Notes under the pieces: model-generated | Seen by the model: only the letters and a program-made list of their open reading frames with translations | The model's database searches: none | Told to the model about the DNA's origin: nothing | Origin: a virus | IMG/VR virus record: IMGVR_UViG_3300048135_000088 | Location: 1 to 33,191 of that record | Length of the DNA stretch: 33,191 bases | Strand: one strand, 5' to 3' | Translations under genes and position numbers: made by a program | In this document: positions 1 to 33,191 of the stretch, piece after piece | How positions within the stretch are numbered: position 1 is the first letter of the stretch | Layout of the letters: the number at the start of each line of letters is the position of its first letter

Positions 1-141
1 ATTAGCCTTTACAGTACTTGCTATAGTTCCATCGTTATTAGTAGCTGCTGCACCTTCTCCTGCATTGAAACACCAAGCTGCGTATGTTGAACCATTTGCA
101 TTTGTATGGCTACCTGAACCTACCTCTACTGTAAAACCATT
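1..141. repeat. Left copy of a 141-bp terminal direct repeat
   Basis: Identical to 33051-33191 except at two sites (20 g vs 33070 t; 48 c vs 33098 a). The copies sit flush with the two window ends and are in the same reading frame of the fibre gene. This is what an assembled circular or terminally redundant genome looks like. A paralogous repeat inside the DUF7483 array is the alternative. Confidence 0.9.
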
Positions 142-1731
142 TGTGTCAAAAGAAGATAAATAACCATAAACACCATATTGACCCTCATAAGCAGTGTTAT
201 CAGAATATAAATTATAATTTTGACCCGCTCCTCTTACTGTATCTTGTAGAGAATGTGATGCACTTCCTGCTCTTTGCTTTATCCAAACCAAGTCAGGACT
301 AAAATTCGTAGCCTCTTGGTAAGTTACGTTAGTAGCAGTACCATCATAAGCGTAGGTTACGTTAGTTGCAGTACCATCGTATAATTGTTGCTCATCTCTT
401 GCATCCCCATCTAATTTGTAGTATGCCTCAAGATTATCTGTTGGAATAGATACAGTAGTATTGTTGTATAAATATCCTACTTCTGTTGAGGTTAGTGCGT
501 CTGAATAAATTCTTACATCGTCTATTTTGCCTCCATAAGAAGACGCTCCTACGCTACTTGCATTTGTTCCTAATCTATTATTTGATAAATTATGAGTATC
601 TCCACTTGTCCAATATGTTCTTGTTCCTGATAAATGAGATACTCCATCTAAATAACAAACAAAAGTATTATCAGACTCCATAACTAAAGATATATGATGC
701 CAATTGCCATCACAAATATTAGTTGTTCCTGTAAAAGTTTGATTTTGACCTGCTGTTCCGTGAGTAAAATTAACCTCTAAATATCCATTTGTAGCTGTTC
801 TTCTAATAACAAATCCACTATTGCCTGAACTACCTCCTCCTGCATCAAGCATATTTCCTACATTTGAATCTTTTGTTGTGGTATTCATCCAAAAAGAAAC
901 ACTTGAAGTGGTTGAGGTAGTTGAAGAAGATATATCTATATAAGAAGCTGATGATGTTTGCAATCCATTAAATATACCTCCACTACCTATATATCCACTT
1001 GCTCCTCCTGTATCATTTGCATTACCATCTAATTGGTATAAAGCAACACCTGAATCGTCATTAAAAATATCCGTAGTAGATATAGTAGTAGAAGCGTGAG
1101 TTTCTCCATATAGAGTATCTATTTCACTTTGAGATAAGGCTTTGTCAAATATGCGGAATTGGTCAATTTTACCCTCCCACATATTACTCGTATTTGATGA
1201 TGCGTAATAATTACCTATGTGAATACCTGCGTAATGAGCAGTTATAGATTGATTCATAGTAGCAGATTGTTCTACGGAATCTATATAAAATTTAATTAAT
1301 CCTGCATTATATGTAACTACCATATGATACCAAGTATCTTCATTAATAGTACTTGGATTATTAGAGGATATTGTAACTTCGCCTTGTGCATCAAAAGCAT
1401 TCACTTTTACTATACCGCTTGAATTTACAACAAGACCTATCCCTTGTCTATCTGTGCCTGTATTAGTATATGTACTCCAAATACCATCAGCAGAACTTGC
1501 ACTTTGTAACACAAAACAAGAAACACTAAATTCGCCACTGCCTGTGGCTGGTCTGTAACCAGTATCTATTGTACTACTACTCCCATTAAATTCTGCTCCT
1601 CTATTTATATACCCTCCTATACGTTGAGTACTTCCGTTACCTGTATAGAGTACAGTGTTAAAGTGTTCTGATGGAGTAAATACCGCATCTGCTGCCGCTG
1701 CCCCTGTATTTATTAATCTTTTACCAATCAT
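1..1731 (-). CDS. Giant tail fibre / adhesin, N-terminal part (partial, runs off the window)
   Basis: These are the first 577 codons of a very large virion appendage protein. The frame is still open at base 1 and continues in frame at the other end of the window; joined across the 141-bp overlap the product would be about 1,095 aa. After a short leader (MIGKRLINTG...) come two LamG/concanavalin-like beta-sandwich modules, roughly residues 15-195 and 200-400. Each closes with the usual signature (GKIDQFRIFDKAL; GKIDDVRIYSDAL). An 11-residue tandem repeat follows at about 448-470. A beta-rich unit then starts at FSPDLVWIKQR and resembles the DUF7483 modules of marine phage appendages. LamG modules normally bind glycans, so a receptor or surface-polysaccharide role is inferred. 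The ATG lies one base below the preceding gene's TAA. Confidence 0.8.
   Translation of the reverse strand, partial: MIGKRLINTGAAAADAVFTPSEHFNTVLYTGNGSTQRIGGYINRGAEFNGSSSTIDTGYRPATGSGEFSVSCFVLQSASSADGIWSTYTNTGTDRQGIGLVVNSSGIVKVNAFDAQGEVTISSNNPSTINEDTWYHMVVTYNAGLIKFYIDSVEQSATMNQSITAHYAGIHIGNYYASSNTSNMWEGKIDQFRIFDKALSQSEIDTLYGETHASTTISTTDIFNDDSGVALYQLDGNANDTGGASGYIGSGGIFNGLQTSSASYIDISSSTTSTTSSVSFWMNTTTKDSNVGNMLDAGGGSSGNSGFVIRRTATNGYLEVNFTHGTAGQNQTFTGTTNICDGNWHHISLVMESDNTFVCYLDGVSHLSGTRTYWTSGDTHNLSNNRLGTNASSVGASSYGGKIDDVRIYSDALTSTEVGYLYNNTTVSIPTDNLEAYYKLDGDARDEQQLYDGTATNVTYAYDGTATNVTYQEATNFSPDLVWIKQRAGSASHSLQDTVRGAGQNYNLYSDNTAYEGQYGVYGYLSSFDTNGFTVEVGSGSHTNANGSTYAAWCFNAGEGAAATNNDGTIASTVKAN
323..388. 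repeat. 33-bp tandem repeat (two copies) in the fibre gene
   Basis: Two imperfect copies start at 323 and 356 (period 33 bp), both beginning gttacgttagt. They encode an in-frame 11-residue duplication (YDGTATNVTYA then YDGTATNVTYQ) at the joint between the LamG part and the DUF7483-like part, so the duplication lengthens a linker without breaking the frame. Confidence 0.85.
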
Positions 1732-1732
1732 A

Positions 1733-2215
1733 TTATAGACTTATATCGTAAGTAATAACTGATGCCTTTGTGGTTTTAGCGTTTATTTCACTCTCTTTTG
1801 TAGCTACTGTAGTTCTTATACCTGCTCTCTCATCTAAAATATCTTGAGGTGTAGCAGTACCACCTTCAGCTTCTCTTACTATATACCAATCTGTTTTTGA
1901 TAGTTCAGAGTTAGCAGATGATTTTAAGTTAGCTATCTTTTGTTCTTTAAGTTCAGCTACTGTTTGCGACCAAGTCTTATTTGATTTGTCGTAAGTGAAT
2001 TGTATATTGGCACTATCCCAATAGATTTCAGATAAATCGTGTATTTGTGAATCATAACCATCAGGTAATACTACATCAAATAAACCTGCACTTCTTAACT
2101 CTCCACTTGTCATAGCAGGAGCATTTAAGTAAGTTCCTGTTGAAGAGTATAAGGTTTTAGGTACACCTTCGTAAACCTTTATTACACCGTTTCTATTTAT
2201 TGCTTTCTTTCCCAT
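1733..2215 (-). CDS. Tail-appendage protein upstream of the fibre (hypothetical, possible chaperone)
   Basis: 160 aa from the ATG at 2215. An upstream Met at 2245 would overlap the preceding gene by 28 nt; the chosen start follows that gene's stop closely, as elsewhere here. The N-terminal half is beta-like (GVIKVYEGVPKTLYS). The C-terminal half is helical with the phrase LSKTDWYIVREAEGG followed by an ER-rich helix. That arrangement, directly 5' of a long fibre gene, resembles short tail-fibre-associated proteins whose C-terminal 'L..TDW...R' helix is also found in phage tail-fibre assembly proteins. A chaperone or base-of-fibre role is inferred from this resemblance and position only. Confidence 0.6.
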   Translation of the reverse strand: MGKKAINRNGVIKVYEGVPKTLYSSTGTYLNAPAMTSGELRSAGLFDVVLPDGYDSQIHDLSEIYWDSANIQFTYDKSNKTWSQTVAELKEQKIANLKSSANSELSKTDWYIVREAEGGTATPQDILDERAGIRTTVATKESEINAKTTKASVITYDISL

Positions 2216-2217
2216 AA

Positions 2218-2637
2218 TTATGCTTCTTGAGAGATTGATGCCCATTGTTCTGTTGCACCATTGGTTGATACTATTTGAATTAGGTTTCCTACTGAACCAT
2301 CATACGTTCCTGTGATTGTCTTAACCGAAGCAGGTAGTGCTACAGAGCCTGTTCCTGTAATTACTAAATCCTTAACCATACCTGTAGATACGTTTGAGAA
2401 AGTTAAAGTGGTAGTACCTGATATTGTTTTTGTAAATACCGCAGCAGAACTAAAGTCTACATCGCTTGCAGAAATAACCGCAGCAGTAGTAAATTCTGTA
2501 CCTAATTTATCGTAATCTACAAAATCAGCACCATAAACTTCATCAAAGTTGTCGTTGACCTTATCAAAGGCAGTTCTTAATGGGTCTCCTGTTCCATCGT
2601 TTGCTGCACTTCCGATTCCTATTACTTGTTTTGCCAT
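2218..2637 (-). CDS. Virion appendage protein with 'NDGTGDPLR...NDNFDEVY' N-terminus
   Basis: 139 aa. It opens with MAKQVIGIGSAANDGTGDP, then LRTAFDKVNDNFDEVYG. This phrase (ANDGTGD-LR-A-KVNDNF-E-Y) is common at the N-terminus of phage tail-fibre and appendage proteins, where it is thought to form the particle-attachment or trimerisation segment. The remainder is rich in T, S, V and G with alternating hydrophobics, consistent with a beta-structured surface protein. It is short for a fibre, so it is more likely a small accessory fibre or a collar for the giant fibre two genes downstream. There is no catalytic signature. Confidence 0.65.
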   Translation of the reverse strand: MAKQVIGIGSAANDGTGDPLRTAFDKVNDNFDEVYGADFVDYDKLGTEFTTAAVISASDVDFSSAAVFTKTISGTTTLTFSNVSTGMVKDLVITGTGSVALPASVKTITGTYDGSVGNLIQIVSTNGATEQWASISQEA

Positions 2638-2640
2638 ATC

Positions 2641-2844
2641 TTAAAATTGTGTTGCGTCTGCTTTATATTGTGTTGTATCTGCACTAATTAAATTGGTGTC
2701 TGCAAGTATTAAACTACCATCAGCATTAAAAGGATATATAATACCCCAACTATTTGCTTCATTTGCATTACCGAACCAGGAAGAGTCGTATGATTCTCCC
2801 CATCCGATAGAATTTCTTCCGTACCAATCTTCAATGTTTGCCAT
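2641..2844 (-). CDS. Small virion-associated protein (hypothetical, Trp/Gly-rich)
   Basis: 67 aa. The N-terminal part is rich in aromatic residues and glycine (IGWGESYDSSWFGNANEAN, then SWGIIYP). The C-terminal part has three near-repeats of a short beta pattern (LILADTNLI / ADTTQY / ADATQF). Small proteins with the same 'GWGESYD.SW.G...EAN.WG.IYP' phrase sit in fibre operons of other marine phages as I recall them. A structural role at the tail tip is inferred from position. The ATG is only 5 nt below the TTGTAT box at 2850-2855, so this gene may head a late transcript carrying the appendage and fibre genes. Confidence 0.6.
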   Translation of the reverse strand: MANIEDWYGRNSIGWGESYDSSWFGNANEANSWGIIYPFNADGSLILADTNLISADTTQYKADATQF

Positions 2845-2935
2845 ATTTAATACAATTACTTTTTTTGGTTTTTGTTATATAAGTCAAATACTGTTTTAAC
2901 TTATTTACATTGTCTTGTTTTGGTTTATATTTCAT
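2831..2935 (-). CDS. Small basic peptide (34 aa, hypothetical)
   Basis: MKYKPKQDNVNKLKQY at the start, ending NCIKYGKH; about a third of the residues are Lys. The start codon overlaps the TGA of the connector gene as ATGA (2935-2932), and the end overlaps the next gene by 14 nt. This coupling is the main reason for calling it. It also spans the late-type motif at 2850-2877, so the coding and regulatory readings compete for the same DNA. The function is unknown. Confidence 0.4.
   Translation of the reverse strand: MKYKPKQDNVNKLKQYLTYITKTKKSNCIKYGKH
2850..2877 (-). promoter_or_regulatory. Late-type bipartite motif (TAACAAA-N15-TTGTAT), site 1
   Basis: On the minus strand TAACAAA (2877-2871), a 15-nt spacer, then TTGTAT (2855-2850) followed by TAAAT and the ATG at 2844. 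Both boxes and the spacing are exactly those at 5521-5548, 7821-7848 and 9216-9243. It would drive the appendage-fibre-lysis unit. Confidence 0.6.
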
Positions 2936-3435
2936 AATACCCATCCTTCAAAACTTGCATCTTTATCAGGATATACATCATCATTACTATTTGTGTAGTA
3001 TTCAGGAAACTTTGAACTTGCCTCAAAACTCATATAGTTAATGAATCTATCAGTATAATACTGTGCTACGTTTCTTTCTTTTTCTATTAAGAAATCTATT
3101 TCGTTCTTTTCTACATTTGTAGCATTTTCTGAACTGTGCTTAAATACGCCCTTATTAGCGATTGTATATGCTGCGAAGGGTAAGTACTCAACTAATCCCC
3201 AATGTATCAGCATAGGCTTTATATGGTCGTTTACAAGTGCTAAATAGTCTCCTGTTAAACTACTTGCTACAATATCTGATTGTATCTTGCTATAAAGGTC
3301 AGTTCCTAAATAGTTTTGGATATGTATATCTTGTGCTATCTTAATATACTGTAAGAACTTGTCTGTATCTACATTACCGTTGACAGAACTAAACTTTACT
3401 AAATCTTTTCTTGTTATGAATAGTGCATCTGCCAT
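2932..3435 (-). CDS. Head-tail connector / adaptor protein
   Basis: 167 aa, mostly helical, starting MADALFITRKDLVKFSSVNG. The layout is an N-terminal segment with 'F..YI..AQD..IQ.YLGT.LY..I', a central helix around KPMLIHWGLVEYLPFAAY and a C-terminal helix EKERNVAQYYTDRFINYM. This matches DUF6712-type connector proteins found beside portals in Bacteroidota phages. It lies 3 nt below the portal gene. The role is probably the first ring below the portal that closes the head and joins the tail. Family assignment is by recall, not search. Confidence 0.65.
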   Translation of the reverse strand: MADALFITRKDLVKFSSVNGNVDTDKFLQYIKIAQDIHIQNYLGTDLYSKIQSDIVASSLTGDYLALVNDHIKPMLIHWGLVEYLPFAAYTIANKGVFKHSSENATNVEKNEIDFLIEKERNVAQYYTDRFINYMSFEASSKFPEYYTNSNDDVYPDKDASFEGWVL

Positions 3436-3438
3436 ATC

Positions 3439-5172
3439 TTACTTATTTACGAATCCTTGATTAGGCATATCCTTTGGTCGCTTTGCAACTTTAGGGTCAT
3501 TAGTTTCAGGTTTAAAACCTTCTTTCTTTGCCTTGTTAACACTTACCTCTGCGTTTGGGTTTGTAGCATCAGGTTTTACATCTACTGCCATATAGGTCTT
3601 ACGCATCCAAAAATGATGGCAAGCACCTCCACCTTTATATAACCAAATATCGTAGGTAGCTGCACCGTTTAATCCCCATCCTGCATTTACCGCTCTTGTA
3701 CTCATTTGCATTATATCTTCTTTACGGTATATTTTTTTAGCACCAACCATTTTCTTACAAAACTCTCTTGAATTAGCTTGTGTTTTAAGAGGTGCATATT
3801 GATAACGTACTTTAAACTTCATATCTTCTACCTCACCATCTTGCTCACTTGTAGCGTTAGGTCTTGCAGTTCCTGTAGAAGCTAAACCAATCATTTTATC
3901 TAATGCTTCTTCTTGCTCATAGTCTACTTCTCTTTCGTCTACTAATACCCAATTCTCTAAATCTTCATCTTCACCATATTCTTCAAGCAAGTCAAACATT
4001 TTATCATCATCAAACTCTTTAGATAAAGAAAATTCGTTTTTAACTCCTGTTTCTTCTTCTCTTGCTTCGTCTGTTATTGCGTTGTCTGTTTCTATAAACG
4101 CTAAAGGTTGTAAAGTTTTAAAATAAAGTTTTAGTGAAATACCATTAATAGCCAATATATCATCCATACAGTCCGTTAATAGGTCTTGGTATGGTTTTAT
4201 AGTAATATTGTCAAAAAGTAAAGCAGCAGTCTTTATTTCGTCTGCATTAGACCCTAAACCATTGTTTTCTGTTCTAATTCCTAAAAGTAATGGACTTGTT
4301 ACCCTGTGTGCTACTATTAGTTTAGCTGAACACTCGTTAGATAAGTATTCGTAATGTTGTGGTGCATCATTTAATGGAATATCGTCTACTGTTGTTTTAG
4401 ATTCAGCGTTGTTGTTAAAAGCTATTATTACTTTCTCACCTCTTGCTCCTGTAAGTTTACGCATTACATCAGACTTAATCTGCATCTGCTTTTCTCTATC
4501 AGGAACACCGTTATTAAAGTTGACTACTTTCGTGCCACTAAATCCGTTTTGTACATCGTTAATTAAGTAGTCAGCTACTTCGCTTTCTAATTCAGCGTAA
4601 GCTAATCCACCTTGATAATCTACAGGACAATAGTAATCATATCCACTAACGTACTTCTTTACTATTTTAATTTCAGGTTCGTTGCCGTTACCAAAACCAA
4701 AAGCAGCAATACGTTGAGGTTTATCACTACGCTTTACTTTTGCCCAATCGTGATGGTAGTAGTATGCTTCTATTTGTCCATCTTCGTTACATTTCTCTGC
4801 TCGTAGTGTTTGTCTTGGAAAGTGTTCTGCTTTTACTACATCTCCTTTTTGATATAACACTTGAAAAGAACCTTCACCTAATAGTTTTAAATCAAGTACT
4901 ACTTTTCTTAAACAAGAGTCAGAAAATATAGAACGCATAGAAGCGTACTCATCAGGCTTTTTACTACTATCTAAAGCATCAAGACCTTTTCCATAAATCA
5001 TATTACTAATACCATTTATAATAGAATGGTTTGTAGTTGAATTAGTATAAAGGTCTATCAGATAAGAATAGTAGTCGTTGTCATCCCCATACTCAACCCA
5101 ATCACGATTTTTGTCCTCGCTAATCTTGGGTCTATTGTAAGATGCTAAATTAACTATGTGTAAATTATCCAT
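3439..5172 (-). CDS. Portal protein with an extra C-terminal domain
   Basis: 577 aa. Residues 1 to about 400 have a portal layout: an early 'YYSYLIDLYTNSTTNHSIIN' segment, a 'ISNMIYGKGLDA' clip region, then 'AHRVTSPLLLGIRTENNGLG' and 'YQDLLTDCMDDIL'. These are landmarks of portals from Bacteroidota phages. The dodecameric portal is the DNA entry and exit ring and the docking site for terminase. After an acidic linker, residues from about 450 form an additional domain with an 'REFCKKM', 'IYRKEDI' and 'YDIWLYKGGGACHHFWMRKT' signature that is not part of the usual portal fold. The start codon overlaps the upstream stop (TAATG at 5172). Confidence 0.8.
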   Translation of the reverse strand: MDNLHIVNLASYNRPKISEDKNRDWVEYGDDNDYYSYLIDLYTNSTTNHSIINGISNMIYGKGLDALDSSKKPDEYASMRSIFSDSCLRKVVLDLKLLGEGSFQVLYQKGDVVKAEHFPRQTLRAEKCNEDGQIEAYYYHHDWAKVKRSDKPQRIAAFGFGNGNEPEIKIVKKYVSGYDYYCPVDYQGGLAYAELESEVADYLINDVQNGFSGTKVVNFNNGVPDREKQMQIKSDVMRKLTGARGEKVIIAFNNNAESKTTVDDIPLNDAPQHYEYLSNECSAKLIVAHRVTSPLLLGIRTENNGLGSNADEIKTAALLFDNITIKPYQDLLTDCMDDILAINGISLKLYFKTLQPLAFIETDNAITDEAREEETGVKNEFSLSKEFDDDKMFDLLEEYGEDEDLENWVLVDEREVDYEQEEALDKMIGLASTGTARPNATSEQDGEVEDMKFKVRYQYAPLKTQANSREFCKKMVGAKKIYRKEDIMQMSTRAVNAGWGLNGAATYDIWLYKGGGACHHFWMRKTYMAVDVKPDATNPNAEVSVNKAKKEGFKPETNDPKVAKRPKDMPNQGFVNK

Positions 5173-5516
5173 TAGAATGTAATAAATTCGTTATCTGTAT
5201 CATTAGAAATAAAAGCACCACTATTGATAGTGTAATCTGTTAAGTCAGCTTGATTAGTACAAAAGATTTTATCCTTGTGTATTACTTCACTACCTTCTTT
5301 AATAGTTAGCGTATAGCTTACATCTTCTTTTAAATTAAACACCGCAGTATAAGTATTGTAATACAGTTGTTCTGCTATAGATGTAGTATCTACGTTGTGT
5401 ACTTCTGTATTTGTAGTTTCATTCACAACAGTTACGTTGTAACTTGTTCCACTTGTAAACTTTCTTGGTATTAAATTAATAGTTTGTGCTGATGCACTTT
5501 CTTCTAATACAATCAT
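5172..5516 (-). CDS. Small virion/neck protein (hypothetical, Ig-like beta)
   Basis: 114 aa from the ATG at 5516. A longer frame opens at 5597, but its first 27 codons only translate the terminator hairpin at 5562-5590 and the late-type motif, so I reject that start. The protein is a run of alternating hydrophobic strands (YNVTVVNETTNTEV, YTAVFNLKEDVSYTLTI) ending INSGAFISNDTDNEFITF, consistent with one beta-sandwich domain. It sits between the tube-like protein and portal genes, and its stop touches the portal ATG. A neck or head-decoration role is inferred from position. Confidence 0.6.
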   Translation of the reverse strand: MIVLEESASAQTINLIPRKFTSGTSYNVTVVNETTNTEVHNVDTTSIAEQLYYNTYTAVFNLKEDVSYTLTIKEGSEVIHKDKIFCTNQADLTDYTINSGAFISNDTDNEFITF

Positions 5517-5520
5517 ATTT

Positions 5521-5548
5521 ATACAATAAAAAAACTTTGAATTTGTTA
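5521..5548 (-). promoter_or_regulatory. Late-type bipartite motif (TAACAAA-N15-TTGTAT), site 2
   Basis: TAACAAA at 5548-5542, 15-nt spacer, TTGTAT at 5526-5521, then AAAT and the ATG at 5516. It lies just after the terminator at 5562-5590, as expected for a new transcript carrying the portal and connector genes. With only 4 nt before the ATG, the mRNA would be leaderless or nearly so. Confidence 0.6.
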
Positions 5549-5561
5549 TTATAAGGGCAAT

Positions 5562-5590
5562 AAAAAAGGGCAGCATATAGCCACCCTCTT
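5562..5590 (-). terminator. Rho-independent terminator after the tube-like gene
   Basis: Minus strand AAGAGGGTGGC, loop TATAT, GCTGCCCTTTTTT: an 11-bp stem with three G-U pairs, followed by a T run (5567-5562). It lies 20 nt past the stop at 5610. Confidence 0.75.
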
Positions 5591-5609
5591 CAATCAAATG
5601 AAACTCGGT

Positions 5610-6158
5610 TTATGAGTTTGTACCTTCTGTAACTGTTACAGTCGCACTACTCATACCATCAAATGGGTCAGCAGCAGTAGGACTTGATACAAAGTTAGCA
5701 GGTTTTAATTCAGATGCTGCAAGAGTCAAAGTGTAACCACTTAAATCTCCCATAGCTGCTCCTGTAGAAATTGAACCTCCTGTTACTTCAGCACCGTGTT
5801 CAAGACCCATAACAAATACATTACCGTTGTAATCTTCAACAGCAACGTGTGGTCTACCAAATGCTAATAGCTTTAATTCTTTGTTATCTTCTTTAGACAG
5901 CTTTTTAAGCGTAAGGTTTAAAGTTTGCTCAAAGAAAGTCGTTCCGTTTTCACGGCTTGAAGTAATAGCTTGTTCAAAGCTACTATTTCCTTTTAGTTCA
6001 TATTTGTAAGCAGTAAAAGTACCTGACATATCAGTAATTTCGTCATCTGTTTGAGTTACTGTACCGAAATCTCCAAAATCAGTAAAGTAAACAGCTTTCA
6101 GACCACCAACTACATCCTTGCAGGGTTCTTTTCTACCACGTGTTAAATCACAAGCCAT
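5610..6158 (-). CDS. Probable major tail tube protein
   Basis: 182 aa, starting MACDLTRGRKEPCKDVVGG and continuing LKAVYFTDFGDFG. The pattern is that of tail tube proteins of Bacteroidota siphoviruses: a short Cys-containing N-terminal arm, a beta-rich core (FTAYKYELKGNSSFEQ, then TFFEQTLNLTLKKL), and a loop 'VFVMGLEHGAEVTGGSISTG' with an 'LSGYTLTLAASE' strand. Tube subunits stack into the tail lumen and are needed in hundreds of copies. The gene is bracketed by two terminator hairpins (6172-6210 and 5562-5590), which would isolate its transcript level from its neighbours. Alternative: a capsid decoration protein, since it lies between capsid and portal genes. Confidence 0.65.
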   Translation of the reverse strand: MACDLTRGRKEPCKDVVGGLKAVYFTDFGDFGTVTQTDDEITDMSGTFTAYKYELKGNSSFEQAITSSRENGTTFFEQTLNLTLKKLSKEDNKELKLLAFGRPHVAVEDYNGNVFVMGLEHGAEVTGGSISTGAAMGDLSGYTLTLAASELKPANFVSSPTAADPFDGMSSATVTVTEGTNS

Positions 6159-6171
6159 ATTTTATATATTA

Positions 6172-6210
6172 AAAAAGGGTGAGCAGGAATATACCTTACC
6201 CACCCTCTTT
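6172..6210 (-). terminator. Terminator hairpin between capsid and tube-like genes
   Basis: Minus strand AAAGAGGGTG ... CACCCTTTTT, a 10-bp stem (one G-U pair) with a 19-nt loop and a T run, 19 nt after the capsid stop. Only about 13 nt separate it from the next ATG, so the downstream gene probably depends on read-through. The hairpin may also act as an mRNA 3'-end stabiliser. Confidence 0.7.
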
Positions 6211-6228
6211 AGTTAGTTAATCTGTTTA

Positions 6229-7185
6229 TTAGTCGTTAGCAGAGTTAGTGATACCGTAAGTTACGATGTCATCAACAATACCATACTGTACACCTGCGGT
6301 AAATCTCATTACGACTCTTACGTTTTGAGAACCATCAATGTCAGCCATATCAATTACTTTTACTTCGTTATGGTCAGAAAGGAGACCAGTTCCAAAATAG
6401 ATGTTTGATTTTTCAGCAGCAATAGCTTGGTTAGAACCTAATCCGTTAGCAACAAAGATTTTGATACCATCAAATGTCAAGGCTCCGTTGTTGAACCATT
6501 GTGTTCCCATAGAGTTTGTACCTGCAGCACCTACTCCATCAGCAGCAAATCCACCTAATGCTCTTACGTATGCTCTTGCAACGTTTTGAGAAATATAGAT
6601 TGATAAATCTTCACTTCCATAAAGAGTAGAAGGAACTGCATCAGCAATCTTTCCTAACTCTGTGATTACGTTTCCTGCATTCACAGTCGTACCTGCAACT
6701 TCGTTTCCTTGTGGTAGGTTAGCATCAGCAGTTAATAAAGTCATAAGACCATCAAATTGTCCGCTTGTTGCAGTTGAACCTGCCCAAATAGAAGTCTCTG
6801 TTCTCTGTGCTACTTTAGCAGCTACGTGAGAAATTAAGAAATCTGAAAAGTTAGATGGTAGTGTGTCGTGTGCTGAAAAACCCATAGAAATAGCTTCCCA
6901 ATCATCTTGGAAATCAGACTTACATAGTTGTAAATTCACTTGCTGATATTCAGGCTGTAGTACTCTTTCGTCAAGTGTAAGAGTAGAAGTAGCTGTGAAA
7001 TCACAAGAAGCATCTTTTACGATGTCATCAGTAGAGATAGTTTTGATTACCTCTTTAAATTTTACGTTAGGCTTAACTGTAATCCCTCCGTTTTCAATAG
7101 TGTTAGCACTTAATAGAGCAGCAGAGATGTATTGTCCTGCAAACTCTCCTGCATAAGTACTTGTTACGCTTGTTGTTGTTGGCAT
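6229..7185 (-). CDS. Major capsid protein (HK97-like fold expected)
   Basis: 318 aa. The N-terminal arm (MPTTTSVTSTYAGEFAGQY) is followed by 'ENGGITVKPNVKFKEVIKTI', a mixed alpha/beta body, the 'SDFLISHVAAKVAQRTETSI' spine helix, and a C-terminal strand set 'VRVVMRFTAGVQYGI'. This is the usual capsid layout in Bacteroidota siphoviruses. It follows the scaffold-like gene by 18 nt and precedes a terminator, so scaffold and capsid form one transcript, probably from the late-type motif at 7821-7848. No long N-terminal delta domain is present, in keeping with a separate scaffold. Confidence 0.8.
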   Translation of the reverse strand: MPTTTSVTSTYAGEFAGQYISAALLSANTIENGGITVKPNVKFKEVIKTISTDDIVKDASCDFTATSTLTLDERVLQPEYQQVNLQLCKSDFQDDWEAISMGFSAHDTLPSNFSDFLISHVAAKVAQRTETSIWAGSTATSGQFDGLMTLLTADANLPQGNEVAGTTVNAGNVITELGKIADAVPSTLYGSEDLSIYISQNVARAYVRALGGFAADGVGAAGTNSMGTQWFNNGALTFDGIKIFVANGLGSNQAIAAEKSNIYFGTGLLSDHNEVKVIDMADIDGSQNVRVVMRFTAGVQYGIVDDIVTYGITNSAND

Positions 7186-7203
7186 TTTTTTATTATTTAG
7201 TGT

Positions 7204-7803
7204 TTATTTTTTAATGTTTGCAATTCTTTGCATTACCTTATCTGCAGTAGTCATATTTCTTTTCTGTGCAAATAAGTTTAAATTCTTTTTAGTTTCAGCT
7301 TCAGGATTGTGAGTTACTTTAGCAACAGGCTCTTCTGCTGATAATTCAACCTCTTCCTTTACCTCTTCGTTAAGTTCTTCCTTAACTTCTTCTTCAGAAA
7401 CTTCTTCGCTCATTTCTTCTTTAGGCTCAATCATAGATTTGATTTCTTCAATCATTTCTTTAACCTCTGCTAAATCTTGTTTAGTTGCGTATCCCATTTC
7501 TTCTTCTTCTGCAGCTTCTACTTCCTCTTCAGGTGCTTCTTCTGCTGCTCCTATAGATGCAATAATACCTTCTTCTTCTACTTTTAGCATTTCGCCATCT
7601 TCCAAAGAGTATTCGCCTACAGGTAGTGCTACTTTTTCGTCATCTGTTACAATGAATACTTCACTTCCTGCAGCGAAATTTTCACTTTCAATAACAGTTC
7701 CGTTTTCCAAAGTAGCTTGTGCTAATTTTACTTCTTGGGTTTCTTCATTTAGTTCCACTCCAAGAACTTCTTTTACTTTGTTTAACATATCTGTCGCTTT
7801 CAT
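7204..7803 (-). CDS. Scaffold-like capsid assembly protein
   Basis: 199 aa, extremely acidic in the middle: long Glu/Ala runs such as EEAPEEEVEAAEEEEMGY, then helical 'KQDLAEVKEMIEEIKSMIEP' and more Glu-rich segments. It ends in a basic helix (KRNMTTADKVMQRIANIKK). An N-terminal domain precedes these (MLNKVKEVLGVELNEET..., with a lipoyl-like 'G..V.VTDDEKVALPVGEY' beta segment). An acidic coiled coil with a basic C-terminal capsid-binding tip just 5' of the capsid gene is the classic scaffold arrangement. The function is inferred from composition and position. Confidence 0.65.
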   Translation of the reverse strand: MKATDMLNKVKEVLGVELNEETQEVKLAQATLENGTVIESENFAAGSEVFIVTDDEKVALPVGEYSLEDGEMLKVEEEGIIASIGAAEEAPEEEVEAAEEEEMGYATKQDLAEVKEMIEEIKSMIEPKEEMSEEVSEEEVKEELNEEVKEEVELSAEEPVAKVTHNPEAETKKNLNLFAQKRNMTTADKVMQRIANIKK

Positions 7804-7820
7804 ATAAATTGAATATAATT

Positions 7821-7848
7821 ATACAATAAGTTATTAATTACTTTGTTA
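7821..7848 (-). promoter_or_regulatory. Late-type bipartite motif (TAACAAA-N15-TTGTAT), site 3
   Basis: TAACAAA at 7848-7842, 15-nt spacer, TTGTAT at 7826-7821, 17 nt before the ATG at 7803. It would drive the scaffold and capsid genes. This is one of two sites with a normal-length leader. Confidence 0.6.
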
Positions 7849-7853
7849 TATTT

Positions 7854-8216
7854 TTAGTTTGCTGCAGTACAAGCGTCACAATCATCATATAAGGTTGCGG
7901 TATTTATATGTATTCCTTCAGAACCTCTTTCTTCAAGTATAGTGTGGCATCCTGTATGTCCGTTTTCTAATACTATGTAATATACTGCTCCTACTGTAAG
8001 TGTTCCGTGATAGTGTACGTTATGTTCGTGTGAATCATCACATCCTGCTATTCTGTAACCTTGATATGGTATAGGGTCGTGTGAACCTACATCTCCAATA
8101 CCTTGTGCTTGAAAACTTCCATCACAACATTTACGTGAATAGGTTTTACCATCTTTGCAAAGGCAACCTCTTCTATCGTTTTGTGGACTTGGGTTTCTTT
8201 CTCTGTAATCTCTCAT
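7854..8216 (-). CDS. Cys/His-rich virion-associated protein (hypothetical)
   Basis: 120 aa with ten Cys and seven His. The N-terminal half has GCLCKDGKTYSRKCCDGSFQ followed by AQGIGDVG. The 'CLCKDG.YS..CCDG...AQGIG' phrase recurs in small proteins of Bacteroidota phage structural operons. The middle is His-rich (DDSHEHNVHYHG), followed by a compact beta domain (GAVYYIVLENGHTGCHTILE) and a C-terminal CDAC. The residues look suited to disulfides or metal binding. The ATG overlaps the protease gene's stop as ATGA. The function is unknown; a minor virion component is inferred from position. Confidence 0.6.
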   Translation of the reverse strand: MRDYRERNPSPQNDRRGCLCKDGKTYSRKCCDGSFQAQGIGDVGSHDPIPYQGYRIAGCDDSHEHNVHYHGTLTVGAVYYIVLENGHTGCHTILEERGSEGIHINTATLYDDCDACTAAN

Positions 8217-9211
8217 TTAATAGGAACGCAATTAGGTACTCTTTTACCGTTTTTAATTTTAAACCCTATCATCTCATATCCCTCATAACAAGGTTCTTTA
8301 AGAGACGCTTCTAATAAGTCAAGTTCTTTTAGTTTAGCACCTGCCCATCTTAATCCTGCTTTACCACCCCACAATAAGTAAGATATAGTACCACACGCTT
8401 CTGAATTACCTTCATCGTAGTATTCTTCTGCTCTTGATAAATAACTAAACATTCTTTTGATTGTTTCAACAGTAACCGCTTCTTTCTTTGCTAATTGTTG
8501 TGCTCTTACTTTACCTACTTGTGTAGCACATTTGTTGTTGACTTTTTTGTTTAGTTCAATACCTCTTTTAGCATTGTTAGAAACTGCATCAGGATAGTCA
8601 GCATAAGATTCAAGTTGTTCGCCCTTTAGCATTTGTCTTAACTCTTCTACTAACTCTTGTGCTTCCTCTTCTAAATCGTCTTTTATTGTTTTGTCTTTAG
8701 GTCTTTCTGCTTTGTCAGCAAAGTAACCTTCTATAGAGAACCCTTTTACTTTTCCTGTTTTAACGTAGTCATTCCAAACCTCATCGTTAAGTACTTTCAT
8801 AGATACCATCCACGTACCAACAGGCACTTCCATATCGTAGTGTCTTGTCTTATCTTTTTCACTTTCTACAATCCAAGATTCAACAACACTCAAACCTGTT
8901 AATGGAACTTGGTGTTCTAATGTTGAATTGTTTTGGTTTCCGTTTATAAAGAATAATTCACTTGCTTTACGAACTGTATCACGTGAGAAGTAAATGTAAT
9001 ATTCGTTGTCATCGTTTCTACGATAGATAGGCTTATTAGGTATTAAAGCTGCACCCATTAAGATACGCTTTTCTTTGTCTACCTCTGCAAGTTTAAACTC
9101 TTGGTTTTTAAGTGCTATAAAATCTTCTTCTATTGCAGGAGACTCAACAACTGAAATAGCTTCAATTCCAATAGCATCTTCTTCATCTATAAATAGTTCT
9201 ACTATATCCAT
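8213..9211 (-). CDS. Prohead maturation protease, XkdF (S78_2)-like, with C-terminal helical domain
   Basis: 332 aa. Residues 1 to about 165 match the XkdF-type prohead serine protease layout: 'IEAISVVESPAIEEDFI', 'RILMGAALIPNKPIYR', 'NSTLEHQVPLTGLSVVESW' with His100, and 'GKVKGFSIEGYF' with Ser159. His100 and Ser159 are the likely catalytic pair. The domain cleaves scaffold and capsid during maturation. Residues about 205-332 are a separate helical module ('NNAKRGIELNKKVNNKCAT', 'GTISYLLWGGKAGLRWA') often fused to this protease in Bacteroidota phages; its role is unknown to me. The product is longer than a bare protease. The ATG lies 4 nt below a late-type box. Confidence 0.75.
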   Translation of the reverse strand: MDIVELFIDEEDAIGIEAISVVESPAIEEDFIALKNQEFKLAEVDKEKRILMGAALIPNKPIYRRNDDNEYYIYFSRDTVRKASELFFINGNQNNSTLEHQVPLTGLSVVESWIVESEKDKTRHYDMEVPVGTWMVSMKVLNDEVWNDYVKTGKVKGFSIEGYFADKAERPKDKTIKDDLEEEAQELVEELRQMLKGEQLESYADYPDAVSNNAKRGIELNKKVNNKCATQVGKVRAQQLAKKEAVTVETIKRMFSYLSRAEEYYDEGNSEACGTISYLLWGGKAGLRWAGAKLKELDLLEASLKEPCYEGYEMIGFKIKNGKRVPNCVPIK

Positions 9212-9215
9212 ATTA

Positions 9216-9243
9216 ATACAATAATATTTTTTAAAATTTGTTA
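9216..9243 (-). promoter_or_regulatory. Late-type bipartite motif (TAACAAA-N15-TTGTAT), site 4
   Basis: TAACAAA at 9243-9237 (its TAA is the tape-measure stop codon), 15-nt spacer, TTGTAT at 9221-9216, then TAAT and the ATG at 9211. It would drive the protease and Cys/His-rich protein genes. Confidence 0.6.
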
Positions 9244-10851
9244 CCCTATTGATGCCTCTTCTGTAATGTTTCTATCAAGTGCTTGTTGATTAGATACCTC
9301 ACTACTTACAACAAATGCTTTAACAGGTTTCTGTTCTTGGTCTCCTATTACTTGTGCTAATTGGTTTTCAGGTGCTGCTCCTACTATATTAAAACTTGGA
9401 GGTGCAGGTGCTGCTGCTTCTCTACCGCCTGATACTCCACCACCACCCATAGCAGATGCTGAACCTTTAGCAGCGTTTACTGCAGATTTTACACTTGATA
9501 TAATACCTGCTGCTTGTGCTGCAAAAGCAATTAACAATGGAACGTTTTGTGGAAACCCTACTTTAGCTGTACTTGCTGCTCCTTTGGCAGTATCAACAGT
9601 TGCTTCACTTGCTCTTAATGCTATTCTTTGTAGTGTAGCTTTAGCTTCTGATATTTGTTCTTTTATTAATATAGCTTGTTTAGCAATAAACAATGCTCTA
9701 CCTATTTTAGTCTCTGCTCCTGCTGCATCTATCGTTGCATCTAAAGCATCATAGGTTGCCTGTTTCTTTGCCTCTGCTAATTCTAATTCTTTTTGTTTTA
9801 TTTCTTCTTTTCTTTCTAATTCTGCTTCATCAGCTTCTTTCTTTAAATCTGCTGCTTCACGTTCTAAAGAAATACGATTAATTAATTGTTCTGAACGGAA
9901 TCCTTCTATTTGTGCTTCTATTGCTGCTGCTTCATTTTTTGCTTCTTGTAAAGCTATAAAATTTTCATCACTATCATTTTTATCATATTGTGCTTGTGCT
10001 GCTCTTTCTATTGCAGCAGCGTTTTCAAGCATCTTCTCTGCTTGTTCATCTAATATCTCACCTAACTTTTCATTTGCTGCTATACGCTCTTCTATGGTCT
10101 TTGTTTCGTCATCTCTTAACTGCCTTTGTTGTTCTGCTTGTCTATCGTACTTCTCAATAAGACCTTGATTAATAACTGCAGCAATCTCTGCAGCTTTATT
10201 TAATTCAACTGTTTCTTTAGCAAGTTTAACAGTATTATTTGTGTAGTCTACTATACCTTTAACTACTTTAGGAACTACTTCAGATACTTTGTCAAATGTA
10301 TTATTTACTCCTGTTACTACATCAAATAATTCTTTACCTGCGTTTTTGGCACTTTCTGCTGCACCTGCAAAATCTCCGCTAAATACCTTTACTACTGCAT
10401 CACCTAAAAATCCTAAAGCATCTAATGCACTTTTAACTCTTTCTATTACATTATCTACTATAGCTTGACCAAAGTTTTTTAATGATTGTACAGGGTTTTC
10501 AAATAAACCTTTAAAATAGTCTATTACAGTTCCTACATTGGAATCAAGGAATTTAAAAAAATCATTAAATGCTAAACTTAATACCTCAAAGGTTGTATTA
10601 AACGCATCTGCTACTTTTTGGTTCTGATTAAATACCTCTGCTAACTTTGCAAAAGCAGCAACTGCTAAACCAATACCTGCAGCTTTAAGTGCGTTACCAA
10701 TTCCCTTAACACCTTTTGCTACACCTCCTGTTGTATCTTTTACTTCTTCAAGGTTGTCATCTATACGCTGTACGCTTTTAGCTACACCATCTAAATCCTT
10801 TTGTGCTTTATCTACTTTAGCTTCAAGTTCTATTGTCTTTTTTACTGCCAT
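9241..10851 (-). CDS. Tail tape measure protein
   Basis: 536 aa. It begins MAVKKTIELEAKVDKAQKDL with a coiled coil, then a Gly/Ala-rich hydrophobic segment (ALKAAGIGLAVAAFAKLAEV). A helical body follows, then a long charged coiled coil at about 225-365 with heptad-like 'EAADLKKEADEAELERKEE'. Next come hydrophobic helices (FPQNVPLLIAFAAQAAGIIS), and the tail ends Ala/Gly/Pro-rich. Tape measure proteins set tail length and pass into the host envelope during DNA ejection. At 536 aa it is short, implying a tail of very roughly 80 nm using the usual 1.5 angstrom per residue rule. It starts 10 nt inside the end of a 46-aa gene. Confidence 0.75.
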   Translation of the reverse strand: MAVKKTIELEAKVDKAQKDLDGVAKSVQRIDDNLEEVKDTTGGVAKGVKGIGNALKAAGIGLAVAAFAKLAEVFNQNQKVADAFNTTFEVLSLAFNDFFKFLDSNVGTVIDYFKGLFENPVQSLKNFGQAIVDNVIERVKSALDALGFLGDAVVKVFSGDFAGAAESAKNAGKELFDVVTGVNNTFDKVSEVVPKVVKGIVDYTNNTVKLAKETVELNKAAEIAAVINQGLIEKYDRQAEQQRQLRDDETKTIEERIAANEKLGEILDEQAEKMLENAAAIERAAQAQYDKNDSDENFIALQEAKNEAAAIEAQIEGFRSEQLINRISLEREAADLKKEADEAELERKEEIKQKELELAEAKKQATYDALDATIDAAGAETKIGRALFIAKQAILIKEQISEAKATLQRIALRASEATVDTAKGAASTAKVGFPQNVPLLIAFAAQAAGIISSVKSAVNAAKGSASAMGGGGVSGGREAAAPAPPSFNIVGAAPENQLAQVIGDQEQKPVKAFVVSSEVSNQQALDRNITEEASIG

Positions 10852-10982
10852 TGTCTAAATTGTTTATATGCTTCTTTTATAGATTCAGGGTATTTATTTT
10901 TACCCATAGCTATATCTATGTATTGCCCTTTCCACTTTTCGCTTCTTGCAAACTCTAATAAGTCTAATATATTTTGTATCAT
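10842..10982 (-). CDS. Small protein between tail-tip and tape-measure genes (46 aa, hypothetical)
   Basis: MIQNILDLLEFARSEKWKGQ at the start and SIKEAYKQFRQWQ at the end, predicted to be two helices around a short turn. The ATG overlaps the TGA of the 925-aa gene as ATGA (10982-10979), and the stop lies 10 nt inside the tape-measure start, so translation is coupled on both sides. Tail chaperones are usually found just before tape measures, but this one is too small to assign. The function is unknown. Confidence 0.6.
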   Translation of the reverse strand: MIQNILDLLEFARSEKWKGQYIDIAMGKNKYPESIKEAYKQFRQWQ

Positions 10983-13756
10983 AATGTTGTTACTTCTTTT
11001 ATTTCGCTTAACACATCTGCTTTTGCATACGCAATGTTTGTATTTGTTCTTGCGTAAAATCTAAAGTAATATGTCACACCAGAACTCGCAGAATTATTTT
11101 CATATGTACTAACAAATGGAGTTGAAGGTCTTTTGTTATTGCTTGGAGTTGTATAATTTATTTTTGTTACACCTGATACTCCTGCAATATCATCTATGTT
11201 TGTGCCTTGTAAATCTGAAGATGTTATACTATATAAAAATCCATATTCGTCAATATTTAAGGATGTGTCTATCTTTCCTAACTCTTTTACTTGATAACCT
11301 ATATTAAATGAACTAGATGTAGATTGTCTTAAATTAACATCAAATATAGTAGCAGTAGTAACCTCAACAGGTTTACCTCCTATAGAAGTGTTTGGTTTAT
11401 TTTTCTGTGCTGTTGTACCATCGTTTGTATTCTTAATAAACACATAACCATCATTAGATTTACTAGATGTACTATCAACAGTAAGTACAGTATTATCAAC
11501 AGTCTTAAAGCTATTATCTGCTGTAACAGAATCTTCTTCTAAAACTACTTCGCCCTGTGTAGGAATCGTACCTCTCACTATGTTTTTTCCTACTGTTTCT
11601 AATGTATTTATTAGTTCAAACTTTGTAAGTAAGTTTTGAAAATTAGTAGTTACCTTATTTATCTTGTAGATTCTATCTGTGATTTGTATTAAATCATTTA
11701 ACTTTAGATTAGAAATTATTCTAAGTGGTAAATATGCTTGTGTAGTTGTTATTCTTCTTTGTGTATCAAATATATCTTTTATATAGTTTTTGTAAAATTG
11801 GTCAAATAAAGTTCCTTTAAAAGGTACAAGAGCATACTCATTATTTTCTGATGCAAAGTTTATATTTTCAGAATTTTCAATTGTTATATCTAATTCTAAT
11901 GAATTACTTGGCATATATACTTCTTCGTCAATTGCTATAATCTCAGTAGTAGAATTAAACTTAATTAACTTTATAGGGTCATTTACTTTTTTCTTTACTG
12001 CATAAAATAGCAAAGGTTCACCCATTATTGGTTCTTGTTTATCATCTACACTCCATCCTATTTGTATTCCCGTGTCTGTGCTATCGTTTGCATCAGTCAG
12101 CTTTTCAAATAGCATATGTTCAAATGGCAATTCTATTTTGTAATCTCCTCCAAAGTCTTTAGAAAACCTATTATAATGCAAAGCACCCCAATCCTTATTG
12201 GTAGTATCACCGTAGTATTTCGCTAAAAAAGTACTTGTTCCTTTATAACTAAAAGACACTGTTCTATACGGAACTACTGAATCTACTTGTACTGTGTCTT
12301 TATCTACAAATTCAGTAATATTATGAGTGTTCTCAGATGTATTAAAAAACTCATCAAGTGTTTGTATTACTATTTGATTTTGATTATTTACATAAGCAGT
12401 TAAATTAAACATCTTAAATAATCCTGTTAGAAAATCTAAAATGGTCATATTAGGAATTTGTAATTTTGCAGTTAATCTTGTGTCTAAACCTACTACTGAT
12501 TCACCAAAAAACTCTATAAATCTTTTTCCAATTCCAGATTCTCTTTTTCTTTCTACTCTAGCATAAACAAAAAAGTTGCCCGGAGTATTACTTCTTACTG
12601 CAAATGTATAAGTTCCGTTATCTAAGTCAATAGGTTCATCTTCTTTTATTGCTACAAATCTATTTGTATCTGCATCTCTAGTGCCTTCCTTACTAAAAAA
12701 TTCATTCCCTTCTGAATCATATACTATAACTGTAAACTTTCCTGATACACTTGTTTCAACAGACAAACTTAACTTTCTTTGTATTTCTGATATATTAGGA
12801 AATTTATCAACAGCATTAGGGTCAGGTACTGTAAATGCATTTCCATTTTGTATTATACCTACACTATTTCTTAGCCTTGCAGAAGAGTTTTCGTTTGCTA
12901 TTGTAAAGTCTCCTGTAGTTGTACCCCCCTCTTGGTCTTGAAACAATCCGCCTGATTTAGTGTGCATCCACATATATAGGTTGTAGTAAGGCAAATTGGT
13001 GACATTAAAAAAGTCATCTGAAAATACTATATCTTGGTCTTTATACTGTGCTTCTATAGCTTTAACAATAGCGTGAACTCTTATCGCAGGTTTTAATTGT
13101 GTTATTTCTAAACCTCCATTTGTTACATTTGCTATATTTGATTGACCAACAGTTGCGGTGTAAGAACTATTACTATCATAAATCATTCTGTTTGTATGAG
13201 ATATGAGCGGAAAAACTATTGCATCTTCTATTTCTACTTGTTGTGTTCTTGATGGATTATTTTTATTAGGTATGTATATTTCACCATCAAATCCATCTTT
13301 AAGGTAACTTATTACATTATCTGAAGTATAATCAAAGTCTAAAGATTTAAGATATATTAATGAACTAAGTTTTGCTTCTCTTAGAACATCTTTTAGAATC
13401 AATCCGTTTCCAAAGAATGTTAGTTTATACGTAAAAGGTTTGTTGTCTTTTGTAGTTGCTCCTTCTAGTTTTATATAACCTTCTTTATATAATTTGTAGT
13501 TTAAATATATTTTAGCTTTATGTCTTTTCTTAGGGTCAAAACCTTGTATAAAGTAATTATGAAAATGTTTAAATATTTTATTATTAGTCTTTGATGCAGG
13601 TACATTGAAAGTACGAGTAAAGTCAGTAAATATTTTTGCTATATCTCTAACATCTTGTAATGATTGTGTATAATTAACCGTTTCATTATCATACAACTCT
13701 ACCTCATCATATGATTGACCGGTGTCATTTAAAATATACAGTTGTAAATTTATCAT
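10979..13756 (-). CDS. Large tail-tip / baseplate hub-like protein
   Basis: 925 aa, the second-largest gene after the fibre. The N-terminal domain is typical of a Bacteroidota phage tail-tip family: 'QDVRDIAKIFTDFTRTFNVP', 'NKIFKHFHNYFIQGFDPKKR', 'YKLTFFGNGLILKD'. A middle part with 'MTILDFLTGLFKMFNLTAYV' followed by 'IQTLDEFF' recalls hub proteins (gp27/Tal-like), where similar helix-strand units form the central tail ring. The C-terminal 200 residues are Thr/Ser-rich beta repeats ending in a fibronectin-like 'GVTYYFRFYARTNTNIAYAK'. No peptidase motif was recognised. The start overlaps the preceding gene (ATGA). Confidence 0.6.
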   Translation of the reverse strand: MINLQLYILNDTGQSYDEVELYDNETVNYTQSLQDVRDIAKIFTDFTRTFNVPASKTNNKIFKHFHNYFIQGFDPKKRHKAKIYLNYKLYKEGYIKLEGATTKDNKPFTYKLTFFGNGLILKDVLREAKLSSLIYLKSLDFDYTSDNVISYLKDGFDGEIYIPNKNNPSRTQQVEIEDAIVFPLISHTNRMIYDSNSSYTATVGQSNIANVTNGGLEITQLKPAIRVHAIVKAIEAQYKDQDIVFSDDFFNVTNLPYYNLYMWMHTKSGGLFQDQEGGTTTGDFTIANENSSARLRNSVGIIQNGNAFTVPDPNAVDKFPNISEIQRKLSLSVETSVSGKFTVIVYDSEGNEFFSKEGTRDADTNRFVAIKEDEPIDLDNGTYTFAVRSNTPGNFFVYARVERKRESGIGKRFIEFFGESVVGLDTRLTAKLQIPNMTILDFLTGLFKMFNLTAYVNNQNQIVIQTLDEFFNTSENTHNITEFVDKDTVQVDSVVPYRTVSFSYKGTSTFLAKYYGDTTNKDWGALHYNRFSKDFGGDYKIELPFEHMLFEKLTDANDSTDTGIQIGWSVDDKQEPIMGEPLLFYAVKKKVNDPIKLIKFNSTTEIIAIDEEVYMPSNSLELDITIENSENINFASENNEYALVPFKGTLFDQFYKNYIKDIFDTQRRITTTQAYLPLRIISNLKLNDLIQITDRIYKINKVTTNFQNLLTKFELINTLETVGKNIVRGTIPTQGEVVLEEDSVTADNSFKTVDNTVLTVDSTSSKSNDGYVFIKNTNDGTTAQKNKPNTSIGGKPVEVTTATIFDVNLRQSTSSSFNIGYQVKELGKIDTSLNIDEYGFLYSITSSDLQGTNIDDIAGVSGVTKINYTTPSNNKRPSTPFVSTYENNSASSGVTYYFRFYARTNTNIAYAKADVLSEIKEVTTL

Positions 13757-14736
13757 CGCACATTATTAATCTTATTAAATGCAAATTCAAAGGCTATAGT
13801 ATAATTTGCTAATTTATCATTTAAGCTAGTTTTAAGTTGTAAGTCTTTAGATTTAGGGATTATAGACAATGTTTGTCCTTTCCATCTTATCCAACAAGCC
13901 TCACTTAGAAATAGTTCCTCTATTACACTATTAAAATCCTCGTTTACAAATCCGGTATTAAGGGTAATTGTTGTTCTAGCGTTGGTATTATATCTTTCTC
14001 TTTGACCTCTATAAGTATCGTAAGTACCTGACGATTCAAAAATATTTCTTTTATATGTTTCATCTGTTACTACAAATTTTTCAGTAGTTTTTTTGTAAAA
14101 GTAAATGTCTTGAAATGCACCAAAACGATTTATAAAAGTTATCTTATATACTTCATATTTAGGCTCACAAATATTATTTACGCTTATTGTTTTTAGCAAA
14201 GTAGAATCATCTGTATCGTAAATTTTTATATTAGTAGAGTCAGCAGGAATATTAATGTACTGTATCTTTTGATTAGTATTACCATTGTCTGTAATTTCTG
14301 TATCTGTGCTATCTATTGTCACTTTACCGACCCCTTCTGCAAATATTGGCAACTTACCTATTGTTCCTTCAGGTAAATAAAGAGTATTTGTAGTAAGTAA
14401 ACAATGTCTTGATAATTCAGGATTAAGTCCTTCTTCAAAATATCCATATCCATCAAGAGCAATAAAGGTTTGACTATTAGGTGACCCATAAGTAAACTCT
14501 ACATCATTTTCATCTCTTATTGTAGCATCTACTCTAACCCATAAAGCATAACTATTATAGTCATTATTAAATTCTATACTAAGATAATCTCTAATTAATT
14601 CACCTACTTCAAAGTTTATTTTGTCCTCTCCTGTGATTAAAGATTTGTTAAGAGTGTATTTTAAATCACTACTACCATAATCTACTGATTCCCCACTATA
14701 AACATATAAATCTAAAACTATATTATCAAATGCCAT
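13753..14736 (-). CDS. Tail-tip structural protein (distal-tail-like, hypothetical)
   Basis: 327 aa. The N-terminal region (LDLYVYSGESVDYGSSDLKY) is a beta domain. A middle region has 'EGTIGKLPIFAEGVGKVTI', and the C-terminal domain has 'YKITFINRFGAFQDIYFYKK', 'GQRERYNTNARTTITLNTGF' and 'EACWIRWKGQTLSIIPKSKD'. The 'NRFGA...FYKK' and 'EA.WI' phrases recur in tail proteins of Bacteroidota phages, between the surface protein and the hub as here. By position it could be the distal tail (Dit) ring protein. It is joined to the next gene by ATGA. Confidence 0.55.
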   Translation of the reverse strand: MAFDNIVLDLYVYSGESVDYGSSDLKYTLNKSLITGEDKINFEVGELIRDYLSIEFNNDYNSYALWVRVDATIRDENDVEFTYGSPNSQTFIALDGYGYFEEGLNPELSRHCLLTTNTLYLPEGTIGKLPIFAEGVGKVTIDSTDTEITDNGNTNQKIQYINIPADSTNIKIYDTDDSTLLKTISVNNICEPKYEVYKITFINRFGAFQDIYFYKKTTEKFVVTDETYKRNIFESSGTYDTYRGQRERYNTNARTTITLNTGFVNEDFNSVIEELFLSEACWIRWKGQTLSIIPKSKDLQLKTSLNDKLANYTIAFEFAFNKINNVR

Positions 14737-14737
14737 A

Positions 14738-16258
14738 TTATCCTGCTATTTTTCTTACTTGTTTTGTATTCCAATCTTTCAAGTAAACTGAATTAATTAT
14801 ATTATTACTACCAAATACTATTACATATTCTTGTTGATTGCTGTTGCTTGGTCTTTGTGATTTATTAATATATACAAAACTTCCATTCCTTGCGGTATAT
14901 AAACTATTACTTGATGCACTACAAATAGTTTCACCTGCTAATGAACTATAATCAGAAACCGCTGCTTTAACTTCCCAAAAAACAGAGTTTAGATTTTTTT
15001 CTTCAAATACATCATAGTTGTATTTAGCAAAACCATTTACAATATTAACACCAACGTAAAAGGTATTAGTTTTTAAAGAACAAGGGTTTATAGGTATGTC
15101 ACTTGCAGGTTGTTTTACTCTTTCAGAACAAGTTAATGAACTGCCAGAGTTTGTAAATCCTGAAGGTACAGTTATTGTGAAATCTACATCTCTTCTAGTT
15201 AGTGATTGTACAACAGGAAAAGTAGTAGGCGTAAAGTCTGTAATAGTTAAATAGTAATCAGGGTCTGATTTTCCTTGTGGTGCTTGATGCCATTTAGCTA
15301 CTCCTGCTGTAACATTACCATCTACTAAAATAGCTTGGTCATCAAAATCAATATCATTACAGCTAAAAGTAGGAGTTACTGCTGTTGAGTTTTGTGTATA
15401 TTCTTTTGAACATTCTACCGTACTACCTGTATTATTAAATCCTGCAGGGACTGTAATATCATAAAACAAAGTTTTAGTTATAGCTGCTCCTGAACTATTT
15501 GCTGCAACACTTGTTACTGATGCACCTCCACTTGTTTCTTTTGTTGCTGTTATCTCACCTACTGCTAAAGGAGTTGTAAGAGTTCCATCTGCTGCAATTG
15601 CACCCCCTAATAAATTTGCAGTAGTACAATCAAATGTTACCGTTGATGCACTAACTGTAACTTGAATGTTTGCTCTAGCATTACATCCTGTAACATTATC
15701 TATCCTATTTACAAACATATAATATACACCAGGTAAATTTTTTGAGGTAATAGTTATTTCTGTACTAGATGTATTTAAACTTCTATCTAGTTCAAAAGGA
15801 TTATTAGTTACATCTGTAAAAGAAGTAGTAGTACCTGAAAAATAACTTGAATAGTCTAAAGTAATTGATGCTCCTCCTGAAGCTATTGTTTGATTAGGTA
15901 AGTCTGTTGCACTTACTACAGTAGGACAAGATGTAGGTTTTAATGGTTGTGTTGCAGTAACGTCACATTGTATAGCATCTCCTGTATTAGAAAACCCTTC
16001 CGGCGTTAATATTGTAAGCGTTATTGTTCTAACTGTATCGCTACTAACCTCTGCAAAACTATTATTACTAAAATCTGCTGCCGTAGATGTAAATCCTTGT
16101 ATCTCTCCAAAATCTAAAGTAGGTAAACTTATAGCACCAGATTCATCTATGGTTGTGTTTTGGGGATTTGCATATGTACAGCTAAATAAAGGCAAAGGTT
16201 TTACAGGCTCTGCATAGCTTAAATAAAATGGACTTCTTACGTTTATCTTTGTACTCAT
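14738..16258 (-). CDS. Repeat-containing virion surface protein (Ig-like repeats)
   Basis: 506 aa, Thr/Ser-rich with almost no long helices. At least three divergent repeats, each opening with an 'F.C' strand (residues 25-27, 209-211, 298-300) and closing about 70 residues later with '[P].GF.N.G....C' (86-98, 271-283, 365-377) and a nearby Q. A different Ig- or cadherin-like segment (about 110-205, 'PGVYYMFVNRIDNVTGC') sits between repeats one and two. The paired Cys positions would suit disulfides in the extracellular particle. It is probably a tail-surface or adhesion protein; no enzymatic motif is seen. ATGA couples it to the upstream gene. Confidence 0.55.
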   Translation of the reverse strand: MSTKINVRSPFYLSYAEPVKPLPLFSCTYANPQNTTIDESGAISLPTLDFGEIQGFTSTAADFSNNSFAEVSSDTVRTITLTILTPEGFSNTGDAIQCDVTATQPLKPTSCPTVVSATDLPNQTIASGGASITLDYSSYFSGTTTSFTDVTNNPFELDRSLNTSSTEITITSKNLPGVYYMFVNRIDNVTGCNARANIQVTVSASTVTFDCTTANLLGGAIAADGTLTTPLAVGEITATKETSGGASVTSVAANSSGAAITKTLFYDITVPAGFNNTGSTVECSKEYTQNSTAVTPTFSCNDIDFDDQAILVDGNVTAGVAKWHQAPQGKSDPDYYLTITDFTPTTFPVVQSLTRRDVDFTITVPSGFTNSGSSLTCSERVKQPASDIPINPCSLKTNTFYVGVNIVNGFAKYNYDVFEEKNLNSVFWEVKAAVSDYSSLAGETICSASSNSLYTARNGSFVYINKSQRPSNSNQQEYVIVFGSNNIINSVYLKDWNTKQVRKIAG

Positions 16259-16776
16259 CTTAATCTATCTTGTTTTAATGTAAATGCCAAGAAATCTTCT
16301 ACGTCTAAACCAAACTTTTCTACAAGTTCATCAGGTAGTTTCTTAAATGCTTGTTCAAATGGTTTAGTAAAAAATAAACTTGGTTTAATTCCTTTTTTGT
16401 ATATACTTCTTGCTATTAAATATCCTATCGTATTATAGTTGCCTTTTTTAAACTTTCCTTCTGCATCTCTTAATCTTATATTTCTACTCTTTGCCCATTG
16501 TGCTAATGGTTTTATAGGAGGCATCTTTGATTTATATGAGAACGGTGTATTGTATTTCTTTTCAACACCACTTACTCCTTTATCTTGATATACTCCATAT
16601 TCTTCCATTTCAAACTCCAAGAGAATAGAATTAGGCATTTCCTTTACATTACCCTTCAAACTATTATAAAGTTCTTTAGAAACGTTCTTACGCCCTTTAG
16701 AAAGCCTTGTACGTGCTTGTTGTATAACAAACGATTTAAACGCTTCTAATGCTTCTTGTGTTTTTGTTAGTCGCAT
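16255..16776 (-). CDS. Neck / tail-completion-like protein
   Basis: 173 aa, basic. The order is helix - 'YNSLKGNVKEMPNSILLEFE' - 'MEEYGVYQDKGVSGVEKKY' - 'MPPIKPLAQWAKSRNIRLRD' - 'GYLIARSIYKKGIKPSLFFT' - C-terminal helix. The 'YG.YQDKGVSG' loop and the 'IA.SIYK.GIKP..FFT.PF' close resemble HK97 gp10-type neck or tail-completion proteins. They join the tail tube to the connector in a siphovirus. It overlaps its upstream neighbour by 10 nt and the next gene by ATGA. The assignment is moderate, by motif and position. Confidence 0.6.
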   Translation of the reverse strand: MRLTKTQEALEAFKSFVIQQARTRLSKGRKNVSKELYNSLKGNVKEMPNSILLEFEMEEYGVYQDKGVSGVEKKYNTPFSYKSKMPPIKPLAQWAKSRNIRLRDAEGKFKKGNYNTIGYLIARSIYKKGIKPSLFFTKPFEQAFKKLPDELVEKFGLDVEDFLAFTLKQDRLR

Positions 16777-17225
16777 ATTGTCATATCGTTTTGTACTACT
16801 ACATCAAATGTTGCTGCCCATCCTGCTAACTTGTTTTCAAATCTATCTACAAATGGTTCACAGCTTACGTCTCCCTGTACTTGGTATAGGTCTGTATATA
16901 AATCACCTCTTTGTAATGTATTTATTACTCTTGTCTGTAAAGCTAATTGAGTGTTTAACACATCTTGTTCGTTGTCGTTTCCTACAAATATATCTGTAAC
17001 CTCATCTTTGCTTATATCTACAATATCCATAGAAAGAATACTAATATTGAATGTAAGTGTTTTAGTTCCTACTGTGGTGTTGTTTACTATGATATGAGAT
17101 AAAGGAAAGATAGTTTGTTTATTCAAATCAACATCATCAAGAGAACCGAATGTAACTGTATTTACAAATGGCTCTGCTATAAGTGTATCTTTTAGTTTAT
17201 CTGTTACGTTGTAAAACCCTTTCAT
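16767..17225 (-). CDS. Tail-terminator-like protein
   Basis: 152 aa starting MKGFYNVTDKLKDTLIAEPF. It has alternating strands (NTVTFGSLDDVDL, KTLTFNISILSMDIVDIS), a helix with 'DVLNTQLALQTRVINTLQRG' and a C-terminal strand 'KLAGWAATFDVVVQND'. This alpha/beta plan, right after the tail chaperone and beside a neck protein, fits proteins that cap the tail tube at its head-proximal end. The similar 'F.VNT...G' start is shared by such proteins in related phages as I recall them. It overlaps the chaperone extension by 4 nt (ATGA). The identity is inferred. Confidence 0.5.
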   Translation of the reverse strand: MKGFYNVTDKLKDTLIAEPFVNTVTFGSLDDVDLNKQTIFPLSHIIVNNTTVGTKTLTFNISILSMDIVDISKDEVTDIFVGNDNEQDVLNTQLALQTRVINTLQRGDLYTDLYQVQGDVSCEPFVDRFENKLAGWAATFDVVVQNDMTICD

Positions 17226-17473
17226 CGTTTCTTAATCAGTTTCTTTTCTAATTCTATTTTATCTTTTTCAAATGCCAAATACATTAAGCACTCGTGTACG
17301 TTGATTTTGGTAACCTCATCAAACTTGGTAACATCTCCTTTAGAGATTCCATAGACTGATTGATACCAACCCCACTTGCTTCCAAACGTTCCTTCTGTTG
17401 AGTAGTCAGCTTGTTCGCTTCCTTCTGTAAATAGTTCAGGATAGTTTGTATTAACTCGTTGTTTAAATTCCAA
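17222..17473 (-). CDS. Tail assembly chaperone, -1 frameshift extension (GT-like C-terminal part)
   Basis: An 83-codon frame open from TTG at 17473, in the -1 frame relative to 17284-17955. It has no ATG of its own and overlaps the upstream frame by 190 nt. It is protein-like throughout: 'FGSKWGWYQSVYGISKGD', 'KFDEVTKINVHECLMYLAFE' and a charged C-terminal helix KDKIELEKKLIKKR. Its conserved-looking 'WYQ.VY..S.GD...FD..TK.N' phrase is what I would expect of a real domain. It is best read as made only by slippage at the T9 run (17480-17472), giving a 244-aa fusion (161 + 83), like lambda gpGT. Independent initiation at TTG is the alternative. Confidence 0.7.
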   Translation of the reverse strand: MEFKQRVNTNYPELFTEGSEQADYSTEGTFGSKWGWYQSVYGISKGDVTKFDEVTKINVHECLMYLAFEKDKIELEKKLIKKR

Positions 17474-17955
17474 AAAAAAACCATAGCAGCAAAGACAACA
17501 TCTAAAGGCATATACTTTAATCTGTCGTTCATTCCGTTATAGGTTTCTATATTATACTTATGTCCTTTCTTAAATGTAATTGGTCTGTATAAAACACTCA
17601 TAGCTTTGTGCATACTTTGCCAATCTCCCAAGTTCTCATCAAGGTCTATATACTCTCCTAAAGTCATATCATCTAATACAGGTATAAAACCGTACTCTAC
17701 ACCTGCTAATTCAAAAGTAGGAATCAATGTATGCTTTGTATCAAATACTTTGTTTAGGTGTACTGCTATCTCTTGTACTGACTTGTATTTAATCTCTGCT
17801 ACATCCTTTAAGTCAAGATTACAAAATATCTCTACCATCTTTTGAAGTAAGAACGTAGAACCTTGATTGTCCTCTGTATTCAGCTTCTCAAATCTTTGAT
17901 ACTGTTCTAATGTAATCTCGTTAAGTGAATCAGGTACGTTTATTTCAACTTTCAT
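17284..17955 (-). CDS. Tail assembly chaperone (G-like, zero-frame product)
   Basis: 223 aa, acidic and helical, starting MKVEINVPDSLNEITLEQYQ. Further landmarks are 'LDDMTLGEYIDLDENLGDW', 'MHKAMSVLYRPITFKKGHKY' and 'YMPLDVVFAAMVFFWNLNNE'. In siphoviruses the gene after the terminase/tail start often encodes a chaperone made in two forms by frameshifting, which coats the tape measure during tail assembly. Here codons V159-F160-F161 read GTT TTT TTT within nine Ts, a standard -1 slippery stretch, and a second frame opens exactly there. The zero frame continues for 62 residues after the slip. It starts 4 nt below a late-type box. Confidence 0.7.
   Translation of the reverse strand: MKVEINVPDSLNEITLEQYQRFEKLNTEDNQGSTFLLQKMVEIFCNLDLKDVAEIKYKSVQEIAVHLNKVFDTKHTLIPTFELAGVEYGFIPVLDDMTLGEYIDLDENLGDWQSMHKAMSVLYRPITFKKGHKYNIETYNGMNDRLKYMPLDVVFAAMVFFWNLNNELIQTILNYLQKEANKLTTQQKERLEASGVGINQSMESLKEMLPSLMRLPKSTYTSA
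17472..17481 (-). promoter_or_regulatory. -1 ribosomal frameshift slippery site
   Basis: Minus strand G followed by nine Ts, read GTT TTT TTT TGG in the zero frame. Slipping back one base after F161 (codon 17475-17473) gives TTG GAA TTT AAA, which opens the 83-codon extension at 17473. The layout matches the lambda G/GT chaperone. A T9 run could also allow transcriptional slippage. Confidence 0.65.
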
Positions 17956-17959
17956 ATAA

Positions 17960-17987
17960 TTACAATAAATAAGTTACTAATATGTAT
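17960..17987 (-). promoter_or_regulatory. Late-type bipartite motif, weaker copy (site 6)
   Basis: Minus strand ATACATA (17987-17981), 15-nt spacer, TTGTAA (17965-17960), then TTAT and the ATG at 17955. The first box keeps only four of seven bases of TAACAAA and the second five of six of TTGTAT, but the spacing and the 4-nt gap to the ATG match the strong sites. It follows the terminator at 17987-18015. Confidence 0.4.
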
Positions 17988-18015
17988 AAAAAGGAAAAGG
18001 TAGCTAAATGCTACC
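17987..18015 (-). terminator. Rho-independent terminator before the tail operon
   Basis: Minus strand GGTAGC, loop ATTTA, GCTACC, then TTTTCCTTTTT: a perfect 6-bp stem with an interrupted T tract, 30 nt after the stop at 18045. It separates the accessory cluster from the tail genes. Confidence 0.75.
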
Positions 18016-18044
18016 CAATCCCAAACAAAATCAAATGAAAAAAG

Positions 18045-18275
18045 TTACTGTTTTAAGATAAACCTTTTGTAAGCGTATCTATATGCTGTTTCTATTGCTT
18101 GTTCTAATTCTTTACTGTTTTGTACGTATGTTTCACTTCCTTCTACATTACCTTTGCCTTTGTAGTCTATATACAAGGTTACATCAGAACCTTTTTGACC
18201 TCCACGCTTTGTAGGTTTCTGTACTACATATATTTCTTCATACCAACAGCTTTCTTTAATTTTAAAATAATCCAA
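18045..18275 (-). CDS. Small hypothetical protein (76 aa)
   Basis: MDYFKIKESCWYEEIYVVQK at the start, then 'KGSDVTLYIDYKGKGNVEGS' and a C-terminal helix ELEQAIETAYRYAYKRFILK. An alpha/beta fold is likely, with no known motif recognised. It is the last gene of the accessory cluster, overlaps the 61-aa membrane-protein gene by 14 nt and is followed by a terminator. The function is unknown; position in a cluster with a host-type promoter suggests early or constitutive expression and perhaps host interaction. Confidence 0.6.
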   Translation of the reverse strand: MDYFKIKESCWYEEIYVVQKPTKRGGQKGSDVTLYIDYKGKGNVEGSETYVQNSKELEQAIETAYRYAYKRFILKQ

Positions 18276-18447
18276 CTATCTTATCACTTATATCATTTGC
18301 CCATAACATAAAGTATAAGAACATATACATTGATGCGTAGGATAGTGCTACAAATGCTGCAGCTTGACCTATTACTTTCAACACATTCTTACGATTCTGT
18401 TTTTTTGTTAGTTCTTTGATTAAAATATACTCTGTTTTATTTTCCAT
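18262..18447 (-). CDS. Small membrane protein (61 aa)
   Basis: The charged N-terminus (MENKTEYILIKELTKKQNRK) is followed by one long hydrophobic helix around residues 26-50 (IGQAAAFVALSYASMYMFLY...) and a short tail. Lys/Arg before the helix predict N-in topology by the positive-inside rule. There is no recognised family. It lies in the accessory cluster between a basic 49-aa protein and the 76-aa protein, with a 2-nt gap and a 14-nt overlap. It could act on the host envelope, for example in superinfection exclusion, but nothing in the sequence proves that. Confidence 0.6.
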   Translation of the reverse strand: MENKTEYILIKELTKKQNRKNVLKVIGQAAAFVALSYASMYMFLYFMLWANDISDKIVGLF

Positions 18448-18449
18448 AA

Positions 18450-18599
18450 TTAAAATGAATTGGTTTTACCAAATGTAGGGTACATTTCTGCATCCCTTAG
18501 CCTATCTTGTTTTGTGGCTAGCCTTATTTCTCTGTGTAATTCCTGTTGGCGTTTTGCCTTTATTAAGTTGTGTAAAAACTGTTCTTTTGATTTGCTCAT
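18450..18599 (-). CDS. Small basic protein (49 aa, hypothetical)
   Basis: MSKSKEQFLHNLIKAKRQQE at the start, then 'LHREIRLATKQDRLRDAEM' and PTFGKTNSF at the end. It is highly charged and predicted to be mostly helical. It sits 2 nt below the 58-aa gene's stop and 2 nt above the next gene's ATG, so it is part of a tightly packed five-gene unit. No family recognised; the charge would allow nucleic-acid or protein binding. Confidence 0.55.
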   Translation of the reverse strand: MSKSKEQFLHNLIKAKRQQELHREIRLATKQDRLRDAEMYPTFGKTNSF

Positions 18600-18601
18600 T
18601 G

Positions 18602-18778
18602 TTATTGTATTTTAATTAAACCTAATCCTAATTCATTAGCTACGTAATTAATATGTTTTTGTGTGGTTGGCGACCAGTAGCCTAATTGAATAAGTTGTGT
18701 ACCTTCTATTGTTGCGACGTGTGTGTTGTATGAATACACTTTATTGCCTTCTACTTTTAAATTTTGTTTGTACCTCAT
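18602..18778 (-). CDS. Small conserved-looking protein (58 aa, DUF8033-like)
   Basis: MRYKQNLKVEGNKVYSYNTH at the start, then 'VATIEGTQLIQLGYWSPTTQ' and 'KHINYVANELGLGLIK'. The phrase 'TH.A.I....L..LGYWS..T.KHINYVA.ELGL' resembles the small DUF8033-type proteins I know from Bacteroidota phages and plasmids, whose function is unknown to me. It is a single small alpha/beta unit with no Cys or catalytic motif. It starts 3 nt after the stop of the 85-aa gene. Confidence 0.6.
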   Translation of the reverse strand: MRYKQNLKVEGNKVYSYNTHVATIEGTQLIQLGYWSPTTQKHINYVANELGLGLIKIQ

Positions 18779-18781
18779 AGC

Positions 18782-19039
18782 TTAACCTCTTAATATTTTA
18801 ATTAATTCTAAAGCTTGTTTTTCAAACATCCAGCTAAAACAAAAATCTTGATCGTTATTTAATTGCCATTTAAACTTTCTTTTTATTTCACTTAATTTTT
18901 TACTTTTTTTAGCCTGTGAAAGTTTTACGAATGTTCCTGTGTTTTTGCTAATAATAGCAACTTCAGTTTCTGTGTTACCTATACTAACTTCAAAGTTAGG
19001 GGTTACGTTTAAAATTGTGTTTGATGTTATTGTTTTCAT
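18782..19039 (-). CDS. Small hypothetical protein (85 aa), first gene of the accessory cluster
   Basis: Start taken at the ATG at 19039 (MKTITSNTILNVTPNFEVSI). An upstream Met at 19087 would place the promoter's -7 box inside the coding region, so I reject it. The N-terminal half is beta-like (TEVAIISKNTGTFVKLSQAK), the middle is basic (KKSKKLSEIKRKF), and the C-terminal part reads 'FSWMFEKQALELIKILRG'. There is no family assignment. The gene follows the clearest host-type promoter in the window with a leader of about 15 nt, so strong early expression is expected. Confidence 0.6.
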   Translation of the reverse strand: MKTITSNTILNVTPNFEVSIGNTETEVAIISKNTGTFVKLSQAKKSKKLSEIKRKFKWQLNNDQDFCFSWMFEKQALELIKILRG

Positions 19040-19061
19040 TTTGTAATTGTTTTTGTTGGTA

Positions 19062-19092
19062 CAAATATATAAACATTTTTTTAACAACCAAA
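19062..19092 (-). promoter_or_regulatory. Bacteroidota-type promoter for the accessory cluster
   Basis: Minus strand TTTG (19092-19089), 19-nt spacer, TATATTTG (19069-19062), a full match to the TTTG / TAnnTTTG consensus at the preferred spacing, 22 nt before the ATG at 19039. The spacer holds an 18-bp sequence (plus-strand 19069-19086) repeated exactly at 24659-24676 in a second promoter. On the minus strand it contains TGTT twice, 11 bp apart, possibly an operator. Confidence 0.75.
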
Positions 19093-19109
19093 ACTTTTTC
19101 TATTTTTTT

Positions 19110-20279
19110 TTAATAAATAAAGTAATTGCCTTTGTTTGGGTTTTCTAATTGGTCAGTAAGTGCGTAGCGTGCCGCATCAATACAATCAGGATGAGCGCCT
19201 GTTGGTTTTTGTAGTGTGTTGCCTTCTTTGTCTTTTGCCCATACATACCCAGCGAGCTCTCGCTTTAGGTTTAAGCTTTTAGCTGTTATATATATTTCAT
19301 TTTGGTTTATTAAGTTAATCCCATAAACAACTGAGTCACGCCCTTTGCTTACTGGGTAAACATTATGGCCATAGCTGTTAAGTTCTGCAATACTTTTCGG
19401 CTCTGCTGAATCTGCTATGATATTACTTTTAATATTGTTGGCTTGTAAGTACCTGCTTATATCTCTATTTAACATCCCTTTTTTATACAGCACCTCGTCA
19501 AATATGTAAGCGTCATTCCATTTGTACAGGCCTATTAAGGTTGTGGGATCTACACTATAGCCGAAGTCCATTCCGTATGCCAATAATCTTGCAGTTTCTG
19601 GTATTGTATCTATTTCTTTCCAGTCTGGTATGCAAACACCTTCAAGGCTACCTTGCTCACCGAGCCCATACACTTTCCACCAGTTAGACCAATAGGTTGA
19701 AGTCTTAGCTTTTTCTTTAGCCTTTTCTATTTCTTTTACTATTGTTTTAGGTAATGCGTTATTGTCTTTGTAAGTAAGTGTGATGTAATCGGTGTCCTGC
19801 TTTCCTATCAGTTCTTTGTCTACCCAAAACAAGTTAGATGGATTGTAGTCCAACCATATCACCCCACTTGTTCTTACTGCTAATTGTGTGTAAGCATCAA
19901 ACGGTACATTGTTGCACTCGTTAATATATAAGTCTGTTCTTCTTGCTCCTCTTAATTTATCAGGTTGGTCTGTAGAAAAGAACTCTATATAACTACCATT
20001 TGTAAAATTGTATTTTAAGGTACTTTTATTAAACTGACTATCATTATACCTCTGTAAACCCTTTAAGATAGATAAGAAGTCCTTTAAAGCACCTCTACGA
20101 AGGTGTGGCACAGATTCACTAACTACACTTATTTCTTTGTCTCTGTTGTTTATAGCATAATTAATAAGCAAAGCAAGAATTGAAACAGTCTTGGAAGCTG
20201 ATGTACCTCCTTTAACTATTCGTATCCTGCTTTGTAGCTGTTGTAGCTTTTTAAGTGCTATAGTTTTCTTAACCTGCAT
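19110..20279 (-). CDS. terL: Terminase large subunit
   Basis: 389 aa. The N-terminal ATPase has the Walker-A-like 'IVKGGTSASKTVS' at about 21-33, a coupling/adenine region, and Walker B 'TDLYINEC' with D116 and catalytic-type E121. The C-terminal RNase-H-like nuclease has acidic residues in 'YGMDFGYSVDPTTL' (D238), 'NIIADSAEPKSIAEL' (D290) and 'GAHPDCIDAARYAL' (D365/D368). This is the Terminase_3 / Terminase_3C plan. The enzyme pumps DNA through the portal and cuts the concatemer. The length is normal. It follows TerS by 24 nt and probably shares its late-type promoter. A P22/SPP1-like headful mechanism would suit the permuted ends, but that is inference. Confidence 0.93.
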   Translation of the reverse strand: MQVKKTIALKKLQQLQSRIRIVKGGTSASKTVSILALLINYAINNRDKEISVVSESVPHLRRGALKDFLSILKGLQRYNDSQFNKSTLKYNFTNGSYIEFFSTDQPDKLRGARRTDLYINECNNVPFDAYTQLAVRTSGVIWLDYNPSNLFWVDKELIGKQDTDYITLTYKDNNALPKTIVKEIEKAKEKAKTSTYWSNWWKVYGLGEQGSLEGVCIPDWKEIDTIPETARLLAYGMDFGYSVDPTTLIGLYKWNDAYIFDEVLYKKGMLNRDISRYLQANNIKSNIIADSAEPKSIAELNSYGHNVYPVSKGRDSVVYGINLINQNEIYITAKSLNLKRELAGYVWAKDKEGNTLQKPTGAHPDCIDAARYALTDQLENPNKGNYFIY

Positions 20280-20303
20280 ATAGGTTGAAGAGTTGGAGTT
20301 TGG

Positions 20304-20561
20304 TTAGTCCAAGTCCTCAATAAACAACGGTAAGTCCTCGTTGATTGTAATATCTTTTGTTTCTCTTGGTTTACCAAGATAGTAGTTAAGATATAACTGA
20401 ATCCATTTTAGTTCTCCTGATTCTACACCTTTCTTTAGAGCATCTAATGCAGCATCTTCTAAAGGAGATAATCTTTCTACTAATTTTATTTCTTCGCTTT
20501 TAGGTTTCCTTCCTGCGAATCCTTTTGTAGAATGACCACCGTTATTTTTTCTACCATCCAT
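20304..20561 (-). CDS. terS: Terminase small subunit (short form)
   Basis: 85 aa, starting MDGRKNNGGHSTKGFAGRKP. The basic glycine-rich N-terminus is followed by helices 'IKLVERLSPLEDAALDALKK', 'GELKWIQLYLNYYLGKPRET' and an acidic C-terminal tail INEDLPLFIEDLD. The 'LNYY.GKP.ET..I' phrase directly 5' of TerL is characteristic of small subunits in Bacteroidota phages. It should recognise the packaging site and load TerL. It is shorter than most small subunits (about 140-180 aa), so the oligomerisation region may be minimal. Confidence 0.75.
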   Translation of the reverse strand: MDGRKNNGGHSTKGFAGRKPKSEEIKLVERLSPLEDAALDALKKGVESGELKWIQLYLNYYLGKPRETKDITINEDLPLFIEDLD

Positions 20562-20587
20562 AATTAAAATAGATTAATTAATTAATT

Positions 20588-20615
20588 ATACAATAAAACT
20601 TTTTATAAAGTGTTA
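20588..20615 (-). promoter_or_regulatory. Late-type bipartite motif, site 5 (terminase unit)
   Basis: Minus strand TAACACT (20615-20609; five of seven bases match, its TAA is the stop of the DnaA-like gene), 15-nt spacer, TTGTAT (20593-20588), 26 nt before the TerS ATG. Repeated TTAA steps fill the leader at 20573-20587. It would drive terminase with the other late units. Confidence 0.5.
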
Positions 20616-21068
20616 ATTGATAAAACCATATTTAGCATAAAACTTTTCTCTCTTGTGATGCTTTTGGTATAGTTCGTTATAATCTTTAGTTAGTTGTTGT
20701 ATTGTTTCTCTTTGTTGTTTTACCTCATCTTTTAAAGCTGCGTATTGTAGTACGATACTTTCGTCTGTATGTAACATTTCTTCAGCATCTTGTTCTACTG
20801 CTTTTAGTTTGTTTTTAAGTGCGGTGTAATTATTTCTTACCATCTTATCTTTCTCAATCCAAGATTCAAGTTGTCTTATACCGTGTAGTACACTTGCGTA
20901 GTGTCTGTTTACTTCTTCACCTATAGAGGTTAAACTTAATCGTGTGCTGTCTCTTGTTAGTTTAAAATACATTGCACGTGCTTCTACGTATTCTCTTTTT
21001 CTTGTTGTAGCATCTATCTTTAGTTCAAAATAGTTTTCTACTAGTTTTTTAATCGTCTCTTTGTTCAT
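20613..21068 (-). CDS. DnaA domain-IV-like replication protein
   Basis: 151 aa. Residues about 22-72 read like the DNA-binding domain IV of DnaA: 'RKREYVEARAMYFKLTRDST', 'SLTSIGEEVNRHYASVLHGI'. The 'IG.....RHYASVLHGI' helix-turn-helix corresponds to the DnaA signature that contacts the DnaA box (IG..F..RDH.TV..A). There is no AAA+ ATPase domain. Instead, residues about 85-140 form a coiled coil ('LKDEVKQQRETIQQLTKDYN'). It is likely a phage initiator or a DnaA competitor that binds origin sequences and brings in other proteins through the coiled coil. The start overlaps the 71-aa gene by 20 nt. Confidence 0.7.
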   Translation of the reverse strand: MNKETIKKLVENYFELKIDATTRKREYVEARAMYFKLTRDSTRLSLTSIGEEVNRHYASVLHGIRQLESWIEKDKMVRNNYTALKNKLKAVEQDAEEMLHTDESIVLQYAALKDEVKQQRETIQQLTKDYNELYQKHHKREKFYAKYGFIN

Positions 21069-21264
21069 TTTCTAATTTATTAATTATATCTTTTATTGTC
21101 ATAAATCCTGATTCGTGTATTGCTTTTAGTATTCCTGCACACGCCTCATATTCTTCTGCTTCTTCATATAGGTTAATAGCTTCTTCAAGTTCTGCAATAC
21201 TTCTGCCATTTGTTATATCTACTAAAGCAAGTAAGTAAAACTCTTCTATTATATCTTTATTCAA
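21049..21264 (-). CDS. Small helical acidic protein (71 aa, hypothetical)
   Basis: MNKDIIEEFYLLALVDITNG at the start, then 'SIAELEEAINLYEEAEEYEA' and 'GFMTIKDIINKLENEQRDD'. It is very acidic and predicted as three or four helices, TPR-like in feel but too short for a repeat array. It is coupled to the glycosyltransferase gene by ATGA (21264-21261) and overlaps the DnaA-like gene by 20 nt. It could be a partner of either neighbour. No family recognised. Confidence 0.6.
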   Translation of the reverse strand: MNKDIIEEFYLLALVDITNGRSIAELEEAINLYEEAEEYEACAGILKAIHESGFMTIKDIINKLENEQRDD

Positions 21265-22001
21265 AATAAGCTTTGCTGTTTGCTTTGCAATATATTATAA
21301 CTATTTTTATTTAGCAATATTTCATTTTCTCTTTTTGGGTTAAGCTTAATACATTCACCCCATTTTTGTTTCAAGTATTCTATAGTTTCCTGTTCTAATT
21401 TATTTGTTCTGTAACTTACTGCACCCCCTGAATTACTATAATGCCTAAAAGAATTTAAATACTTTTGGTACCTGATGCATCCATATTCTTTAATATGCTG
21501 CAAAGTGTAGTCATAATCTTCCTTCAGCCTTAAATTAACATCAAACCTTAAAGGGTTTGGTTTTATTAAAATAAAATCACCTACAATAAACTTATTATAT
21601 TCAAACTCTTTTAATGCAAAGAATGGGTTATTAGTTGGAGGAAAGCCTGCAAACTTATATTCGCTATTGTTGAAGTGAGGCAGTACATAATTTAAAACAG
21701 TATTAATATCTACATACTGTTTCGTACGCTTACCTGTAAAATCATTTAGCATTATATTATCAAGGTCATCACTTAATTGTATGCTTATTTTGTTTCTTTG
21801 AAAACAGTATTCTAAACTTGCATTCCTGCTGTCCATTAGTGTACCGCTAATAACTACTTCCTTAGCACCATTATCAATGTAATTCTTTTTGTCTAATTCG
21901 TCTTTTACAAAAAAAACAATGTCATCAGTACCTATTGTATTATAAAAACTTTTTATATTTTCAGATCTGTTGTGGCTAATACAAGTTATTATATAATCCA
22001 T
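21261..22001 (-). CDS. GT-A-like glycosyltransferase, candidate DNA-base glycosyltransferase
   Basis: 246 aa. It starts MDYIITCISHNRSENIKSFY, a nucleotide-binding opening strand and helix. 'GTLMDSRNASLEYC' (53-66) leads to 'KISIQLSDDLDNIM' (71-84), whose D79-x-D81 is a GT-A DXD-type metal/nucleotide-sugar motif. 'NLRLKEDYDYTLQHIKEYGC' (156-175) supplies a later acidic base-like pair, followed by 'FRHYSNSGGAVSYRT'. The order fits the TET/JBP-associated glycosyltransferase (TAGT) group described by Iyer and colleagues, which glycosylates hydroxylated bases in phage DNA. It is coupled to the nuclease-like gene (TAATG). If right, it puts a sugar on 5-hydroxymethyl-pyrimidine made by the neighbouring dioxygenase. 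The alternative is modification of a protein or surface glycan. Confidence 0.7.
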   Translation of the reverse strand: MDYIITCISHNRSENIKSFYNTIGTDDIVFFVKDELDKKNYIDNGAKEVVISGTLMDSRNASLEYCFQRNKISIQLSDDLDNIMLNDFTGKRTKQYVDINTVLNYVLPHFNNSEYKFAGFPPTNNPFFALKEFEYNKFIVGDFILIKPNPLRFDVNLRLKEDYDYTLQHIKEYGCIRYQKYLNSFRHYSNSGGAVSYRTNKLEQETIEYLKQKWGECIKLNPKRENEILLNKNSYNILQSKQQSLF

Positions 22002-22471
22002 TATATATCAAGTTTAGTTTGTGTAGAATATTTTGCAGCACAAAGCCTATCAGCTTTTCGTGTACTTAATAAAAAACCTATTTCTTGACCGCCTGTAGCT
22101 GATTTAAACCCTTTAATAGGTTGCAAATCATTTTCTTCATAATACGTTCTTAAATGCTTTGTAGCAATTATCCAAAAATTATCACTATCACCTATAATAT
22201 AAAATAATTGAGTAGTTTTTGTATCCCTATATATTCCACTTGAGTATTCTTTTCCGCTGCCTGCATATACTCTTTTGACAGATATATATAAATTTCCTGT
22301 CTTTTTATATTTTTGGTCATTTTTAATTTCAAAGCCCTGCCTGTTTTCACCTCTTGTAAATTGACCTGTTTTGCTTACAAAATGGCTGAGCGGTATATTG
22401 TGTACATCATTAAAATAATCATATACTTTTTCTTCAAATTCATTAGCTTGTACTTGTTTCTTTATGTCCAT
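22001..22471 (-). CDS. Restriction-endonuclease-like (PD-(D/E)XK) protein in the modification cassette
   Basis: 156 aa. An N-terminal helix (EFEEKVYDYFNDV) is followed by 'FTRGENRQGFEIKND' with E48-I-K50, then 'YKKTGNLYISVKRVY'. Further strands are 'TTQLFYIIGDSDNFWIIAT' and a C-terminal 'GFLLSTRKADRLCAAKY'. 'G.EIK.D......GNLYI.V' is a recurrent core of PD-(D/E)XK nuclease domains: E and K of the (D/E)XK pair, then a strand. No methyltransferase partner is present. Between an oxidase and a glycosyltransferase, it could cut DNA lacking (or carrying) the modification, for example host DNA. It could also be inactive and serve as a reader. It overlaps the glycosyltransferase gene as TAATG and lies 12 nt below the dioxygenase. 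Confidence 0.6.
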   Translation of the reverse strand: MDIKKQVQANEFEEKVYDYFNDVHNIPLSHFVSKTGQFTRGENRQGFEIKNDQKYKKTGNLYISVKRVYAGSGKEYSSGIYRDTKTTQLFYIIGDSDNFWIIATKHLRTYYEENDLQPIKGFKSATGGQEIGFLLSTRKADRLCAAKYSTQTKLDI

Positions 22472-22483
22472 TGTTGTTAATTT

Positions 22484-23362
22484 TTATAATGTTAAATATC
22501 CTGTTTTTTGTTGTTTAATTTCTTGTAGCTGTTCGGTGGGGCTTTTACATTGGTACATATATTCCCTATAGTATAACACAAAGCTAATCCGCAGCCAGTC
22601 ATCCTCACAGTTTGTATATTCTGTGTTTCCGTGCCATTTGTGTACATCAACAAATAACAAGTCTGTATTTTGCATATCAATAGCAACTCCATACTCAGGC
22701 AGTACAAAATAACCGCCACCCCAGTTACCTTCTCTGTAAATAACTAAGTTACCAAACCCATCCCTAAAGTCGCCAGCATCTTGATGCACCGCAGTCCTAA
22801 AGTTTTTATTTACCGTAACTGTTGTAAAGCTAGTATCGTCTATTACATAGTTTTGATTCGTGCCTACTGCTATAGCTTTTTGTCTAGCGTAATGTTCAGG
22901 GCAAAGTTCCTCATACTTTTTGTCTATGTATTGTACAAAGGGTATACCTGCTTTAAACTCTTCAAAGTATTTTTTGGCAAATGCTGTTTTCCTGCAGTAA
23001 TGCACCATCGCACTTTTATCCATATACCCTACACTACCTGACTCAACCTTATTACCTACAGTTATATTACTTACTGAACCATCTTTACGGATACGTTTAT
23101 GGCTGCTCCCACTTGCTGCACCCCTGCTTTCTGTAATTTCTATACTGTTTTTAAATGCTTCGTAACCGCTTTTTAATAAGTCAAAAGGTATTGCGTTTTT
23201 ACGATACCTAAACAATAACTCACCAGTATAATAATCGTATCCATCAGCATCACTTGTAATTAGTTTGTTATAATGCTTTTTGCTTAGGTACTTTGTTTTA
23301 AGCTTTGCAGCTTGCTTTTCGTCAAGTATCCTTTTTAACCTATACTGTTCCATATCGTTCAT
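22484..23362 (-). CDS. TET/JBP-family 2-oxoglutarate/Fe(II) dioxygenase (DNA base hydroxylase)
   Basis: 292 aa. The conserved order of phage TET/JBP proteins is visible: 'SVGYMDKSAMVHYCRKTAF' (110-128), 'PFVQYIDKKYEELCPEHYAR' (141-160), 'TVTVNKNFRTAVHQDAGDFR' (181-200), 'DGFGNLVIYREGNWGGGYFV' (201-220) and 'LLFVDVHKWHGNTEY' (235-249). The iron ligands would be H193 and D195 (HxD) with H244 (HGN), and R258 in 'DWLRISFVLYYRE' would bind 2-oxoglutarate. The family hydroxylates the methyl group of thymine (JBP) or 5-methylcytosine (TET) in DNA. It starts inside the end of the 72-aa gene; a second Met lies at codon 4. No methyltransferase is encoded, which favours thymine or a host-methylated base as substrate. 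Confidence 0.88.
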   Translation of the reverse strand: MNDMEQYRLKRILDEKQAAKLKTKYLSKKHYNKLITSDADGYDYYTGELLFRYRKNAIPFDLLKSGYEAFKNSIEITESRGAASGSSHKRIRKDGSVSNITVGNKVESGSVGYMDKSAMVHYCRKTAFAKKYFEEFKAGIPFVQYIDKKYEELCPEHYARQKAIAVGTNQNYVIDDTSFTTVTVNKNFRTAVHQDAGDFRDGFGNLVIYREGNWGGGYFVLPEYGVAIDMQNTDLLFVDVHKWHGNTEYTNCEDDWLRISFVLYYREYMYQCKSPTEQLQEIKQQKTGYLTL

Positions 23363-23558
23363 TTAATATTTTTAATAAAAAGTCACTAAGGTTTCCCTTT
23401 TGTTGGTACTCATCGTTAAACTCTATTTTTATACCAGTCTTGCAAAGCTTTTTAAATTGCCTTAGTTCTTGCTTACTAAAATATAAAATTGTAGTAGTTA
23501 TTTCTGTTTCGTCTACAGGGCTATTGTCTACACCCCAGTTATCCTCAAATAGTTTCAT
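23340..23558 (-). CDS. Small hypothetical protein (72 aa) before the dioxygenase
   Basis: MKLFEDNWGVDNSPVDETEI at the start, then 'TTTILYFSKQELRQFKKLCK', 'TGIKIEFNDEYQQKGNLSDF' and 'LLKILNERYGTV'. It appears to hold a strand followed by a helix-turn-helix-like pair, but the match is too weak to call. It is coupled by ATGA to the exonuclease gene (23558-23555) and overlaps the dioxygenase gene by 23 nt. It could be an accessory to either. No family recognised. Confidence 0.6.
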   Translation of the reverse strand: MKLFEDNWGVDNSPVDETEITTTILYFSKQELRQFKKLCKTGIKIEFNDEYQQKGNLSDFLLKILNERYGTV

Positions 23559-24319
23559 AATATTCCTCGCATTACATATTGGTCTAAGTCGTTCTCTTGT
23601 TCAAAAAAGTATTTGTAATTATCTACAGCTTGCCTAAACTTTTGCTCACCACGCTTTAAAAAGTCATCGCTTACATCATAAATACCTATATCAGTACTGG
23701 CTTTGTCAACTATTAAAAATACAAATTTACTTTTATTAAATAGCTTTAGGTATAGCCACGCTTGTAAGTCATATCCATACTTGTCAGCACTATATTTAAA
23801 AGTGTTGAGGTCTGCTGTGGTTTTAAGGTCTATAATAGTATCATCCTGTATAATATCAGCCTTACCCCTAAATGGTAAATCATTTATCATTTCTATAGCA
23901 GGTACTTCAAACTCTGATTTGTTTAATAGCCTTATTGCTGCTTCATTCCTTAACACCGCATCAGCTAACCTTTCTGCTGCACTTCTTTCTTTTGTTAAAA
24001 ACACCTCTCCATACTTTGATTTTGCATCTTTGTACTTGTTAGTGTTTTTTGTAGAAGCGTCAACAAAATGTAGCTTGTCAATTTTGTGTGGCTCAAGTAC
24101 CATCCAATGTACTAACTTACCTGCTGCAAGTGCAGGGCTGTCAGTATCATTACCATACTTTAATATATTCCTATATGTTTTAGGGCTTTTTAAAATTGTT
24201 TTTAGGCTACTACTGCTTAAAGCGTATTTACCTAAATGCCCATAGTAAAACTCGTCATCGTACATTTGCGTTAGTATTTCTTCTTTTCCCCAGTGGTCGC
24301 CGTTTAATAGTGTTATCAT
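23555..24319 (-). CDS. RecE/exonuclease-VIII-like PD-(D/E)XK nuclease
   Basis: 254 aa. The core motifs are in order: 'AAGKLVHWMVLEP' with His71, 'EFEVPAIEMIND' with Glu143, 'FRGKADIIQDDTIIDLKTTA' with D155, D164 and K166, and 'YGYDLQAWLYLKLF' with Gln186. This H-E-D-DxK-Q set defines the RecE C-terminal / DUF3799 (PF12684-like) exonucleases, which resect double-stranded ends 5' to 3' to give 3' tails for an annealing protein. The partner here would be the ERF protein at 28401-28910. The length is normal for the catalytic domain alone. It is coupled to the 51-aa gene by ATGA. Confidence 0.8.
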   Translation of the reverse strand: MITLLNGDHWGKEEILTQMYDDEFYYGHLGKYALSSSSLKTILKSPKTYRNILKYGNDTDSPALAAGKLVHWMVLEPHKIDKLHFVDASTKNTNKYKDAKSKYGEVFLTKERSAAERLADAVLRNEAAIRLLNKSEFEVPAIEMINDLPFRGKADIIQDDTIIDLKTTADLNTFKYSADKYGYDLQAWLYLKLFNKSKFVFLIVDKASTDIGIYDVSDDFLKRGEQKFRQAVDNYKYFFEQENDLDQYVMRGIL

Positions 24320-24471
24320 AATTGTAAAAATTCAGTTTGTTCCTGTGTACGCCTATCAAGTTCCTGTTGGGCTCGTAGCTGTTCACTGCCTAACCTATTA
24401 TCTTTTGTAATAGCTATAAGTTCTTGTTCTGTAAGTTCAGACCAATACCAGTTGTTATAATTAAAACTCAT
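24316..24471 (-). CDS. Small hypothetical protein (51 aa)
   Basis: MSFNYNNWYWSELTEQELIA at the start, then 'ITKDNRLGSEQLRAQQELDR' and RTQEQTEFLQL. It has an aromatic N-terminus then one long charged helix. 'W.EL.EQELIAI..D.RLGSEQLRAQQELDRR' reads like a small scaffold or adaptor helix. It is coupled to the exonuclease by ATGA (24319-24316) and starts 1 nt past the upstream stop. It may be an exonuclease partner; the function is unknown. Confidence 0.6.
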   Translation of the reverse strand: MSFNYNNWYWSELTEQELIAITKDNRLGSEQLRAQQELDRRTQEQTEFLQL

Positions 24472-24472
24472 A

Positions 24473-24631
24473 TTACCTTTTTGATAAAACAACACTAAGC
24501 ACTTCTAAGGTTCTAATGTCGTATGAGTTTTGTTCTTCTTTACCTTCTATATGGTATTTTAAATCATATAGTTCGTTAGTTGGCCACTCGTTAAAAAGGT
24601 TTTCGTGTACTACTCTGTTATATTTGTTCAT
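24473..24631 (-). CDS. Small hypothetical protein (52 aa)
   Basis: MNKYNRVVHENLFNEWPTNE at the start, then 'LYDLKYHIEGKEEQNSYDIR' and TLEVLSVVLSKR. It is helical and acidic, with no recognised family. It is the first gene below the promoter at 24651-24681, with a leader of about 13 nt. It therefore heads a unit that carries the exonuclease, the modification cassette and the DnaA-like gene. Confidence 0.6.
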   Translation of the reverse strand: MNKYNRVVHENLFNEWPTNELYDLKYHIEGKEEQNSYDIRTLEVLSVVLSKR

Positions 24632-24650
24632 TGTTGTTTGTTTTACTTTG

Positions 24651-24681
24651 TAAATGTAATAAACATTTTTTTAACATACAA
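24651..24681 (-). promoter_or_regulatory. Host-type promoter for the recombination / DNA-modification unit
   Basis: Minus strand TTG (24681-24679), 20-nt spacer, TACATTTA (24658-24651), a one-base variant of TAnnTTTG, 19 nt before the ATG at 24631. The spacer contains, at plus-strand 24659-24676, the 18 bp ataaacatttttttaaca that also fills the spacer of the promoter at 19062-19092. The sharing suggests co-regulation. Confidence 0.55.
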
Positions 24682-24686
24682 CAATA

Positions 24687-24806
24687 TTATTCTTTTTTTT
24701 CAAAAACTTTTTTTTCTAGCTGTTCTATTTTATGTAATGCAACTGCTAAAGCTTGTTGAGCAATCTTTAAATCGTATTGCATTTTTATTAAAACACTTTC
24801 TTTCAT
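24687..24806 (-). CDS. Small coiled-coil peptide (39 aa)
   Basis: MKESVLIKMQYDLKIAQQAL at the start, then AVALHKIEQLEKKVFEKKE. It is one amphipathic helix with leucine/isoleucine heptads and a Lys/Glu-rich end. It is joined to the MazG-like gene by ATGA (24806-24803). It is the last gene of the replication unit, just above the promoter at 24651-24681. The function is unknown; oligomerisation with a neighbour is possible. Confidence 0.5.
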   Translation of the reverse strand: MKESVLIKMQYDLKIAQQALAVALHKIEQLEKKVFEKKE

Positions 24807-25060
24807 TTGTGTTGTTTTATTTTTTGTATGTATAAAGCAGCATCCATTAGTTCTTCCTGAAGATGATTTAAGAACTTATAGAATCCATCAGGAGAATCGT
24901 ACAAAGTAGTACCATATTTATTTATTCCATCAGCACTACGCTCACGCATCTTACTAACTACCATTTCAACTATAGGGTCTTTAGGTTTGTGATTATAAGA
25001 TGAGTCCATTGTCCATCTATCCTCTTGCATCTCTATCCACTTTCTTAAACTATCACTCAT
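24803..25060 (-). CDS. MazG-like / dATP-dGTP pyrophosphohydrolase-like protein
   Basis: 85 aa. 'KMRERSADGINKYGTTLY' (38-54) leads to 'YKFLNHLQEELMDAALYIQK' (61-80). The 'R...G..KYG.TL' helix and the 'EEL.DA..Y' helix (E69, E70, D73 as metal-binding acids) are the two halves of the all-alpha NTP pyrophosphohydrolase fold in its short phage form (DUF550-like). Members hydrolyse (d)NTPs or alarmones. In phages they are thought to clean the nucleotide pool or blunt host stress signalling. Being minimal, it would act as a dimer or tetramer. Near a hypermodification cassette, pool control is an attractive but unproved role. Confidence 0.7.
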   Translation of the reverse strand: MSDSLRKWIEMQEDRWTMDSSYNHKPKDPIVEMVVSKMRERSADGINKYGTTLYDSPDGFYKFLNHLQEELMDAALYIQKIKQHK

Positions 25061-25117
25061 ATTATTTTTTTTATAACATACTCTATAAAACGAAAAGTTA
25101 AATAACCTAATATTAAA

Positions 25118-25423
25118 TCATCCATATAACGCTTTGTATTTATCTAATTTCTCTTGCAGTTCTTCTATTTTATTATCAGCAATTCTTGCTCTTTCTACTG
25201 CACGTATCTTATCACTACGATATTCACTTAACGACTGTTCATATAACCTTTCGTTAGTAATTAGATTATGTACATAGAATCCTACTTCCTGCCAACAATA
25301 ATACATTTCGTTAATGGCTTTGTTTTCAGGTTTCGCTTTTCTTGATTTAACGATATACTCGCCAACTAAATTAAAATTAGCGTAGTATTCTCCTTCTTTA
25401 ATATTGTTCAGTTTCTTGTTCAT
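25118..25423 (-). CDS. Hypothetical protein with C-terminal coiled coil (101 aa)
   Basis: MNKKLNNIKEGEYYANFNLV at the start. A small beta domain ('GEYIVKSRKAKPENKAINEM', 'YYCWQEVGFYVHNLITNERL') precedes a coiled coil 'RARIADNKIEELQEKLDKYK'. It is coupled to the upstream gene by ATGA (25423-25420). A 57-bp AT-rich gap separates it from the MazG-like gene; I see no promoter or hairpin there. No family recognised. Confidence 0.6.
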   Translation of the reverse strand: MNKKLNNIKEGEYYANFNLVGEYIVKSRKAKPENKAINEMYYCWQEVGFYVHNLITNERLYEQSLSEYRSDKIRAVERARIADNKIEELQEKLDKYKALYG

Positions 25424-25800
25424 AATATTTCTGCATCAGTTACATCTAACATTGCAACTTCTTTTGGTATTTTATTATTGTTCTTAAACTCTGTTGTTTT
25501 GTTGTGATATTGTATTTCCCAATTTGGTTCTACAATATATAAATTAAATCTATATATGCCTTTTGGTGTTGAATTTATGTACATAGGAATATCTAAATTG
25601 TCTTCACATTTTTCTATCATAGCATCATACTTTTTCTTTTCAATAAGTAAAGTGTCGTAATGTTTACCTCTACACTTTAATTCAATCCTATGATAAGTTT
25701 CAGGACTGTAACAATCCCAACGACTCATTTGACTTTTTGCCCAAACTAAATCAGGATAACAACAATCTATAAGATACTTAAAAAGTTGTTTTTCTTTCAC
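25420..25800 (-). CDS. Possible PD-(D/E)XK-type nuclease (126 aa)
   Basis: 'KYLIDCCYPDLVWAKSQMSR' is followed by 'WDCYSPETYHRIELKCRGKH' with D29 and E40-L-K42, then a 'YDTLLIEKKKYDAMIEKCED' helix and 'PMYINSTPKGIYRFNLYIVE' strands. A strand carrying E-x-K after an acidic residue, then a helix with Lys/Tyr and a core strand '.Y.N....G.YRFNL', is the usual reading of small resolvase- or VRR-type nuclease domains. It may be a Holliday-junction or branched-DNA nuclease for the recombination set. Only the E-x-K pair is convincing. ATGA overlaps join it to both neighbours. Confidence 0.45.
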   Translation of the reverse strand: MKEKQLFKYLIDCCYPDLVWAKSQMSRWDCYSPETYHRIELKCRGKHYDTLLIEKKKYDAMIEKCEDNLDIPMYINSTPKGIYRFNLYIVEPNWEIQYHNKTTEFKNNNKIPKEVAMLDVTDAEIL

Positions 25801-26213
25801 AGATATTGATTATATACAGCTTGTAAATCTTTCCATACTACCTTACCAAAACTACAAGGTGTACATTCAACTTTGGTTTTAAATATTCTTTCGTAAATGT
25901 TTTTGTACGTTTCCTGCTCTTCAGGTGTCCACTTATTCTTTTTAGTATCTACTGCCATTTTAATTAAATCAAACTCTGATTCACTTAAACATTCAGGTTT
26001 CTTGTATCTAAACATTTCGTTTAATTTTACTTTTCGTTCATCACATCCACAATCTTCACCTGCTATAAACTTTACTGCTTTCTTTATTCCTGTAGCTTTT
26101 GTTATCTTCTCAACCGTATCTCCAAGTCCTTCACTCGCTTGTGTGTGTTTAGCTTTCCACTCTTTGTACTCTTTAGTGCGTTTGTCTCCTTTAAATTCTG
26201 TCATAATCTCCAT
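25797..26213 (-). CDS. Hypothetical protein with two cysteine pairs (138 aa)
   Basis: The start is either 26213 or Met4 at 26204 (MTEFKGDKRTKEYKEWK); both overlap the sigma-like gene. The phrase 'GLGDTVEKITKATGIKKAVK' then 'FIAGEDCGCDERKVKLNEMF' is one I associate with small proteins widely found in Bacteroidota phages. The C-terminus has 'TKVECTPCSFGKVVWKDLQA'. CGC and CTPC together could bind a metal. It is probably helical otherwise. It lies directly after the sigma-like gene and is coupled to the possible nuclease by ATGA. The function is unknown. Confidence 0.6.
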   Translation of the reverse strand: MEIMTEFKGDKRTKEYKEWKAKHTQASEGLGDTVEKITKATGIKKAVKFIAGEDCGCDERKVKLNEMFRYKKPECLSESEFDLIKMAVDTKKNKWTPEEQETYKNIYERIFKTKVECTPCSFGKVVWKDLQAVYNQYL

Positions 26214-26739
26214 TTTTATAATCCAAAAAATCTTCTTTGAATGTATCCTTAATTTCTTGTTTAGCGTGTTTTAAGGTATTAAATATACTTACCCAACTAA
26301 TATTGGTTTCTGCTGCTATACCTCGTATGCTTAAATCAGTATCTCTGTAAAGAGAAAACAATTTCTTTTCATACCATCTCCATCCATCAATGTGGTCATC
26401 TATCATTGTACAGATTTTATGAAATGCTACTTGTTCATCCATTTGCGAATCGTTCGGAATTTGGATGGTAAACTCTTCATCATCAAGAGAAACTTTACTA
26501 ATCTTTCTTTTAGAGTTGTAATACTGATAGTAAAGAGAACGACAACAAAAGTATATATAACCCCTGCTAACGATACCATTTCTAATAACTTTGTTTTCAT
26601 CTGCATACTTATAAATAGTTAAGTACATCTCCTGCACTATATCTTCTGCATAGTCGTACTCTCCAAAACTTTTTACAATGGCAATCCACTCTTTGTGCCT
26701 TTCAGCTACTTTTGCGAGCCATTCAGTTGGTTTATCCAT
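26191..26739 (-). CDS. Sigma-70-family-like factor (ECF-type layout)
   Basis: 182 aa. Residues about 8-80 look like sigma region 2: a helix, then 'FGEYDYAEDIVQEMYLTIYK' (25-44), where 'DIVQE..L..Y' is the core-binding helix, then 'YIYFCCRSLYYQYYNSKRKI'. A linker carries 'LDDEEFTIQIPNDSQMDEQ'. Residues about 120-165 look like region 4: 'KKLFSLYRDTDLSIRGIAAE' then 'TNISWVSIFNTLKHAKQEIK', a helix-turn-helix ending in the usual '..R...K..I' helix. Such a protein could redirect host RNA polymerase. It is the natural candidate reader of the TAACAAA-N15-TTGTAT motifs, though that link is inference. It overlaps the membrane-protein gene by 34 nt. Confidence 0.7.
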   Translation of the reverse strand: MDKPTEWLAKVAERHKEWIAIVKSFGEYDYAEDIVQEMYLTIYKYADENKVIRNGIVSRGYIYFCCRSLYYQYYNSKRKISKVSLDDEEFTIQIPNDSQMDEQVAFHKICTMIDDHIDGWRWYEKKLFSLYRDTDLSIRGIAAETNISWVSIFNTLKHAKQEIKDTFKEDFLDYKNGDYDRI

Positions 26740-26930
26740 ATCACATTAATACTAATTATACCGAGCAAACATTGCAGGGTAACCTCATCTTCTTGTTCGT
26801 ATTGTTCTTTGTGATATAAAAATCCAAACATTATTCCCTTAATAGGACTTATTATAATCTCTGCACTCTTAAATTGACCTATAATCAAAAAAGAAAATGC
26901 TACTACTAATAAAAGTCCTACTACAATCAT
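26706..26930 (-). CDS. Small membrane protein (74 aa)
   Basis: MIVVGLLLVVAFSFLIIGQF is an N-terminal transmembrane helix without a signal-peptidase site. A short polar stretch and a second hydrophobic segment follow (VTLQCLLGIISINVIWINQL). It is coupled to the helicase gene by ATGA (26930-26927) and overlaps the sigma-like gene. A membrane protein between a helicase and a sigma factor is odd; it might anchor replication at the membrane. No family recognised. Confidence 0.55.
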   Translation of the reverse strand: MIVVGLLLVVAFSFLIIGQFKSAEIIISPIKGIMFGFLYHKEQYEQEDEVTLQCLLGIISINVIWINQLNGSQK

Positions 26931-27838
26931 ACGTTTAATTTTTCTACTTTGTTTTCATTGTGTATTAAATCTCTTCCCATATATTCAAATCCTACGTTAT
27001 TAACTTTCATTCTTAATTGTATAGGTTGTTCAAACGTGGTAGGTCTTGAACCTGTTTCGTTTTCCTTTATTTTTAAAACGTGAATATGACTATACATCCA
27101 ATCAGTTGGGTGTTGTACATATCTGTGAATACACCAAATATCATCAGCACGTGAACTTATTTTAGAACCACCTTCTGCATCACTCATAGCTAATGGTCTT
27201 GTTAATCCTTCGTATTCGTGTCCTGAATGATGTACTTGACGAAGTGCAGAGGTTACACCGTGAGCATTAACACACACCTGTACGTTGTTCTTTTTAGTAA
27301 ATATTCTTAACTCTGTTAATACTTGATAATCGTATTCGTGTGCATTACCTACCATCTTTAAAATAGAAGCATCTTTAGCTAAAGAGTTATAAGGGTCTAT
27401 AAGTAAACCATCGTAATCCCAAGCATCTTTAATTTGTTGTGCTTCTTTTAACAAACTCTTATAGGTGTACATATCTTCTACGTCTATTATCTTAAAGTGT
27501 TCGTTTGACCATTCTACTGCCTTACTAATTAACTCATCAGTTGCTTCCTGTATTGGTTTACCCATCCTAAACTCTATAATCTTTCTTAATATAGATTCAG
27601 GACTGTTTTCACTTGACCAAACAACAAACTTTAAACCGTGTAACTTTGCCCATAATACGTAAAAGTAAATAAGGGTTGTAGTCTTACCTACGTTTGCGTG
27701 TCCTATAGCTATTAACAAATTCTTTTTAAATCTAATGTGTTCATCTATTTCAGGAACTCCAATCTTTAAACCTTCCTTTACTCTTCCGTACTTTATGTCT
27801 AATATCTTGTCTTGTAATTTCTTTGCTTGTGCTATCAT
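26927..27838 (-). CDS. Replicative DNA helicase, DnaB/RecA-like (SF4)
   Basis: 303 aa, the RecA-like motor only. Walker A is 'IAIGHANVGKTTTL' (43-56), an 'VWSSENSPESILRKI' strand-helix pair follows, Walker B is 'YDGLLIDPYN' with D148, and motif 3 is 'VQVCVNAHGVTS' with His193. 'AMSDAEGGSKISSRADDIWC' carries the arginine-finger region. These are SF4 motifs of DnaB-type hexameric helicases, which unwind DNA at the fork. The N-terminal primase-binding domain is absent, and I see no primase gene in the genome, so priming probably relies on the host. ATGA couples it to both neighbours. Confidence 0.82.
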   Translation of the reverse strand: MIAQAKKLQDKILDIKYGRVKEGLKIGVPEIDEHIRFKKNLLIAIGHANVGKTTTLIYFYVLWAKLHGLKFVVWSSENSPESILRKIIEFRMGKPIQEATDELISKAVEWSNEHFKIIDVEDMYTYKSLLKEAQQIKDAWDYDGLLIDPYNSLAKDASILKMVGNAHEYDYQVLTELRIFTKKNNVQVCVNAHGVTSALRQVHHSGHEYEGLTRPLAMSDAEGGSKISSRADDIWCIHRYVQHPTDWMYSHIHVLKIKENETGSRPTTFEQPIQLRMKVNNVGFEYMGRDLIHNENKVEKLNV

Positions 27839-27972
27839 ACCATTCTATTATACTTTTGTTCCATTGCTATTGTTTGTCCTTCTTCTTTTTCTACGTAATA
27901 TCCTACGATTGGATTTACTTTGTAGTTCCAAAAATCGTAAGGCATTTCTTCTCCATCTTTTAACTTTCTCAT
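27835..27972 (-). CDS. Small hypothetical protein (45 aa) before the helicase
   Basis: MRKLKDGEEMPYDFWNYKVN at the start, then 'PIVGYYVEKEEGQTIAMEQK' and YNRMV. It is acidic/aromatic, with no known family. It starts 9 nt below the terminator at 27981-28007, and its TGA overlaps the helicase ATG (27838-27835). Translation of the helicase may depend on it. Confidence 0.6.
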   Translation of the reverse strand: MRKLKDGEEMPYDFWNYKVNPIVGYYVEKEEGQTIAMEQKYNRMV

Positions 27973-27980
27973 AAATATAA

Positions 27981-28007
27981 AAAAAAAGGGGAAATTAATC
28001 CCCTCTT
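27981..28007 (-). terminator. Terminator or attenuator between the SSB-like and helicase units
   Basis: Minus strand AAGAGGGG, loop ATTAATTT, CCCCTTTT then more Ts: an 8-bp stem (one G-U pair) with a seven-T tract, 4 nt after the SSB-like stop. No promoter fits between it and the ATG at 27972, so partial read-through would be needed to express the helicase. Confidence 0.75.
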
Positions 28008-28010
28008 AAA

Positions 28011-28343
28011 TTAAAATGGTAAATCTGCTGTTTCTTCTCTTGCAGGGTTTTGGTCTGTGTTGTTAACGTTTCCTATTGTTGCTGCAATCTTCCAACCGTT
28101 TATACTTGTGTAGTATTTACCGTTGTACTCTTTGCCTCTTAAATTAATACTAACTGTAACAGGGTTTCCTACCTGAAAGTTGTTTATTGATTTTATAGAC
28201 TCACCTAAAAAATCTATTGCTAAATCTTGTGGGTATTTCTCTGCAGTAGTTACAACAATAGTTCTCTTTGACCATTCGTTACCTGCTTTAGAAGTTCCTG
28301 ACTCAACGTCTTGAATAAGTTTGATGTTTCCTGTAATTTCCAT
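28011..28343 (-). CDS. Single-stranded DNA-binding protein-like (DUF3127)
   Basis: 110 aa, an OB-fold-like run of strands: 'MEITGNIKLIQDVESGTSKA', 'EWSKRTIVVTTAEKYPQDLA', 'VGNPVTVSINLRGKEYNGKY', 'YTSINGWKIAATIG'. The tail is disordered and ends EETADLPF, an acidic -DLPF tip like that of bacterial SSB, which recruits repair proteins. This layout is that of the DUF3127 proteins of Bacteroidota, thought to bind single-stranded DNA. It works naturally with the ERF annealing protein immediately upstream and the helicase downstream. Confidence 0.75.
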   Translation of the reverse strand: MEITGNIKLIQDVESGTSKAGNEWSKRTIVVTTAEKYPQDLAIDFLGESIKSINNFQVGNPVTVSINLRGKEYNGKYYTSINGWKIAATIGNVNNTDQNPAREETADLPF

Positions 28344-28400
28344 ATTTCTACTTTTATTGATTGATTATTATATTTAGTTGTGTAATATACTTTTTTAATT

Positions 28401-28910
28401 CTACAGTTTTGCAAGTTCATCTTGTACTTTTTTAGATACCTTATACTTGCCTTTAATAGCTTCTACGCTACCTCCACCTTTTATAAATTCTATTGCTTTA
28501 CTAAATTCAGGTGTGTTTTGGTTTAACCATTTCTTATCTTCAGTTACTCCACTCGCTACATTAGCATCATCATCTACAGCTTGTAAACCAAGAAGCGAAG
28601 CTAAAGTATATCTTCTATAATATGTAATAGCAGAACCTAACTTCTGTGGGTCATTTATTTCAGGTAGTTTTAAAGCCGATATAACGCCTCCTGTTCCATC
28701 AATACAAATAAGTTTACTATATACACAATCTTCCTCTATTGGTTGTAATAGAAGTAATTTGTGTTTCTTTAGTAAAGGATTAAGTTGGTTGATTAGTGAG
28801 TTAATGTCAAAATACTTTGACTTGTAAAAAGGATTACTTGCATCCTTACTAATTGTACCTATCTCTTGTTGAAGATTAAATAACTTCTGATTAATGTTTG
28901 TTTCTTTCAT
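28401..28910 (-). CDS. erf: ERF-family single-strand annealing protein
   Basis: 169 aa. The ERF hallmark 'LGSAITYYRRYTLASLLGLQ' (91-110) is followed by 'AVDDDANVAS'. The N-terminal half has 'LQQEIGTISKDASNPFYKSK' and 'FDINSLINQLNPLLKKHKLL', also standard. The C-terminal tail includes a small helical module (AIEFIKGGGSVEAIKGKYKV). ERF proteins coat single-stranded DNA and anneal complementary strands in phage recombination and genome circularisation, which suits a terminally redundant genome. The 5'-3' exonuclease partner is probably the RecE-like protein at 23555-24319. Confidence 0.88.
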   Translation of the reverse strand: MKETNINQKLFNLQQEIGTISKDASNPFYKSKYFDINSLINQLNPLLKKHKLLLLQPIEEDCVYSKLICIDGTGGVISALKLPEINDPQKLGSAITYYRRYTLASLLGLQAVDDDANVASGVTEDKKWLNQNTPEFSKAIEFIKGGGSVEAIKGKYKVSKKVQDELAKL

Positions 28911-29001
28911 AACTTAAAATTAATTGTTCTTTGAGTTTTTCGTTTTCGTATTGCAGTTCTAAAGTCTTACCATAGAGTTCTGCTTTAGTGTATTGTTCCA
29001 T
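28891..29001 (-). CDS. Small leucine-rich coiled-coil peptide (36 aa)
   Basis: MEQYTKAELYGKTLELQYEN at the start, then EKLKEQLILSYERNKH. It has heptad-like L/Y positions and a charged surface, so probably a single coiled-coil helix. It overlaps the ERF gene start by 20 nt in another frame, and its ATG lies 5 nt below a possible -7 box. It may serve mainly as a translational lead-in for ERF. The call is modest because of its size. Confidence 0.45.
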   Translation of the reverse strand: MEQYTKAELYGKTLELQYENEKLKEQLILSYERNKH

Positions 29002-29006
29002 AATTG

Positions 29007-29039
29007 TAAAGTTACAAAAAAAATATTAATAAAAACAAA
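29007..29039 (-). promoter_or_regulatory. Possible host-type promoter for the ERF/SSB unit
   Basis: Minus strand TTTG (29039-29036), 21-nt T-rich spacer, TAACTTTA (29014-29007). The -7 box is one base off TAnnTTTG and the spacer is at the long end. It follows the terminator hairpin directly, as a re-start should. Its first box overlaps the terminator's T tract. Confidence 0.35.
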
Positions 29040-29070
29040 AGAGGATGCAAAATTAATTACACCCTCTTTT
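29031..29070 (-). terminator. Rho-independent terminator after ninG
   Basis: Minus strand AAAAGAGGGTG (29070-29060), 12-nt loop, CATCCTCTTTT (29047-29037), then GTTTTT: an 11-bp stem with one G-U pair, 26 nt past the NinG stop. Confidence 0.8.
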
Positions 29071-29095
29071 TACAAAGAACAATATACAAGAATTA

Positions 29096-29488
29096 TCAAG
29101 TAAGTTTTTTCAGTCTTTCACTATAATCAGCAATCATTTCTTCTAACTCAATATTTGTAAATTTACGTAGTTCCCTACTTTTTTCAAGTAGCTTTTTAGA
29201 TAAGTTATTACCAAGATATAAACTATACTTATATTGTTCACCTGCTCTATATACATTACAAGCTACGCATTGAGGTTTAACATTTCTTTCATCCCAACGT
29301 ATAGAGTAATGCTTTCTACTCATAAAATGCCCTGCTTGAATTTCTTTCCAAAAGAACGTCTTATTGCAAGTAACACAATTACAATATCCATTGTTGTCGG
29401 CATTGCTCAATCTTATATACTGACTAAATACTACATCAAGTTTCTTAACAAGTTTACTCCTTGTAGGTTTTTTAGCAGTTCTTGGCAT
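29096..29488 (-). CDS. ninG: NinG-like recombination endonuclease
   Basis: 130 aa. 'NNGYCNCVTCNKTFFWKEIQ' (32-51) is followed by 'AGHFMSRKHYSIRWDERNVK' (52-71), then 'PQCVACNVYRAGEQYKYSL'. The Cys set (C36, C38, C41 with C74, C77) would bind zinc, and H54/H60 lie in the 'AGHF.SR.H...R.DERNV.PQC..CN' signature of lambda NinG/Rap. These are HNH-like proteins that act on branched recombination intermediates. The basic N-terminus (PRTAKKPTRSKLVKK) suits DNA binding. It lies 9 nt below the 79-aa gene and is followed by a terminator. Confidence 0.85.
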   Translation of the reverse strand: MPRTAKKPTRSKLVKKLDVVFSQYIRLSNADNNGYCNCVTCNKTFFWKEIQAGHFMSRKHYSIRWDERNVKPQCVACNVYRAGEQYKYSLYLGNNLSKKLLEKSRELRKFTNIELEEMIADYSERLKKLT

Positions 29489-29497
29489 AGTTTTTTT

Positions 29498-29737
29498 TTA
29501 AACATCCATATGGTTTAGAAGTAAATTACCATCGGATTCATTAAAACCTTTTATTAATTTATATAAATATTTACTATCTGATTTAACTTTATTTTTTTCT
29601 GTTTTACTAGAATCTATTCCAAGATTTTGATAACTAATAGCATCCATCTCTAAAATACTATCTGTTCTTTCTTTTACAGATAATTGAAAATCTTTAGCAA
29701 TTTTTTCAGCTAATTTTCTTATAGTTAAATCTTCCAT
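29498..29737 (-). CDS. Hypothetical protein (79 aa), first gene of the early unit
   Basis: MEDLTIRKLAEKIAKDFQLS at the start, then 'VKERTDSILEMDAISYQNLG' and 'SKYLYKLIKGFNESDGNLLL'. The opening helix pair ('TIRKLAEKIAKDFQLSVKE') looks like a DNA-binding or dimerisation helix-turn-helix, but the rest does not help. It is the first gene below the promoter at 29786-29817, so probably among the first proteins made after infection. Early regulators often occupy this place. No family recognised. Confidence 0.6.
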   Translation of the reverse strand: MEDLTIRKLAEKIAKDFQLSVKERTDSILEMDAISYQNLGIDSSKTEKNKVKSDSKYLYKLIKGFNESDGNLLLNHMDV

Positions 29738-29785
29738 TTATTTATATATATATTAAAGTTAGTAATTACATTCCCACTAACCCAC

Positions 29786-29817
29786 CAAAGTTACAATCTT
29801 TTTTTTTAAGATGTAAA
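29786..29817 (-). promoter_or_regulatory. Host-type promoter for the early unit
   Basis: Minus strand TTTA (29817-29814), 20-nt spacer with a nine-A run, TAACTTTG (29793-29786), a perfect TAnnTTTG box. The -33 element is off by one base. The leader to the ATG at 29737 would be about 40 nt. It lies in the 107-bp gap (29738-29844) between the holin and early genes, the largest non-coding stretch I find. Confidence 0.6.
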
Positions 29818-29844
29818 CTATTTTAAAGGTAAGTTTTTAACAAG

Positions 29845-30261
29845 TTATTTATGCTTGTTATTTCCAAATACTTTTTCTACGCCTCTTGAACCAAAATATC
29901 CACCAATCACTATTGATAATAATCCTGTTATACTATCTAATGGATAACCTAAATACCATCCCACTACGTAACTTATTGTAAGAAAAACTAATGTTAAAGG
30001 TCTAACATTACTTGCTAACCACGAACCACTACGTGAATCAGCCACCCATCTACGAGTTGTACCATCTATTTCTGCACGTTCAATATCAAGTTTTTTAAGT
30101 GCAACTTGTTTATCATCATCGGACATTTCAGAACCGCCTATAATAGCTTGTATTACGTTTCCTGCTAACGTATCTCCTGCTACAGCTTCTACTACGTTTG
30201 GTATCTTGTTTAAAAGGAATTTACCTACTTGGGTATCTTTGAACTTCTTTCTATCGCTCAT
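29845..30261 (-). CDS. Holin of the 3TM (GTA-release) type
   Basis: 138 aa. A soluble helical N-terminal half (KFLLNKIPNVVEAVAGDTLA, DDDKQVALKKLDIERAEIDG) leads to 'RRWVADSRSGSWLASNVRPL' and hydrophobic segments 'TLVFLTISYVVGWYLGYPL' and 'ITGLLSIVIGGYFGSRGVEK'. 'W.ASN.RPLTL.FL' followed by 'IGGYFGSRG.EK' is the signature of 3TM holins first noted in gene-transfer agents (PF11351-like). It would sit in the inner membrane and let the M15 peptidase, two genes upstream, reach the wall at a set time. It is coupled to the 29-aa gene by ATGA. Confidence 0.82.
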   Translation of the reverse strand: MSDRKKFKDTQVGKFLLNKIPNVVEAVAGDTLAGNVIQAIIGGSEMSDDDKQVALKKLDIERAEIDGTTRRWVADSRSGSWLASNVRPLTLVFLTISYVVGWYLGYPLDSITGLLSIVIGGYFGSRGVEKVFGNNKHK

Positions 30262-30347
30262 TTCTTTTTAGCAGGTTTGTTTTTACCTTTCTTTTGTGCT
30301 CTAGTACAATGACTGTATTTACCTCTACGATTTAATGCTTTACCCAT
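30258..30347 (-). CDS. Very small basic peptide (29 aa)
   Basis: MGKALNRRGKYSHCTRAQKK at the start, then GKNKPAKKK: 12 Lys/Arg of 29 residues and one Cys. Its TGA overlaps the holin ATG (30261-30258), and it begins 18 nt below the peptidase stop. Tight coupling to the holin is the main support. A basic peptide could bind nucleic acid or membrane surfaces, or the reading frame may simply control holin translation. No family recognised. Confidence 0.5.
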   Translation of the reverse strand: MGKALNRRGKYSHCTRAQKKGKNKPAKKK

Positions 30348-30365
30348 AGTGTACTACCTACTGTA

Positions 30366-30722
30366 TTAGTATGTCCAAACGCTGTTAGGTTTAGAGTCAT
30401 CGGTGTCGCAATGTATAAAGGTTTTTGCAACTCCAAGTCTTTTAAACCCTGCTTTGATAAGGGCGTTAAGAATAACGTATCTTTCGTTTCCACTTCCAAC
30501 AGCAATATCTGCTGCGACTCCAATAAGGTGTGATGAGTTTGGCACTCCACCGACTTGTTCGTTATGCTCTTTTGTTCTGTAACCACTTGTGATTTTAAAG
30601 GATATACCTGCAATGTCTCTGGCGTGGTCAAGTTTGTAAAGAAAGTTACTATCCATATTCTTACCTGAATCAGGAAGAGAAGGACAGTCAAATTCCGATA
30701 AAGAAAAGTAATTAAGATTCAT
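30366..30722 (-). CDS. Endolysin: M15-family (peptidase M15A-like) L,D/D,D-peptidase
   Basis: 118 aa from the ATG at 30722, chosen because it overlaps the upstream TGA as ATGA; a Met at 30749 would overlap by 31 nt. 'YFSLSEFDCPSLPDSGKNM' is the family's opening. 'ISFKITSGYRTKEHNEQVGG' leads to 'SSHLIGVAADIAV' with zinc ligands H65 and D72, and 'KTFIHCDTDDSKPNSVW' has the third ligand H104. This HxxxxxxD...H set belongs to zinc peptidases that cut peptidoglycan cross-links. No signal peptide is present, so it needs the holin. The length is right for the single catalytic domain. Confidence 0.88.
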   Translation of the reverse strand: MNLNYFSLSEFDCPSLPDSGKNMDSNFLYKLDHARDIAGISFKITSGYRTKEHNEQVGGVPNSSHLIGVAADIAVGSGNERYVILNALIKAGFKRLGVAKTFIHCDTDDSKPNSVWTY

Positions 30723-30874
30723 ACAAATATAGCGTATAATAGTTTCCAAATAAGGAAGAAAGCTACTACACTAACAAAGATAGTTTTACCTCTATGAAAC
30801 ATACCTCTATCCCAATTAGTGATATACCAATCCTTCACCCAAGCTACCGCTTTGTTATAATATTCTTTTATCAT
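30719..30874 (-). CDS. Small membrane protein in the lysis cluster (51 aa)
   Basis: MIKEYYNKAVAWVKDWYITN at the start, then 'WDRGMFHRGKTIFVSVVAFF' and LIWKLLYAIFV. A polar amphipathic N-terminal half is followed by one C-terminal transmembrane helix (about 31-51). ATGA couples it to the endolysin gene. It is a possible pinholin, antiholin or spanin-like subunit, but it lacks a lipobox or proline-rich stretch. The function is unknown. Confidence 0.6.
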   Translation of the reverse strand: MIKEYYNKAVAWVKDWYITNWDRGMFHRGKTIFVSVVAFFLIWKLLYAIFV

Positions 30875-30876
30875 AA

Positions 30877-30957
30877 TTATTTATTTAAGTGGCTACCATC
30901 ACAATACCCATTAGGGTTGTTAGTACATCCACATTTACATTTAGGTTTATTTTCCAT
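30877..30957 (-). CDS. CDGSH-like micro-protein (26 aa)
   Basis: MENKPKCKCGCTNNPNGYCD then GSHLNK. Cys7-x-Cys9, Cys19 and His23 in 'CDGSH' reproduce the three-Cys, one-His ligand set of CDGSH iron-sulfur proteins. The spacing C-x-C-x2-T-x2-P-x3-CDGSH has one residue more between the second and third Cys than the textbook motif, and Cys11 is an extra possible ligand. The ATG overlaps the preceding gene by 11 nt, and its stop lies 2 nt above the next ATG. CDGSH domains bind 2Fe-2S clusters; whether 26 residues suffice, or bind zinc instead, cannot be told from sequence. Confidence 0.6.
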   Translation of the reverse strand: MENKPKCKCGCTNNPNGYCDGSHLNK

Positions 30958-31357
30958 TTTTCGGTGGGTTATTTTTATCGTCAAAATCCATTGCTGCCTT
31001 TAAAATAATCTTATCCATCATATTGTCTTGGTTCTCTAGCATCTGCTTTTGCAAATCTATAACCATACCCTCTAAATTATCTTTAGCTGCTACTAACATC
31101 TCTATTTGATGTTCTTTCTTCTCTAAACTCTGTTTAAGAGCATTTATATCATCAGGCTTACTACCTGTTATAGTAGCGACTGTGATGCCGATACTTGCGG
31201 AAATCGTTCCTATTAACATCATCACAACCTCTTTGTTAGTGTCTAATACAGGGAATTGTATTAAAGTAACTATAAGACCAATAACAAATAGGAATATAAA
31301 TAAACTTCCTACGTAACTTCTAATCTCTCTCGCTACTCCGTTTTTAGGTAACTTCAT
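30947..31357 (-). CDS. Membrane protein with coiled coil (136 aa; holin or spanin-like candidate)
   Basis: The N-terminal polar start (MKLPKNGVAREIRSYVGSLF) merges into a first transmembrane helix (to about 33). A second hydrophobic segment follows (VVMMLIGTISASIGITVATI), then a coiled coil 'DDINALKQSLEKKEHQIEML' to about residue 120 and an Asn/Asp/Lys-rich end. Two membrane helices with a cytoplasmic coiled coil resemble small holin-like or inner-membrane proteins of lysis cassettes. ATGA joins it to the 46-aa gene, and it overlaps the CDGSH peptide gene. Either an extra holin or an antiholin is plausible. Confidence 0.6.
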   Translation of the reverse strand: MKLPKNGVAREIRSYVGSLFIFLFVIGLIVTLIQFPVLDTNKEVVMMLIGTISASIGITVATITGSKPDDINALKQSLEKKEHQIEMLVAAKDNLEGMVIDLQKQMLENQDNMMDKIILKAAMDFDDKNNPPKNGK

Positions 31358-31494
31358 TTTAACTTTTTACTGATTGATATTACTGTGTACCCTATTGCCA
31401 ATACAAGCGATATTGTCTGAAGATAAGGATTAATCTCTGTTATTGATATAGCTAATGCTATTGCGTTGAATCCGTATATCTTCAATTGCTCCAT
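31354..31494 (-). CDS. Small membrane protein after the fibre gene (46 aa)
   Basis: MEQLKIYGFNAIALAISITE at the start, then 'INPYLQTISLVLAIGYTVIS' and ISKKLK. Two weak hydrophobic segments with a Lys-rich end, i.e. a small membrane hairpin. Its ATG overlaps the fibre stop (TAATG at 31496-31492) and its TGA overlaps the next ATG (31357-31354). It is the first gene of the lysis cluster. A holin-like role is inferred from position and hydrophobicity. Confidence 0.6.
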   Translation of the reverse strand: MEQLKIYGFNAIALAISITEINPYLQTISLVLAIGYTVISISKKLK

Positions 31495-33191
31495 TACTTA
31501 ATTGCTAAATAGATGTAGGTTTCTCCACTACCATTCCATCCTGAATTACTTGTTGATAATTGAAACCCATCGCTTAAAAAACTAAATCTACCTGCATATG
31601 TAGTGTCAGCATTAGATAAGTTAGGAAACAATACAATATCTTTTCCTCTTGAAGTATCGTATATCATCCAATTATCTGATAAGGATGTCGGTTTAAGTAT
31701 TACAAATCTTGGAGCAAATTCTGTTGTAACTGATAATGTCCCTCCATTCCCTGTATAACTCCCTATCTTCTGATAGCCTGTAACAGAGTGGAAGCAGTAG
31801 GCGATGTAAGTTGAACCACTTGAATTAGTTGATGTATCATTTCCTACACTTACAACTGTACTTGTAGCTGGACTTGGAAATACACCAGAAGAAGTACCGC
31901 CTGCCGAAGATGTGTTTAGTTTCATATAATTTGGCGGCGTATTTGTTGTATCATACAATACAAACCAATCCTCTGTAGCACTTGTTCTTTTTACTATAAC
32001 CAGTTCAGGTAACGAGCTTAATCCGTGTCCAAAACTTGCGTTAGAACCTGTCCCTGTATACTTCACAATACTAAACCCTGCCTCTGCATTTACACTTACT
32101 ACACTATCTATACTACCCTCTGTGTTTATCTGTGGGAGGTTGTCATCGTGGTCTCCTGCCTTGAAAACCCAAGCTACGTAGTTTTGTGAACTTCTATTTA
32201 CATAATAGTTACTTGTATTTGTTTGGTCTACTGTAAATCCATTTGTATTAAAAGATTCTAAAGCAGGGTTAGCAGTTTGGTCTATTTCAGCTATAGTTTG
32301 ATTTGACGATAGTAAATATTGATTACCTCTAACAGAATCAAATAATGCGTGGTGTGATGCATTTGTACGTTCTTTAACCCAAATTAGGTCAGGTTTAAAA
32401 TCTGTATCAATACTTTGAGTTCCACCATTCCCTGTATAAGTAACAACATCAAAGCTATTCTCTACAGTTGGAGTAGTAGTATCAGGGTCTGCTGCTATAG
32501 CTAGGTAGATGTAGGTATCACCGCTTGTATTCCATCTTCCACCATTTATTATAAACCCATCAGCTAGAAATGTAGGTATATTTGATTCTAATGATTCTGC
32601 TCCACTTGTATTAGCATATAATTCATTATTGTCTCTCTCATTATCTACAATAACCCAAGGTTGAGTGCCATCAGTATTCTTCAAAAGTAAAAACTGTGGT
32701 TGGAATCCTGTTTCTACAAGGTTATCTTCACCTGTCCCATCATAGCTACCGACTTTTTGGTAGTTGTCTACGCTGTGGAAACAGTAGGCGATAACATCTT
32801 CTGAAGCATACCCCCAATTTGTTATAGTTGTTGATGAAATTGTTAGTCCTGAAGTATTTACTTTTGCAGCAGTAGTATCAAGTCGTAAATAATCTAAACT
32901 ACCATCTATTGCTGTTGTTAAAGTCCACCATCCACTTGATGATAAACTTTTAGTAATTACTAATTCAGGTGTAGCAGATAATCCGTGCCCGACTTGACCA
33001 TTTGATGAGCCATCAGCAGACCACTTCACAATACTAAACCCTGCATCCTGATTAGCCTTTACAGTACTTTCTATAGTTCCATCGTTATTAGTAGCTGATG
33101 CACCTTCTCCTGCATTGAAACACCAAGCTGCGTATGTTGAACCATTTGCATTTGTATGGCTACCTGAACCTACCTCTACTGTAAAACCATT
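31494..33191 (-). CDS. Giant tail fibre / adhesin, C-terminal part (partial, 5' end off the window)
   Basis: This is the continuation of the frame at 1-1731. Bases 33051-33191 repeat the left end, so the new sequence is 33050-31494 (518 codons plus TAA). It holds several beta-rich repeats of the DUF7483 type, each with a 'GHGL...PELVI.K' start, a 'Y.AYCFH.V..YQK.GSY.G.G' middle and a '.FLSDGF......W..SG.TYIYLAI' end. Examples are VGHGLSATPELVIT, IAYCFHSVDNYQKVGSYDG and FGHGLSSLPELVIV. The family is known from marine phages as tail-fibre or capsid decoration; its fold and ligand are not established to my knowledge. An internal Met at 33029 gives a 511-aa frame, but sequence continuity through the ends argues that this is not the true start. 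The stop overlaps the next gene's ATG (TAATG). Confidence 0.75.
   Translation of the reverse strand, partial: NGFTVEVGSGSHTNANGSTYAAWCFNAGEGASATNNDGTIESTVKANQDAGFSIVKWSADGSSNGQVGHGLSATPELVITKSLSSSGWWTLTTAIDGSLDYLRLDTTAAKVNTSGLTISSTTITNWGYASEDVIAYCFHSVDNYQKVGSYDGTGEDNLVETGFQPQFLLLKNTDGTQPWVIVDNERDNNELYANTSGAESLESNIPTFLADGFIINGGRWNTSGDTYIYLAIAADPDTTTPTVENSFDVVTYTGNGGTQSIDTDFKPDLIWVKERTNASHHALFDSVRGNQYLLSSNQTIAEIDQTANPALESFNTNGFTVDQTNTSNYYVNRSSQNYVAWVFKAGDHDDNLPQINTEGSIDSVVSVNAEAGFSIVKYTGTGSNASFGHGLSSLPELVIVKRTSATEDWFVLYDTTNTPPNYMKLNTSSAGGTSSGVFPSPATSTVVSVGNDTSTNSSGSTYIAYCFHSVTGYQKIGSYTGNGGTLSVTTEFAPRFVILKPTSLSDNWMIYDTSRGKDIVLFPNLSNADTTYAGRFSFLSDGFQLSTSNSGWNGSGETYIYLAIK
33051..33191. repeat. Right copy of the 141-bp terminal direct repeat
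   Basis: Partner of 1-141, offset 33050. On the coding strand both differences change an amino acid: Ala (left) versus Glu (right) in the codon before AGT, and Ala versus Ser about 28 bp upstream in the gene. Overlapping the copies gives a circle of 33,050 bp with an unbroken fibre frame. Confidence 0.9.

Follow-up and report, generated by a model that had tools for sequence, protein, structure and literature searches.

Can a bacterial virus decorate bases in its own DNA without encoding an enzyme that supplies the methyl or hydroxymethyl group to be decorated? The question is raised by a locus in a marine bacterial virus, IMG/VR record IMGVR_UViG_3300048135_000088, the whole of which (33,191 nt, hereafter the window) was analyzed here. 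An initial annotation of this DNA had described three adjacent genes, for a TET/JBP dioxygenase, a nuclease-like protein and a glycosyltransferase, as a DNA hypermodification cassette lacking a methyltransferase, and had suggested direct oxidation of thymine to a base-J-like product. The first part of this interpretation is supported by family matches and fold predictions, by the synteny seen across more than 80 loci and by searches for the absent enzymes; the second is the favored reading only. Beyond that annotation, we identified an exchangeable gene slot, a constant 72-aa partner of the oxygenase and C-terminal tails of the sliding clamp-binding type, and we propose a modular, clamp-tethered modification cassette.

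Gene content of the cassette

The relevant features of the window are as follows.

1-141, no strand: left copy of a terminal direct repeat
20613-21068, minus strand: ORF whose product has a helix-turn-helix resembling DnaA domain IV (Pfam Bac_DnaA_C, E = 7.8e-11), located downstream of the cassette in most clade loci
21049-21264, minus strand: SMALL71, a 71-aa ORF that often comes after the slot in clade loci and is the probable end of the cassette
21261-22001, minus strand: predicted GT-A glycosyltransferase, TAGT-related, 246 aa, in the exchangeable decorator slot
21264-21278, minus strand: QQSLF, glycosyltransferase C-terminus, predicted motif for binding the beta sliding clamp
22001-22471, minus strand: NUC, 156 aa, predicted PD-(D/E)XK-like fold
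22004-22021, minus strand: QTKLDI, C-terminus of NUC, a variant, of hexapeptide type, of the clamp-binding motif (many homologues have QTKLF)
22484-23362, minus strand: TET/JBP Fe(II)/2-oxoglutarate dioxygenase, 292 aa
23340-23558, minus strand: UP72, 72 aa, a constant cassette part that overlaps the oxygenase gene
33051-33191, no strand: right copy of the terminal direct repeat

The two 141-bp ends are identical at 139/141 positions, so the description of the genome as seemingly complete is well supported; it is probably complete and circularly mapping. The three adjacent genes are present as annotated, with a 12-nt gap between those for the oxygenase and NUC and a 1-nt overlap of the NUC gene with the start of the glycosyltransferase gene. 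A fourth gene, absent from the initial annotation, encodes UP72. Of the 84 clade loci counted, 83 have it immediately before the oxygenase on the upstream side, and in L094 it lies one gene away. No Pfam match was found for UP72, and searches of Pfam, NCBIfam and PADLOC with UP72 and NUC yielded only chance-level matches.

The oxygenase scores 98.4 bits against Pfam Tet_JBP (PF12851; E = 3.4e-28), for which the curated cut-off is 34.9, and the Fe(II) ligands and distal arginine of the HxD...HGN...R signature previously noted, namely H193-x-D195, H244-G-N and R258, are invariant in the alignment. The sequence search of solved structures with the oxygenase matched no TET among them. Judging from its sequence, this protein is a putative enzyme for the oxidation of a 5-methylpyrimidine in DNA.

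In the middle gene product, a PD-(D/E)XK-like core had been suspected. The GEN..G.EIK core is invariant in 27 homologues, as are E42 and E48-x-K50, which fit the pattern of an acidic residue plus (D/E)xK. The AlphaFold2 model (pLDDT 90.7) gave as its best VIA-align matches I-Ssp6803I (Z 7.8), D212 (6.2), PvuII (5.8) and RecU (5.8); the VIA-align matches listed belong to enzymes or complexes of the PD-(D/E)XK type, with Z at most 7.8, and the Foldseek matches were not significant. NUC is accordingly designated a predicted PD-(D/E)XK-like protein and putative nuclease. It was rejected as an essential part of the cassette, some cassettes being devoid of it.

The glycosyltransferase matches phrog_842 (E = 3e-14), and structure prediction, suggested earlier as a check, recovered a GT-A fold, with a model of pLDDT 90.2 whose matches to GT-A enzymes reach Z 14.4. 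The acidic residues D78, D79, D162 and D164 are invariant in the alignment with TAGT homologues. Thus, the GT-A assignment is supported by the predicted fold and the DD motif, but the TAGT assignment is not by the profile: the score against Pfam TAGT (PF20691) is 21.7 bits (E = 2e-4), under the curated cut-off of 27.5, although other members of its slot score above it. The protein is therefore filed as a TAGT-related GT-A enzyme rather than a TAGT member, an assignment that depends on sequence comparison and modeling.

As claimed initially, no methyltransferase or hydroxymethylase was found in the window: profile searches gave no match to PF00145, PF01555, PF00303 or phrog_757, methyltransferase motif IV was not found in open frames of at least 80 codons, and neither a C5- or N6/N4-methyltransferase nor a thymidylate synthase-type dUMP hydroxymethylase was found. 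The record lacks the known enzymes that supply methyl or hydroxymethyl groups.

The exchangeable slot

The survey of related genomes that the initial annotation had recommended revealed cassette synteny in more than 80 loci, in which the core UP72-TET(-NUC) is followed by a slot of variable content: a glycosyltransferase of the window's kind (GTw), a TAGT, a kinase (KIN), or an Amino acid:DNA transferase (ADDT) plus kinase. Among the complete cassettes, the most common classes are NUC-GTw (20), NUC-TAGT (18), NUC-ADDT-KIN (10) and NUC-KIN (10), with several smaller classes. The oxygenase tree requires at least 22 slot changes, and near-identical oxygenases are found next to different decorators (L083 with GTw and L085 with ADDT; L002 with GTw and L003 with ADDT; L059 with TAGT and L066 with KIN). 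The L003 oxygenase is 99% identical to that of the window, and the gene after the L003 NUC encodes an Amino acid:DNA transferase (PF18724, E = 4.7e-19), a family also present in the thymidine-hypermodified phage M6 (gp51, E = 1.4e-46). The KIN family is akin to PF18751 and to gp4 of Coopervirus Zemanar (hhalign, 97% over 95 columns), and clade member L017 also encodes a PLP-type enzyme.

A scan of bacterial genomes detected a single distant relative, in a Winogradskyella metagenome-assembled genome (33% identity), which supports a flavobacterial link but does not identify the host of the window phage; the clade phages are probably flavobacterial.

Conserved C-terminal tails of the decorating enzymes

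Slot enzymes of unrelated folds have in common a C-terminal QxxLF-type tail that matches the beta sliding-clamp motif. Such tails are present in 32/32 GTw proteins (all of which end in Qxx[LMI][FL]), 24/24 TAGT and 20 of 22 KIN proteins, and NUC has them in 46 of 72 cases, with 15 more of the hexapeptide type. In the comparison sets, the tail occurs in none of the proteins (TET 0/92, UP72 0/85, EXO 0/49, TERL 0/44); it was found in 5 of 969 unassigned ORFs, three of these five being PF00145-type (methyltransferase-like) proteins, and in 2.9% of shuffled tails.

The consensus for binding the beta clamp is Q-L-x-L-F and has been described as weak (PMC4549789). In the QQSLF of the window, Q1, the hydrophobic position 4 and F5 at the C-terminus agree with this consensus, but position 2 is Q rather than L; most clade tails likewise have Q, T or I there, which counts against the clamp reading. 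The slot genes overlap or abut their neighbors and are often exchanged, so the tails could instead be maintained through the overlap of gene ends with gene starts, or as recombination joints for slot exchange, and have nothing to do with the clamp. This explanation appears improbable given that the tail codons for Q, L and F vary synonymously (CTA, TTG, CTG and CTT for L; TTC among those for F) and that methyltransferases encoded elsewhere than in the slot (P12024S_51; L048, L053, L087) carry tails too, which the constant neighbors of the slot lack. Because of this codon variation and the tailed enzymes outside the slot, gene overlap was rejected as the main cause of the tails. We infer from the motif that the tails putatively dock the enzymes on the host beta clamp. 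In phage T4, the alpha-glucosyltransferase binds its sliding clamp (PMC13216743), but a 2026 study of T4 found that the share of alpha-glucosylation is not chiefly due to binding of the clamp.

Proposed mechanism and the identity of the substrate

In the proposed pathway, the TET/JBP oxygenase and its UP72 partner would act on phage DNA and hydroxylate a pyrimidine at its 5-methyl group, the pyrimidine being most likely thymine, yielding 5-hydroxymethyluracil (5hmU). The slot enzyme would then finish the base: in the window, the GT-A glycosyltransferase would add a sugar to give a base-J-like product, and in relatives the finishing step would fall to another glycosyltransferase, a P-loop kinase, or an Amino acid:DNA transferase plus kinase. 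The decorators and NUC would dock on the host beta clamp via the C-terminal peptide, so that modification would follow the replication fork. The modified DNA would be protected against host restriction, and the frequent exchange of finishing enzymes would be selected for. Taken as a whole, a clamp-tethered, post-replicative base-hypermodification cassette with an exchangeable finishing slot, a protective role and thymine as the most likely substrate seems to us somewhat more likely than not.

Thymine is favored because the exchange partner of the glycosyltransferase, the Amino acid:DNA transferase, belongs to a family involved in thymidine hypermodification. The known 5hmU DNA kinase phosphorylates 5hmU but not 5hmC (PMC6457204), and a Rhodococcus phage set of ParB, TET, aGPT-Pplase2 and kinase genes has been proposed to function in thymidine hypermodification (PMC11955845). 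It weighs against the proposed pathway, however, that the clade KIN family is related to PF18751 and not to PF18748, the family of the characterized 5hmU kinase.

The principal alternative is that the substrate is 5-methylcytosine produced by a host methyltransferase, with glycosylated 5hmC as the product. Demonstrated phage TETs (Burke et al. 2021) reportedly act on 5mC, together with C5-methyltransferases. PMC12730594 likewise presents the characterized phage TETs as acting on 5mC alongside such enzymes, and the TAGT enzyme of T6 glucosylates already glucosylated cytosine (PMC13216743). Moreover, 8 of the 85 clade records (L015, L016, L047, L048, L053, L055, L057 and L087) encode PF00145 proteins, so this substrate is possible at least in those. 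However, PF00145 is missing from the other 77, and among the 13 records that reach 24 kb, 11 are without it; reliance on a particular host methyltransferase would narrow the range of hosts; and the combination of ADDT and kinase beside near-identical oxygenases better suits a 5hmU pathway. We consider a 5mC substrate fairly unlikely.

It would be most surprising if the oxygenase acted on the products of N6/N4 methyltransferases, methylated adenine or N4-methylcytosine. In Nonlabens phage P12024L, such a methyltransferase gene directly follows the TAGT gene, but the gene is absent from the window, it is found in few other loci in the local HMM map, never in the slot, and the sister phage P12024S carries an N6/N4 methyltransferase at another locus without the oxygenase. 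Equally implausible is modification of RNA or a surface glycan rather than DNA: most GT-A enzymes do act on glycans, and relatives are misnamed queuine tRNA-ribosyltransferase in the records, but the fixed linkage to TET/JBP, the exchange with Amino acid:DNA transferases and the clamp-type tails all speak for DNA.

A more far-reaching version of the thymine reading, in which these probably flavobacterial phages form a widespread group with an exchangeable apparatus that makes base-J-like or amino-acid-modified thymine directly in DNA and in which unrelated decorators convergently gained tags tethering them to the host sliding clamp, and so to the replication fork, is put forward tentatively, as a possibility with slightly less than even odds.

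Implications

If the proposal is true, some phages possess thymine-oxidizing TET/JBP enzymes together with a base-J-like mark, a point relevant to the suggestion that the JBP/TET family originated in phages. The exchangeable slot would then be a naturally occurring set of tools for decorating DNA at a single hydroxymethyl handle. A clamp tag common to these enzymes would account for the ability of small phages to modify DNA while the host replisome makes it, and would provide a simple sequence mark for finding new DNA-modifying enzymes. The cultured P12024L makes the proposal testable: P12024L and P12024S infect one host strain and the oxygenase is undetected in P12024S, so the question is open to direct test.

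Comparison with known systems

Phage clusters of TET, C5-methyltransferase and glycosyltransferase genes were reportedly described in Iyer 2013 and Burke 2021. As in these clusters, summarized in PMC12730594, a TET/JBP oxygenase is here adjacent to TAGT-type glycosyltransferases; in contrast, the window and most clade members lack a C5-methyltransferase and have the 72-aa partner, the PD-(D/E)XK-like protein, the exchangeable slot and the clamp-type tails.

With the thymidine hypermodification systems of M6, ViI and phiW-14 (PMC6449724), the clade relatives share PF18724 and a P-loop kinase. However, 5hmU here would arise in DNA through the TET/JBP oxygenase rather than from 5hmdUTP, no PF00303 was found in the clade IMG/VR records searched, and the clade kinase lies outside PF18748, the characterized 5hmU kinase family of M6 (28% only). 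The window itself has the glycosyltransferase in place of the Amino acid:DNA transferase and kinase. The actinobacteriophage sets (Coopervirus Zemanar; Rhodococcus phage Tonitrus, PMC11955845) similarly combine TET with a subsequent ADDT and kinase, and Zemanar, like most clade records, has no PF00145. These sets differ in having a ParB-like gene before TET, where the clade has UP72 (no ParB-like partner was detected in the clade records searched), and in lacking NUC, and the Zemanar proteins do not have the QxxLF tails of the clade decorators. The kinetoplastid base J pathway (JBP1/2 and JGT) would work alike, by hydroxylation of thymine in DNA followed by glycosylation.

The closest cultured counterpart is P12024L, whose genes 25-28 comprise UP72, an oxygenase about 76% identical to that of the window and a TAGT (E = 4.2e-21), with clamp-type tails as in the cassette; it differs from the window in the lack of NUC and in the N6/N4 methyltransferase inside the operon, and the papers searched contained no functional study of its cassette. 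Finally, the alpha-glucosyltransferase of T4, bound to the clamp gp45 (PMC13216743), is a precedent for a DNA glycosyltransferase on a sliding clamp, with the difference that T4 relies on a single enzyme and on a clamp of its own, whereas here several unrelated families would share the host clamp as their putative partner.

Genome layout and the proposed modification cassette

The window, 33,191 bases long, comes from IMG/VR, where it is a virus record. Its terminal stretches 1-141 and 33051-33191 are identical at 139 of 141 bases (a direct repeat with 2 mismatches), so the window is probably a complete genome whose two ends differ at 2 positions. The repeat sits inside a tail-fibre gene, and the mismatches may be the reason why the genome record notes no end repeat. 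The minus strand carries, in this order, an exonuclease, the cassette genes and a DnaA-domain-IV-like ORF, with the terminase further down; in this operon-like run the genes overlap or lie no more than 12 nt apart:

23340-23558, minus strand: UP72, a 72-aa protein
22484-23362, minus strand: TET/JBP oxygenase (Pfam Tet_JBP)
22001-22471, minus strand: NUC, a 156-aa PD-(D/E)XK-like protein (predicted fold)
21261-22001, minus strand: glycosyltransferase (phrog_842, predicted model)
21049-21264, minus strand: SMALL71, a 71-aa ORF
20613-21068, minus strand: DnaA-domain-IV-like helix-turn-helix ORF, adjoining the cassette in most relatives

The initial annotation as a TET/JBP oxygenase is confirmed by the Pfam match (E 3.4e-28) and by the invariant Fe(II)- and 2-oxoglutarate-residues in the alignment. 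The glycosyltransferase scores under the Pfam TAGT cut-off; nevertheless, it matches phrog_842 (E 3e-14) and its predicted model (pLDDT 90) resembles GT-A enzymes, with Z values as high as 14.4, in support of the proposed GT-A fold. For NUC, the VIA-align matches listed for its model (pLDDT 91) are to PD-(D/E)XK-type enzymes, with a best Z of 7.8, while Foldseek gave no significant match and the Pfam search no family. The predicted fold is likely of the PD-(D/E)XK type.

A constant core and an exchangeable slot

An IMG/VR alignment search yielded 390 stretches encoding oxygenase relatives, of which 80 were kept. In local profile searches, UP72 immediately precedes the oxygenase gene at 83 of the 84 clade loci that were counted, and lies one gene away at the remaining one; five further loci without UP72 (L019-L023) belong to distant phages. 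The slot 3' of the oxygenase, usually beyond NUC, is exchangeable, holding the window-type glycosyltransferase (GTw), a related one (TAGT, alignable along the full length of the window enzyme), a P-loop kinase (KIN) or an Amino acid:DNA transferase (ADDT, PF18724). The complete cassettes comprise NUC-GTw (20), NUC-TAGT (18), NUC-ADDT-KIN (10), NUC-KIN (10), TAGT (5), GTw (3) and rarer sets; the kinase has no adjoining ADDT in L004, L005, L006, L007, L032 and L062-L066. At least 22 slot-label changes are needed on the tree of 69 oxygenases (shuffled mean, 33). Near-identical oxygenases adjoin different decorators (pairs L083/L085, L002/L003 and L059/L066); therefore, the same oxygenase product seems to serve several finishing enzymes.

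In the 61-kb record L017, a frameshift splits the oxygenase gene (9959-10850). Next come genes for ADDT, a PLP-type enzyme and a kinase, and then one for a phrog_757 methyltransferase with a QLALF end. A distant oxygenase relative (33%; L099) on a Winogradskyella MAG contig is consistent with flavobacterial hosts. In the public annotation of L097 (2875-3465, 785-1759) and L096 (41685-42248), 'terminase small subunit' stands for DNA-modification kinases, and the TET proteins are called 'queuine tRNA-ribosyltransferase'; other TET records bear the name 'SNF2 DNA repair protein'.

A shared C-terminal tail

The decorators share a C-terminal Qxx[LMI][FL] pattern, found in 32/32 GTw, 24/24 TAGT, 20/22 KIN and 5/7 TAGT2 proteins, and in 46 of 72 NUC tails (another 15 are of a hexapeptide type), with only 2/12 among ADDT. 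These counts include related sequences, uncorrected for relatedness; distinct tails alone agree (GTw 17/17, TAGT 16/16, KIN 10/12), and the tail codons vary synonymously. The match rate is 81%, against 2.9% in shuffled tails. The pattern is absent from the oxygenase (0/92), UP72 (0/85), exonuclease (0/49), terminase (0/44) and SMALL71 (0/36), and occurs in 5 of 969 unassigned ORFs of at least 100 aa, three of which (L048, L053, L087) are of the C5-methyltransferase type (PF00145).

The motif fits the beta-clamp consensus Q-L-x-L-F, which is called weak and which transposases unrelated to one another carry at their C-terminal ends (PMC4549789); a Winogradskyella genome encodes a UmuC/DinB-type polymerase that contains QLNLF. 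The final residues of the NUC and glycosyltransferase models are of low confidence, as would be expected for flexible tails. T4 alpha-glucosyltransferase is bound to its clamp (PMC13216743, PMC6024577).

In phage P12024S, which shares its host strain with the cultured Nonlabens phage P12024L (UP72-oxygenase-TAGT), the locus corresponding to the cassette (16313-17634) holds two genes whose products end in NQISLF, one an ATPase-GNAT fusion and the other a small protein; they may form another kind of DNA-modification module. The methyltransferase of this phage ends in RQESLF.

The probable substrate base

Profile searches with PF00145, PF01555, PF00303 (thymidylate synthase family) and phrog_757 gave no match within the window, in line with the earlier observation that no DNA cytosine methyltransferase or hydroxymethylase is visible in this genome. 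Among the 85 clade records (84 from IMG/VR and P12024L), PF00145 is present in eight (L015, L016, L047, L048, L053, L055, L057, L087), and PF00303 had no match in the IMG/VR records searched. Because many records are fragments, absence weighs mainly for the long ones: PF00145 was not found in 11 of the 13 of at least 24 kb, and L017, which counts among the 11, carries the phrog_757 methyltransferase. The short (213-223 aa) C5-methyltransferase-like proteins of L048 (1954-2595), L053 (5767-6438) and L087 (1883-2536) match the family in its N-terminal portion alone, and all bear the clamp-type tail.

Analogy favours thymine as the oxygenase substrate, because the Amino acid:DNA transferase is also found in the thymidine-hypermodified phage M6 (PMC6449724), 5hmC is not a substrate of the known 5hmU DNA kinase (PMC6457204), and a 2025 genome report proposed that a ParB/TET/aGPT-Pplase2/kinase set hypermodifies thymidine (PMC11955845). 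Caution is warranted because the clade kinase groups with Zemanar gp4 and other kinases of the PF18751 type, not with the PF18748 kinase of M6. It is warranted also because the phage TETs demonstrated by Burke et al. in 2021 reportedly use 5mC.

Proposed mechanism and relation to known systems

We propose that the oxygenase and UP72 would make a 5-hydroxymethyl pyrimidine, most likely 5hmU, in freshly synthesised phage DNA, and that finishing enzymes docked on the clamp would complete the modified base, presumably protecting the phage DNA; NUC may cut unmodified DNA or help modification. What the analysis shows directly is the protein families, the predicted folds, the gene order, the decorator exchange and the conserved tails; enzyme activity, substrate, clamp docking and protection are inferred.

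Phage TET clusters, together with a role for them in initiating hypermodification, were reportedly predicted in 2013, and a demonstration for 5mC is reported from 2021. Relative to the literature searched, three features are new: the largely methyltransferase-free clade and its constant partner UP72, decorators that replace one another, and a clamp-type tail that they have in common.
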